Below, in pieces: positions 1 to 34,047 of a stretch of 34,047 nucleotides of DNA (its first letter is position 1; every line of letters starts with the position of its first letter). Source of the DNA: Nitrosopumilus sp. b3 (GTDB taxonomy: Archaea > Thermoproteota > Nitrososphaeria > Nitrososphaerales > Nitrosopumilaceae). Position numbers and translations under genes: made by a program. A model generated the notes under the pieces. The model searched no databases. It was not told where the DNA came from and saw nothing but the letters and a program-made list of their open reading frames with translations. The DNA lies in assembly GCF_014078525.1 (NCBI RefSeq), contig NZ_MU078699.1:1-34047 (forward strand). Reading direction: 5' to 3'.

Positions 1-162
1 ATTTCGTGAACCTCTATCATCTCGTGAGTATCTTGAACCTCTATCATCTCGTGAGTATCTATCCCTACTAGAGTTTCTAAAAGAACGGGATGGACCATTG
101 TCTCTATTAGATGCTCTTCTAGAATTTTTTTTATCCGAATACTTTGATTTGTAGAGTTCCAC
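1..162 (-). CDS. Arg/Ser/Asp-rich low-complexity protein, N-terminal part only
   Basis: An open minus-strand frame runs off the left edge. A stop lies just upstream, so the first usable start is a GTG at 162, giving VELYKSKYSDKK and then a basic, disordered tail. That tail holds two 9-residue units of the form RYSRDDRGS. No hydrophobic core or signal peptide is visible in this part. Thaumarchaea have families of small proteins with Arg/Gly/Ser-rich N-termini and a C-terminal CxxC-x17-CxxC zinc motif, which resemble nucleic-acid-binding proteins. This could be one, but the zinc part would lie outside the window, so that is inference. The GTG start is the weakest part of the call. Confidence 0.5.
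   Translation of the reverse strand, partial: MELYKSKYSDKKNSRRASNRDNGPSRSFRNSSRDRYSRDDRGSRYSRDDRGSRN
8..61. repeat. 27-base tandem repeat, two copies
   Basis: Positions 8-34 and 35-61 are two copies of one 27-base unit that differ only at the last base. The period is nine codons in the minus-strand frame, so each copy encodes one RYSRDDRGS unit. This looks like recent in-frame expansion of a disordered tail. Confidence 0.9.
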
Positions 163-234
163 TGTATTTTGGGTTAAGCTTTTTGATTATAGATACTTAC
201 AGATTGAATTTGTGCCTAAAATAAAAAAATCTCA

Positions 235-564
235 TCAGACTAATGATTTATCCATTTCAGAAGACATTATTTCCTGAACTTTGAGAAAATAGAGTTTTGT
301 AGAATAGGGCATCTCATCTAAATTATTGTCAACTACTATCATGAAATATCTAACTGCACGTTTTGAAATATCTAGATTAAATTTCATCGAAAGGATAGGA
401 TCTTGATGGACTTTGATTTTATCCTGAAGCCAAGGAGGGGCCATCTCAATTGTTTCTTTGATGATTTTATCATACCAATATGAGAGATTCTCAGGATGTA
501 GTCCCTGTTTAAGATTTGATACATCAGTATCAATTTTTTTCATCATATGATTTATGATTGCCAT
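235..564 (-). CDS. Conserved hypothetical protein (about 109 aa)
   Basis: Soluble, mostly helical protein of unknown function; no signal peptide, membrane segment or cysteine motif is seen. The frame opens with a TTG at 573, but an in-frame ATG at 564 (MAIINHMMKK) sits 21-28 bases after a TATA-like TTTTATTA at 585-592. That is the same spacing as other starts in this window, so 564 is preferred. It begins upstream of the cut-off gene at the left edge and reads the same way, with about 70 bases between them. I do not recognise the family. Confidence 0.7.
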   Translation of the reverse strand: MAIINHMMKKIDTDVSNLKQGLHPENLSYWYDKIIKETIEMAPPWLQDKIKVHQDPILSMKFNLDISKRAVRYFMIVVDNNLDEMPYSTKLYFLKVQEIMSSEMDKSLV

Positions 565-616
565 TAGGCTCAATCAAGTAATTTTGTTTTATTACGAATA
601 CTCAAAGTTAGACAAG

Positions 617-1093
617 CTACTTGTCAATTGAAAGCAAGTTTCCCTCGATGTCAATTTCAGAATTTTTTATTCGAGTAGTAGAAATTCTTTTTCCATCTTT
701 TGCCAAAAACATAGGAACTGTAATAATTTCAACAGGTGGAAGTTTCTTTTCTGCACGTAATTTATTTAAGATGATACCCTGATTGCTAGTTTCATCGCTT
801 ACTACAAGTGCTTGAACTCCTTTTTCTAAAACTGCTGGTCCAAAATCATTATTCAGTTTACTAATTTGAAAAGAAGTATTAGGATATTTTTTTAAAAGTT
901 CTACTGTCAAATTTTCGAGTCGTTTTTCATATTTGTGAATTAGGATTTTTCCTTTCTTTTCAGCAAGTTCATCACTTGTTAATCCAATTATGACTTTATC
1001 TGAAATATCAAATGCACTTGAAAGTAATGTTAAATGTCCTTTATGGATAATATCAAAGGTCCCACCCATAGCAACAAGTAAAAATTTAGACAT
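617..1093 (-). CDS. coaD: Phosphopantetheine adenylyltransferase, archaeal CoaD type
   Basis: Catalyses the fourth step of coenzyme A synthesis: ATP plus 4'-phosphopantetheine gives dephospho-CoA and pyrophosphate, in the cytosol. The 158-residue protein is a complete nucleotidyltransferase of the HxGH superfamily. GGTFDIIHKGH is at residues 10-20 (H17 and H20 bind the ATP phosphates), and ISTTRIK at 137-143 stands in for the second, ISSTxIR-type motif near the C-terminus. Its length and the lack of extra domains fit the archaeal/eukaryotic-type PPAT. It stands alone, with no other CoA genes beside it. The ATG at 1093 is the only sensible start. Confidence 0.92.
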   Translation of the reverse strand: MSKFLLVAMGGTFDIIHKGHLTLLSSAFDISDKVIIGLTSDELAEKKGKILIHKYEKRLENLTVELLKKYPNTSFQISKLNNDFGPAVLEKGVQALVVSDETSNQGIILNKLRAEKKLPPVEIITVPMFLAKDGKRISTTRIKNSEIDIEGNLLSIDK

Positions 1094-1167
1094 GCATATG
1101 TGTAAAATTCTTTGAAAATAAATCTACTACTTTTCCATAATACTGAAAATCAGATGAAATTTTTATC

Positions 1168-1863
1168 CTAACTTGATAACTTCATCAATCCTTCTTTAAT
1201 CAAGAATTGAATGCCCTCAACAAATGAACTGTCATCAATTTGACCATCAGCCCACCATCCAGCATTGTTCTTAATCCAATCTGGGATTTTGTTGGCAGTT
1301 GTTGAACCCTGTTCGGTCACAGGGATTTTCATCAATCCTTCTTTAATCAAGAATTGAATGCCCTCAACAAATGAACTGTCATCAATTTGACCATCAGCCC
1401 ACCATCCAGCATTATTCTTAATCCAATCTGGGATTTTTGCATCAACTGATGATGAATTATCCATTTCAAGGTTTATCATAAATGAAATACTTTCCACTGT
1501 AGCCTTTGAATTTCCATACTGAGCTTTTACAAGATATTTTCCTTCATGGAATTCTTCATCGAGAACAACAGTGTATGAAAATGTCTTATCAGGGTTTACA
1601 AGTGTTTTTTGAGTAGAAACTAAATTTTTACTAGAATCAAAAAGAGAAATTCGTAAATTTCTATCCTCATTGTGTTTATTCACAGTTCCAGAAAATATTA
1701 CAGACTCTCCAAGATTATATGATTCCTTATCAGGGGCGATTTTGACAGTGTAGTTGTTTGCGCTGCTTTGTTCAGGTGGACCACCATAACCTAAAGCATT
1801 TTGTCCTGAAAAAGATACTAAAAGTAAAGACATAGTAATTACAAAAAATAGACTAATTTTCAT
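1168..1863 (-). CDS. Secreted protein with Ig-like domain and two IPDWIKNNAGWW repeats
   Basis: Residues 1-25 form a signal peptide (MKISLFFVITMSLLLVSFSG then NALGYGG), so the protein is exported. Residues of about 38-130 look like a beta-sandwich of the macroglobulin/Ig type (YNLGESVIFSGTV, then a YxVxAQYG strand). The C-terminus carries two nearly identical modules, each starting IPDWIKNNAGWWADGQIDD and ending FLIKEGLMK. This module recurs in many thaumarchaeal surface proteins, but its biochemical role is not known to me. No membrane anchor follows the repeats, so the protein is either released or held by the S-layer. The next gene upstream on the same strand is also secreted. Confidence 0.88.
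   Translation of the reverse strand: MKISLFFVITMSLLLVSFSGQNALGYGGPPEQSSANNYTVKIAPDKESYNLGESVIFSGTVNKHNEDRNLRISLFDSSKNLVSTQKTLVNPDKTFSYTVVLDEEFHEGKYLVKAQYGNSKATVESISFMINLEMDNSSSVDAKIPDWIKNNAGWWADGQIDDSSFVEGIQFLIKEGLMKIPVTEQGSTTANKIPDWIKNNAGWWADGQIDDSSFVEGIQFLIKEGLMKLSS
1181..1437. repeat. Two 110-base near-identical direct repeats inside a coding region
   Basis: Positions 1181-1290 and 1328-1437 match over 110 bases with a single difference that I can see (a synonymous G/A in an Asn-Asn codon pair). The offset is 147 bases, i.e. 49 codons. Each copy encodes one IPDWIKNNAGWW module. Near-identity at synonymous sites points to recent duplication or gene conversion. Confidence 0.92.
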
Positions 1864-1923
1864 AAGTGTATTTTAACAAATCTTGCTGCATTTAAACGGT
1901 AGAATTCTGTTACTTTAACGAAT

Positions 1924-2991
1924 CTAATTTACTAGAATTAGGACAAATGGACCCTGCTCAGATATGGGAATATTATTTCTATCCCAGACAAATGTTTCAA
2001 TGAAAAACAACCCTTTTTTTTCTGGAATCCAATCTATTGATTGTGTTTGTGCTTCATTACCAATAAATCTCCCATCAAATTTTCCAATAAACTCAACATA
2101 TGGCAATTCCCCTGATTCTTTGATTTGTACATAGTATGTGTATGGGGTTTCTGCAGGGATTTGTTTGCTGGAAAACTCAACTAGTGATTCACTGACTATA
2201 TTTACAGTTGAACCCACCTTAATTTCAGATAGACTGTTTCCTTTTGTATCCTCTACAGCGACATTAGAAATTGAAACCAATTTTGACATTGATTGTGGAG
2301 GAGGGATTTTTACATCAACAAAATCTGAATTAAAAATATCAGACTCTGCAAATAATAAAAATCCTACAGCTCGAGGATCAATTTCTTCATTTATCTCAAA
2401 AGCTACTTCAGTGTTTGGCTCCACATTCCCAAGTTCTATTGTAGAAACCCCGAGAATTCGTGATGGTTCAAAACCATCATAAAAGGCAAGATAAACATCA
2501 GTATCAGAATTAGGAGCCCCGCCATTTTGCAATACTCCTGAGAATCTTAAAGAAGTGTCATAAAACACATCAGTAGAATAAACTGATAATCCCTTTTGTT
2601 TGGCTACTGAAGAATCAAATCCTAAAAGAGAGACAGATGCCTGAGTGATGTTAGGGTTAGGAGTTTGAGAGCGAATGGCATATGGGGATTGACCATTTGA
2701 TGGAATTACTTCAAGAGTTGTGTGGCCTTGATTTATTTCCAAGGGATTAGGATCCAAATCATCATAAAATTTTACTTGAATTATTACATTTGTTACAGAA
2801 GATAATGAATCAACATTTTCAACCATTCCAACTACAACAGTATACCCTTCTGAATCCTGATATACAAAAGGAGTTTCACTGGTAAGAGATACTGAAAGTG
2901 TTGCTGGCGTATCAGTTTTTTCTTGAGAGTAAGACTGTGAAAAAGGAATCAAAAGTAAAATTAAAAACATTCCTAAAACAATTTTCTTCAT
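1924..2991 (-). CDS. Secreted beta-rich protein of unknown function
   Basis: Signal peptide at the N-terminus (MKKIVLGMFLILLLIPFSQS, cleavage likely near SYS-QE), then about 330 residues of beta-strand-like sequence with no cysteines and no C-terminal anchor. The pattern (VNVIIQVKFYDD, YLAFYDGFEPSRILG, FFIETFVWDRNNIP) fits repeated Ig/FxLYD-like extracellular domains, which is inference from strand pattern only. The frame could begin upstream at 3030, but the 13 extra residues would put a mixed segment before the Lys-Lys of the signal peptide, so the ATG at 2991 is preferred. It lies upstream of, and on the same strand as, the secreted protein at 1168-1863. Confidence 0.8.
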   Translation of the reverse strand: MKKIVLGMFLILLLIPFSQSYSQEKTDTPATLSVSLTSETPFVYQDSEGYTVVVGMVENVDSLSSVTNVIIQVKFYDDLDPNPLEINQGHTTLEVIPSNGQSPYAIRSQTPNPNITQASVSLLGFDSSVAKQKGLSVYSTDVFYDTSLRFSGVLQNGGAPNSDTDVYLAFYDGFEPSRILGVSTIELGNVEPNTEVAFEINEEIDPRAVGFLLFAESDIFNSDFVDVKIPPPQSMSKLVSISNVAVEDTKGNSLSEIKVGSTVNIVSESLVEFSSKQIPAETPYTYYVQIKESGELPYVEFIGKFDGRFIGNEAQTQSIDWIPEKKGLFFIETFVWDRNNIPISEQGPFVLILVN

Positions 2992-3120
2992 GAAAGGATA
3001 TTGCAAAATGAGATTAATTTCATTTAGCATAACATATAGTCAACAAGAAAGGTAACATCAATTCACCTAGTTATCACTAACATTAGAATAATAAAAAGAG
3101 ATTAAAAATGATATGTATTC

Positions 3121-3222
3121 TTATTTTCTCTTTGCGGTAATTGCTAACCAGTAAATTAAACCTGGGGCTAAACCTACAATGAGTGGTATGAATACGGGCC
3201 ATCCGTCTGCTGCGCTTGCCAT
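3121..3222 (-). CDS. 33-residue single-span membrane peptide
   Basis: Small frame MASAADGWPVFIPLIVGLAP, then GLIYWLAITAKRK and a TAA stop. It has a short polar N-terminus, one hydrophobic span (residues 9-28) broken by prolines, and a basic TAKRK tail, so the N-terminus is probably outside. A TATA-like ATTTAAAT at about 3244-3254 on the minus strand lies 22-32 bases before the ATG, the same architecture as amoA, amoX and amoC here. That supports real, leaderless transcription. Respiratory and AMO complexes contain such tiny subunits, but I cannot assign a partner. It lies between the secreted-protein gene and tRNA-Ala. Confidence 0.7.
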   Translation of the reverse strand: MASAADGWPVFIPLIVGLAPGLIYWLAITAKRK

Positions 3223-3299
3223 GAAAAAAAACTCAAACTTATCCTATTTAAATCCATCCAGTAATCTGAAATTCAGCATAGATCGGTTTAGTCAAAAAG

Positions 3300-3373
3300 T
3301 GGACCGGACGGAATTTGAATCCGTGACCCCCCGCGTGCAAGGCGGGTATACTACCAGGCTATACTACCGGCCC
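3300..3373 (-). tRNA. tRNA-Ala (anticodon TGC)
   Basis: The minus strand folds into a 74-base cloverleaf. The acceptor arms are GGGCCGG and CCGGTCC with discriminator A at 3300. The anticodon loop contains TGC, and the T-loop is TTCAAAT. The third acceptor pair is G·U, the classic alanine identity element. No intron and no encoded CCA. Confidence 0.95.
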
Positions 3374-3453
3374 ACAACAAGTTTGGATTATCTGTGGATT
3401 TTAATTGTTGTCTTCTTGGCAAGAATTTTATTTGAAAACAAGATTGTTTCTTT

Positions 3454-4008
3454 ATGGTACTTTTAGAATCTCAAGTCAAACTAAAAACTGGGAGTATTGC
3501 ACCAGATTTTGAATTACTGGGAATTGACGACAAAAAACATTCCCTTAATGATTATAGCAGCTACAAAGGAATTTTGGTAATTTTCATGTGTAATCATTGC
3601 CCATATGTTAAAGCCAAAGTAGATGCATTAAATGAGTTGTATGAAAAATTCGGAAATGAAATTGCAATTATAGGAATTAACAGTAATGACTCTACTGATT
3701 ATCCGGAAGATAGTTTTGAAGCTATGAAAGAGACTGCAAAAGAAAAAGGATTCAAATTCGATTATTTGGTGGATGAAACACAAGAAGTTGCAAAGAAATA
3801 TGGAGCAATGTGTACACCTGATCCATTCCTGTTTAACAGTCAAAAGCAATTAGTTTTTCATGGAAAAATAGATAATGCTATGAAGCCAGATGATTCCCCA
3901 ACTGAAAAGACAATGATCAACAATATGCAAAAATTATTGTCTGGTGAAAAAATTGAAAATGATTTTGACCCATCGATTGGTTGCTCAATCAAGTGGAAAG
4001 AAAATTAA
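3454..4008 (+). CDS. Thioredoxin-fold redoxin (peroxiredoxin-like family)
   Basis: A 184-residue soluble redoxin. After a SIAPDFELLG entry typical of AhpC/TSA-Redoxin domains comes CNHCP at residues 46-50, a CxxC redox pair at the helix start. TPDP follows at 121-124, with a third cysteine (C120) just before it and a fourth at C177. The C-terminal extension with a Cys-Ser-Ile-Lys-Trp end is typical of the PRX-like proteins that carry a CxxCP site rather than a single peroxidatic cysteine. It is likely a cytosolic thiol-disulfide oxidoreductase or peroxidase; the substrate is unknown. It starts 81 bases from tRNA-Ala, divergent from it, and is followed directly by tRNA-Ile. Confidence 0.85.
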   Translation: MVLLESQVKLKTGSIAPDFELLGIDDKKHSLNDYSSYKGILVIFMCNHCPYVKAKVDALNELYEKFGNEIAIIGINSNDSTDYPEDSFEAMKETAKEKGFKFDYLVDETQEVAKKYGAMCTPDPFLFNSQKQLVFHGKIDNAMKPDDSPTEKTMINNMQKLLSGEKIENDFDPSIGCSIKWKEN

Positions 4009-4041
4009 ACTTAAATGAGTCCTGCCTAGAGATTTGTTCGT

Positions 4042-4116
4042 GGGCTCGTAGCTCAGCTTGGCTGGAGCGTTCGACTGATAATCGAAAGGTCATGTGTTCG
4101 AATCACATCGGGCCCA
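4042..4116 (+). tRNA. tRNA-Ile (anticodon GAT)
   Basis: A 75-base cloverleaf with acceptor GGGCTCG pairing CGGGCCC (one G·U), discriminator A at 4116, anticodon GAT in the loop CTGATAA, and T-arm TTCGAAT. No intron. Its 3' end runs straight into a T-tract at 4117-4121 that can serve as terminator. Confidence 0.95.
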
Positions 4117-4123
4117 TTTTTCA

Positions 4124-5059
4124 TCATTTTAGATTTTCATATGTTGTTTTTGACCATTGTAAAATATCATCAAGATGATCAGAAAGTAAATCAGATTGAA
4201 TTTTGGATTTTTTTGATGTTTTACCACATAATACTAATTTCATATTTTTCCCAGATTTTTCTTTAATCGGATTAATAGAATTGGCAAAAAAGTTTAATCC
4301 TTCATTTGAATGTGAAAATATTATCACTAGTAAGAGTCCAGGTTTTTGTTTCCAGATTTTTCCTACTAGTTTTTGAAAATCTAAATCAAATAAGACATCA
4401 ATTGCTGAAGACATATCACCTAGATGGAAAACCCTCCATCCATCTGAATGATATGCTGCAGAGGCAGCTTCAGAAATTAAGATACTCTGTGAATCAGCTG
4501 CAATTACAACTACATTTTTTTTTGGATCTGTTACTATCTGAATTTGATTGAATATTTGAAATGATTTTAAAATTGTAGTTTTTAACAGATTAAGTTCTGC
4601 TGTTCCAATTTTTCCTGCATCAAATAGATTTTGTATATGATCAACTGCAGGAAAGATTACTTCAAGAATCAAACGGTTAGCAGTTGCTCCAGAATGCAAG
4701 CAATTGCGAATTAAAGATTGGGCTTGTTCATCAGTACCTTTAATCAGATATTCAAGATAGGTTGGTGCCACTTTGAAATAATCATCAGGAAAATTGAAAG
4801 ATTCTTGACCGGGTTCTAAAAACCATAAAGTTACATTTCCTATATTTTTTTGTCGAAGCAATCCTTCAGCTGCAAAAACTTTGAGGTATTTTGACATTGT
4901 AATTCTATTAATTCCAATTTTTTTAGAAATCTCAACTCCCGACATTCCAGTATCAGAATTTTCTAAAGATGCAATCAGCTTTCCTCTAATTGATTCTGTT
5001 GAATAGCCCCTTCCCATGATATTTTTGGATGATGGTATTGTATAAACACTAATTTTCAA
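4124..5059 (-). CDS. HTH regulator with a degenerate cobalamin-binding-type sensor domain
   Basis: Residues of about 20-82 form a winged helix-turn-helix (GVEISKKIGINRITMSKYLK as recognition part, then a wing with VTLWF). Residues 98-170 match the four-helix B12-binding-2 cap (LIKGTDEQAQSLIRNCLHSG ... IFPAVDHIQNLFDAGKIG). Residues 183-300 form a Rossmann-like half matching the B12-binding domain (VVVIAADSQSILISEAASAA). The layout resembles CarH/LitR-type light or corrinoid sensors, but the DxHxxG cobalamin ligand motif is absent: the position reads DSQSIL, with no histidine. So it may sense another ligand or none. An in-frame ATG at 5017 (MGRGYSTESI) is an alternative start. It converges on tRNA-Ile. 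Confidence 0.75.
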   Translation of the reverse strand: MKISVYTIPSSKNIMGRGYSTESIRGKLIASLENSDTGMSGVEISKKIGINRITMSKYLKVFAAEGLLRQKNIGNVTLWFLEPGQESFNFPDDYFKVAPTYLEYLIKGTDEQAQSLIRNCLHSGATANRLILEVIFPAVDHIQNLFDAGKIGTAELNLLKTTILKSFQIFNQIQIVTDPKKNVVVIAADSQSILISEAASAAYHSDGWRVFHLGDMSSAIDVLFDLDFQKLVGKIWKQKPGLLLVIIFSHSNEGLNFFANSINPIKEKSGKNMKLVLCGKTSKKSKIQSDLLSDHLDDILQWSKTTYENLK

Positions 5060-5218
5060 TAGTATTTGAGACTATTTTCAAACAGATTCATTCAAGCCTA
5101 GAGGAAGAGAATCATGAAGAAGAAAAGATATCGAAGTAATTGAAATCAGTACTCAATCCTGAAGATTGTATAGAGTAAACATACAGAACTTTTCATCATT
5201 TCAGGGATTTATGAAATT

Positions 5219-5614
5219 ATGCATAGTGGTTCAAGGATTCTCATAGTAGAAGATTCTGATGCAATAGCGGGATTTTACAAAGAAGTTTTAGAATCTGAAG
5301 GGCATAAAGTCAGTGTTGCCATTGATGGAAAAGAAGAGATTGAACTTTATGAGAAGGAAATGGAATCATGTCAATCTGAAAAACCTCCTTTTGATCTAAT
5401 TGTAAGCGACAATTCTATGCCGATATTAAACGGAATTGAGGCAGGTACAAGAATACTAGATATGATGCCAAATCAGAAAATCTTTTTTGTAACTGCTAAC
5501 AAAAATGAGGTTTTGGATAAATTTAGTGTTGATGGAAAAAATATTGATGCTGCAGAAAAACCAATCAAAATTGAGTTGTTTTTGAAGAAAGTGAATTTAC
5601 TTATTATGAATTAA
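5219..5614 (+). CDS. Single-domain response regulator (CheY-like receiver)
   Basis: A stand-alone receiver domain of 131 residues. The acidic pair is E11-D12 (ILIVEDSD), the phosphoacceptor D64 lies in SDNSMP, the switch Thr is T92 in FFVTANKN, and the conserved Lys is K114 in AEKPI. All are present, so it should accept phosphate. There is no output domain and no histidine kinase in the window. An insert around residues 44-57 makes the loop before beta-3 longer than usual. It is followed by transposase remains, so anything once encoded downstream may have been lost. Confidence 0.88.
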   Translation: MHSGSRILIVEDSDAIAGFYKEVLESEGHKVSVAIDGKEEIELYEKEMESCQSEKPPFDLIVSDNSMPILNGIEAGTRILDMMPNQKIFFVTANKNEVLDKFSVDGKNIDAAEKPIKIELFLKKVNLLIMN

Positions 5615-5637
5615 TTTTCTAAATTCTAGCCTAAAAG

Positions 5638-5759
5638 AATCACAATTACATCAGACTCCACATAGAATTAGATGGGAAGACACCTGCCGAGGTTGTGGGA
5701 TTCATGTAAAGGGGAAAGATAAGTGGAAAACACTCATACAAAATTCAGTTAGGAAATGA
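5638..5759 (+). pseudogene. Decayed C-terminal tail of an IS6/IS240-type transposase
   Basis: Reading from 5638 gives NHNYIRLHIELDGKTPAEVV, which matches the tail of the intact transposase at 7517-8647 (YHNYVRPHMSLDGKTPAEAC). A one-base deletion near 5700 then shifts the frame. The second half, KGKDKWKTLIQNSVRK followed by stop, matches KGKDKWITLIQNAKKN. The match ends at the stop codon (5757-5759). The copies clearly differ in DNA, so this is an older insertion of a related element, of which only about 120 bases survive. Confidence 0.85.
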
Positions 5760-5887
5760 CAGGAGAGGGATTCTATTATGATCTTGGCAGTATGATGCTT
5801 TGGGTTTTATTGATTGGTGGAAGCGTATCGGTAGTAGCTTATTTGGTATTCAAGAATCGTGCAACGACAAAAAAACGAAATTCGTGA
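5756..5887 (+). CDS. 43-residue single-span membrane peptide overlapping the transposase remnant
   Basis: The ATG at 5756 overlaps the stop of the transposase remnant in another frame. The peptide is MTGEGFYYDLGSMMLWVLLI, then GGSVSVVAYLVFKN and a basic end RATTKKRNS. One hydrophobic span covers residues 12-33, followed by a positive tail, so the N-terminus probably faces outside. It is too regular in composition (acidic/aromatic head, hydrophobic core, basic tail) to look like random sequence, and the same plan is seen in the 33-residue peptide at 3121-3222. No clear TATA box is seen, so expression is uncertain. It might be an old host gene, or one whose 5' part was replaced by the insertion. 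Confidence 0.45.
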   Translation: MTGEGFYYDLGSMMLWVLLIGGSVSVVAYLVFKNRATTKKRNS

Positions 5888-6121
5888 AGAAGGATAATTT
5901 TCATGATGTTACTTTTCTATACAATAGTCAAACCACAGCACAAGATTACTGAAATGTATATCTTTCATAATTAACATTACACAAACAATTATTTCAAAAT
6001 TAGGGAGGATACAACATATTGTTATTCCTATACTTGATATTTTGAACCAATAATCTAGATGTGACTTTTCTATACAATTGTAACATCAGTGAAAGAAAAT
6101 TTGAAAAATACCTGAAAATCG
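5888..6121. repeat. Gene-free stretch with a 24-base direct repeat
   Basis: No convincing gene is found between the 43-residue frame and the palindromic element. Positions 5905-5928 and 6058-6081 are direct copies of a 24-base sequence (core ACTTTTCTATACAAT) with 22 of 24 bases identical, 153 bases apart. Read on the other strand the core holds TTGTATAG, which is promoter-like. The copies could be the duplicated flanks of a lost insertion or two protein-binding sites. Confidence 0.65.
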
Positions 6122-6231
6122 TATGTCCCGAAAGGTAACAGGTAGATTTTGTCCCATAAAGGTAACAGCACCCTTGAAATGGTGCTGTTTCGTTGATGGG
6201 ACATATTCTCTGTGTTCGACGTCGGGACATA
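6122..6231. mobile_element. 110-base palindromic MITE-like element
   Basis: The two ends are perfect inverted repeats TATGTCCCGA (6122-6131) and TCGGGACATA (6222-6231). A second box TGTCCCA (6150-6156) is mirrored by TGGGACA (6197-6203). The centre is a 9-base-pair stem, AACAGCACC (6164-6172) with GGTGCTGTT (6181-6189), around the loop CTTGAAAT. A related single arm occurs at 9648-9706. There is no coding capacity. The layout fits a miniature inverted-repeat element mobilised by a transposase elsewhere. No clear target-site duplication is visible, and a regulatory role upstream of the gene at 6245 is an alternative. Confidence 0.6.
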
Positions 6232-6244
6232 GGCGTAAGAAATT

Positions 6245-7318
6245 ATGATCAATTTATTAGAAAAATACAGAACCTCAAATTTATTGGAACTGAAAGAAAG
6301 AGTCGCCAAAAACAAAACCCGAATAATTATCACAATTATTGTGGTTGTTTGTGGTTCTGTAGCCACTTCTATCATTAGTGTTGTAACAGGTGTAGATATT
6401 TTGCAAATAGGGATTATTCTTGTAACAATAATTCTTAGTGGCATAGTAACTATTTTGGGTATATTATGGGGTAAAGACATTATTCATAGAATCATTCCAA
6501 TCTCTCATGAAATACATTCCACATCTAATTTTCCTATAGACCACGAATATTTCGAGAAATTACAAAGAGATATTTTAGAACCAATCAAAAATGAATACAA
6601 AAAAAGTAACGACCTTTTTCACAGTATCTACAATCTAGGAGAATCCGATAGGATTTCCATACTTGCACATTTGTATACTGCTGAAAAAAAGTCAGAACAA
6701 TTTAGAGGTCTTTTTTCAGAATATTATGAAACTCAAAAAAAATTTAGGCGTATCAACATCAAAGAATCAGGCTTTTTGTACGAATTAACTCAATTTTCTG
6801 GACATGTTAAATCAGTCACTTATGACAAGAATTTCAACACACTACATAATGCTTGGTTTGACGAAGAAAAATTTAAGATCGCAATTCGTTTTCCACAAGA
6901 ATTACTTCATTACCCACATGATACATTAAAAATGAAAAATTACATTGAATCTTTTTATGATTTTGATACTCCATCTGTAAGACATCAAGATGGGAAAGAA
7001 AATCTTATTTTACATAATATTGTAATGGGTGGTTCTGATTCATACGAACTTACATGTAAAATGTGGGAAAAATATAATGAAGAAATTCGAAAATTAAAAC
7101 TAATCAAAGATGAAGTTGTAGAGGCATATTTTTGGTATCCTAGGCAAAAAACCAGTTTTGAAGGAATTGCACTTTTACCAATTTTGAATGATATAGACAA
7201 TGGAAAAATTCGAATGGGTGTTTGTAGAAGATGTTTGGAATATTTTCAGGGTTCAGAATACGATGAATGGAAATTATTATTGGAAAAATTCTATAAAGAA
7301 TTTTCGGATAAAGTTTAG
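6245..7318 (+). CDS. Unknown two-helix membrane protein with a large cytosolic domain
   Basis: A 357-residue protein I do not recognise. Residues 1-25 are charged, two strongly hydrophobic segments follow (about 26-49, then about 52-77), and the remaining 280 residues are polar, mixed alpha/beta and probably cytosolic. Four cysteines are visible: one in the first hydrophobic segment, one in TCKMWEK and two in GVCRRCLEYF near the C-terminus. The fold cannot be named from motifs. It starts 14 bases after the palindromic element and ends overlapping the stop of the convergent RHH gene by 4 bases. That compact packing among mobile pieces suggests acquired or accessory DNA. The plan of short membrane anchor plus large soluble domain is seen in several defence effectors, but there is no partner gene to support that. 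Confidence 0.75.
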   Translation: MINLLEKYRTSNLLELKERVAKNKTRIIITIIVVVCGSVATSIISVVTGVDILQIGIILVTIILSGIVTILGILWGKDIIHRIIPISHEIHSTSNFPIDHEYFEKLQRDILEPIKNEYKKSNDLFHSIYNLGESDRISILAHLYTAEKKSEQFRGLFSEYYETQKKFRRINIKESGFLYELTQFSGHVKSVTYDKNFNTLHNAWFDEEKFKIAIRFPQELLHYPHDTLKMKNYIESFYDFDTPSVRHQDGKENLILHNIVMGGSDSYELTCKMWEKYNEEIRKLKLIKDEVVEAYFWYPRQKTSFEGIALLPILNDIDNGKIRMGVCRRCLEYFQGSEYDEWKLLLEKFYKEFSDKV

Positions 7319-7452
7319 TTCTTTCTTAGATACTCGCTCAAAATAACACGTATAGTTTCCGGTACTGTTTCAAGCAACCTTTCCTTACGTTCTTTCTCAA
7401 GTATCTTTTCCATTTCTTTAGGCACAGATACCATATACTTTTTCATAGCCAT
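7315..7452 (-). CDS. Small ribbon-helix-helix (CopG-like) DNA-binding protein
   Basis: A 45-residue frame: MAMKKYMVSVPKEMEKILEK, then ERKERLLETVPETIRVILSE and YLRKN. A short beta-strand (KKYMVSVP) is followed by helix 1 and then helix 2 after a VPET turn (the usual 'S/V-x-x-x-I-R' start of CopG helix 2, here TIRVILSEYL). This is the minimal RHH fold, which binds DNA as a dimer. It is divergent from the transposase across 64 bases that hold repeated TACCATTAGATAT sites, one of them touching its own start. TTATAA at 7478-7483 lies 26 bases upstream. It is a likely repressor of itself and the transposase. Its stop overlaps the end of the 357-residue gene. Confidence 0.8.
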   Translation of the reverse strand: MAMKKYMVSVPKEMEKILEKERKERLLETVPETIRVILSEYLRKN

Positions 7453-7453
7453 A

Positions 7454-7522
7454 TACCATTAGATATAGAGGGATATCTTTATAAGACTATTGTTTCTATA
7501 TACCAATAGATATCTAATGGTA
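7454..7522. promoter_or_regulatory. Operator cluster and bidirectional TATA box between RHH gene and transposase
   Basis: Three copies of a 13-base site are seen: TACCATTAGATAT at 7454-7466, TACCAATAGATAT at 7500-7512, and the first sequence inverted at 7510-7522. The last two overlap to make a near-perfect palindrome, 7500-7522, that covers the transposase ATG (7517). The first touches the RHH start. Between them, palindromic TTATAA (7478-7483) is placed 26 bases from the RHH ATG and 34 bases from the transposase ATG, so it could serve both directions. This is a textbook autorepressor arrangement; binding by the RHH protein is inferred. Confidence 0.7.
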
Positions 7523-8647
7523 ACAAAAGAATACATGACAAGAGAAGAAAGGGCACAAAGACTCCTAGACAATCCAAATACTCACATCCTGAGAATTAAC
7601 GACAACCATTACCAAATGAAAAGTTTGGCAACAAATAGAATCTATGAAATTTTCTCAACTGAGTTTGGATGGAAGTGTACTTGCCCTGATCATATTTATC
7701 GTAAAGTAACCTGCAAACATTCCCTAGCAATTCAAATCAGCATCAAACTAAGAGAAGAAGCAAGAACTAGAAACAAGATAGTGATCGAGGAAATTGGATG
7801 CGACAAGTGTCCATCATGCCACAGTACTGAAATTGTAAAGCACGGTATAAGACACAACAGAAACTATGATCTTCAAAGGTACTCATGTAAATCATGTAGG
7901 AAAAGATTTTCTTTCAATCTGGGCTTTGAGAAGATGAGAGTGACCCCGAAAGTCGTTACGTCCGCTATGCAACTATACTTTACTGGGGAATCTCTCAGAA
8001 ACGTTCAGAAGTTCATCAGGCTGCAAGGCGTGGATGTTGCCCATTCTACTGTCTACAAGTGGATAAAGAAGTATACTGAACTAATGAAAATTCACTTGGA
8101 CAGTATTACTCCACAAGTAGGTGACACATGGCGTGCAGATGAAGTCTACACAAAAATCAAGGGTGACAAAAAATACCTCTTTGCCCTTATGGATGATGAG
8201 ACTAGATTTTGGATAGCACAGGAAGTCGCAGATTCCAAGTTCAAGCATGACGCTAGAAATCTTTTGAGAATGGCAAAGGACTCTATGGATATGACTCCAC
8301 GAGTTTTCATTACTGACGGATTACAGGCTTATCGAGATGCCTTCAAAAAAGAGTACGGTGCAGTAAAGAAAGGAAGCCCTATCCATATCCGTCATATCTC
8401 ATTGAAAGGAGATAGAAACAACAACAAGATGGAGAGACTTAATGGTGAGTTTCGAGATAGAGAGAAAGTAATGAGAGGAGTAAAGAAAAAGGATTCTGTG
8501 ATTTTTGATGGTTCACAAATCTATCATAACTATGTAAGACCTCACATGAGTCTTGATGGTAAAACGCCTGCTGAGGCTTGTGGAATTGAGGTAAAAGGAA
8601 AAGACAAATGGATTACCTTAATTCAGAATGCAAAGAAGAATTTGTGA
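7517..8647 (+). CDS. IS6/IS240-type DDE transposase with SWIM zinc finger
   Basis: A 376-residue transposase with an unusual front end. A SWIM-type zinc finger (C54, C56, C66, H68 in KCTCPD ... TCKH) is followed by a zinc ribbon (C98, C101, C124, C127), an HTH-like region and an rve/IS240 DDE catalytic core. The acidic triad is D208 (WRADEVY), D267 (FITDGLQAY) and E306 (NKMERLNGEF). All parts are present, so the protein looks active. The frame opens with a TTG at 7490, but the ATG at 7517 is better placed relative to the TATA box. A decayed relative lies at 5638-5759. The RHH gene upstream probably controls it. Confidence 0.9.
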   Translation: MVTKEYMTREERAQRLLDNPNTHILRINDNHYQMKSLATNRIYEIFSTEFGWKCTCPDHIYRKVTCKHSLAIQISIKLREEARTRNKIVIEEIGCDKCPSCHSTEIVKHGIRHNRNYDLQRYSCKSCRKRFSFNLGFEKMRVTPKVVTSAMQLYFTGESLRNVQKFIRLQGVDVAHSTVYKWIKKYTELMKIHLDSITPQVGDTWRADEVYTKIKGDKKYLFALMDDETRFWIAQEVADSKFKHDARNLLRMAKDSMDMTPRVFITDGLQAYRDAFKKEYGAVKKGSPIHIRHISLKGDRNNNKMERLNGEFRDREKVMRGVKKKDSVIFDGSQIYHNYVRPHMSLDGKTPAEACGIEVKGKDKWITLIQNAKKNL

Positions 8648-8834
8648 TTTTATTTACTAGGCAGTCAGGACACATTATGATGCCCTGATTATTAGTTAAT
8701 TTAGCCATTGTATTCCCATATTCATTATTATTTTTTCTAATTGATTGCCATTCTGTTTCAAAGAACATTATACAACACGTTGGAATTTCATGTTTGATTC
8801 CTCTCCAAAAATATTTTCCACTTTTACCAGCCAT
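8613..8834 (-). CDS. Small cysteine-containing conserved hypothetical protein
   Basis: A 73-residue protein, MAGKSGKYFWRGIKHEIPTC, then CIMFFETEWQSIRKN, and a later IMCPDCLVNK. The IPTCC and CPDC pairs could form one zinc site. The body resembles small archaeal/bacterial proteins with a 'GIPxCC ... GxxxCPxCL' pattern of unknown role. The C-terminal dozen residues (ITNSSLHSELR) overlap the 3' end of the transposase on the other strand. That part is probably acquired from the insertion, with the original C-terminus ending near CLVNK. The start is the ATG at 8834. Confidence 0.65.
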   Translation of the reverse strand: MAGKSGKYFWRGIKHEIPTCCIMFFETEWQSIRKNNNEYGNTMAKLTNNQGIIMCPDCLVNKITNSSLHSELR

Positions 8835-8953
8835 CAGGATTCAAAGTTTCCAACTGATCAAAAAACCCCCTGTTGTTGGATCGATTGACTAAAAGATAAC
8901 AATGGATTAACAATGTTGCAGATCCTTTAAATGAATAATACTCAATGTTGATC

Positions 8954-9091
8954 ATGGGAAAATTTGATTATGCAAAATGCCCTAACTGTGGCAAAGAAGC
9001 AAATGATAGATTAGAAGTTGAATCGCTTTTTGGCATTCGTAATAATGAGGGATACAAAATGGTTCAATCTTGGTGTAAAGAGTGTCGATAA
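8954..9091 (+). CDS. 45-residue zinc-ribbon-like peptide
   Basis: A small frame, MGKFDYAKCPNCGKEANDRL, then EVESLFGIRNNEGYKM and VQSWCKECR with TAA stop. CPNC and CKEC form a four-cysteine zinc ribbon. An in-frame ATG also exists at 8945, but the TATA-like CTTTAAATG (8925-8933) is 21-29 bases before the ATG at 8954, so that start is preferred. A clear hairpin terminator follows. Function unknown; nucleic-acid or protein binding is typical of such ribbons. Confidence 0.75.
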   Translation: MGKFDYAKCPNCGKEANDRLEVESLFGIRNNEGYKMVQSWCKECR

Positions 9092-9092
9092 G

Positions 9093-9122
9093 ACACCTTT
9101 CCTTTTTCTTGAGAAAAGGTGT
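9093..9122. terminator. Hairpin terminator shared by convergent genes
   Basis: ACACCTTT (from 9093) pairs with AAAGGTGT (to 9122), with one extra A at the inner edge of the 3' arm. The loop contains a T-rich tract, and the region sits between two genes that converge. It can end transcripts from both sides. Confidence 0.7.
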
Positions 9123-9134
9123 TAATTGAAAAAT

Positions 9135-9578
9135 TTATGATGTTTTTAATTTTTGTATTTGTTTAGCAGATGTTGAACTTCGAGAATAATCTCTGTTCTC
9201 AACTAACTGTTTTGAAATTGCCATCACTACATCTCCAGTGTTAAATGGCTTGATGAGGAAGTCCTTTGCACCGCCTGATTTTATGGCAGCATCAATGATT
9301 TCCTTATTGTCCCTAGTTGAACAAACTATGATTTTTGCCTTAGGATCAATTTTTATAATTTCCTTAATTGCCTGTATTCCATTAACATTAGGCATCATGA
9401 TATCCATTATCACTACATGTGGGCGAACAGTTTTGTATAGTGAAATTGCCTCAGCCCCATCTTTTGCCTCATAATGATAATATCCTACTTGCCCTTCAAC
9501 AAGTAATCGCTTAACTTTAAGCCTAAATGCTTCAGAGTCATCTACTATCAAGATTTTACTAAAACGTATAGGATTCAA
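9135..9578 (-). CDS. Single-domain response regulator (CheY-like) with a basic tail
   Basis: A receiver domain with D13-D14 (ILIVDDSE), phosphoacceptor D59 (MDIMMP), S87/T88 at the switch position and K110 (FLIKPF). All catalytic residues are intact. After residue 125 there is a polar, basic tail (NRDYSRSSTSAKQIQKLKTS) with no recognisable output domain. It is the more canonical of the two receivers in the window and, like the other, has no kinase beside it. Thaumarchaea carry many such orphan receivers; the partner is unknown. It converges on the zinc-ribbon peptide gene. Confidence 0.92.
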   Translation of the reverse strand: MNPIRFSKILIVDDSEAFRLKVKRLLVEGQVGYYHYEAKDGAEAISLYKTVRPHVVIMDIMMPNVNGIQAIKEIIKIDPKAKIIVCSTRDNKEIIDAAIKSGGAKDFLIKPFNTGDVVMAISKQLVENRDYSRSSTSAKQIQKLKTS

Positions 9579-9647
9579 TTATAATCAATTTGATTTGGTA
9601 AAATATAATGATATTATAGTGTGTGATCAGAACAAACAGATTTTTTC

Positions 9648-9706
9648 ATGTCCCGACAAAAAACACGAAGAATTGTGTCCCACAGGTGAAACAGTACCCT
9701 TGAAAT
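9648..9706 (+). repeat. Solo arm of the palindromic element found at 6122-6231
   Basis: ATGTCCCGA (9648-9656), then TGTCCCA (9676-9682), then GTGAAACAGTACC and the loop-like CTTGAAAT (up to 9706). This is the same order and nearly the same spacing (28 versus 27 bases) as one arm of the element at 6122-6231. The second arm is missing and the promoter of the next gene follows. It may be a truncated MITE or a reused regulatory sequence. Confidence 0.65.
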
Positions 9707-9709
9707 AAA

Positions 9710-9736
9710 ACATTAAATACTTGAGTACTTTAATGT
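9710..9736. promoter_or_regulatory. Palindrome in the promoter of the 9755 gene
   Basis: ACATTAAA (9710-9717) and TTTAATGT (9729-9736) are perfect 8-base inverted arms around TACTTGAGTAC, itself nearly symmetrical. TATA-like ATTAAATA lies inside the left arm. The site is 19-45 bases before the TTG start, so a dimeric regulator bound here would block or recruit transcription. Autoregulation by the gene product is possible. Confidence 0.5.
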
Positions 9737-9754
9737 ACGGTAAGGAAAAGTAAA

Positions 9755-10141
9755 TTGCCAAAAGCAGGATTCAAATCAATCACAGTTTCAGAAACAGTTT
9801 ATGATAAATTCCATCAAGTTTATCAAAACAATAAAGACGACCTTACAATGAAAGGCGTCAATAGTTTTTCAGGTTATGTAACTTACATGCTAGAGGAGAT
9901 GATGCAAAAGGATAAGACCTTTGCAAGATATGCTCCTAAGATTGAAAAGATTTCAGTGGATGATGATCGTGTTATTCTAAAAGATAATATCAAAAATAGA
10001 ATCGCAGAAGTTGCAGTTCAAAAAGGAGAGTTGTTTTGTCAGCTATGTGATGAAAAAGATTGTGTACATGTTGGTTTTGTTTTCTCATTGCCAGATGTCT
10101 ATGAAATCTTAAACTCTAGAGGAATCAAGCATCCAAAATAG
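9755..10141 (+). CDS. Putative regulator with RHH-like N-terminus and Cys/His C-terminal motif
   Basis: A 128-residue soluble protein. The N-terminus FKSITVSETVYDKFHQVYQN followed by a helix ending YVTYMLEEMM has the strand-helix-helix pattern of ribbon-helix-helix proteins, though longer. The C-terminal part has CQLCDEKDCVHVGF, where three cysteines and a histidine could hold a metal, followed by a short helix ending near ILNSRGIKHPK. It starts with TTG at 9755. A palindrome in its promoter fits an autoregulated DNA-binding protein. Relatives seem to be widespread in this lineage, but I cannot name the family with certainty. Confidence 0.7.
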   Translation: MPKAGFKSITVSETVYDKFHQVYQNNKDDLTMKGVNSFSGYVTYMLEEMMQKDKTFARYAPKIEKISVDDDRVILKDNIKNRIAEVAVQKGELFCQLCDEKDCVHVGFVFSLPDVYEILNSRGIKHPK

Positions 10142-10145
10142 ATAG

Positions 10146-10267
10146 TGGAGGAGGTGGGATTTGAACCCACGAACTCCTGAGAGACAGGATCACCCATTAT
10201 TTGATCTTAAGTCCTGCATGTCCAAAAGCACATAGTGCTTACTTTGGCCAGGCTTGATTACTCCTCC
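10146..10267 (-). tRNA. tRNA-Leu (anticodon TAA) with two probable introns
   Basis: The gene spans 122 bases. Acceptor arms GGAGGAG and CTCCTCC are perfect, the T-arm is GTGGG-TTCAAAT-CCCAC, and a long variable arm marks a class II tRNA. The anticodon stem CAGGA/TCCTG forms around loop CTTAAGA only if 15 bases (10191-10205) are removed after position 37, the canonical archaeal intron site. The D-stem (ATC with GAT) forms only if a further 22 bases (10220-10241, itself a hairpin AAGCAC/GTGCTT) are removed between positions of about 23 and 24. The spliced length would be 85 bases, normal for Leu. Confidence 0.88.
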
Positions 10268-10358
10268 AAAAATCTAGAAATCTGTGTGAAATTTAACAGT
10301 TTAGAAGAATATGTGCCAGAATGAAGAATTATAAGGATTTTCTACAGAGAATTTTCGT

Positions 10359-10432
10359 GCTTCGATAGCTCAGCCTGGTAGAGCGTTACATTGGTAATGT
10401 AAAGGTCGCGGGTTCAGATCCCGTTCGAAGCT
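10359..10432 (+). tRNA. tRNA-Thr (anticodon GGT)
   Basis: A 74-base cloverleaf: acceptor GCTTCGA/TCGAAGC with discriminator T, D-arm GCTC/GAGC, anticodon stem TTACA/TGTAA around loop TTGGTAA (anticodon GGT), T-arm GCGGG/CCCGT with loop TTCAGAT. No intron. A T-tract follows at once. Confidence 0.93.
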
Positions 10433-10597
10433 TTTTCTGTTTTACAAGATTTATTGCGATTCATAAATTTTGATATTTCATGATTTTGGCCAATTTACGA
10501 AATTTGTATTTAAGCTATTGTGAGACTAGGAAAAAGTTAGTTCAAGATCAAATTATTTTATCTAAAGCACAGTTAATGATTTTTGCAATCATAATCA

Positions 10598-11461
10598 TTG
10601 AAACAAGTTTACAGTCAGATTTCATCTGTAACCCCAAAGCCTTTCGTTAAATGGGCAGGTGGAAAACGTCAACTAATTCCAATTTTAAATGAAAATCTTC
10701 CAAAATCATTTGGAACATATTTTGAACCATTTTTGGGAGGTGGAGCATTACTATTCCATATCCTTACTGAAAGAAAGGGTCAAAAATGCAGTATCTCGGA
10801 TTTGAATTCTGATCTAGTTTTGACATATACGACAATTCGAGACAGAATTGATGAATTAATTTTATCTCTAAAAAATCATGAAAAAAATTATCATAAAGAT
10901 TCTAAATCATACTATTATTCAGTTAGAGAATCCAATCCTAGAAGCGAAATTGAAAAGACATCTAGATTACTGTTTATGAATAGAACTTGTTTTAATGGGT
11001 TGTATCGTGTAAATAGCAAAGGGAAATTCAATGTTCCTTTAGGTAGATATACAAATCCAAATATCGTAAATGAAGAAAATTTGCGTTCAGTAAGTTCCAT
11101 TTTACAATCAAGCAAAGTTGCAATAAAATGTAGAGATTTTGAATCCGTTCTTCGAGATTCAAAAAAAGGAGATCTTGTATATTTTGACCCACCATATCAA
11201 CCTGTTAGTGATACTGCTAATTTTACAAGTTATACTAACAAGAGTTTCACATATGAAGATCTCAACAGACTTGCAGATCTTTGTATGAAATTAGATTCTA
11301 AGGGATGCAATGTTTTATTGTCAAATTCAGACTCTAAAGATGTGGAAGATATGTTCTCAAGCAATTCATGGAAAATTAAAAAAATCCAAGCAAATCGTTC
11401 CATTAATTCAAATTCTAAAAAACGAACTGGACACTTTGAATTACTGATTAAAAATTATTAA
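10598..11461 (+). CDS. DNA adenine-N6 methyltransferase, Dam/DpnM type
   Basis: A 287-residue class alpha N6-adenine methyltransferase. KPFVKWAGGKRQL (14-26) and FEPFLGGGA (42-50) form the AdoMet site. The central MNRTCFNGLYRVNSKG and FNVPLGRY are hallmarks of the Dam/DpnII-M family, and the catalytic DPPY is at 197-200. The family usually methylates adenine in GATC; the actual target here is not proven. The start is a TTG at 10598, right after an in-frame stop. No restriction endonuclease lies next to it, so it looks solitary and could mark replication, repair or gene expression, or protect from foreign nucleases. It ends convergent to amoA. Confidence 0.92.
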   Translation: MKQVYSQISSVTPKPFVKWAGGKRQLIPILNENLPKSFGTYFEPFLGGGALLFHILTERKGQKCSISDLNSDLVLTYTTIRDRIDELILSLKNHEKNYHKDSKSYYYSVRESNPRSEIEKTSRLLFMNRTCFNGLYRVNSKGKFNVPLGRYTNPNIVNEENLRSVSSILQSSKVAIKCRDFESVLRDSKKGDLVYFDPPYQPVSDTANFTSYTNKSFTYEDLNRLADLCMKLDSKGCNVLLSNSDSKDVEDMFSSNSWKIKKIQANRSINSNSKKRTGHFELLIKNY

Positions 11462-11518
11462 AATTCTAAATTTTGTTTTTTAAAATTTTGTGTAGAGAAA
11501 ACTCTAAGAGAAAATAAT

Positions 11519-11538
11519 AAAATGAAAAGGAAAAGGTT
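11519..11538 (-). terminator. Pyrimidine-rich 3' element after amoA
   Basis: On the minus strand, 7 bases after the amoA stop, lies AACCTTTTCCTTTTCATTTT. Exactly the same 20 bases follow amoB at 14222-14241. Archaeal transcription ends at T-rich tracts, so this is the likely terminator. It is followed by a small AGAGTTTTCTCT hairpin. Confidence 0.65.
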
Positions 11539-11545
11539 GGAGTTT

Positions 11546-12196
11546 TTAGTCCCACTTTGACCAAGCGGCCATCCATCTGTATGTCCAAGTGTTCAGTTTG
11601 ACACCTAATGCTGCCATTGTACAACCCAATACTGCACCTGCACCTGCACCGAGAGCAACTGGGCTGTTATAGAACTTCCCTACTTGCGGTTCGATTGGTG
11701 TCATATATGGTGGCAATGTTGGTCTTGGATATTTGAATGCCGTTTCTAGTGGGTCTGCTACTGTTATCAGGTTTACCATATTGAATAATGGTAATGACAT
11801 TCCTACTAGTACGCCGCCAAACAGTATCAAGGAGTGCTTGTTCTTCTTTGTTGCCCAGTATACTAAGTCCAACAGCATCGCTGATGGTAACCAAACTGGA
11901 GTAACAATGAAGTCATATGGATATCCTAGCGAAAACCATGCGGCTTTTGCTATCCATGTGTATACTGTCATAATTAGAGCGTAGTACGTTGCTGTGCCTG
12001 GAACGCCTGTAAATGTTAGATAATAACATGCACCTACAAGAAGCATCAACGTTTGCGATATTGAGAATACCGTATACGATGTCCAAGCCCAGTCAGTGTA
12101 GAAGATGTAGTCTCCTGCATTAATTGTTAACAGTGTTGAGTTAACTGCAACTACTACTATGAATAAGTAGTGTGTACATCGTCTTAACCAGACCAT
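11546..12196 (-). CDS. amoA: Ammonia monooxygenase subunit A
   Basis: A membrane subunit of the copper enzyme that oxidises ammonia to hydroxylamine, the first step of archaeal energy metabolism. At 216 residues it has the standard archaeal length. The N-terminus MVWLRRCTHYLFIVVVAVNS, the block GDYIFYTDWAWTSY and the C-terminus WTYRWMAAWSKWD are diagnostic of archaeal AmoA. Several hydrophobic spans cross the membrane. It is transcribed from its own TATA box (12219-12227) and ends at a pyrimidine-rich terminator shared with amoB. Gene order amoA-amoX-amoC on one strand with amoB nearby is that of group I.1a. A C-terminal stretch (LGCTMAALGVKLN) holds most of the visible variation. Confidence 0.99.
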   Translation of the reverse strand: MVWLRRCTHYLFIVVVAVNSTLLTINAGDYIFYTDWAWTSYTVFSISQTLMLLVGACYYLTFTGVPGTATYYALIMTVYTWIAKAAWFSLGYPYDFIVTPVWLPSAMLLDLVYWATKKNKHSLILFGGVLVGMSLPLFNMVNLITVADPLETAFKYPRPTLPPYMTPIEPQVGKFYNSPVALGAGAGAVLGCTMAALGVKLNTWTYRWMAAWSKWD

Positions 12197-12218
12197 ATCA
12201 AGTCAAAGAAACGGTCAG

Positions 12219-12227
12219 TATATAAAA
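12219..12227 (-). promoter_or_regulatory. TATA box of amoA
   Basis: TTTTATATA on the minus strand, 23-31 bases before the amoA ATG (12196). The distance predicts a transcript starting at or next to the ATG, i.e. leaderless. Confidence 0.75.
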
Positions 12228-12311
12228 TTTTAGAGTATGCAGAAGATCGTCAATTTAACTTTGATAAAATAATGAAAAAAAGATAAAGTCCTCAGTTGAT
12301 TAAATTAAAAT

Positions 12312-12342
12312 GAAAAAGAAGTGTCTGAAGGGGTTTTCCTTC
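12312..12342 (-). terminator. Terminator of amoX
   Basis: Just after the amoX stop on the minus strand, GAAGG (12342-12338) pairs with CCTTC (12331-12327) around a short loop. TTCTTTTTC follows (12320-12312). The T-tract continues as CATTTTA, the same ending as the amoA/amoB element. It separates amoX from amoA. Confidence 0.65.
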
Positions 12343-12345
12343 GGG

Positions 12346-12708
12346 TTACCAACCAACGTATAATGATACGAATAGTACGAAAGCTACAGAAGCAGCAATA
12401 CTGCCCGCAACTATACCATTACTATTTTTGTTGGAACCTTCTTCCATGACTTTAACACAGAAGATGTAACCTATTGCCTCAATGATTGCAAGTACGATGA
12501 ATGCAAAGTGACCACTTGCTGTTGGATATGCCCATGGATAATAGAAGTATCCTGCTGCAGTACCACCAAAAGTTGCTAACAGTGCTGCCCAATATGAAAT
12601 TGTAATCATACCAGTCATATTTTCAACGCGACGTCCAATCATTCGTTCTATATCAGCACTTGATGATCCACCAGTGCCGCCAGAACCGAATCCTTTAGGA
12701 AGAGTCAT
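12346..12708 (-). CDS. amoX: AmoX, small membrane subunit of archaeal AMO
   Basis: A 120-residue protein between amoA and amoC, the fixed place of amoX in group I.1a archaea. A Gly/Ser-rich cytosolic start (GFGSGGTGGSSSADIERMIG) is followed by three to four hydrophobic spans (ITISYWAALLATFGGTAAGY, HFAFIVLAIIEAIGYIFC, IAASVAFVLFVSLYVGW). AmoX has been reported to co-purify with archaeal AMO; its exact role is not settled. It has its own TATA box 25-33 bases upstream and its own hairpin terminator, so it can be expressed apart from amoA and amoC. Confidence 0.93.
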   Translation of the reverse strand: MTLPKGFGSGGTGGSSSADIERMIGRRVENMTGMITISYWAALLATFGGTAAGYFYYPWAYPTASGHFAFIVLAIIEAIGYIFCVKVMEEGSNKNSNGIVAGSIAASVAFVLFVSLYVGW

Positions 12709-12732
12709 TCTGGAATTATTCTAAAGTGGAAT

Positions 12733-12741
12733 CCTTTTAAA
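12733..12741 (-). promoter_or_regulatory. TATA box of amoX
   Basis: ATTTAAAAG on the minus strand, 25-33 bases before the ATG at 12708, as for amoA and amoC. It predicts little or no leader. Confidence 0.65.
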
Positions 12742-12797
12742 TCTTTCTTAAACATATGGCGTTTGTACGATCTACGTCTTAATCAAACTAATAAAAG

Positions 12798-12820
12798 AGA
12801 AAAAAGTGTGCTTTTGCACA
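12798..12820 (-). terminator. Terminator of amoC
   Basis: On the minus strand TGTGC (12820-12816), AAAA, GCACA (12811-12807) form a 5-base-pair hairpin with a 4-base loop 6 bases after the amoC stop. CTTTTTTCTC follows at once. A strong intrinsic-type signal. Confidence 0.75.
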
Positions 12821-12826
12821 ATTTGT

Positions 12827-13390
12827 CTATGGAATTGATCTGCTGTACAATTTGCCTTCTAAAGCCATCTTGTACATCTCTGCAACATATGGGTTCTCTC
12901 CAGGAGTTTCTGCACCTAGTTCAACGAGTCGAGCATATACTCTAACTACGTATGCAAGTGCACCCATGAATGCAACTACTACACCCATGTTAAACATCCA
13001 GTGATTTGGAACCGCAAATATTTCTTCTACAAACCAGAAGTGCCACATCTCATTGACCCCAATTGTAAACATAGTTGCAAGGTAACCAAGAATGGTCATC
13101 TTTAAACCAGTGTTCATTGAATTATTAGGACCTCTAAGAACTGGTACTTTTCTATCATAGATTGCTGCTGCACCCCATCCAAGTGGTAATGTGATGAAGT
13201 GGGAATACAACCACCAGTGTGCTGGTGTAAATGCACTATCTCTGATAGAAGTCTGATGTAGAGAACCATCAACGAAGTTATCTACTTCGACTGATGCTGC
13301 AGTGGATCCCATAGCAATAACGATGAGCCAGATTTTTTTAAGTCTCTGAATCTCAACTTCTTTTGGGATTAATGCGGGCATCTGTGCCAT
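12827..13390 (-). CDS. amoC: Ammonia monooxygenase subunit C
   Basis: A 187-residue membrane subunit of AMO. MAQMPALIPKEVEIQRLKKI is the standard archaeal N-terminus, followed by five or so hydrophobic spans. Conserved polar residues in the membrane region, D51, H58 and H64 in DSAFTPAHWWLYSHF, are the best candidates for the copper site known from the related PmoC; the exact ligands are inferred by analogy. The Lys/Arg-rich tail EMYKMALEGKLYSRSIP is cytosolic. It has its own TATA box and terminator. Divergent amoB begins 254 bases away. A lone extra amoC copy often exists elsewhere in these genomes; this one is the operon-linked copy. Confidence 0.98.
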   Translation of the reverse strand: MAQMPALIPKEVEIQRLKKIWLIVIAMGSTAASVEVDNFVDGSLHQTSIRDSAFTPAHWWLYSHFITLPLGWGAAAIYDRKVPVLRGPNNSMNTGLKMTILGYLATMFTIGVNEMWHFWFVEEIFAVPNHWMFNMGVVVAFMGALAYVVRVYARLVELGAETPGENPYVAEMYKMALEGKLYSRSIP

Positions 13391-13412
13391 GCTAACAGTG
13401 GTGTGAATTCGG

Positions 13413-13421
13413 AATATAAAG
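13413..13421 (-). promoter_or_regulatory. TATA box of amoC
   Basis: CTTTATATT on the minus strand, 23-31 bases before the amoC ATG (13390). Same geometry as amoA. Confidence 0.7.
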
Positions 13422-13452
13422 TAAGAGTTTGAGGATAAAGGGATTTTATCTA

Positions 13453-13585
13453 ATTTTTTATATAAAAAATCATTAATTATGTAAAAATTATTTTTTCTTG
13501 AAAGTTATAATAGAATAATTATATGATTTTTTTATCATTTTTGATGTATAACATCAATGATTAACATTGAAGAAAGGATCGATCC
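13453..13585. promoter_or_regulatory. Palindrome cluster between divergent amoC and amoB
   Basis: The very AT-rich spacer holds four dyads: an 18-base perfect palindrome at 13453-13470 (ATTTTTTAT and its complement); TTGATGT/ACATCAA around ATA at 13541-13557; TCAATG/CATTGA around ATTAA at 13554-13570, overlapping the previous one; and GGATCGATCC at 13576-13585, which carries two GATC sites. They lie between the amoC promoter and the amoB start. They are good candidates for regulator binding or RNA structure in a long amoB leader. Confidence 0.5.
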
Positions 13586-13644
13586 TCGTGATTAAGGTAA
13601 AACATATAACGATGTCCTTTATTTCCTCAATATTAGGGATAACT

Positions 13645-14214
13645 ATGGTCGAAAAAAGAATTTTCGTATTTGGACTAGCTGTAGTACTTGCACTAGGAAC
13701 ATTAGGTTTCAACTGGGTTGAATCCATACTTCCAACTGCAGATGCACACGGTGTCCAAGCACAACTCCAGAGTCGTTTCATCAGAATTGAGGATGAAACC
13801 TTTAACAGACAATCCCTGCAAACTGGCGAGACCTTGATACTTCAAGGAACACTAGTCAGCCTTGTAGAAAGAGACCTTAGAGGATGGCTATCTATCTTCT
13901 CAGAGTCAACCAACGCAGGAAACAGATGGGAGATGTTAGCAAGAGATCCACCAGGAAACGTCTTTGACATTCCAGGTAACGCTATTGTTGATTATTCACT
14001 ATCTGCAAAAGCACTTGAAGCAGGTGTATACCACGTACACACCCAACTCAATGTAGCCAAAGTTGGTCCAGGACTCGGTCCAGGTCAAACAGTTGTCGTT
14101 GAAGGAGAACCAATTATCAAACCAATCCCATATACCAACATCGCATATCAATCAATTATCATAGGTGTTGGATATGTCATTACGTTTGCAACAAGACCCT
14201 GGCAAGTAATCTAA
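13645..14214 (+). CDS. amoB: Ammonia monooxygenase subunit B
   Basis: A 189-residue subunit, the usual archaeal length, much shorter than bacterial AmoB. The N-terminal hydrophobic segment (IFVFGLAVVLALGTLGFNWV) acts as signal. Cleavage after ADA would leave H35 (HGVQAQ) as the first residue. With H130 and H132 (GVYHVHTQL) it reproduces the three-histidine copper site of PmoB (H33, H137, H139). A cupredoxin-like domain faces outside, and a C-terminal helix (IIIGVGYVITFATRPW) anchors it. The frame extends upstream to a TTG at 13567 and an ATG at 13612, but homologous length and the signal peptide favour 13645. Reads away from amoC; no other gene shares its strand until 14311. Confidence 0.97.
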   Translation: MVEKRIFVFGLAVVLALGTLGFNWVESILPTADAHGVQAQLQSRFIRIEDETFNRQSLQTGETLILQGTLVSLVERDLRGWLSIFSESTNAGNRWEMLARDPPGNVFDIPGNAIVDYSLSAKALEAGVYHVHTQLNVAKVGPGLGPGQTVVVEGEPIIKPIPYTNIAYQSIIIGVGYVITFATRPWQVI

Positions 14215-14221
14215 ACAACCC

Positions 14222-14241
14222 AACCTTTTCCTTTTCATTTT
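14222..14241 (+). terminator. Pyrimidine-rich 3' element after amoB
   Basis: AACCTTTTCCTTTTCATTTT, 7 bases after the amoB stop, identical over 20 bases to the element that follows amoA (11519-11538). A likely T-tract terminator. Confidence 0.65.
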
Positions 14242-14310
14242 CTAATCAATCATTACAGATGACGTATTGAATTTACCAAGTTTTATCTTCTAGAAAATTA
14301 TATTGAAAAC

Positions 14311-14625
14311 ATGCTAAGTTTCAAAATAATCAAATTAGATATTTTTCAAAGTTATTTTTTTGGAGAAGTAGAGTTTCGTTCAGATAAATTCAAAGTTAAC
14401 ATACAGAATCAGAGAAGAGGAAAAGTACTCAAATTACCTTTTGAGATAAAGCCAAAAAATGAGAAAGTGATTGTTAGGATTACAGGTCCTGACGATTTGT
14501 ATGTAGAAGATTATCTCCCTTTCAAAGGAGAATCAGAATGGTTAGAGATAGACTCCGATGAAATAACGTATTCCCTAGCAGATCATCAAGATAGATTTGA
14601 CACAATTGAAATTATGTTAGAATAA
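14311..14625 (+). CDS. Conserved hypothetical soluble protein (104 aa)
   Basis: A 104-residue, charged, probably beta-rich protein without signal peptide, membrane span or cysteine. Segments such as KVIVRITGPDDLYVEDYLPF suggest a small beta-sandwich or barrel. I do not recognise it. It follows amoB after a terminator and precedes a membrane protein by 38 bases, so the two may be co-transcribed. Its constant closeness to amo genes in related genomes would have to be tested before linking it to ammonia oxidation. Confidence 0.72.
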   Translation: MLSFKIIKLDIFQSYFFGEVEFRSDKFKVNIQNQRRGKVLKLPFEIKPKNEKVIVRITGPDDLYVEDYLPFKGESEWLEIDSDEITYSLADHQDRFDTIEIMLE

Positions 14626-14663
14626 GAGAAAGGGCTTTAAGGAATCTGCTCAAAGTCATCACG

Positions 14664-15188
14664 ATGAAATATCCTGGTATGGGGGATCCTTACAAAAGAA
14701 ACAAGACAATAAAATTTCTCATAATAAGTGCCATCGTAGGAGGTATCGCAGTTTTACTTACTAGTTTGATAGTCAACCCCTTGATAGGAGAACAAGCACA
14801 TAATGCTTGTATTGACGATTTAGATACGGATTGGAAAATATCATTTACATTTGAAATGATTGTGGATGGTCAGAAAGCAGAAGTTCAACCAAATATTGGA
14901 ATAACAGAAGATTGTCAAAGAGCAATCTACACACTTTCTAATGACGGTACAGTATATGCTGAATGGACAGAAAACCCCAATTTTGAAATCGGGCATTTCT
15001 TATACATTTCTAAGTTCAAAATTAGAGATATGGAAGAATCAAAAACAGAAATTTATGTAAATGACAGATTATCAGAGAATGGTCTAAAAACACCAATACA
15101 GGACAAGTATCATTACAAAGCAGTGTTTACTTCAAAGGATTATGATTCATCTAAAGACAAAGACTTCCTACCAGAACTAGAAAAATAA
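14664..15188 (+). CDS. Hypothetical protein with one N-terminal membrane anchor
   Basis: Residues 1-18 are basic (MKYPGMGDPYKRNKTIKF), 19-42 form one membrane span (LIISAIVGGIAVLLTSLIVN), and the remaining 130 residues look extracytoplasmic and beta-rich. Two cysteines (in HNACIDDLD and TEDCQRA) could form a disulfide outside the membrane. The acidic C-terminus ends DFLPELEK. No family recognised. It follows the 104-residue gene closely on the same strand. Confidence 0.75.
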   Translation: MKYPGMGDPYKRNKTIKFLIISAIVGGIAVLLTSLIVNPLIGEQAHNACIDDLDTDWKISFTFEMIVDGQKAEVQPNIGITEDCQRAIYTLSNDGTVYAEWTENPNFEIGHFLYISKFKIRDMEESKTEIYVNDRLSENGLKTPIQDKYHYKAVFTSKDYDSSKDKDFLPELEK

Positions 15189-15278
15189 ATTTCAGTCTTT
15201 AACAAAAACAGAATTAGAAAACAAGGTAGTTTTCACTACAAGGTATTAAAAATAATGAAAAGAAGAAAGGAAGTAATT

Positions 15279-15548
15279 TTACCAGTATTTACCGTTGTCT
15301 GGAATCAGACCAATGCCTTCTCTTTCAAAGTGTCTGTCCAACTCATCGACCCATCTCTCACGGTTGTCTTTGTAAGCCCATCCGTGTACACGTAACCAGA
15401 ATGAGATAATTCCAAGAAGGAATACTGTGAACATCATGGTTCCGAAGATGTAAATCATTACATCATAGAATAATGGATCATAGTTTGGTCCCAGTTGTCC
15501 TGTAAGTGAAGACAGGATGCTTAGGAAAGTTCCTACGATAGGAGTCAT
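15279..15548 (-). CDS. 89-residue single-span membrane protein, candidate AMO accessory subunit
   Basis: MTPIVGTFLSILSSLTGQLG is followed by one long hydrophobic span (about residues 28-54, DVMIYIFGTMMFTVFLLGII) and a conserved-looking charged tail rich in Trp and Arg (RVHGWAYKDNRERWVDELDR). The frame opens at 15581, but TATA-like GTATATATC (15579-15571) is 23-31 bases before the ATG at 15548, the geometry of the amo genes, so 15548 is chosen. The 3' region holds a pyrimidine tract with CTTTTCATT like those after amoA, amoB and amoX. Extra subunits AmoY and AmoZ have been reported for archaeal AMO; this is a candidate, not proven. Confidence 0.8.
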   Translation of the reverse strand: MTPIVGTFLSILSSLTGQLGPNYDPLFYDVMIYIFGTMMFTVFLLGIISFWLRVHGWAYKDNRERWVDELDRHFEREGIGLIPDNGKYW

Positions 15549-15599
15549 GATAATTTGGCTCAATTTGTGCGATATATACATTTCTTTTATTATCAGAAA

Positions 15600-15614
15600 G
15601 TACGAGATCAGTAT
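15600..15614. promoter_or_regulatory. 15-base shared upstream motif, copy 1
   Basis: GTACGAGATCAGTAT occurs here and again at 16064-16078, with no other copy seen in the window. This copy lies 21 bases beyond the TATA box of the 89-residue gene, i.e. about 50-65 bases before its start. That is where archaeal activators and BRE-adjacent sites are found. Confidence 0.55.
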
Positions 15615-15658
15615 TCACTAGGATACAGATAATAAAATAAGAGAAAAGTGAGGTTTGA

Positions 15659-15991
15659 TTATCCTCTGCCCATTGCTGCGTATTTGCCAGATCTTCCTCT
15701 AATGAAGAATGCTCCTGCAATACCACCGAATACTGCACCTGCAATTACTGAGGCACCAACTACACCACTTGCATCAAGATATGGAGTTCCTGAACCAGAG
15801 GCTGGATTTGCTTCAGCAGCTTCAATTCTTCTTCTTTGAATTTCAAGTGCTTCCTCTAAAGTGTATGATCCGGTTTCACCTTCACTACCAACGTTTCCCA
15901 TGTATTGTGCAAATGCTATTGCATCTTCTGCATAGAATCCCATAGTGAAGACAGCAACTAAGGATGCTGCTAATAGTATTTTTGTATTCAT
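15659..15991 (-). CDS. 110-residue exported/membrane protein, candidate AMO accessory subunit
   Basis: N-terminal signal (MNTKILLAASLVAVFTMGFY, cleavage near AFA-QYMG), a charged amphipathic helix (LEEALEIQRRRIEAAEANP), then one small-residue-rich membrane span (ASVIAGAVFGGIAGAFFIRG) and a short basic end. The gene stands directly upstream of the 89-residue membrane gene on the same strand, with a 110-base gap and a separate promoter (TTAAATAA at about 16024-16031). Its Gly/Ala-rich span suits packing against other helices. Candidate AmoY/AmoZ-type subunit from position and topology only; S-layer or other envelope roles remain possible. Confidence 0.78.
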   Translation of the reverse strand: MNTKILLAASLVAVFTMGFYAEDAIAFAQYMGNVGSEGETGSYTLEEALEIQRRRIEAAEANPASGSGTPYLDASGVVGASVIAGAVFGGIAGAFFIRGRSGKYAAMGRG

Positions 15992-16063
15992 ACCGTTTAC
16001 CTGCTCGTTTTGAACCCGGTGAGTTATTTAACTTTTCTTCTAAACCCCAATTTTCGATATATT

Positions 16064-16078
16064 GTACGAGATCAGTAT
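16064..16078. promoter_or_regulatory. 15-base shared upstream motif, copy 2
   Basis: Second exact copy of GTACGAGATCAGTAT, between the divergent genes for the 110-residue membrane protein and ribosomal protein S15. It lies 32 bases beyond the TATA-like box of the former and 38 bases before the S15 ATG, so it could act on either. Confidence 0.55.
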
Positions 16079-16115
16079 AAGTAACGTTTAATTCTGTATT
16101 TTAATGAGCCAAATC

Positions 16116-16565
16116 ATGGGACGAATGCACACACATAGACATGGAAAATCACATTCTATCAGACCAGCTACATTACGTGCACCTTCATGGATTACACAAA
16201 GTCCTAAAGAAATAGAAGAATTAGTTGTGAAATACTCCAAGGATGGTTTAACCCCAAGTCAAATTGGAATTAAATTAAGAGATCAGCATTCTATTCCACT
16301 AATCAAACCAATTACTAAGAAAAGCATGGGTGAAATTCTTGAAGAAAATGATTTGAAACCAGAAATGCCAGAAGATCTCGAAAATATGGTAAAGAAGGCA
16401 GTCGGTCTTCAAAAACACCTAAAGGAAAACAGAGGAGATAACAGAAATGTTAGATCTTTGGAATTAATAGAAGCCAAAGTTCACAGATTGTCTGTATACT
16501 ATAAAAAAATCGAAAGAATTCCTAAAACCTGGAAATATAAATCCGTGGTTGCTCAGTTAGAGTAA
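16116..16565 (+). CDS. rps15: 30S ribosomal protein S15 (S13e type)
   Basis: A 149-residue archaeal/eukaryotic-type S15: MGRMHTHRHGKSHSIRP start, helical core, and the RNA-binding loop and helix near NRNVRSLELIEAKVHRL, ending KTWKYKSVVAQLE. It binds helices of 16S rRNA in the central domain of the small subunit. An ATG at 16104 would add MSQI, but homologues start at MGRMHT, so 16116 is preferred. It heads an operon in which the next gene starts on the last base of its stop codon. Confidence 0.96.
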   Translation: MGRMHTHRHGKSHSIRPATLRAPSWITQSPKEIEELVVKYSKDGLTPSQIGIKLRDQHSIPLIKPITKKSMGEILEENDLKPEMPEDLENMVKKAVGLQKHLKENRGDNRNVRSLELIEAKVHRLSVYYKKIERIPKTWKYKSVVAQLE

Positions 16566-17986
16566 TGACAAAATCGCTTGATGAGTCACTGTCATATTTC
16601 AAAGATAAAATTTCTGATTGCATAAAATCAAAAAAATCAATTTCAGTTACAACCCACATTGATTGTGATGGACTTACATCTGGAAGTATTATTACCAAAG
16701 CTCTAATCAGAGCGGGTGCTAATTGCACTGTCAGAACATCAAAAGAATTTAGTAAAAATGTAGTAGAGTCCTTCAAAACAGATTCCAGGGATTTTCATGT
16801 AGTCACAGATCTAGGAGGAGGTTTTGCAAATGAACTTGATTCAGCTCTAGGAGATAATTGGATTGTATTGGATCATCATCAAATTCCAGATAAAGAGATA
16901 GATAATCAAAATGTCATAAACGCATGGAAATATGGAATTGATGGAGGAGTAGAGATTTGTGCAGGGGGTATGGCATATCTTGCTTCGATGTCACTTGATG
17001 AAAAAAATTCAGATTTGTCTGCCATTGCAGTAGTTTCAGCATTAGGTGATAGACAAGATCAGGGAGAAAGAAAATCATTTACTGGTAAAAATTTTGAGAT
17101 TGCAAATACTGCCAAAGAACAGGGTTTGGTAGATATCGATTTAGATTTATTACTTGTAGGCAGAGAAACCAGACCTCTTCCAGACGCACTTGCATTTACA
17201 TCGCAGCCATTTATTGAAGGTCTTACCTGGAATAGAGACGCATGTCTTTCTCTTCTAAATTCATCAGGAATTAAGCTAAAGGATGGGGGCAGGTGGAGAG
17301 TTCCAGCAGAATTAAACGAGGAAGAAAAAAGACAAGTAATTGAGTCAATTTCAAAATTTACAGCAGGCAAAAATGCTACAGAGATAATGTCTGAACTAAT
17401 TGGATATACCTATACATTCCCAAGAGAGGACAACAGAAGTTTTCTCCGAGATGGAAGAGAATTTTCAACCATGTTAAATTCCTGCGGAAGGATTAATCGT
17501 TCAGGTGTTGGAATGGCAATATGCATGGGAGATAGAAATAAGATACTCAGAGAGGGAGAAAATATTCTAACAGATTACAGAAAAATGATCAGAGAATACA
17601 TGAGCATCTTATCTAATGAGAGATGGCGAATTTCAGAAAGTGAAACCTGCATTATGGTAAATGGTGAAGACATAGTACCTGAAACAATGACTGGAACCAT
17701 ATCATCATTAATTGCAGGCTCTCCGAAAAATTCAGGGAAAATTGTAATTTTGAGAACAAAAGGTGAAGAAAACACAATAAAATTCTCATCAAGAAAATCA
17801 TTTGGTTGTAATTCAGATATCAATCTAAGTGAAATTATGAGAACAGGTGCCGAAAAATTTGATGGTATTGGAGGAGGGCATAACGCAGCAGCAGGGGCAA
17901 AAATAACTAAAGACAAATTGGACGAATTTCTCAATTATTTAGAAGTAAATGTCGTTAACGTGTCAAGTCCAAGTAGTTCTCAATAA
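16565..17986 (+). CDS. RecJ-like DHH-family phosphoesterase/exonuclease
   Basis: A 473-residue DHH/DHHA1 protein. Metal-binding motifs are intact: THIDCDG (D33, D35), DLGGG (D82), DHH at 103-105 and GDRQD (D162). The C-terminal DHHA1 motif is GGGHNAAAGA. Archaeal members act as 5'-3' or 3'-5' single-strand exonucleases; one group (GAN) binds the GINS complex at replication forks. Position between S15 and Pcc1 is common in archaea. Whether this is the GINS partner cannot be told from sequence alone. The ATG overlaps the S15 stop by one base, so translation is probably coupled. Confidence 0.92.
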   Translation: MTKSLDESLSYFKDKISDCIKSKKSISVTTHIDCDGLTSGSIITKALIRAGANCTVRTSKEFSKNVVESFKTDSRDFHVVTDLGGGFANELDSALGDNWIVLDHHQIPDKEIDNQNVINAWKYGIDGGVEICAGGMAYLASMSLDEKNSDLSAIAVVSALGDRQDQGERKSFTGKNFEIANTAKEQGLVDIDLDLLLVGRETRPLPDALAFTSQPFIEGLTWNRDACLSLLNSSGIKLKDGGRWRVPAELNEEEKRQVIESISKFTAGKNATEIMSELIGYTYTFPREDNRSFLRDGREFSTMLNSCGRINRSGVGMAICMGDRNKILREGENILTDYRKMIREYMSILSNERWRISESETCIMVNGEDIVPETMTGTISSLIAGSPKNSGKIVILRTKGEENTIKFSSRKSFGCNSDINLSEIMRTGAEKFDGIGGGHNAAAGAKITKDKLDEFLNYLEVNVVNVSSPSSSQ

Positions 17987-18191
17987 CATATCACAAGAAA
18001 AAGCCAAAACTGTTAAAAAAGCACTAGAACCTGATAATGTAAATTTTCCAGAAGGATTGAGTCTTTATGTTGAAAATATTGATAACAAACTAGTTTTTAA
18101 TTTTGAAAGTAAGAAGAACATGAAGCATCTTATTGGAACAGTTGATGAAGTATTGGAACATATCCAAGTAGCATTAAAGGTGATAGAGTAA
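17949..18191 (+). CDS. pcc1: KEOPS complex subunit Pcc1
   Basis: An 80-residue protein with the short beta-alpha-beta-beta-alpha plan of Pcc1. It forms the dimer core of KEOPS, which adds threonylcarbamoyl to A37 of ANN-decoding tRNAs. The block LYVENIDNKLVFNFESKKNM, followed by the closing helix TVDEVLEHIQVALKVIE, fits. The start ATG at 17949 lies 38 bases inside the RecJ-like gene in another frame, and the stop shares one base with the serS start, so all are one operon. An ATG later in the frame would remove a core strand. Confidence 0.88.
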   Translation: MSLTCQVQVVLNNISQEKAKTVKKALEPDNVNFPEGLSLYVENIDNKLVFNFESKKNMKHLIGTVDEVLEHIQVALKVIE

Positions 18192-19456
18192 TGCTAGATC
18201 CAAAATTGATCAAAGAAAAACCTCAGATCATTCAAGATATGCTAAAAGCAAGAGCAGTGAAATTTGACTTGGATGGATTAATTGAGTATGATCAAAAAAG
18301 ACGTGAATTTATCATAAAAACAGACGAATTAAGAAAAAAGAAAAATCAAGTAGCATTAGAAATTTCACAGAAAAAAAAGAAAGGGGAAGATGCATCATCA
18401 ATTTTAGAAGAGATGAAGAAGGTCTCAGGAAAATTATCAGAGTTGGAACTAGAGCAAGAGAACATTGAAAAATCATATTCAAAACTGGCTCTAACTATTC
18501 CAAATCTAGTTCATAAAACAGTTCCAGTTGGAGCAGATGAAAGCTCAAATAAGGAAATCAGAAAATGGGGTAAAATTCCAGAGTTTGATTTTAAGATAAA
18601 TGATCATATAGATATTTCAGAAAATTTAGATTTAGTGGACTTGGAAAGAGCTGCAAAAGTTGCAGGTGCAAGATTCTATTATCTAAAAAATGACCTTGTA
18701 AGACTCAATCAATCATTAATTCATTATGGATTAGATTTTCTTGCAAAAAAAAATTATTCATTAGTTCAACCACCCTACATGATTAATCGAGAATCGATGG
18801 AAGGGGCAGTAATAGCAGATGATTTTGAAGACGTCATTTACAAAGTTGAAGAAGAGGATCTCTACATGATTGGCACGTCTGAGCATGCAATGGCTGCTAT
18901 GCATTCTAAAGAAATCATTGAGGGGAAAGATTTACCTTTAAAATATGCTGGAGTAAGTCCATGTTTTAGAAAAGAAGCAGGGGCACATGGAAGAGATCAG
19001 AAAGGAATTTTTCGAGTACATCAATTTGATAAAATTGAACAATTTGTTTTTTCTAGACCAGAAGATTCTTGGAATGAGCATGAAAAAATGATTTCAGTTG
19101 CTGAGGAATTTTATCAAAGTTTAGAAATTCCCTATAGAGTAATGCTTTTGTCAACTGGAGACATGGGAAAAGTTTCAGCTAAAACATACGATATTGAAGC
19201 TTGGATGTCAGGACAAAATGCGTATCGAGAGATCGTATCATGTTCAAATTGTTTGGAATACCAGGCAAGAAGATTGAAGATACGATTTAGAGACAAAACA
19301 AATGAAGACACTCAATATCTGCATACTCTCAACAGTACACTAATTGCCACAACTAGAATTTTGGTAGCATTAATGGAGAACGGTCAAACAAAAGATGGGC
19401 ACATCAAAATCCCTCATGCTTTACAGAGTTACATGGGAAATCAGAAAGAGATCTAG
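18191..19456 (+). CDS. serS: Seryl-tRNA synthetase (class IIa, common type)
   Basis: A 421-residue enzyme charging tRNA-Ser with serine. The N-terminal long coiled-coil arm (residues 27-100, Lys/Glu-rich) grips the variable arm of tRNA-Ser. The catalytic domain has motif 2 (CFRKEAGAHGRDQKGIFRVHQF) split over a loop and motif 3 (TLIATTRILVALMEN, ending in the class II Arg). The TSE motif that binds serine (GTSEHAMAA) is present. It is the common type, not the rare methanogen type. It is slightly short at the C-terminus (ends QKEI) but nothing essential is missing. Confidence 0.97.
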   Translation: MLDPKLIKEKPQIIQDMLKARAVKFDLDGLIEYDQKRREFIIKTDELRKKKNQVALEISQKKKKGEDASSILEEMKKVSGKLSELELEQENIEKSYSKLALTIPNLVHKTVPVGADESSNKEIRKWGKIPEFDFKINDHIDISENLDLVDLERAAKVAGARFYYLKNDLVRLNQSLIHYGLDFLAKKNYSLVQPPYMINRESMEGAVIADDFEDVIYKVEEEDLYMIGTSEHAMAAMHSKEIIEGKDLPLKYAGVSPCFRKEAGAHGRDQKGIFRVHQFDKIEQFVFSRPEDSWNEHEKMISVAEEFYQSLEIPYRVMLLSTGDMGKVSAKTYDIEAWMSGQNAYREIVSCSNCLEYQARRLKIRFRDKTNEDTQYLHTLNSTLIATTRILVALMENGQTKDGHIKIPHALQSYMGNQKEI

Positions 19457-19496
19457 TGACATACCCTTATATTTTGGGTTCAAAGGTCGATAATAA

Positions 19497-20108
19497 TTGG
19501 CACGTAGAAAAGGTCGAGTAAAGGACAAGTGGAGAGAAAAACGCTGGGTTACAGTATATGCACCAGATTCATTTAACAACGTACCAATAGCTTATGTACC
19601 AATCACTGATGATGATAACGCAATTGGCAGGGTTTTAGAAGTTACATTATATGATATTCTGAAAGGGGATCCTTCACAGCATCAATACAAAATATATTTT
19701 CAGATTAACAAGGTTGATGGCGACAAAGCAACAACAATGTTCAAGAGATATGAATATTCAAAAGAATTCTTGCGTAGTTTAGTCAGACGTGGTTCGTCAA
19801 AAATTAACTTTAGTATAGATATCAAAACAAAAGATGGTTACATCTTCAGAATCAAATTACTTGCTCTAACACATAGACAGCTTAACACATCTAGACAACA
19901 TGCCCTTAGATTAATTGCTCAGGACATTATCAGAAAGACAATTCCAGAAATGACAATTGATCAATTTGTTCAGGCAACATGTTATAGTAAAATTAATTCA
20001 GATGTAATGGCAGCATTTAAGAAAGTTATCAGAGTGAGACATGTTGGTCTTGAGAAAGTAAAACTCATCAGAACAGCAGATAAAGAAACAGTGTTACTTG
20101 AAGCCTAA
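19497..20108 (+). CDS. rps3ae: 30S ribosomal protein S3Ae
   Basis: A 203-residue archaeal/eukaryotic S3Ae (S1e) of the small subunit platform. MARRKGRVKDKWREKRWVTV and the central GRVLEVTLYDILKGD are typical, as is QHALRLIAQDIIRKTI. The start is a TTG at 19497; TATA-like CTTATATTT (19467-19475) lies 22-30 bases upstream, so it has its own leaderless promoter in addition to read-through from serS. Confidence 0.96.
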   Translation: MARRKGRVKDKWREKRWVTVYAPDSFNNVPIAYVPITDDDNAIGRVLEVTLYDILKGDPSQHQYKIYFQINKVDGDKATTMFKRYEYSKEFLRSLVRRGSSKINFSIDIKTKDGYIFRIKLLALTHRQLNTSRQHALRLIAQDIIRKTIPEMTIDQFVQATCYSKINSDVMAAFKKVIRVRHVGLEKVKLIRTADKETVLLEA

Positions 20109-20129
20109 GTACCATATTCTTTTACAATA

Positions 20130-20558
20130 ATGATTGATAAGATCGAAGTAACAATTGATGTGATTGTTCATGCTACAGAAGACATCTCAAAAATTTTTCA
20201 ATCATTCGAAGATTTGTTTGAAATTAAAAAAGAAGACTTTACAGTTCGTGAAACTTTAGGATATTTTGAAAATCCAATTATTATGTTGAATGCAAAAATT
20301 GAAAAAAAACAGGCTCAAAACTTTATCAAGAAACTTTTAGGATTGCTCTCAAATCAACAAATTACCGAATTAATTGACCAGATTGAAGAAAGAACAGTGG
20401 ATTCTAGATTTCATGTTAGATTGGATAAACAAGAATTAATCAATGGTAGCATCATAATTAAAGAAAAAGACACAGTAAAAATAAAAATTCATACTCCCAT
20501 TTACAACAAAAAAGATACAGTAAAAACATTTACAGAAATTTTTCAGATTGCCAACTAG
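20130..20558 (+). CDS. Archaeal RNA-binding protein of the exosome-linked PF01877 type
   Basis: A 142-residue protein, MIDKIEVTIDVIVHATEDIS ..., matching the archaeal RNA_binding family (COG1325) often found beside exosome and ribosomal genes. Two beta-rich halves (KIEVTIDVIVHATED; FHVRLDKQELINGSIIIKEK) join through a helix. It is thought to bind structured RNA; a precise role is not established. It follows S3Ae after 21 bases on the same strand, likely the end of the operon. Confidence 0.85.
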   Translation: MIDKIEVTIDVIVHATEDISKIFQSFEDLFEIKKEDFTVRETLGYFENPIIMLNAKIEKKQAQNFIKKLLGLLSNQQITELIDQIEERTVDSRFHVRLDKQELINGSIIIKEKDTVKIKIHTPIYNKKDTVKTFTEIFQIAN

Positions 20559-20587
20559 ATTAAATAGGAATGACTGAACAATTTAGC

Positions 20588-20660
20588 TTGGGAATGAGGA
20601 AATAACAGCCGCTCCAGTCTGAGTTAAAACAATGAAGAGGCCGCGACGAACCGACCCCAT
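20588..20660 (+). ncRNA. C/D-box-like small RNA candidate
   Basis: A run of motifs in the right order: C-like ATGAGGA (20594-20600), D' CTGA (20619-20622), C'-like ATGAAGA (20632-20638), D-like CCGA (20651-20654). Ends TGGG and CCCA can pair as the terminal stem. TATA-like ATTAAATA (20559-20566) is 22-29 bases before the 5' end, and a T-tract (20660-20663) follows. Each of C, C' and D departs by one base from consensus. Such RNAs guide 2'-O-methylation of rRNA or tRNA through the 10-12 bases before D and D'. I could not match a target by eye. Confidence 0.42.
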
Positions 20661-20746
20661 TTTAATCGTATAATGAACTAAGTATAGGAGATCGACATAG
20701 ATCATCATGGTATTATTTTAAATACGGATAGACGGCCCGAATTATC

Positions 20747-22204
20747 GTGGTAGATTACGATGTTATAGTTGCAGGAGGAGGTCTTGCAGGTACAATTACA
20801 GCACAGGCGATTTCTCACTATTCAAATCAAAACGCAAAAATTTTGGTTGTTGATAGAAACACAGAATTTTTGCCAGGTAGAAAATCATTAGCTGGATGGG
20901 TTTGTGGAGACGCATGTTCAAAAGAAGCAGTTGATTTTATGTCCGAAAGAATCAAAGTTGAATGGACCAGACCTGAAATCGAACATAACGTAAAAGGAGT
21001 TATGGCATTATCACCAGACAGAGAAACTGCAATTCCTTTCGATGGTGATGGATTTATGTTGAATCGTCAAAAATTACCAGAAATACAAAATGAAAGATGT
21101 AAAAAAATGGGTATTGAGTTTGAATATGAAATTAATCTAACTGGTCTAGTTTATGATGGGCAACAAGCAGTAGGAATTCAAGGCATAGATAACAAAACAA
21201 AACAACCATTCAAGAAAACATCAAAAATTGTAATTGATGCAACAGGGGTCACATCCATGCTTAGAAATGGACTTCAAAACTCTACGAAGGTAGAAAAGAG
21301 AATAGATAGACGAGATTTAGAATCAACTGGAAGATACATCATGCATTTTGAACCGGGAAAAAAGGATCTAACTGAATTTGATCCGGATTATTGTATAATT
21401 CATTTAGATCAAGATATTGCACCTGGAGGATATGGATGGGTATTTCCAAAAGGAGAGACTAAAGTTAACATTGGTTTAGGTGTAGAAAAATCTCTGTTAG
21501 ATAAACGAAATAAAAGACTGGGTAAGAAAGACAATGTTGAATCACTAATGAAAGAATATCTTGCAAGAAATGTAGCTATCAAAAATGCAAAGTTATCAGA
21601 AGACCCACAAGACATCAACAATAATTCAGGAGTTTTCCAAGTTTCAGTCAGAAGACAAAACGATTGTATGGTATCTGGGGGTTACATGATGGTGGGAGAT
21701 TCTGCATGGATGCCAAAACCTATTGATGCAGGAGGTATAGGACCAGCATTAATTGCAGGAACTATTTTAGGAAATAATGTAGCTCAAGCTTTAGAAGCAA
21801 ATGATGTTTCTGAAGCTGGTTTATGGCAATACAATTTAGATTACATCAAAGAATACGGATACAAGACTGCAGGTCTTGAACTCTTTAGACGATTAATTCA
21901 ACAAATGTCTAATGAGCAAATCAGTTATGGAATGAAACACTTTTTGGGCAAACTTGATGCTGAGTCAATTAGTAAAGGTGAGCATCCAGACTTTTCAGGA
22001 TTAGGAAAAATTGGAATGATAATTAGAGGTGCAATGAACAAAACAGTTGCAGACGGACTAAGATATACTTCCAAAGAAAATCAATGGTTAGTCGAACATT
22101 ACAATAATTATCCAAAAGATCCATCAGGATTTGATGAATGGAATAAAACATTGCATCAAAGACTAGATCAAGCTTTTGTTAAAGTAGAAGCATTTGGAAA
22201 ATAG
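20747..22204 (+). CDS. Geranylgeranyl reductase family flavoenzyme (archaeal lipid saturation)
   Basis: A 485-residue FAD-dependent reductase. The dinucleotide fold starts VIVAGGGLAGT at residues 6-16, the second FAD motif is MVGDSAWMPKPIDAGGIGPA, and YGWVFPKG is a family signature. Members saturate the isoprenoid chains of archaeal membrane lipids (digeranylgeranylglycerophospholipid reductase) or geranylgeranyl groups. The GTG start at 20747 is 24-31 bases after TATA-like TTTTAAAT (20715-20723), so it is leaderless. Its last bases overlap the start of the MoxR-like gene in another frame, suggesting joint translation of functionally different genes. Confidence 0.9.
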   Translation: MVDYDVIVAGGGLAGTITAQAISHYSNQNAKILVVDRNTEFLPGRKSLAGWVCGDACSKEAVDFMSERIKVEWTRPEIEHNVKGVMALSPDRETAIPFDGDGFMLNRQKLPEIQNERCKKMGIEFEYEINLTGLVYDGQQAVGIQGIDNKTKQPFKKTSKIVIDATGVTSMLRNGLQNSTKVEKRIDRRDLESTGRYIMHFEPGKKDLTEFDPDYCIIHLDQDIAPGGYGWVFPKGETKVNIGLGVEKSLLDKRNKRLGKKDNVESLMKEYLARNVAIKNAKLSEDPQDINNNSGVFQVSVRRQNDCMVSGGYMMVGDSAWMPKPIDAGGIGPALIAGTILGNNVAQALEANDVSEAGLWQYNLDYIKEYGYKTAGLELFRRLIQQMSNEQISYGMKHFLGKLDAESISKGEHPDFSGLGKIGMIIRGAMNKTVADGLRYTSKENQWLVEHYNNYPKDPSGFDEWNKTLHQRLDQAFVKVEAFGK

Positions 22205-23039
22205 ATCTAATATTAAATATTGTTTAAATCAATCAAAACATACTTTGGAAGAAGTTCAATATCTTGATTGGAATAATTCCTCAGATATACTAAACAAAGC
22301 TTTTGAAGCAGGTCTTTTTGTTCTAATTATTGGACCAAAGGGCACTGGTAAAACATCCCTAGTCAGAGATTTTGCAAAGAGTAAAAATGTAAATTTACAA
22401 TCAACCAATTTCAGTCTAAGAACAAGAGAGAGTCACCTAGTAGGATCAAAAACCCTTACTGATGGAACTGTTACCTTTGACGAAGGAGTTTTGATAAAAT
22501 CAATGAGAGAGGGAAACATACTATATTTGGATGAGGTAAATGCAGCAGAAGCCGATGTTTTACTTAGACTCGATGAAGCATTAGATGACAGACGTCAAAT
22601 TGTATTAAAAGAATCTACGGGTGAATTAATTAAAGCAAAAGAAAATTGGTTTGTAGTTGCAACAATTAATCCATTAACTCATAGTGGAACAAAGGAATTA
22701 CCACCTCAAATTCTAAGTAGATTCCCAGTACGAATTAGATTAGAATACCCTCCTGAAGATATTGAATTAGAAATTGTAAAAAAACATATTTCTGGAGAAC
22801 ATGAATCAGAGATTATTCAAGCAATAAAATTAGCAAATACATTAAGACAGGCAGCTGCTGTTGAAGAATTATTTTACTCACCTAGCTTACGAGAAACTAT
22901 TGCATTTGCAAAATTGTTGGATAAAGGAATGACTGCAAAAGATGCAGCAAAATTTGTTTTTGGGAATGTTTACACACAATGGGGAAGTATAGAATACCAA
23001 AAGGTGAGTGACATCATTACGTCGATGTTTGGAAATTAA
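22194..23039 (+). CDS. MoxR-type AAA+ ATPase
   Basis: A 281-residue AAA+ protein: Walker A GPKGTGKT (47-54), Walker B ILYLDEVN (D113, E114), sensor ATINP (156-160) and a later Ser-Arg-Phe (LSRFPVR) arginine region. It belongs to the MoxR/AAA_5 branch, chaperones that load or insert cofactors together with a VWA partner. The partner is the next gene, which starts immediately after this stop. CobS of aerobic cobalt chelatase is a related pattern and thaumarchaea make cobalamin, so a chelatase role is possible. The start is a TTG overlapping the reductase stop; no ATG is nearby. Confidence 0.88.
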   Translation: MENRSNIKYCLNQSKHTLEEVQYLDWNNSSDILNKAFEAGLFVLIIGPKGTGKTSLVRDFAKSKNVNLQSTNFSLRTRESHLVGSKTLTDGTVTFDEGVLIKSMREGNILYLDEVNAAEADVLLRLDEALDDRRQIVLKESTGELIKAKENWFVVATINPLTHSGTKELPPQILSRFPVRIRLEYPPEDIELEIVKKHISGEHESEIIQAIKLANTLRQAAAVEELFYSPSLRETIAFAKLLDKGMTAKDAAKFVFGNVYTQWGSIEYQKVSDIITSMFGN

Positions 23040-24602
23040 ATGCAAGCAATTCAATTACAAACAGAATCAATTGTAGAGATTGCCACATTTCTTGTAAGAA
23101 GATGGGCTGAAAAAGAAAAAATGATTGTAGAAATTTCAGACAAAGTTGAAACGAGAACAAGATTAAATGAAAATAAAATAATCATAACGCCCTTAGAAAA
23201 AAGAATTGGAAATGATTTTCAAAAATATCGTCAATTTAGAACTTCATTATGGTACGAAGCAATGAGGGTAAAATTCTGCAAAAAAATTCTTAGCAATGAT
23301 CATGCATTTGGATTTATTCTCAATACATTAGAAACACAAAGAGTTGAAAGACTAGGTAGAGAAATTTGGAAAGGCATGGATTACGAGATTATCTTTAATT
23401 ATACTTACATGCTTGTTGCTAGACCACAACTACATTCAGTTTATGGAAAAGCAAGGATAGTTGAAGCATTCTATCAATACTTTATGTTTGGAGCAATTAA
23501 AGGAGAAATTCAATCTAGCCAATTTGAGCAAATAAAAAAAGCAACAGCATTCGCAAATAAAATAGTCAATAAAGCAATTGATGAAAATCATGACACTGAA
23601 TGGCTTGAAGGAAATGTTAGTGAGATAATTAAGATTCTAGATATCGATTCACTTCTAACGATTCCAGTATCCTTGCCTTTTATGAAAGCAGGAATGGCAT
23701 TATCTGAAGAAGAATTACTTAAAGTTCTAAAAATAGTTTCAAAGAACAAAGAAGGCGATTTTGGCTCAATAGATCCTGCATCTATTATGAAAGGGGAGAA
23801 CGTATTAGATGAATACAAAGTACTACTAGATGAAAATAAAAAAACAGAAAATAAAGGACTGAACCCAGAAGCAATTGGAGTTCAAACTCCTTCTACAAAA
23901 AATGTTGATGAAACAGTAATTTATGATATGAGTTTGATTAACGGATTAAAAATGAAATTTAAAGAATGGAAAACAGGTTGGAAAGAACAACATCTGAGAG
24001 CTGGAGATGAGTTTGATGAGGAAAATTACATTGAGGGGAATGAACCATTCTTTACAGATGTAAAAAAATCTATTAAAACTAAAATTGTAATATTGTTAGA
24101 TCATTCTTCAAGTATTGCTTCAGATGCAATAGAGTACAAAAAAGCAACATTAGCTTTATGTGAAGTTTTGTCTTATCTTAATGTAAAGTTTGCAGTATAC
24201 GCATTTAGTACAGAAAACAGAGCAGTTGTATGTTGGTCAGTTAAACCAGATAATGTAAAGTGGAATAGTATTACTGCAAAAAGATTGGCTCAAATTGTAG
24301 CCAATGGATCTACGCCATTAGCAGAGGTGTATGATAAAATGTTTCCAATTTTACAATCAAAAAGACCAGATATTTTTTTGACATTAACAGATGGAGAGCC
24401 TTCTGATCCTGATGCAGTAAGACTAATGACCAAATCATTCAAAGGATTAGGCATCAATATGGTATCTTTAGGCCTTGGTCCCAATACCGTAAGGGCAACC
24501 ACAATTGCAAATAATCTAAAACATTTAGGTTATGAAAAAACTATGGCCGTAAGTAGATTAAAAGATATTCCTAGTAAGGTTATTAGTATTTTAGATGTGT
24601 AA
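23040..24602 (+). CDS. VWA-domain protein, partner of the MoxR ATPase
   Basis: A 520-residue soluble protein. The first 300 residues are helical and charged, containing ETQRVERLGREIWKGM, which resembles a piece of the CobT helical region. Residues of about 348-515 are a von Willebrand A domain with an intact MIDAS: D354-x-S356-x-S358 (LLDHSSS), the Thr in GSTPLAE and the Asp of LTDGEPSD. The VWA thus should bind Mg. With the ATPase upstream it forms a MoxR-VWA pair, candidates being metal insertion (CobS/CobT-like) or assembly of a membrane complex. It starts one base after the previous stop. Confidence 0.87.
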   Translation: MQAIQLQTESIVEIATFLVRRWAEKEKMIVEISDKVETRTRLNENKIIITPLEKRIGNDFQKYRQFRTSLWYEAMRVKFCKKILSNDHAFGFILNTLETQRVERLGREIWKGMDYEIIFNYTYMLVARPQLHSVYGKARIVEAFYQYFMFGAIKGEIQSSQFEQIKKATAFANKIVNKAIDENHDTEWLEGNVSEIIKILDIDSLLTIPVSLPFMKAGMALSEEELLKVLKIVSKNKEGDFGSIDPASIMKGENVLDEYKVLLDENKKTENKGLNPEAIGVQTPSTKNVDETVIYDMSLINGLKMKFKEWKTGWKEQHLRAGDEFDEENYIEGNEPFFTDVKKSIKTKIVILLDHSSSIASDAIEYKKATLALCEVLSYLNVKFAVYAFSTENRAVVCWSVKPDNVKWNSITAKRLAQIVANGSTPLAEVYDKMFPILQSKRPDIFLTLTDGEPSDPDAVRLMTKSFKGLGINMVSLGLGPNTVRATTIANNLKHLGYEKTMAVSRLKDIPSKVISILDV

Positions 24603-24688
24603 ATAAAATCAAAAAATCATTTCATACTATTTTTCTTATGAGATATTTTATATGAGATTAGAAATGATGCAAATTTGAAGAGATAAAA

Positions 24689-26233
24689 ATGGACACAAAT
24701 CAGGATATTGATAATAATCTATTACAAAAATTTGAAGAGCAAATTTGGAATAAAATACCTCATCTAGAAGATAATAAAGTGGTAAACCCAACACCATTAA
24801 TTGATTTAACAGCAGATCTGAAGGAATGCGCTAAAAGTGTTTACAAATTAGATCTTGATGAAAAAGATTTGAAAGTTTATGGAAAGTTTGATTCTACATT
24901 ACTTAGCGGTTCAATTAAAGTAAGAGCTGCTGCTCATATTATTCATAATGCAATTGTTTCAGGAAAATTAAAAGGGAATCAAACAGTAATTGAAGCTACT
25001 TCAGGAAACTTTGGAATTGCACTTGGTCAATTATCTAAAATTGGAGTAAATGTTGTTGCTCTAGTATCTAGAAAATTACAAGAAGGTGTGTTTAAAGAAT
25101 TAAGAGATGGAAACATCCGAATAATGGATTTGGATATGGATATTTGTCCAGCACCAGGAATGGAAAATAAAGCTGATGAATTAGCTGCAAAAGCTACTGC
25201 AGGGAATATTCGTTCACAGTTATCAGAGCTTGGATTTAATCCTGAAATTTTTGACATTAATATTCAAGAGATTGAAAAATTATTGTCTAAACAAGACATC
25301 ATAAATTTAGCAAGACTATTAGCAAAAATTTATGGTTTATTCTGTCCAAAACAATATGATAATGAATTGAATACAGAAATTCATAGAATTGTGACAGGTA
25401 TAGAGATTGATCAACAATTACAAGAAAATGGAGATTCCTTAGAAGATTATCAAATTGTTTGTTCATTTGGTACTGGAGGAACTTCTGGAGGTTTGAGTCA
25501 ATATATTGCTGAAAAATATGATAAAAAATCAATACATGTTGTGTTTCCTAGTCCAGGTCAAGATGTGGCAGGAATTAGAACTAAAGCCAAGGCTTCAGGA
25601 TTAACACTTTACAAACCTGAAACATTTGCTGCAGAACATGAAATAGATTATGAAAAGGCAAAATATCTTTTGAAGTTCTTTGTTGACAAAGGTCACAATA
25701 TTGGAGAAAGTACAGCACTTGCATTGTTTTCTGTTATAGAGATGGCAGGTTCAGGAAATCACAGTAAATTTGTAGTGATAGTAGCTGATGGTATTGAAAA
25801 ATATAAAAAGAATTTTGAACAAATATCAAAAAATCAAATTCCAATTACAATTTCCTTACAAGATGCAGCATCAATTGCAGATGATTATGATAGAATTATT
25901 TGGGTTCATACTCAGTATACTCCAAAAGAAGAAGGTATTGAAATGATTGCAAGATCATTAGGAGTTGATAAAACAAAAATCTCCATACCAAAAGCAAGAA
26001 CTATCAATGATTTATTATCAACACAACAAATTCCAGAAGAGCTTAATAACGAACTAAATGGGACAAAGGGGAAATCCTTGTTAGTTTGTATGGCTGGAAA
26101 TACCTCACTTATGACTGCACAAGTTTTGGCTAGTAAAGGAATTATCACTCAAAGTCTAACTGGCGGAATTACAAATTTGCCTGAAGGGAGAGGTAAAAAT
26201 CCGGGGCAATTCATCAAAGCAGCTACTGAATAA
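24689..26233 (+). CDS. PLP-dependent cysteine/threonine-synthase-like enzyme fused to a rhodanese domain
   Basis: A 514-residue fusion. Residues 30-375 are a fold-type II PLP enzyme: Lys77 in SGSIKVRAA holds PLP, EATSGNFGIALG (102-113) binds the substrate carboxylate and GTGGTSGG (261-268) the phosphate of PLP. Residues of about 390-510 form a rhodanese-like domain with active-site Cys467 in LVCMAGNTSL. Beta-replacement enzymes of this class make cysteine or related amino acids, and rhodanese domains carry persulfide sulfur, so the fusion could deliver sulfur to, or take it from, the active site. The exact substrate is unknown. It is followed after 3 bases by the ASCH gene. Confidence 0.88.
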   Translation: MDTNQDIDNNLLQKFEEQIWNKIPHLEDNKVVNPTPLIDLTADLKECAKSVYKLDLDEKDLKVYGKFDSTLLSGSIKVRAAAHIIHNAIVSGKLKGNQTVIEATSGNFGIALGQLSKIGVNVVALVSRKLQEGVFKELRDGNIRIMDLDMDICPAPGMENKADELAAKATAGNIRSQLSELGFNPEIFDINIQEIEKLLSKQDIINLARLLAKIYGLFCPKQYDNELNTEIHRIVTGIEIDQQLQENGDSLEDYQIVCSFGTGGTSGGLSQYIAEKYDKKSIHVVFPSPGQDVAGIRTKAKASGLTLYKPETFAAEHEIDYEKAKYLLKFFVDKGHNIGESTALALFSVIEMAGSGNHSKFVVIVADGIEKYKKNFEQISKNQIPITISLQDAASIADDYDRIIWVHTQYTPKEEGIEMIARSLGVDKTKISIPKARTINDLLSTQQIPEELNNELNGTKGKSLLVCMAGNTSLMTAQVLASKGIITQSLTGGITNLPEGRGKNPGQFIKAATE

Positions 26234-26236
26234 AAT

Positions 26237-26692
26237 TTGAAATGTCTTTCAGTTTCACAACCATTTGCTAATTTAATAATTTCAGGAAAAAAAACTATAG
26301 AATTACGAAAATGGAACACTAATTTTCGCGGGGATTTTTTTATTCATGCACCAATTAAAATCAGGACGGAGGATTGCAAGAGATTAAAAATGAATATGAA
26401 ATTTGTTACTGGAGCAATTATTGGAAAAGCTGAGATTTATGATGTTAAAAAATATAGTTCAATAAAAGAAGTAAAAATGGATCAAAAATTTCATTTAGCG
26501 TCAAAAAATTTTCATGATAGAGTTTTTGGATTTAAATTAAAAAATGCAAAAGAATTGAGAGTTCCAATTCCATGGAAAGGTCAACTAGGATTTTTTGATG
26601 TTAATTTACCAAAAACAAAAATCAAAAATTCAGAAATTGTTTCAGATATAATTGATGAAGAATATCGCTATCAGTGGATAGGACACCATTAG
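26237..26692 (+). CDS. ASCH-domain protein
   Basis: A 151-residue ASCH/PUA-like domain: CLSVSQPFANLIISGKKTIE then LRKWNTNFRGDFFIHAP is the hallmark beta-barrel entry. ASCH proteins bind RNA or modified bases; the function here is not known. It starts with TTG at 26237, three bases after the PLP enzyme stop, so it is in the same operon. The basic tail with EEYRYQWIGHH is unusual but not assigned. Confidence 0.85.
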   Translation: MKCLSVSQPFANLIISGKKTIELRKWNTNFRGDFFIHAPIKIRTEDCKRLKMNMKFVTGAIIGKAEIYDVKKYSSIKEVKMDQKFHLASKNFHDRVFGFKLKNAKELRVPIPWKGQLGFFDVNLPKTKIKNSEIVSDIIDEEYRYQWIGHH

Positions 26693-26723
26693 GACTCGTA
26701 AAGATCCTAAAAAATATGACTAG

Positions 26724-26733
26724 TATATATAAA
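26724..26733 (+). promoter_or_regulatory. Strong TATA box of the TATA-binding protein gene
   Basis: TATATATAAA, 24-33 bases before the ATG at 26757. It is one of the best TATA matches in the window and belongs to the gene encoding the protein that binds it. Confidence 0.75.
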
Positions 26734-26756
26734 GGCGCTATTTAAAGTCCCTCGTT

Positions 26757-27320
26757 ATGCCTCAAACAAAGCCAATTGTTAGTGTTGAAAACGTTGTTGC
26801 TTCAGCATCAGTAGACCAAAAAATTGATCTTAATGATATAACAGAAAAATTTCCAGATACAGAATACCATCCCGAACAATTTCCAGGATTGGTTTTTAGA
26901 TTAAAAAGTCCCAGAACTGCAACGTTAATTTTCAGAACAGGAAAGATGGTTTGTACTGGCGCGAAATCTGAAGAGATGGCAATTAAAGCTGTAAACACAG
27001 TTGTTCAGAAATTAAGGAAAGGGAAAATTAAAATTAAAAAAGATGCAGTGATCACTGTTCAAAATATTGTTGCCGCAATTAATCTTGGTGGAAAAATTCA
27101 TTTAGAAAAAGCTGCAAGAACTTTACCAAGAAGTATGTATGAACCAGAACAATTCCCCGGACTAATTCACAGAATGTTAGATCCAAAGACAGTGATTTTG
27201 TTATTTGCTTCTGGAAAATTAGTTTGTACTGGTGCCAAAAAAGAATCAGATGTATATCGCTCTGTTCATAATTTACACGCCTTATTAGAAGAAAAAAATC
27301 TAATGGTTTATGATCAATGA
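26757..27320 (+). CDS. tbp: TATA-box-binding protein
   Basis: A 187-residue archaeal TBP made of two similar halves (residues 6-95 and 96-187). Each has the VENVVASASVDQKID or VQNIVAAINLGGKIH start, the YHPEQFPGLVFRL or YEPEQFPGLIHRM block and the GKMVCTGAKSEE or GKLVCTGAKKES block. Phe residues that kink DNA are kept. It recognises the TATA box in transcription start with TFB and RNA polymerase. No acidic C-terminal tail. The strong TATA box before its own gene allows self-control. Thaumarchaea may have more than one TBP. Confidence 0.97.
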   Translation: MPQTKPIVSVENVVASASVDQKIDLNDITEKFPDTEYHPEQFPGLVFRLKSPRTATLIFRTGKMVCTGAKSEEMAIKAVNTVVQKLRKGKIKIKKDAVITVQNIVAAINLGGKIHLEKAARTLPRSMYEPEQFPGLIHRMLDPKTVILLFASGKLVCTGAKKESDVYRSVHNLHALLEEKNLMVYDQ

Positions 27321-27347
27321 TTTTTTCATATTTTAAAAAACAAAAAA

Positions 27348-27569
27348 TTGACAGATGATAAATTCAAAAATGAAAAAGTAAAGTTAACTCCTAAAACTGG
27401 GTTTAATTTAGTGGCAATTGATTATTTTGCAGATTCAGGTGAACAGTTGTATCTAGTTGAACATTTTGATATGTATCAAGATGCTCTAAATGCTAAAAAA
27501 GACAGAAAGAATCCAGAAGAATATTTTGTCTTGTACATGGGTACAGGAGGAGAATTTTTCTGCAGGTAA
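27348..27569 (+). CDS. Small conserved hypothetical protein (73 aa)
   Basis: A 73-residue soluble protein, TGFNLVAIDYFADSGEQLYL ..., with alternating charged and hydrophobic strands and a lone C-terminal Cys (EFFCR end). No domain recognised. It starts with TTG at 27348, 27 bases after tbp on the same strand. Confidence 0.7.
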   Translation: MTDDKFKNEKVKLTPKTGFNLVAIDYFADSGEQLYLVEHFDMYQDALNAKKDRKNPEEYFVLYMGTGGEFFCR

Positions 27570-27630
27570 ATCACAAACTGTACTAATTTTTACAAACTCT
27601 CTTATCATTTAGTTTAGAACTTTCAAATTT

Positions 27631-28218
27631 ATGGCCAATGAGACTAGTGATTTAATCGATACATTTTATGAAAAGGACAGTTCAATTAAATCTGAAAACA
27701 CTTCACAACGAATTATTCGTAAAAGTCCCAAGGCCAAATATCAGATTTTCGATGAGACAGAGTTTACACGTGGAAGAGAGGTTTTAGGAGATCTTATCGT
27801 TCATGGCATGATTGCATCAGGCGGAACAGACATTGACTGGCTAATTGAGCACAAAGGAGGTTTTGTAATCTTGGAATTCAAGGGATTTCATAATGATAAA
27901 ATCAACATTGCTAAAGGTCAAATGATAGCATACGAAAAATTGCATGAGAAATTAAATCAGTCTACAAAATGCTATCTGTATGTTGTAGGATGTGATAATA
28001 TTGATTTTTCAGATCCAGATTCAACAGTATGGATGTTTGAAATGAGTCAATGGAAATCAGGAGTAATTCCACAAAATACAACCGACATCTACAGTGAAGA
28101 ATTAAGCAAAAATAACAAATTCATTGTTTATCGGGAATATATGCATGAAGTAAGTGTAGAAAAACTAAGGGATTTAGTTGACTCTCATTGGAAGGAGTTT
28201 GAAAAGATTAGACTTTAA
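27631..28218 (+). CDS. Predicted PD-(D/E)XK nuclease-fold protein
   Basis: A 195-residue protein with the core of a PD-(D/E)XK nuclease: an Asp (D67 or D69 in SGGTDIDWLI), a loop, then the strand ending LEFKG (E82, K84), and a helix with Q97 (KGQMIAYEKL). This matches D-x(12-15)-ExK-x(12)-Q, as in the RecB-like and archaeal nuclease families. The rest is mixed, with a Trp-rich segment (DSTVWMFEMSQWKSG). It may act on DNA or RNA; no partner gene shows the substrate. It ends overlapping the tail of the convergent gene by 11 bases. Confidence 0.65.
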   Translation: MANETSDLIDTFYEKDSSIKSENTSQRIIRKSPKAKYQIFDETEFTRGREVLGDLIVHGMIASGGTDIDWLIEHKGGFVILEFKGFHNDKINIAKGQMIAYEKLHEKLNQSTKCYLYVVGCDNIDFSDPDSTVWMFEMSQWKSGVIPQNTTDIYSEELSKNNKFIVYREYMHEVSVEKLRDLVDSHWKEFEKIRL

Positions 28219-28906
28219 ATGAAAAAGTTATAGATTTTGTTTCTTTGCCATTGTCTACTTTGATTGTATAAGTGCCAGAGTTTTCCCACCCTTCACCACC
28301 AGCAATAGCTAACGTAGAGTATTTTCCGTTATTTTTTATAGACACTTGTTCTGCCCATACTAATTCATTCTTTGAATTTTCAATCGACAAGTTTACAGTT
28401 CCAGAAGTATTTGATGTTCCACTAATTGAAATTAAATCTTTTTTGTTATATGATGCTAAATCAGATTGAATGGATAATGTAACTGGTACAGAAGTTTTTG
28501 GGGTTTCAACTTTAGTTGGTACATCTAAAGTGCCAGTAAAACTTACTGCAACTGCAATGATTATTACCAAAGCAATACCAACCATTCCCATAATTACTTT
28601 GGAGTTTTTTGAATTTGAACGAGATGTTTTTGTTGGCGGTTGTTGAAATGTTTGCATTTTTTGAATAGAAGGAGTTTCAGGAAGTACAACATCAGGAATT
28701 GTTGATTTTTTTTCTATTGATGGGTTTTGAATTTTTTCAGGTCTTTTTCCCAGATGTTTTTGGGCAAGTTTTTCAACATAATTTCTTTCATAATTACTAA
28801 TTACTTCATTGTTTTCACACGCTCTACAAATTTGTTTTAGAATTCTATCATCCCCAAAATCTTTATCTAAAAGTGCCTTGACATCATCAAGCAAAGAATC
28901 ATTCAT
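28208..28906 (-). CDS. Membrane-anchored protein with extracellular Ig-like domain
   Basis: A 232-residue protein. Residues 1-60 are charged and helical (a small cytosolic domain with a CRAC pair, C28 and C31 region), followed by a disordered Pro/Ser/Thr/Lys linker. One membrane span sits around 107-124 (MGMVGIALVIIIAVAVSF), and then an Ig/MG2-like extracellular domain (SYNKKDLISISGTSNTSG ... TYTIKVDNGKETKSITF). The layout suggests a sensor or scaffold, with a cytosolic zone facing inside and a beta-sandwich outside. The family is not recognised. Convergent with the nuclease-fold gene. Confidence 0.78.
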   Translation of the reverse strand: MNDSLLDDVKALLDKDFGDDRILKQICRACENNEVISNYERNYVEKLAQKHLGKRPEKIQNPSIEKKSTIPDVVLPETPSIQKMQTFQQPPTKTSRSNSKNSKVIMGMVGIALVIIIAVAVSFTGTLDVPTKVETPKTSVPVTLSIQSDLASYNKKDLISISGTSNTSGTVNLSIENSKNELVWAEQVSIKNNGKYSTLAIAGGEGWENSGTYTIKVDNGKETKSITFSFKV

Positions 28907-29008
28907 GAATATTTCTCTCCTACTGATTATTTATGAATACCTTGTTTAAGATTTCGATCAAGTCCTTCTGAATATATAGAAATTTATAATTTCAATATTT
29001 TTTAGAAT

Positions 29009-29185
29009 TTATTGGGAATAGATTTTTTGGGCTTGAATAATTACTGTTCGTATGTAATCCTTGGCAGTAGAATCAGAAACACCCATCTGTTTTGCCCTAA
29101 GATAAAGATCATTTTCTCTAGGATTTGTCAAATAGTATTTTAAAAGATGATTTAGTCTATGGGATCTTCTTTCATCACTTTTCAT
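29009..29185 (-). CDS. 58-residue HTH-like small protein
   Basis: A short frame, MKSDERRSHRLNHLLKYYLT, then NPRENDLYLRAKQMGVSDST and AKDYIRTVIIQAQKIYSQ, with TAA stop. The order LYLRAKQMGVSDSTAKDYIR is a classic helix-turn-helix (small helix, Gly turn, recognition helix with Ser-Thr-Ala-Lys). It may be a small transcription factor or a DNA-associated protein. The ATG at 29185 is about 120 bases from glnK on the other strand, so it could regulate that gene; this is inference. Confidence 0.68.
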   Translation of the reverse strand: MKSDERRSHRLNHLLKYYLTNPRENDLYLRAKQMGVSDSTAKDYIRTVIIQAQKIYSQ

Positions 29186-29310
29186 AATCTTACTTTTTTC
29201 TAATACTAAAAAGCTCAGTGCATAATGAAATAACCAATTACCTCAATGTATCATAAAATAGGAATAAAAACATATGATCGTTTTTAAACAATACTAAAAA
29301 ACAAATGAAA

Positions 29311-29652
29311 ATGAAACGAATTGAGGCAACTATTCAAGCAACCAAAATGGGAGCTGTCACTGAGGCAATTAATGACCTTGTGGGGGGATTTACCATTCTG
29401 GAAGGAAAAGGCAGAGGTTCTGGAATTCGACAACAAGTCAGATCTGGAAGAGGAACAGGTTCAATAACTAAAGACTACAACTCGGTTGCAACTGTTAGTA
29501 CAATTGTTGATGACTCAGATGTAGAAAAAATTTCAAACGCAATTGCTGATGCAGCTTTTACAGGAAAAGGTGGAGATGGAATCATCGTTGTAGCAAATGT
29601 AGAAAGTGTTTTGAACATAGCATCTAAAAAGAGCGGTACTGAAGCCCTCTAA
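29311..29652 (+). CDS. glnK: PII family nitrogen signal protein
   Basis: A 113-residue PII protein: MKRIEATIQATKMGAVTEAI (beta-1/helix-1), the T-loop region GRGSGIRQQVRSGRGTGSIT, and the B-loop TGKGGDGIIVV, which holds ATP/ADP and 2-oxoglutarate. The T-loop lacks the Tyr51 used for uridylylation in bacteria, so control by UMP is not expected. No amt ammonia-transporter gene is next to it, which is usual for GlnK. An ATG at 29305 exists, but TATA-like TTTTAAAC (29282-29289) is 22-29 bases before 29311 and the alignment to PII starts there. PII senses ATP/ADP and carbon status, relevant in an ammonia oxidiser. Confidence 0.92.
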   Translation: MKRIEATIQATKMGAVTEAINDLVGGFTILEGKGRGSGIRQQVRSGRGTGSITKDYNSVATVSTIVDDSDVEKISNAIADAAFTGKGGDGIIVVANVESVLNIASKKSGTEAL

Positions 29653-29696
29653 TTATTTTCTTTTATTAAATTCAAATAATTTTATTTAAAATTGCT

Positions 29697-29760
29697 ACTG
29701 AGAGGTTAACTACTCCTCTCAGTGTGTTATCCCTTTGGGGGACATGTTTTTTGAAGGGAT
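29697..29760. other. Two stem-loops between glnK and the Lrp-type gene
   Basis: First hairpin: ACTGAGAGG (29697-29705) pairs perfectly with CCTCTCAGT (29715-29723) around 9 bases. Second: ATCCCTT (29729-29735) pairs with AAGGGAT (29754-29760) around a loop rich in G and then T. A TATA-like TTTATTTAAA lies before them (29680-29689). It may be a bidirectional terminator for two convergent genes, or a small RNA with two stems. Confidence 0.6.
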
Positions 29761-29804
29761 ACATTGTATTGCAATCTAAGTATAAAAGCAAAAGAGGTTG
29801 AGAC

Positions 29805-30044
29805 CTATTGTTGGCCTTCAATACCCATCAAGGTCAGAGTAGAACGTATTTTTGGAATTTTTCTAATTTTCCAAGTTATGGTTTCACGCAATGCTTCAAC
29901 TTGACCTGATTCAACTTTGGCAAGTATATCATATGCACCAAATGTACCATGTACTTCAACTACTCCTTCAATGGATTTTAATTCTGAGATTACTGCTTCT
30001 TCAGAACCAAGCTCACAGTTTATGAGAACATATGCTGTTGCCAT
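29805..30044 (-). CDS. Stand-alone Lrp/AsnC effector (RAM) domain
   Basis: A 79-residue protein, ATAYVLINCELGSEEAVISE ... GTFGAYDILAKVESGQVEAL. This is the beta-alpha-beta-beta-alpha-beta RAM domain that binds amino acids in Lrp/AsnC regulators, with the HTH part missing. Such proteins probably form decamers or mix with full regulators and pass on an effector signal. Gly-Ala-Tyr-Asp at the effector pocket is present. It lies convergent to glnK with the double hairpin between them. Confidence 0.9.
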   Translation of the reverse strand: MATAYVLINCELGSEEAVISELKSIEGVVEVHGTFGAYDILAKVESGQVEALRETITWKIRKIPKIRSTLTLMGIEGQQ

Positions 30045-30182
30045 TACGATTCAGCTCCAATTTTCATACATAAAATGCCATTATGAAATATATAAGATTA
30101 GTCCAAATTGTTTAAAAATTCATATTATTTCTCATCATTACATTAACAAATGTAAAGTAAAATAGAATGATTTTATAAATTT

Positions 30183-31145
30183 CTAAGATACAGAATATGC
30201 ATCAATCATTATTTTTTCCAATTCAGTAATATTTTTTGAAATGGTAATTTTGGAGCGAAGTTTAGAACCTCTTTTCATGCCTTTAGTAAACCTCATTGCC
30301 TGACTCTTAATATTTGCAAATTTGATTTTATATTTTGCAGTTAGATGTAGATAGTCAAAAAAAGAATCCAACCTATCTTTGAAAGAATATTCATGATAAG
30401 AGTTTGTTTTAAGATAGTCATTAATTTGTTCAAATAAAAATGGATTTCCCATGGCTCCTCGCCCAATCATCACATAATCACATCCAGTGTAATCTAACAT
30501 TTCCTTTGCATCTTCAGGAGTAGTGATATCCCCATTTCCAACAATTGGAATTCCAGAAATTTCTTTAAGTTCTTTGATCATTTTCCAATCTGCATTTCCA
30601 GAATACCCCTGACTAACAGTTCTAGGATGAAGAGTAATCATTTGAATTCCTTCATCTTCGGCGATTTCAGCAATATCTCGAAAAAGAAATTGACTTGCAC
30701 TAGTAACTCCAGAACGAATCTTAAGAGTTACAGGTTTTTTTACAGCATTAACAAGAGTACTAAAAATTTGTTGAGTTAGATTAACTTCTTGCAAAAGGGC
30801 ACCTCCTGCCATTTGTTGAGTAATATGTGGTGCAGGACACCCCATATTGTAATCAATAATATCAAAATATGGTTCTACAATCTTTGCAGCTTTTTCTAAT
30901 GCTACAAGATCAGAACCAAATAGTTGAACAGATAGAGGACGTTCTTCTTCAGAAAATTCAATGAACTTTTGAATTGTTTGCATATTTTCTTTGAGTTGTT
31001 TTTCTTTTGCTATTATGCTATGAATGTTAGTAAATTCAGTTACAACAAGTCCAGCTCCCATTTGCTTGCATTGTAATCTTAATGCGGGATCACTGACTCC
31101 CGCCATAGGAGCTAGAAATGCTTTAGTGGAGAATTCAGGAAGCAT
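30183..31145 (-). CDS. tRNA-dihydrouridine synthase (Dus family)
   Basis: A 320-residue flavoenzyme that reduces uridine to dihydrouridine in tRNA with NADPH and FMN. FLAPMAGVSDPALRL is the N-terminal FMN-binding start, the catalytic Cys103 is in DYNMGCPAPH, LKIRSG and ITLHPRTVSQGYSG form the active-site wall, and IVGNGDI, ending YVMIGRGAMGNPF, is the phosphate site. The C-terminal helical domain is present. The domain order is typical of the archaeal family; which tRNA position it acts on cannot be told. An ATG at 31145 starts the frame. Confidence 0.94.
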   Translation of the reverse strand: MLPEFSTKAFLAPMAGVSDPALRLQCKQMGAGLVVTEFTNIHSIIAKEKQLKENMQTIQKFIEFSEEERPLSVQLFGSDLVALEKAAKIVEPYFDIIDYNMGCPAPHITQQMAGGALLQEVNLTQQIFSTLVNAVKKPVTLKIRSGVTSASQFLFRDIAEIAEDEGIQMITLHPRTVSQGYSGNADWKMIKELKEISGIPIVGNGDITTPEDAKEMLDYTGCDYVMIGRGAMGNPFLFEQINDYLKTNSYHEYSFKDRLDSFFDYLHLTAKYKIKFANIKSQAMRFTKGMKRGSKLRSKITISKNITELEKIMIDAYSVS

Positions 31146-31199
31146 GAAATTACTTTATTTGATGAATATATTTACCATTTTAAGATATTTGTATTGATT

Positions 31200-33371
31200 T
31201 TAGTAATCAGGGCAGCCATCTGTATCTCTGTCACCATCATAATCCTCAGGATCTAGAGGACAAAGGTCTTCATCATTGATTATATCATCAAGATCATCAT
31301 CATGGACAAATCTCTGTTGTTCAGGAGCAATATCTGGACAGCCATCATGATCATTGTATTTGTTCCATGTTTCAGGGTCAGTTGGGCATGAATCAATTCC
31401 ATCATGATATCCATCACCGTCTGAATCTACTCTTGTTGGAGTTGTTGATTGGGCAGCCAAAACATCAGGACATCCATCCCAGTCCAAGTATCCATTAAAG
31501 TTCTCCTGCTCATCAATACATGCGTCTTTTCTATCATCTATTCCATCACCATCAGTATCTGGGAAGGCAAACGATGAAACACTTGAACCAGTAGCATCAG
31601 GGCAACCGTCCTCATCTTGATAATGGTTGTATGTTTCAGGTTCTAGGGGACATGCATCAGATAAATCAATAATTCCATCTCTATCAGAATCAAGAGTGGA
31701 ATGATGGTTATCAGGGCAACCGTCTTTGTCTTGGAATCCATTGAAGGTTTCTGGTTGGTTAGGACAAGAATCTATGTTGTCAACAATTCCATCACCATCT
31801 GAATCAGCTGTTGGTTTATTATCAGAAATTAAATCAGGGCAACCGTCTGAGTCTTGGAAATGATTGTAAGTTTCTCTAGATTGAGGACATTGATCAATGT
31901 TATCAGGTATTCCATCTCTATCAGAATCTCCAAAGGAATCATAAGCTAAAGTATCAGGGCAACCGTCCTCATCTTGAAATTGATTATATCTTTCTCCAAT
32001 TGTTGGGCATTGATCAAATATGTCAGGTATTCCATCGTAATCAAGATCAGATAATGCAGATTTTGAAAATCCTGGGATATCGGGGCAGCCGTCTTTGTCT
32101 AGATAATCATTAAAGTTTTCAGGCTCATCAATACACGAATCCCATCTATCTTCAATTCCATCACCATCAGTATCTGGGAAAATATAGGATGAAACAATAG
32201 ACGTAGTTGTGTCAGGGCAGCCATCACCATCTTTGAAGAAATTGTACGTTTCAGGTTCTAGTGGACAAGCATCTAAAGTATTTGGAATACCATCCATATC
32301 AGAATCAAGAGTAGAGTTTAGGTTATCTGGGCAACCGTCTGAATCCAGAACTCCATTGTAAGTTTCAGGTTGGTTAGGACAATGATCTAAATTGTCAACA
32401 ATTCCATCACCGTCTGAATCATAGGTAGAAGCACTATCTCCAACAAAGTCAGGACAACCATCAGAGTCTTGGAATTTATTGTAAGTTTCTTTGTTATATG
32501 GACAAACATCAAATTGATTTAAAATTCCATCCCCATCTGTATCACCAGAAATGGAATATTCAACTTCGTCAGGACATCCGTCTTCATCTTGAAAGTTATT
32601 GAAATTTTCACGATCTAACGGACATGCATCTACAGAGTCAAGAATACTATCATAATCAGAATCAATTAATCCATTAGATGATGCACCAAGTACATCGGAG
32701 CAGCCATCCCAGTCTAGATAACCATTATAGTTTTCTGGTTGGTTTAGGCATTGATCCCATCTATCATCTATTCCATCACCGTCAGTATCTGGAAAATTAT
32801 ATACTGAAAACTCATCATCTACAACATCTGGGCAACCGTCTTGATCTAAGTAAAAATTGTAAGTTTCAGATTTCATTGGACACTCATCTAATGAATCAGA
32901 AATACCATCTCTATCAGTATCTCTCAAACTAGAAGCATCATCTGGGCAACCGTCTTTATCATCAATTCCATTAAAAGTTTCAGGTTGGTTTGGACAAGAA
33001 TCCATATAATCTGGATAACCATCATTATCAGAATCAGCTATCACTTTTCCAAAATCAGGAGATAAATCAGGACAGCCATCTTCATCTTGGAATTTGTTGT
33101 AAGTTTCTTTTACTGTTGGGCAGCTATCTATATGATCTTGAATGCCATCATAATCAACATCATACCATGGAACAAAATCAGCAGGGCAACCGTCAATATT
33201 GTTTCCATACTGTGGATCATAATCTTCTAAAAGATGAGGACAAAAATCAACAGAGTTTGGAACTCCATCACCATCAGTATCAATTTGTTCATTTGCATAA
33301 ACACCACCAGGTAACATCCCAATCGTAGAAGTTAGTAAAAGTAAAAATCCTAAAATATACTGTTTTTTCAT
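31200..33371 (-). CDS. Secreted calcium-binding-type TSP3 repeat protein (723 aa)
   Basis: A signal peptide (MKKQYILGFLLLLTSTIGML, cleavage near VYA) is followed by 17 thrombospondin type-3-like units, each with DxDxDGxxD and DGCPD and two Cys, so a string of Ca-binding, disulfide-linked loops outside the cell. Units form larger modules: FPDTDGDG-type motifs at residues 193, 398 and 603 repeat every 205 residues. The C-terminus (QQRFVHDDDLDDIINDEDLC then PLDPEDYDGDRDTDGCPDY) is almost the same as in the neighbouring paralogue. No anchor or catalytic domain is seen; a role in cell-surface adhesion or structure is likely. Reads towards the dus gene on the same strand. Confidence 0.92.
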   Translation of the reverse strand: MKKQYILGFLLLLTSTIGMLPGGVYANEQIDTDGDGVPNSVDFCPHLLEDYDPQYGNNIDGCPADFVPWYDVDYDGIQDHIDSCPTVKETYNKFQDEDGCPDLSPDFGKVIADSDNDGYPDYMDSCPNQPETFNGIDDKDGCPDDASSLRDTDRDGISDSLDECPMKSETYNFYLDQDGCPDVVDDEFSVYNFPDTDGDGIDDRWDQCLNQPENYNGYLDWDGCSDVLGASSNGLIDSDYDSILDSVDACPLDRENFNNFQDEDGCPDEVEYSISGDTDGDGILNQFDVCPYNKETYNKFQDSDGCPDFVGDSASTYDSDGDGIVDNLDHCPNQPETYNGVLDSDGCPDNLNSTLDSDMDGIPNTLDACPLEPETYNFFKDGDGCPDTTTSIVSSYIFPDTDGDGIEDRWDSCIDEPENFNDYLDKDGCPDIPGFSKSALSDLDYDGIPDIFDQCPTIGERYNQFQDEDGCPDTLAYDSFGDSDRDGIPDNIDQCPQSRETYNHFQDSDGCPDLISDNKPTADSDGDGIVDNIDSCPNQPETFNGFQDKDGCPDNHHSTLDSDRDGIIDLSDACPLEPETYNHYQDEDGCPDATGSSVSSFAFPDTDGDGIDDRKDACIDEQENFNGYLDWDGCPDVLAAQSTTPTRVDSDGDGYHDGIDSCPTDPETWNKYNDHDGCPDIAPEQQRFVHDDDLDDIINDEDLCPLDPEDYDGDRDTDGCPDY

Positions 33372-33455
33372 TCTATGACTCCGCTATTATCAAGTATTTA
33401 TTAAGTCTCGCGTTAAATAGATTCTTTTTAGAAATTAAAAATTGAAGAAAAGATT

Positions 33456-34047
33456 CTATGGATCTGGGCAACCGTCTTCATCTCTGTCACCATCATAATC
33501 CTCTGGATCTTTAGGGCAGAGATCTTCGTCGTTGATTATATCATCAAGATCGTCATCATGAACAAATCTCTGTTGTTCAGGAACAATATCAGGGCAACCA
33601 TCCCAGTCTAGATACTTGTTCCATGTTTCAGGCTCAGTTGGACAAGAATCAATTACATCTGGGTATCCATCACCGTCAGAATCAGCATAAACAGGTGTTG
33701 TTGATTCAGCGCCAGGAACATCTGGGCAACCGTCTTTGTCTAAATAATCATTATAATTTTCAGGCTCATCAATACATGAATCCCATCTATCTTCAATTCC
33801 ATCACCATCAGAATCTGGGAATTGATATTGGAATGTAGTTGAATCAGCAGTATCTGGGCATCCGTCTAGATCTTGGAATTTATTATAAGTTTCAGGTTGT
33901 AATGGACAATCGTCATAGACATCTGGAATTCCATCCATGTCAGAATCTAATGAAGAATTAAGACTGTCAGGACATCCGTCTTTGTCTTGGAATCCATTGT
34001 AAGTTTCAGGTTGGTTAGGACAAGAATCTAAGTTGTCAATAATTCCA
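33456..34047 (-). CDS. Second TSP3 repeat protein, 5' part cut by the window edge
   Basis: The frame is open to the right edge (an internal ATG at 33938 is not the true start, since TSP3 units continue upstream of it: DNLDSCPNQPETYNGFQDKD then GCPDSLN). Five units are visible, one with the FPDSDGDGIEDRWDSC type found in the paralogue's 205-residue modules. The C-terminus QQRFVHDDDLDDIINDEDLC then PKDPEDYDGDRDEDGCPDP nearly equals that of the neighbour at 31200. This is a tandem duplicate; the start and signal peptide must lie beyond the window. Confidence 0.9.
   Translation of the reverse strand, partial: GIIDNLDSCPNQPETYNGFQDKDGCPDSLNSSLDSDMDGIPDVYDDCPLQPETYNKFQDLDGCPDTADSTTFQYQFPDSDGDGIEDRWDSCIDEPENYNDYLDKDGCPDVPGAESTTPVYADSDGDGYPDVIDSCPTEPETWNKYLDWDGCPDIVPEQQRFVHDDDLDDIINDEDLCPKDPEDYDGDRDEDGCPDP

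Follow-up and report, generated by a model that had tools for sequence, protein, structure and literature searches.

A conserved one-helix mini-protein of ammonia-oxidizing archaea as a candidate seventh subunit of archaeal ammonia monooxygenase

The question raised by this locus is whether a very short open reading frame (ORF), found on the same DNA as the amo genes of Nitrosopumilus sp. b3, represents a gene and, if so, to which machinery its product belongs. In the window, as the whole analysed stretch of 34,047 nucleotides is called here, a 33-codon ORF was confirmed exactly where it had been predicted, at 3121-3222, and it is located on the minus strand (3222..3121), starting with ATG, ending with a TAA stop and encoding MASAADGWPVFIPLIVGLAPGLIYWLAITAKRK. 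Based on the ORF itself, its conservation, its pN/pS ratio and its helix, we propose that it could encode a seventh subunit of archaeal ammonia monooxygenase (AMO), the enzyme with which nitrification begins across much of the ocean and soil and whose composition was revised as late as 2023.

In regard to the coding nature of the ORF, loss of the frame in close relatives had been named as the outcome that would speak against a gene, but the frame was instead found to be kept across about 200 Nitrosopumilaceae genomes. Among 76 distinct copies from this family, pN/pS equals 0.19 in the peptide frame, while in the same copies four of the other five frames have values of 1.65-2.07 and one antisense frame has 0.34. 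Minor-allele frequencies at codon positions 1, 2 and 3 of these copies are 0.068, 0.057 and 0.247, respectively. Because of the low pN/pS, this codon-position pattern and the conservation of both the start and the promoter, the 33-residue ORF is a real gene under purifying selection. That the ORF is fortuitous, or the stretch a non-coding element such as a part of the tRNA-Ala transcription unit, could be suspected from the position of the gene, which starts 76 bp 3′ of tRNA-Ala (TGC; 3299..3373, minus strand), an upstream neighbour outside the proposed system, with the TATA box in between; in most Nitrosopumilus-like genomes tRNA-Ala is likewise upstream of the gene and close to it. However, this explanation is refuted by the coding signature, homologues in other families lie in other contexts, and the promoter persists in four genomes where no tRNA was detected upstream (L115, L117, L144, L153), leaving its probability practically negligible.

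The original prediction that the gene has its own TATA box, spaced as in amoA, amoX and amoC, was borne out. The box (TTTAAATA, 3252..3245, minus strand) ends 23 nt before the ATG and lies within a 12-base TATA/BRE promoter, TGGATTTAAATA (3245..3256, minus strand; positions -34 to -23), which keeps its spacing to the ATG across 76 distinct upstream regions, with every base conserved to 90% or more. TATA-like boxes at similar start distances precede amoA (TTTTATATA), amoX (TTTAAAAG) and amoC (CTTTATATT) in the window, and the peptide homologues of all families have such a box roughly 20-35 nt before the ATG. Judging from archaeal TATA-to-start distances, transcription would initiate at or just before the ATG, and the mRNA probably has no leader or at most a very short one. 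The gene would be monocistronic, transcribed from this promoter near its ATG.

TBLASTN across Nitrososphaerota had been suggested together with the prediction, and the distribution of the peptide was followed by profile searches. A profile built from Nitrosopumilaceae only (A1) was searched against 80 genomes from 16 other families within the order. These were also screened for amoA, 23 being amoA-positive (families f2, f3 and f8) and 57 amoA-negative. Four families of ammonia oxidizers were thus sampled, namely Nitrosopumilaceae, the Nitrosocaldus-like f2, f3 and the Nitrososphaeraceae-type f8. All 23 amoA-positive genomes of the three families outside Nitrosopumilaceae were matched, 19 with E-values from 3e-8 to 4e-5, one with 5.5e-4, and three more weakly (0.004-0.02). 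When the weak f3 cases were rechecked with an f3-free profile (A3), both f3 genomes were matched (1.8e-7 and 1.4e-5), the best value in 20 amoA-negative controls being 0.0055. The profile searches gave no credible match in any of the 56 amoA-negative genomes outside Nitrososphaeraceae, and the sole strong match among all 57 came from a 95%-complete f8 draft (G107), from which amoA is probably missing through assembly. A class-wide run of a broad profile returned the same distribution, with E-values for f2, f3 and f8 that are partly circular. Within Nitrosopumilaceae, 20 peptide-less genomes were looked at; amoA is missing from eight of them as well, and in those whose contigs were read, the sequence stops short of the expected site, for example at tRNA-Ile. 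The peptide is therefore present throughout the ammonia-oxidizing archaea (AOA) sampled, its gaps in Nitrosopumilaceae corresponding to a missing amoA or a contig end, and with the exception of the single draft it is absent from the sampled relatives that do not oxidize ammonia. While amoC occurs in marine viruses, no viral copies of the peptide gene were found in IMG/VR.

In the window, the peptide gene is located 8.3 kb downstream of amoA (11546..12196, minus strand), on the same strand. The remaining amo genes follow as amoX (12346..12708) and amoC (12827..13390) on the minus strand, amoB (13567..14214) on the plus strand, with its true start probably downstream of the TTG at 13567, and amoY (15279..15581, start probably at the internal ATG at 15548) and amoZ (15659..15991) on the minus strand. 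Among 24 well-assembled Nitrosopumilaceae genomes from nine genera, 23 have the peptide gene on the strand of amoA and 3.6-9.6 kb downstream of it, the exception being a 2.05 Mb genome (G186) in which the two genes are far apart; this linkage is moderate evidence only, because the intervening genes are also syntenic. Adjacency to amoA in the two families with a compact amo cluster, f2 and f3, is the strong part of the linkage evidence. There, the order is amoZ-amoY-amoB-amoC-amoX-amoA followed by the peptide homologue. In one f2 genome (G001), the cluster is preceded by rpS15 and the homologue is found 192 bp past amoA on the opposite strand; in an f3 genome with the same amo order (G019) it is 363 bp past amoA, and in another f3 genome (G002) a transposase and a methyltransferase are placed between the two. 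In a second f2 genus (G047), 0.6 kb and one small gene separate the homologue from amoA. Synteny with amoABC, which an archaeal AMO subunit shows in Nitrosocaldaceae and Nitrosopumilaceae, was thus found in f2 and f3 as well as in Nitrosopumilaceae. In Nitrososphaeraceae the peptide gene is unlinked to amoA, and most amo genes of this family are reported as unlinked in the 2023 complexome study (PMC10030591).

The single-span pattern originally predicted for the peptide agrees with its hydrophobicity maximum (Kyte-Doolittle mean of +2.2 over 19 residues, from residue 10), its K/R-rich tail and an AlphaFold2 model consisting of one helix (residues 4-32, mean pLDDT 82.8), so that both hydrophobicity and modelling give it the membrane helix expected of an archaeal AMO subunit. 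None of the 26 sequences compared from the four families departs from P13, L14, G17, L18 and G21, and Y24 is nearly invariant; all 26 representatives also have GxxxG at positions 17/21 and two to four K/R among the last seven residues. Common to all versions are one helix, a K/R tail and P-L-x-x-G-L-x-x-G, which includes the GxxxG packing motif. A permutation test gave no significant clustering of the conserved positions on a single face of the helix (p = 0.14). The f2 and f3 homologues are longer, 66-82 aa, and on inspection carry an N-terminal signal-like stretch ending in AYA-Q or FAQ, followed by the same helix, while Nitrososphaeraceae versions have 39-46 residues. This signal-like stretch suggests an N-out, C-in topology, and, according to the positive-inside rule and the signal peptides of deep-branching homologues, the peptide would be inserted as one helix with a short N-terminus outside and the K/R tail in the cytoplasm. 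The ancestor could have had a cleaved signal peptide, retained in both compact-cluster lineages including the Nitrosocaldus-like one, with the Nitrosopumilaceae and Nitrososphaeraceae versions being reduced to the helix alone.

Phylogenetic profile and gene order tie this genuine membrane mini-protein, universal among AOA, to AMO. The original prediction that such mini-proteins are often subunits of respiratory or monooxygenase complexes was upheld for the monooxygenase, as the gene tracks amoA and adjoins it in compact clusters, AMO membership itself being what we infer from this. On the respiratory side, COX1, used as the terminal-oxidase control, was found in 60 of the 80 genomes, with most of the peptide-less, amoA-negative families among them, and a mini-subunit of a terminal oxidase was therefore rejected. 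From the sequence comparisons, it appears rather probable that the peptide is a universal single-span seventh subunit of archaeal AMO, in addition to AmoA, B, C, X, Y and Z. It may well be, furthermore, that AMO is a seven-subunit enzyme in which a universal one-helix subunit (about 33-46 mature residues), so small and hydrophobic that it was overlooked, fills out the membrane domain and has belonged to AMO since the last common ancestor of AOA. In such an arrangement, the peptide would use G17-xxx-G21 together with L14/G17/G21/Y24 to pack onto a partner helix in the AMO protomer and could stabilise or complete the membrane part of the enzyme, where archaeal AmoB and AmoC are without some of the helices of bacterial copper membrane monooxygenases (CuMMOs). 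The 2023 study (PMC10030591) describes archaeal AmoB and AmoC as missing helices found in bacteria, with X, Y and Z raising the archaeal protomer to about 14 helices, versus 14-15 in bacterial pMMO; the peptide would add one more. If this is true, a missing universal subunit would explain incomplete AMO models, and reconstitution or heterologous expression of AMO would need the peptide included. It also offers a concrete, falsifiable candidate for an additional helix in any map of AMO.

As to why such a subunit could have been overlooked, six AMO subunits were reported in the 2023 complexome study, which identified them by annotated conservation across all AOA and by mass spectrometry, and the peptide gene is unnamed in the passages covered (PMC10030591). 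The gene is probably unannotated, and trypsin leaves one hydrophobic fragment of about 31 residues from the 33-aa peptide. An ORF of this size yielding one such fragment would suit both criteria poorly, which would explain its absence from the list.

Several other roles have to be weighed against that of a structural subunit. The main rival is a factor dedicated to AMO assembly, insertion or metallation, binding only transiently and acting in the manner of PmoD/AmoD without being homologous to them. The phylogenetic profile and gene order fit such a factor equally well, and the peptide gene is read from a promoter of its own, in convergent orientation to amoA in G001 (f2) and G019 (f3). On the other hand, its conserved core has no His/Cys/Met metal-binding pattern, it has no soluble domain, and its conservation (85% in L145 and L153) is within the range of structural subunits and more typical of a stoichiometric part, making an assembly factor possible but unlikely. 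AOA have further exclusive genes in common, and the profile by itself therefore does not distinguish AMO from other machinery of ammonia oxidation. The peptide could also belong, as a small subunit, to a different membrane complex specific to AOA (e.g., the AOA-type cytochrome b/plastocyanin, the hydroxylamine-oxidising step or the ammonium transporter) which tracks amoA by coincidence. The exclusive AOA gene set indeed extends beyond AMO, and components of complex I, complex IV and Amt are described as co-migrating with AMO in native gels in PMC10030591, but the adjacency to amoA in two compact-cluster families argues against such a complex and the presence of COX1 in most peptide-less genomes disfavours a general terminal-oxidase subunit; we regard this possibility as doubtful.

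A regulator or stress micro-protein would also match the peptide in size and single-span topology, which are typical of one-helix modulators in general, and could act on the AMO membrane as a non-constitutive element. Retention in all ammonia oxidizers over very deep divergences, with a strong invariant core, makes such a modulator highly improbable.

Among known systems, CydX, CcoQ and other mini-subunits of respiratory oxidases have one short transmembrane helix, fall below gene-finder limits and have a helix-packing role. The peptide resembles CydX and CcoQ in its single short helix and tiny ORF, but homology to them was not detected and it follows amoA rather than COX1. PsaM (photosystem I subunit XII) is also a one-helix protein, of about 32 residues and with P-G-L, and was the best match among solved structures when the single peptide was used (E 0.023); with the family profile the match is insignificant (E 0.54), a phylogenetic connection is lacking, and we read this weak relationship as convergence. 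PmoD/AmoD, the accessory copper proteins of bacterial CuMMOs, are likewise small, membrane-anchored and encoded near CuMMO genes, and they are accessory proteins rather than structural subunits (PMC6189053, PMC10030591); PmoD has a copper-binding soluble domain, whereas the peptide has neither a soluble domain nor a metal motif. A further parallel is provided by AmoX, AmoY and AmoZ, which are small membrane-helix proteins exclusive to AOA as well (PMC10030591), located in the compact cluster in compact-cluster lineages and scattered in Nitrososphaeraceae. They are among the AMO subunits reported in 2023, while the peptide is not, as far as the passages covered extend (Hodgskiss et al. 2023, PMC10030591). 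No sequence relation to them was found, and in Nitrosopumilaceae the peptide is about one-third their size. The possibility that it is AmoX, AmoY or AmoZ in disguise was rejected, as each of these maps to its own gene, apart from the homologue, in the f2/f3 clusters.

Scans against Pfam and NCBIfam matched no model, and a PDB search returned only PsaM/PetL-like and unrelated chance matches, with no solved relative of the peptide; no relative of archaeal AmoA or AmoX was found among PDB sequences either, and no solved structure of archaeal AMO came up there. No mention of the peptide was found in the open-access literature searched on added AMO subunits, microproteins, AMO structures and extra CuMMO helices; a prior description in preprints or subscription journals is possible.

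Several other features were observed around the amo genes. A winged-helix regulator with a C-terminal domain that by eye resembles B12-binding ones is encoded at 4124-5059 (minus strand), 6.5 kb from amoA, and homologues with 26-27% identity are found near the f2 amo cluster (L083, 12566-13417; L084, 67-864), so the amo-linked regulator may be ancient. A transposase gene (7490-8647, plus strand) interrupts the interval from amoA to the peptide gene, and a related element (39% identity) is found between the same two genes in L086 (2099-3226), which suggests repeated insertion there. Two conserved ORFs (14311-14625 and 14664-15188, plus strand), one of them with a membrane segment at its N-terminus, lie between amoB and amoY in most of the Nitrosopumilaceae that were compared and were not found in the f2/f3 clusters. 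In both f2 genera, a membrane-anchored protein of 119-137 aa adjoins the homologue and amoA (L083, 6809-7222; L085, 6424-6783; both plus strand), representing another candidate AMO-associated gene, seen in f2 only. Finally, long proteins built of repeated calcium-binding-type DTDGDG(I/Y) units, thrombospondin-3-like by eye, are encoded at 31200-33371 and 33456-33938 on the minus strand of the window.
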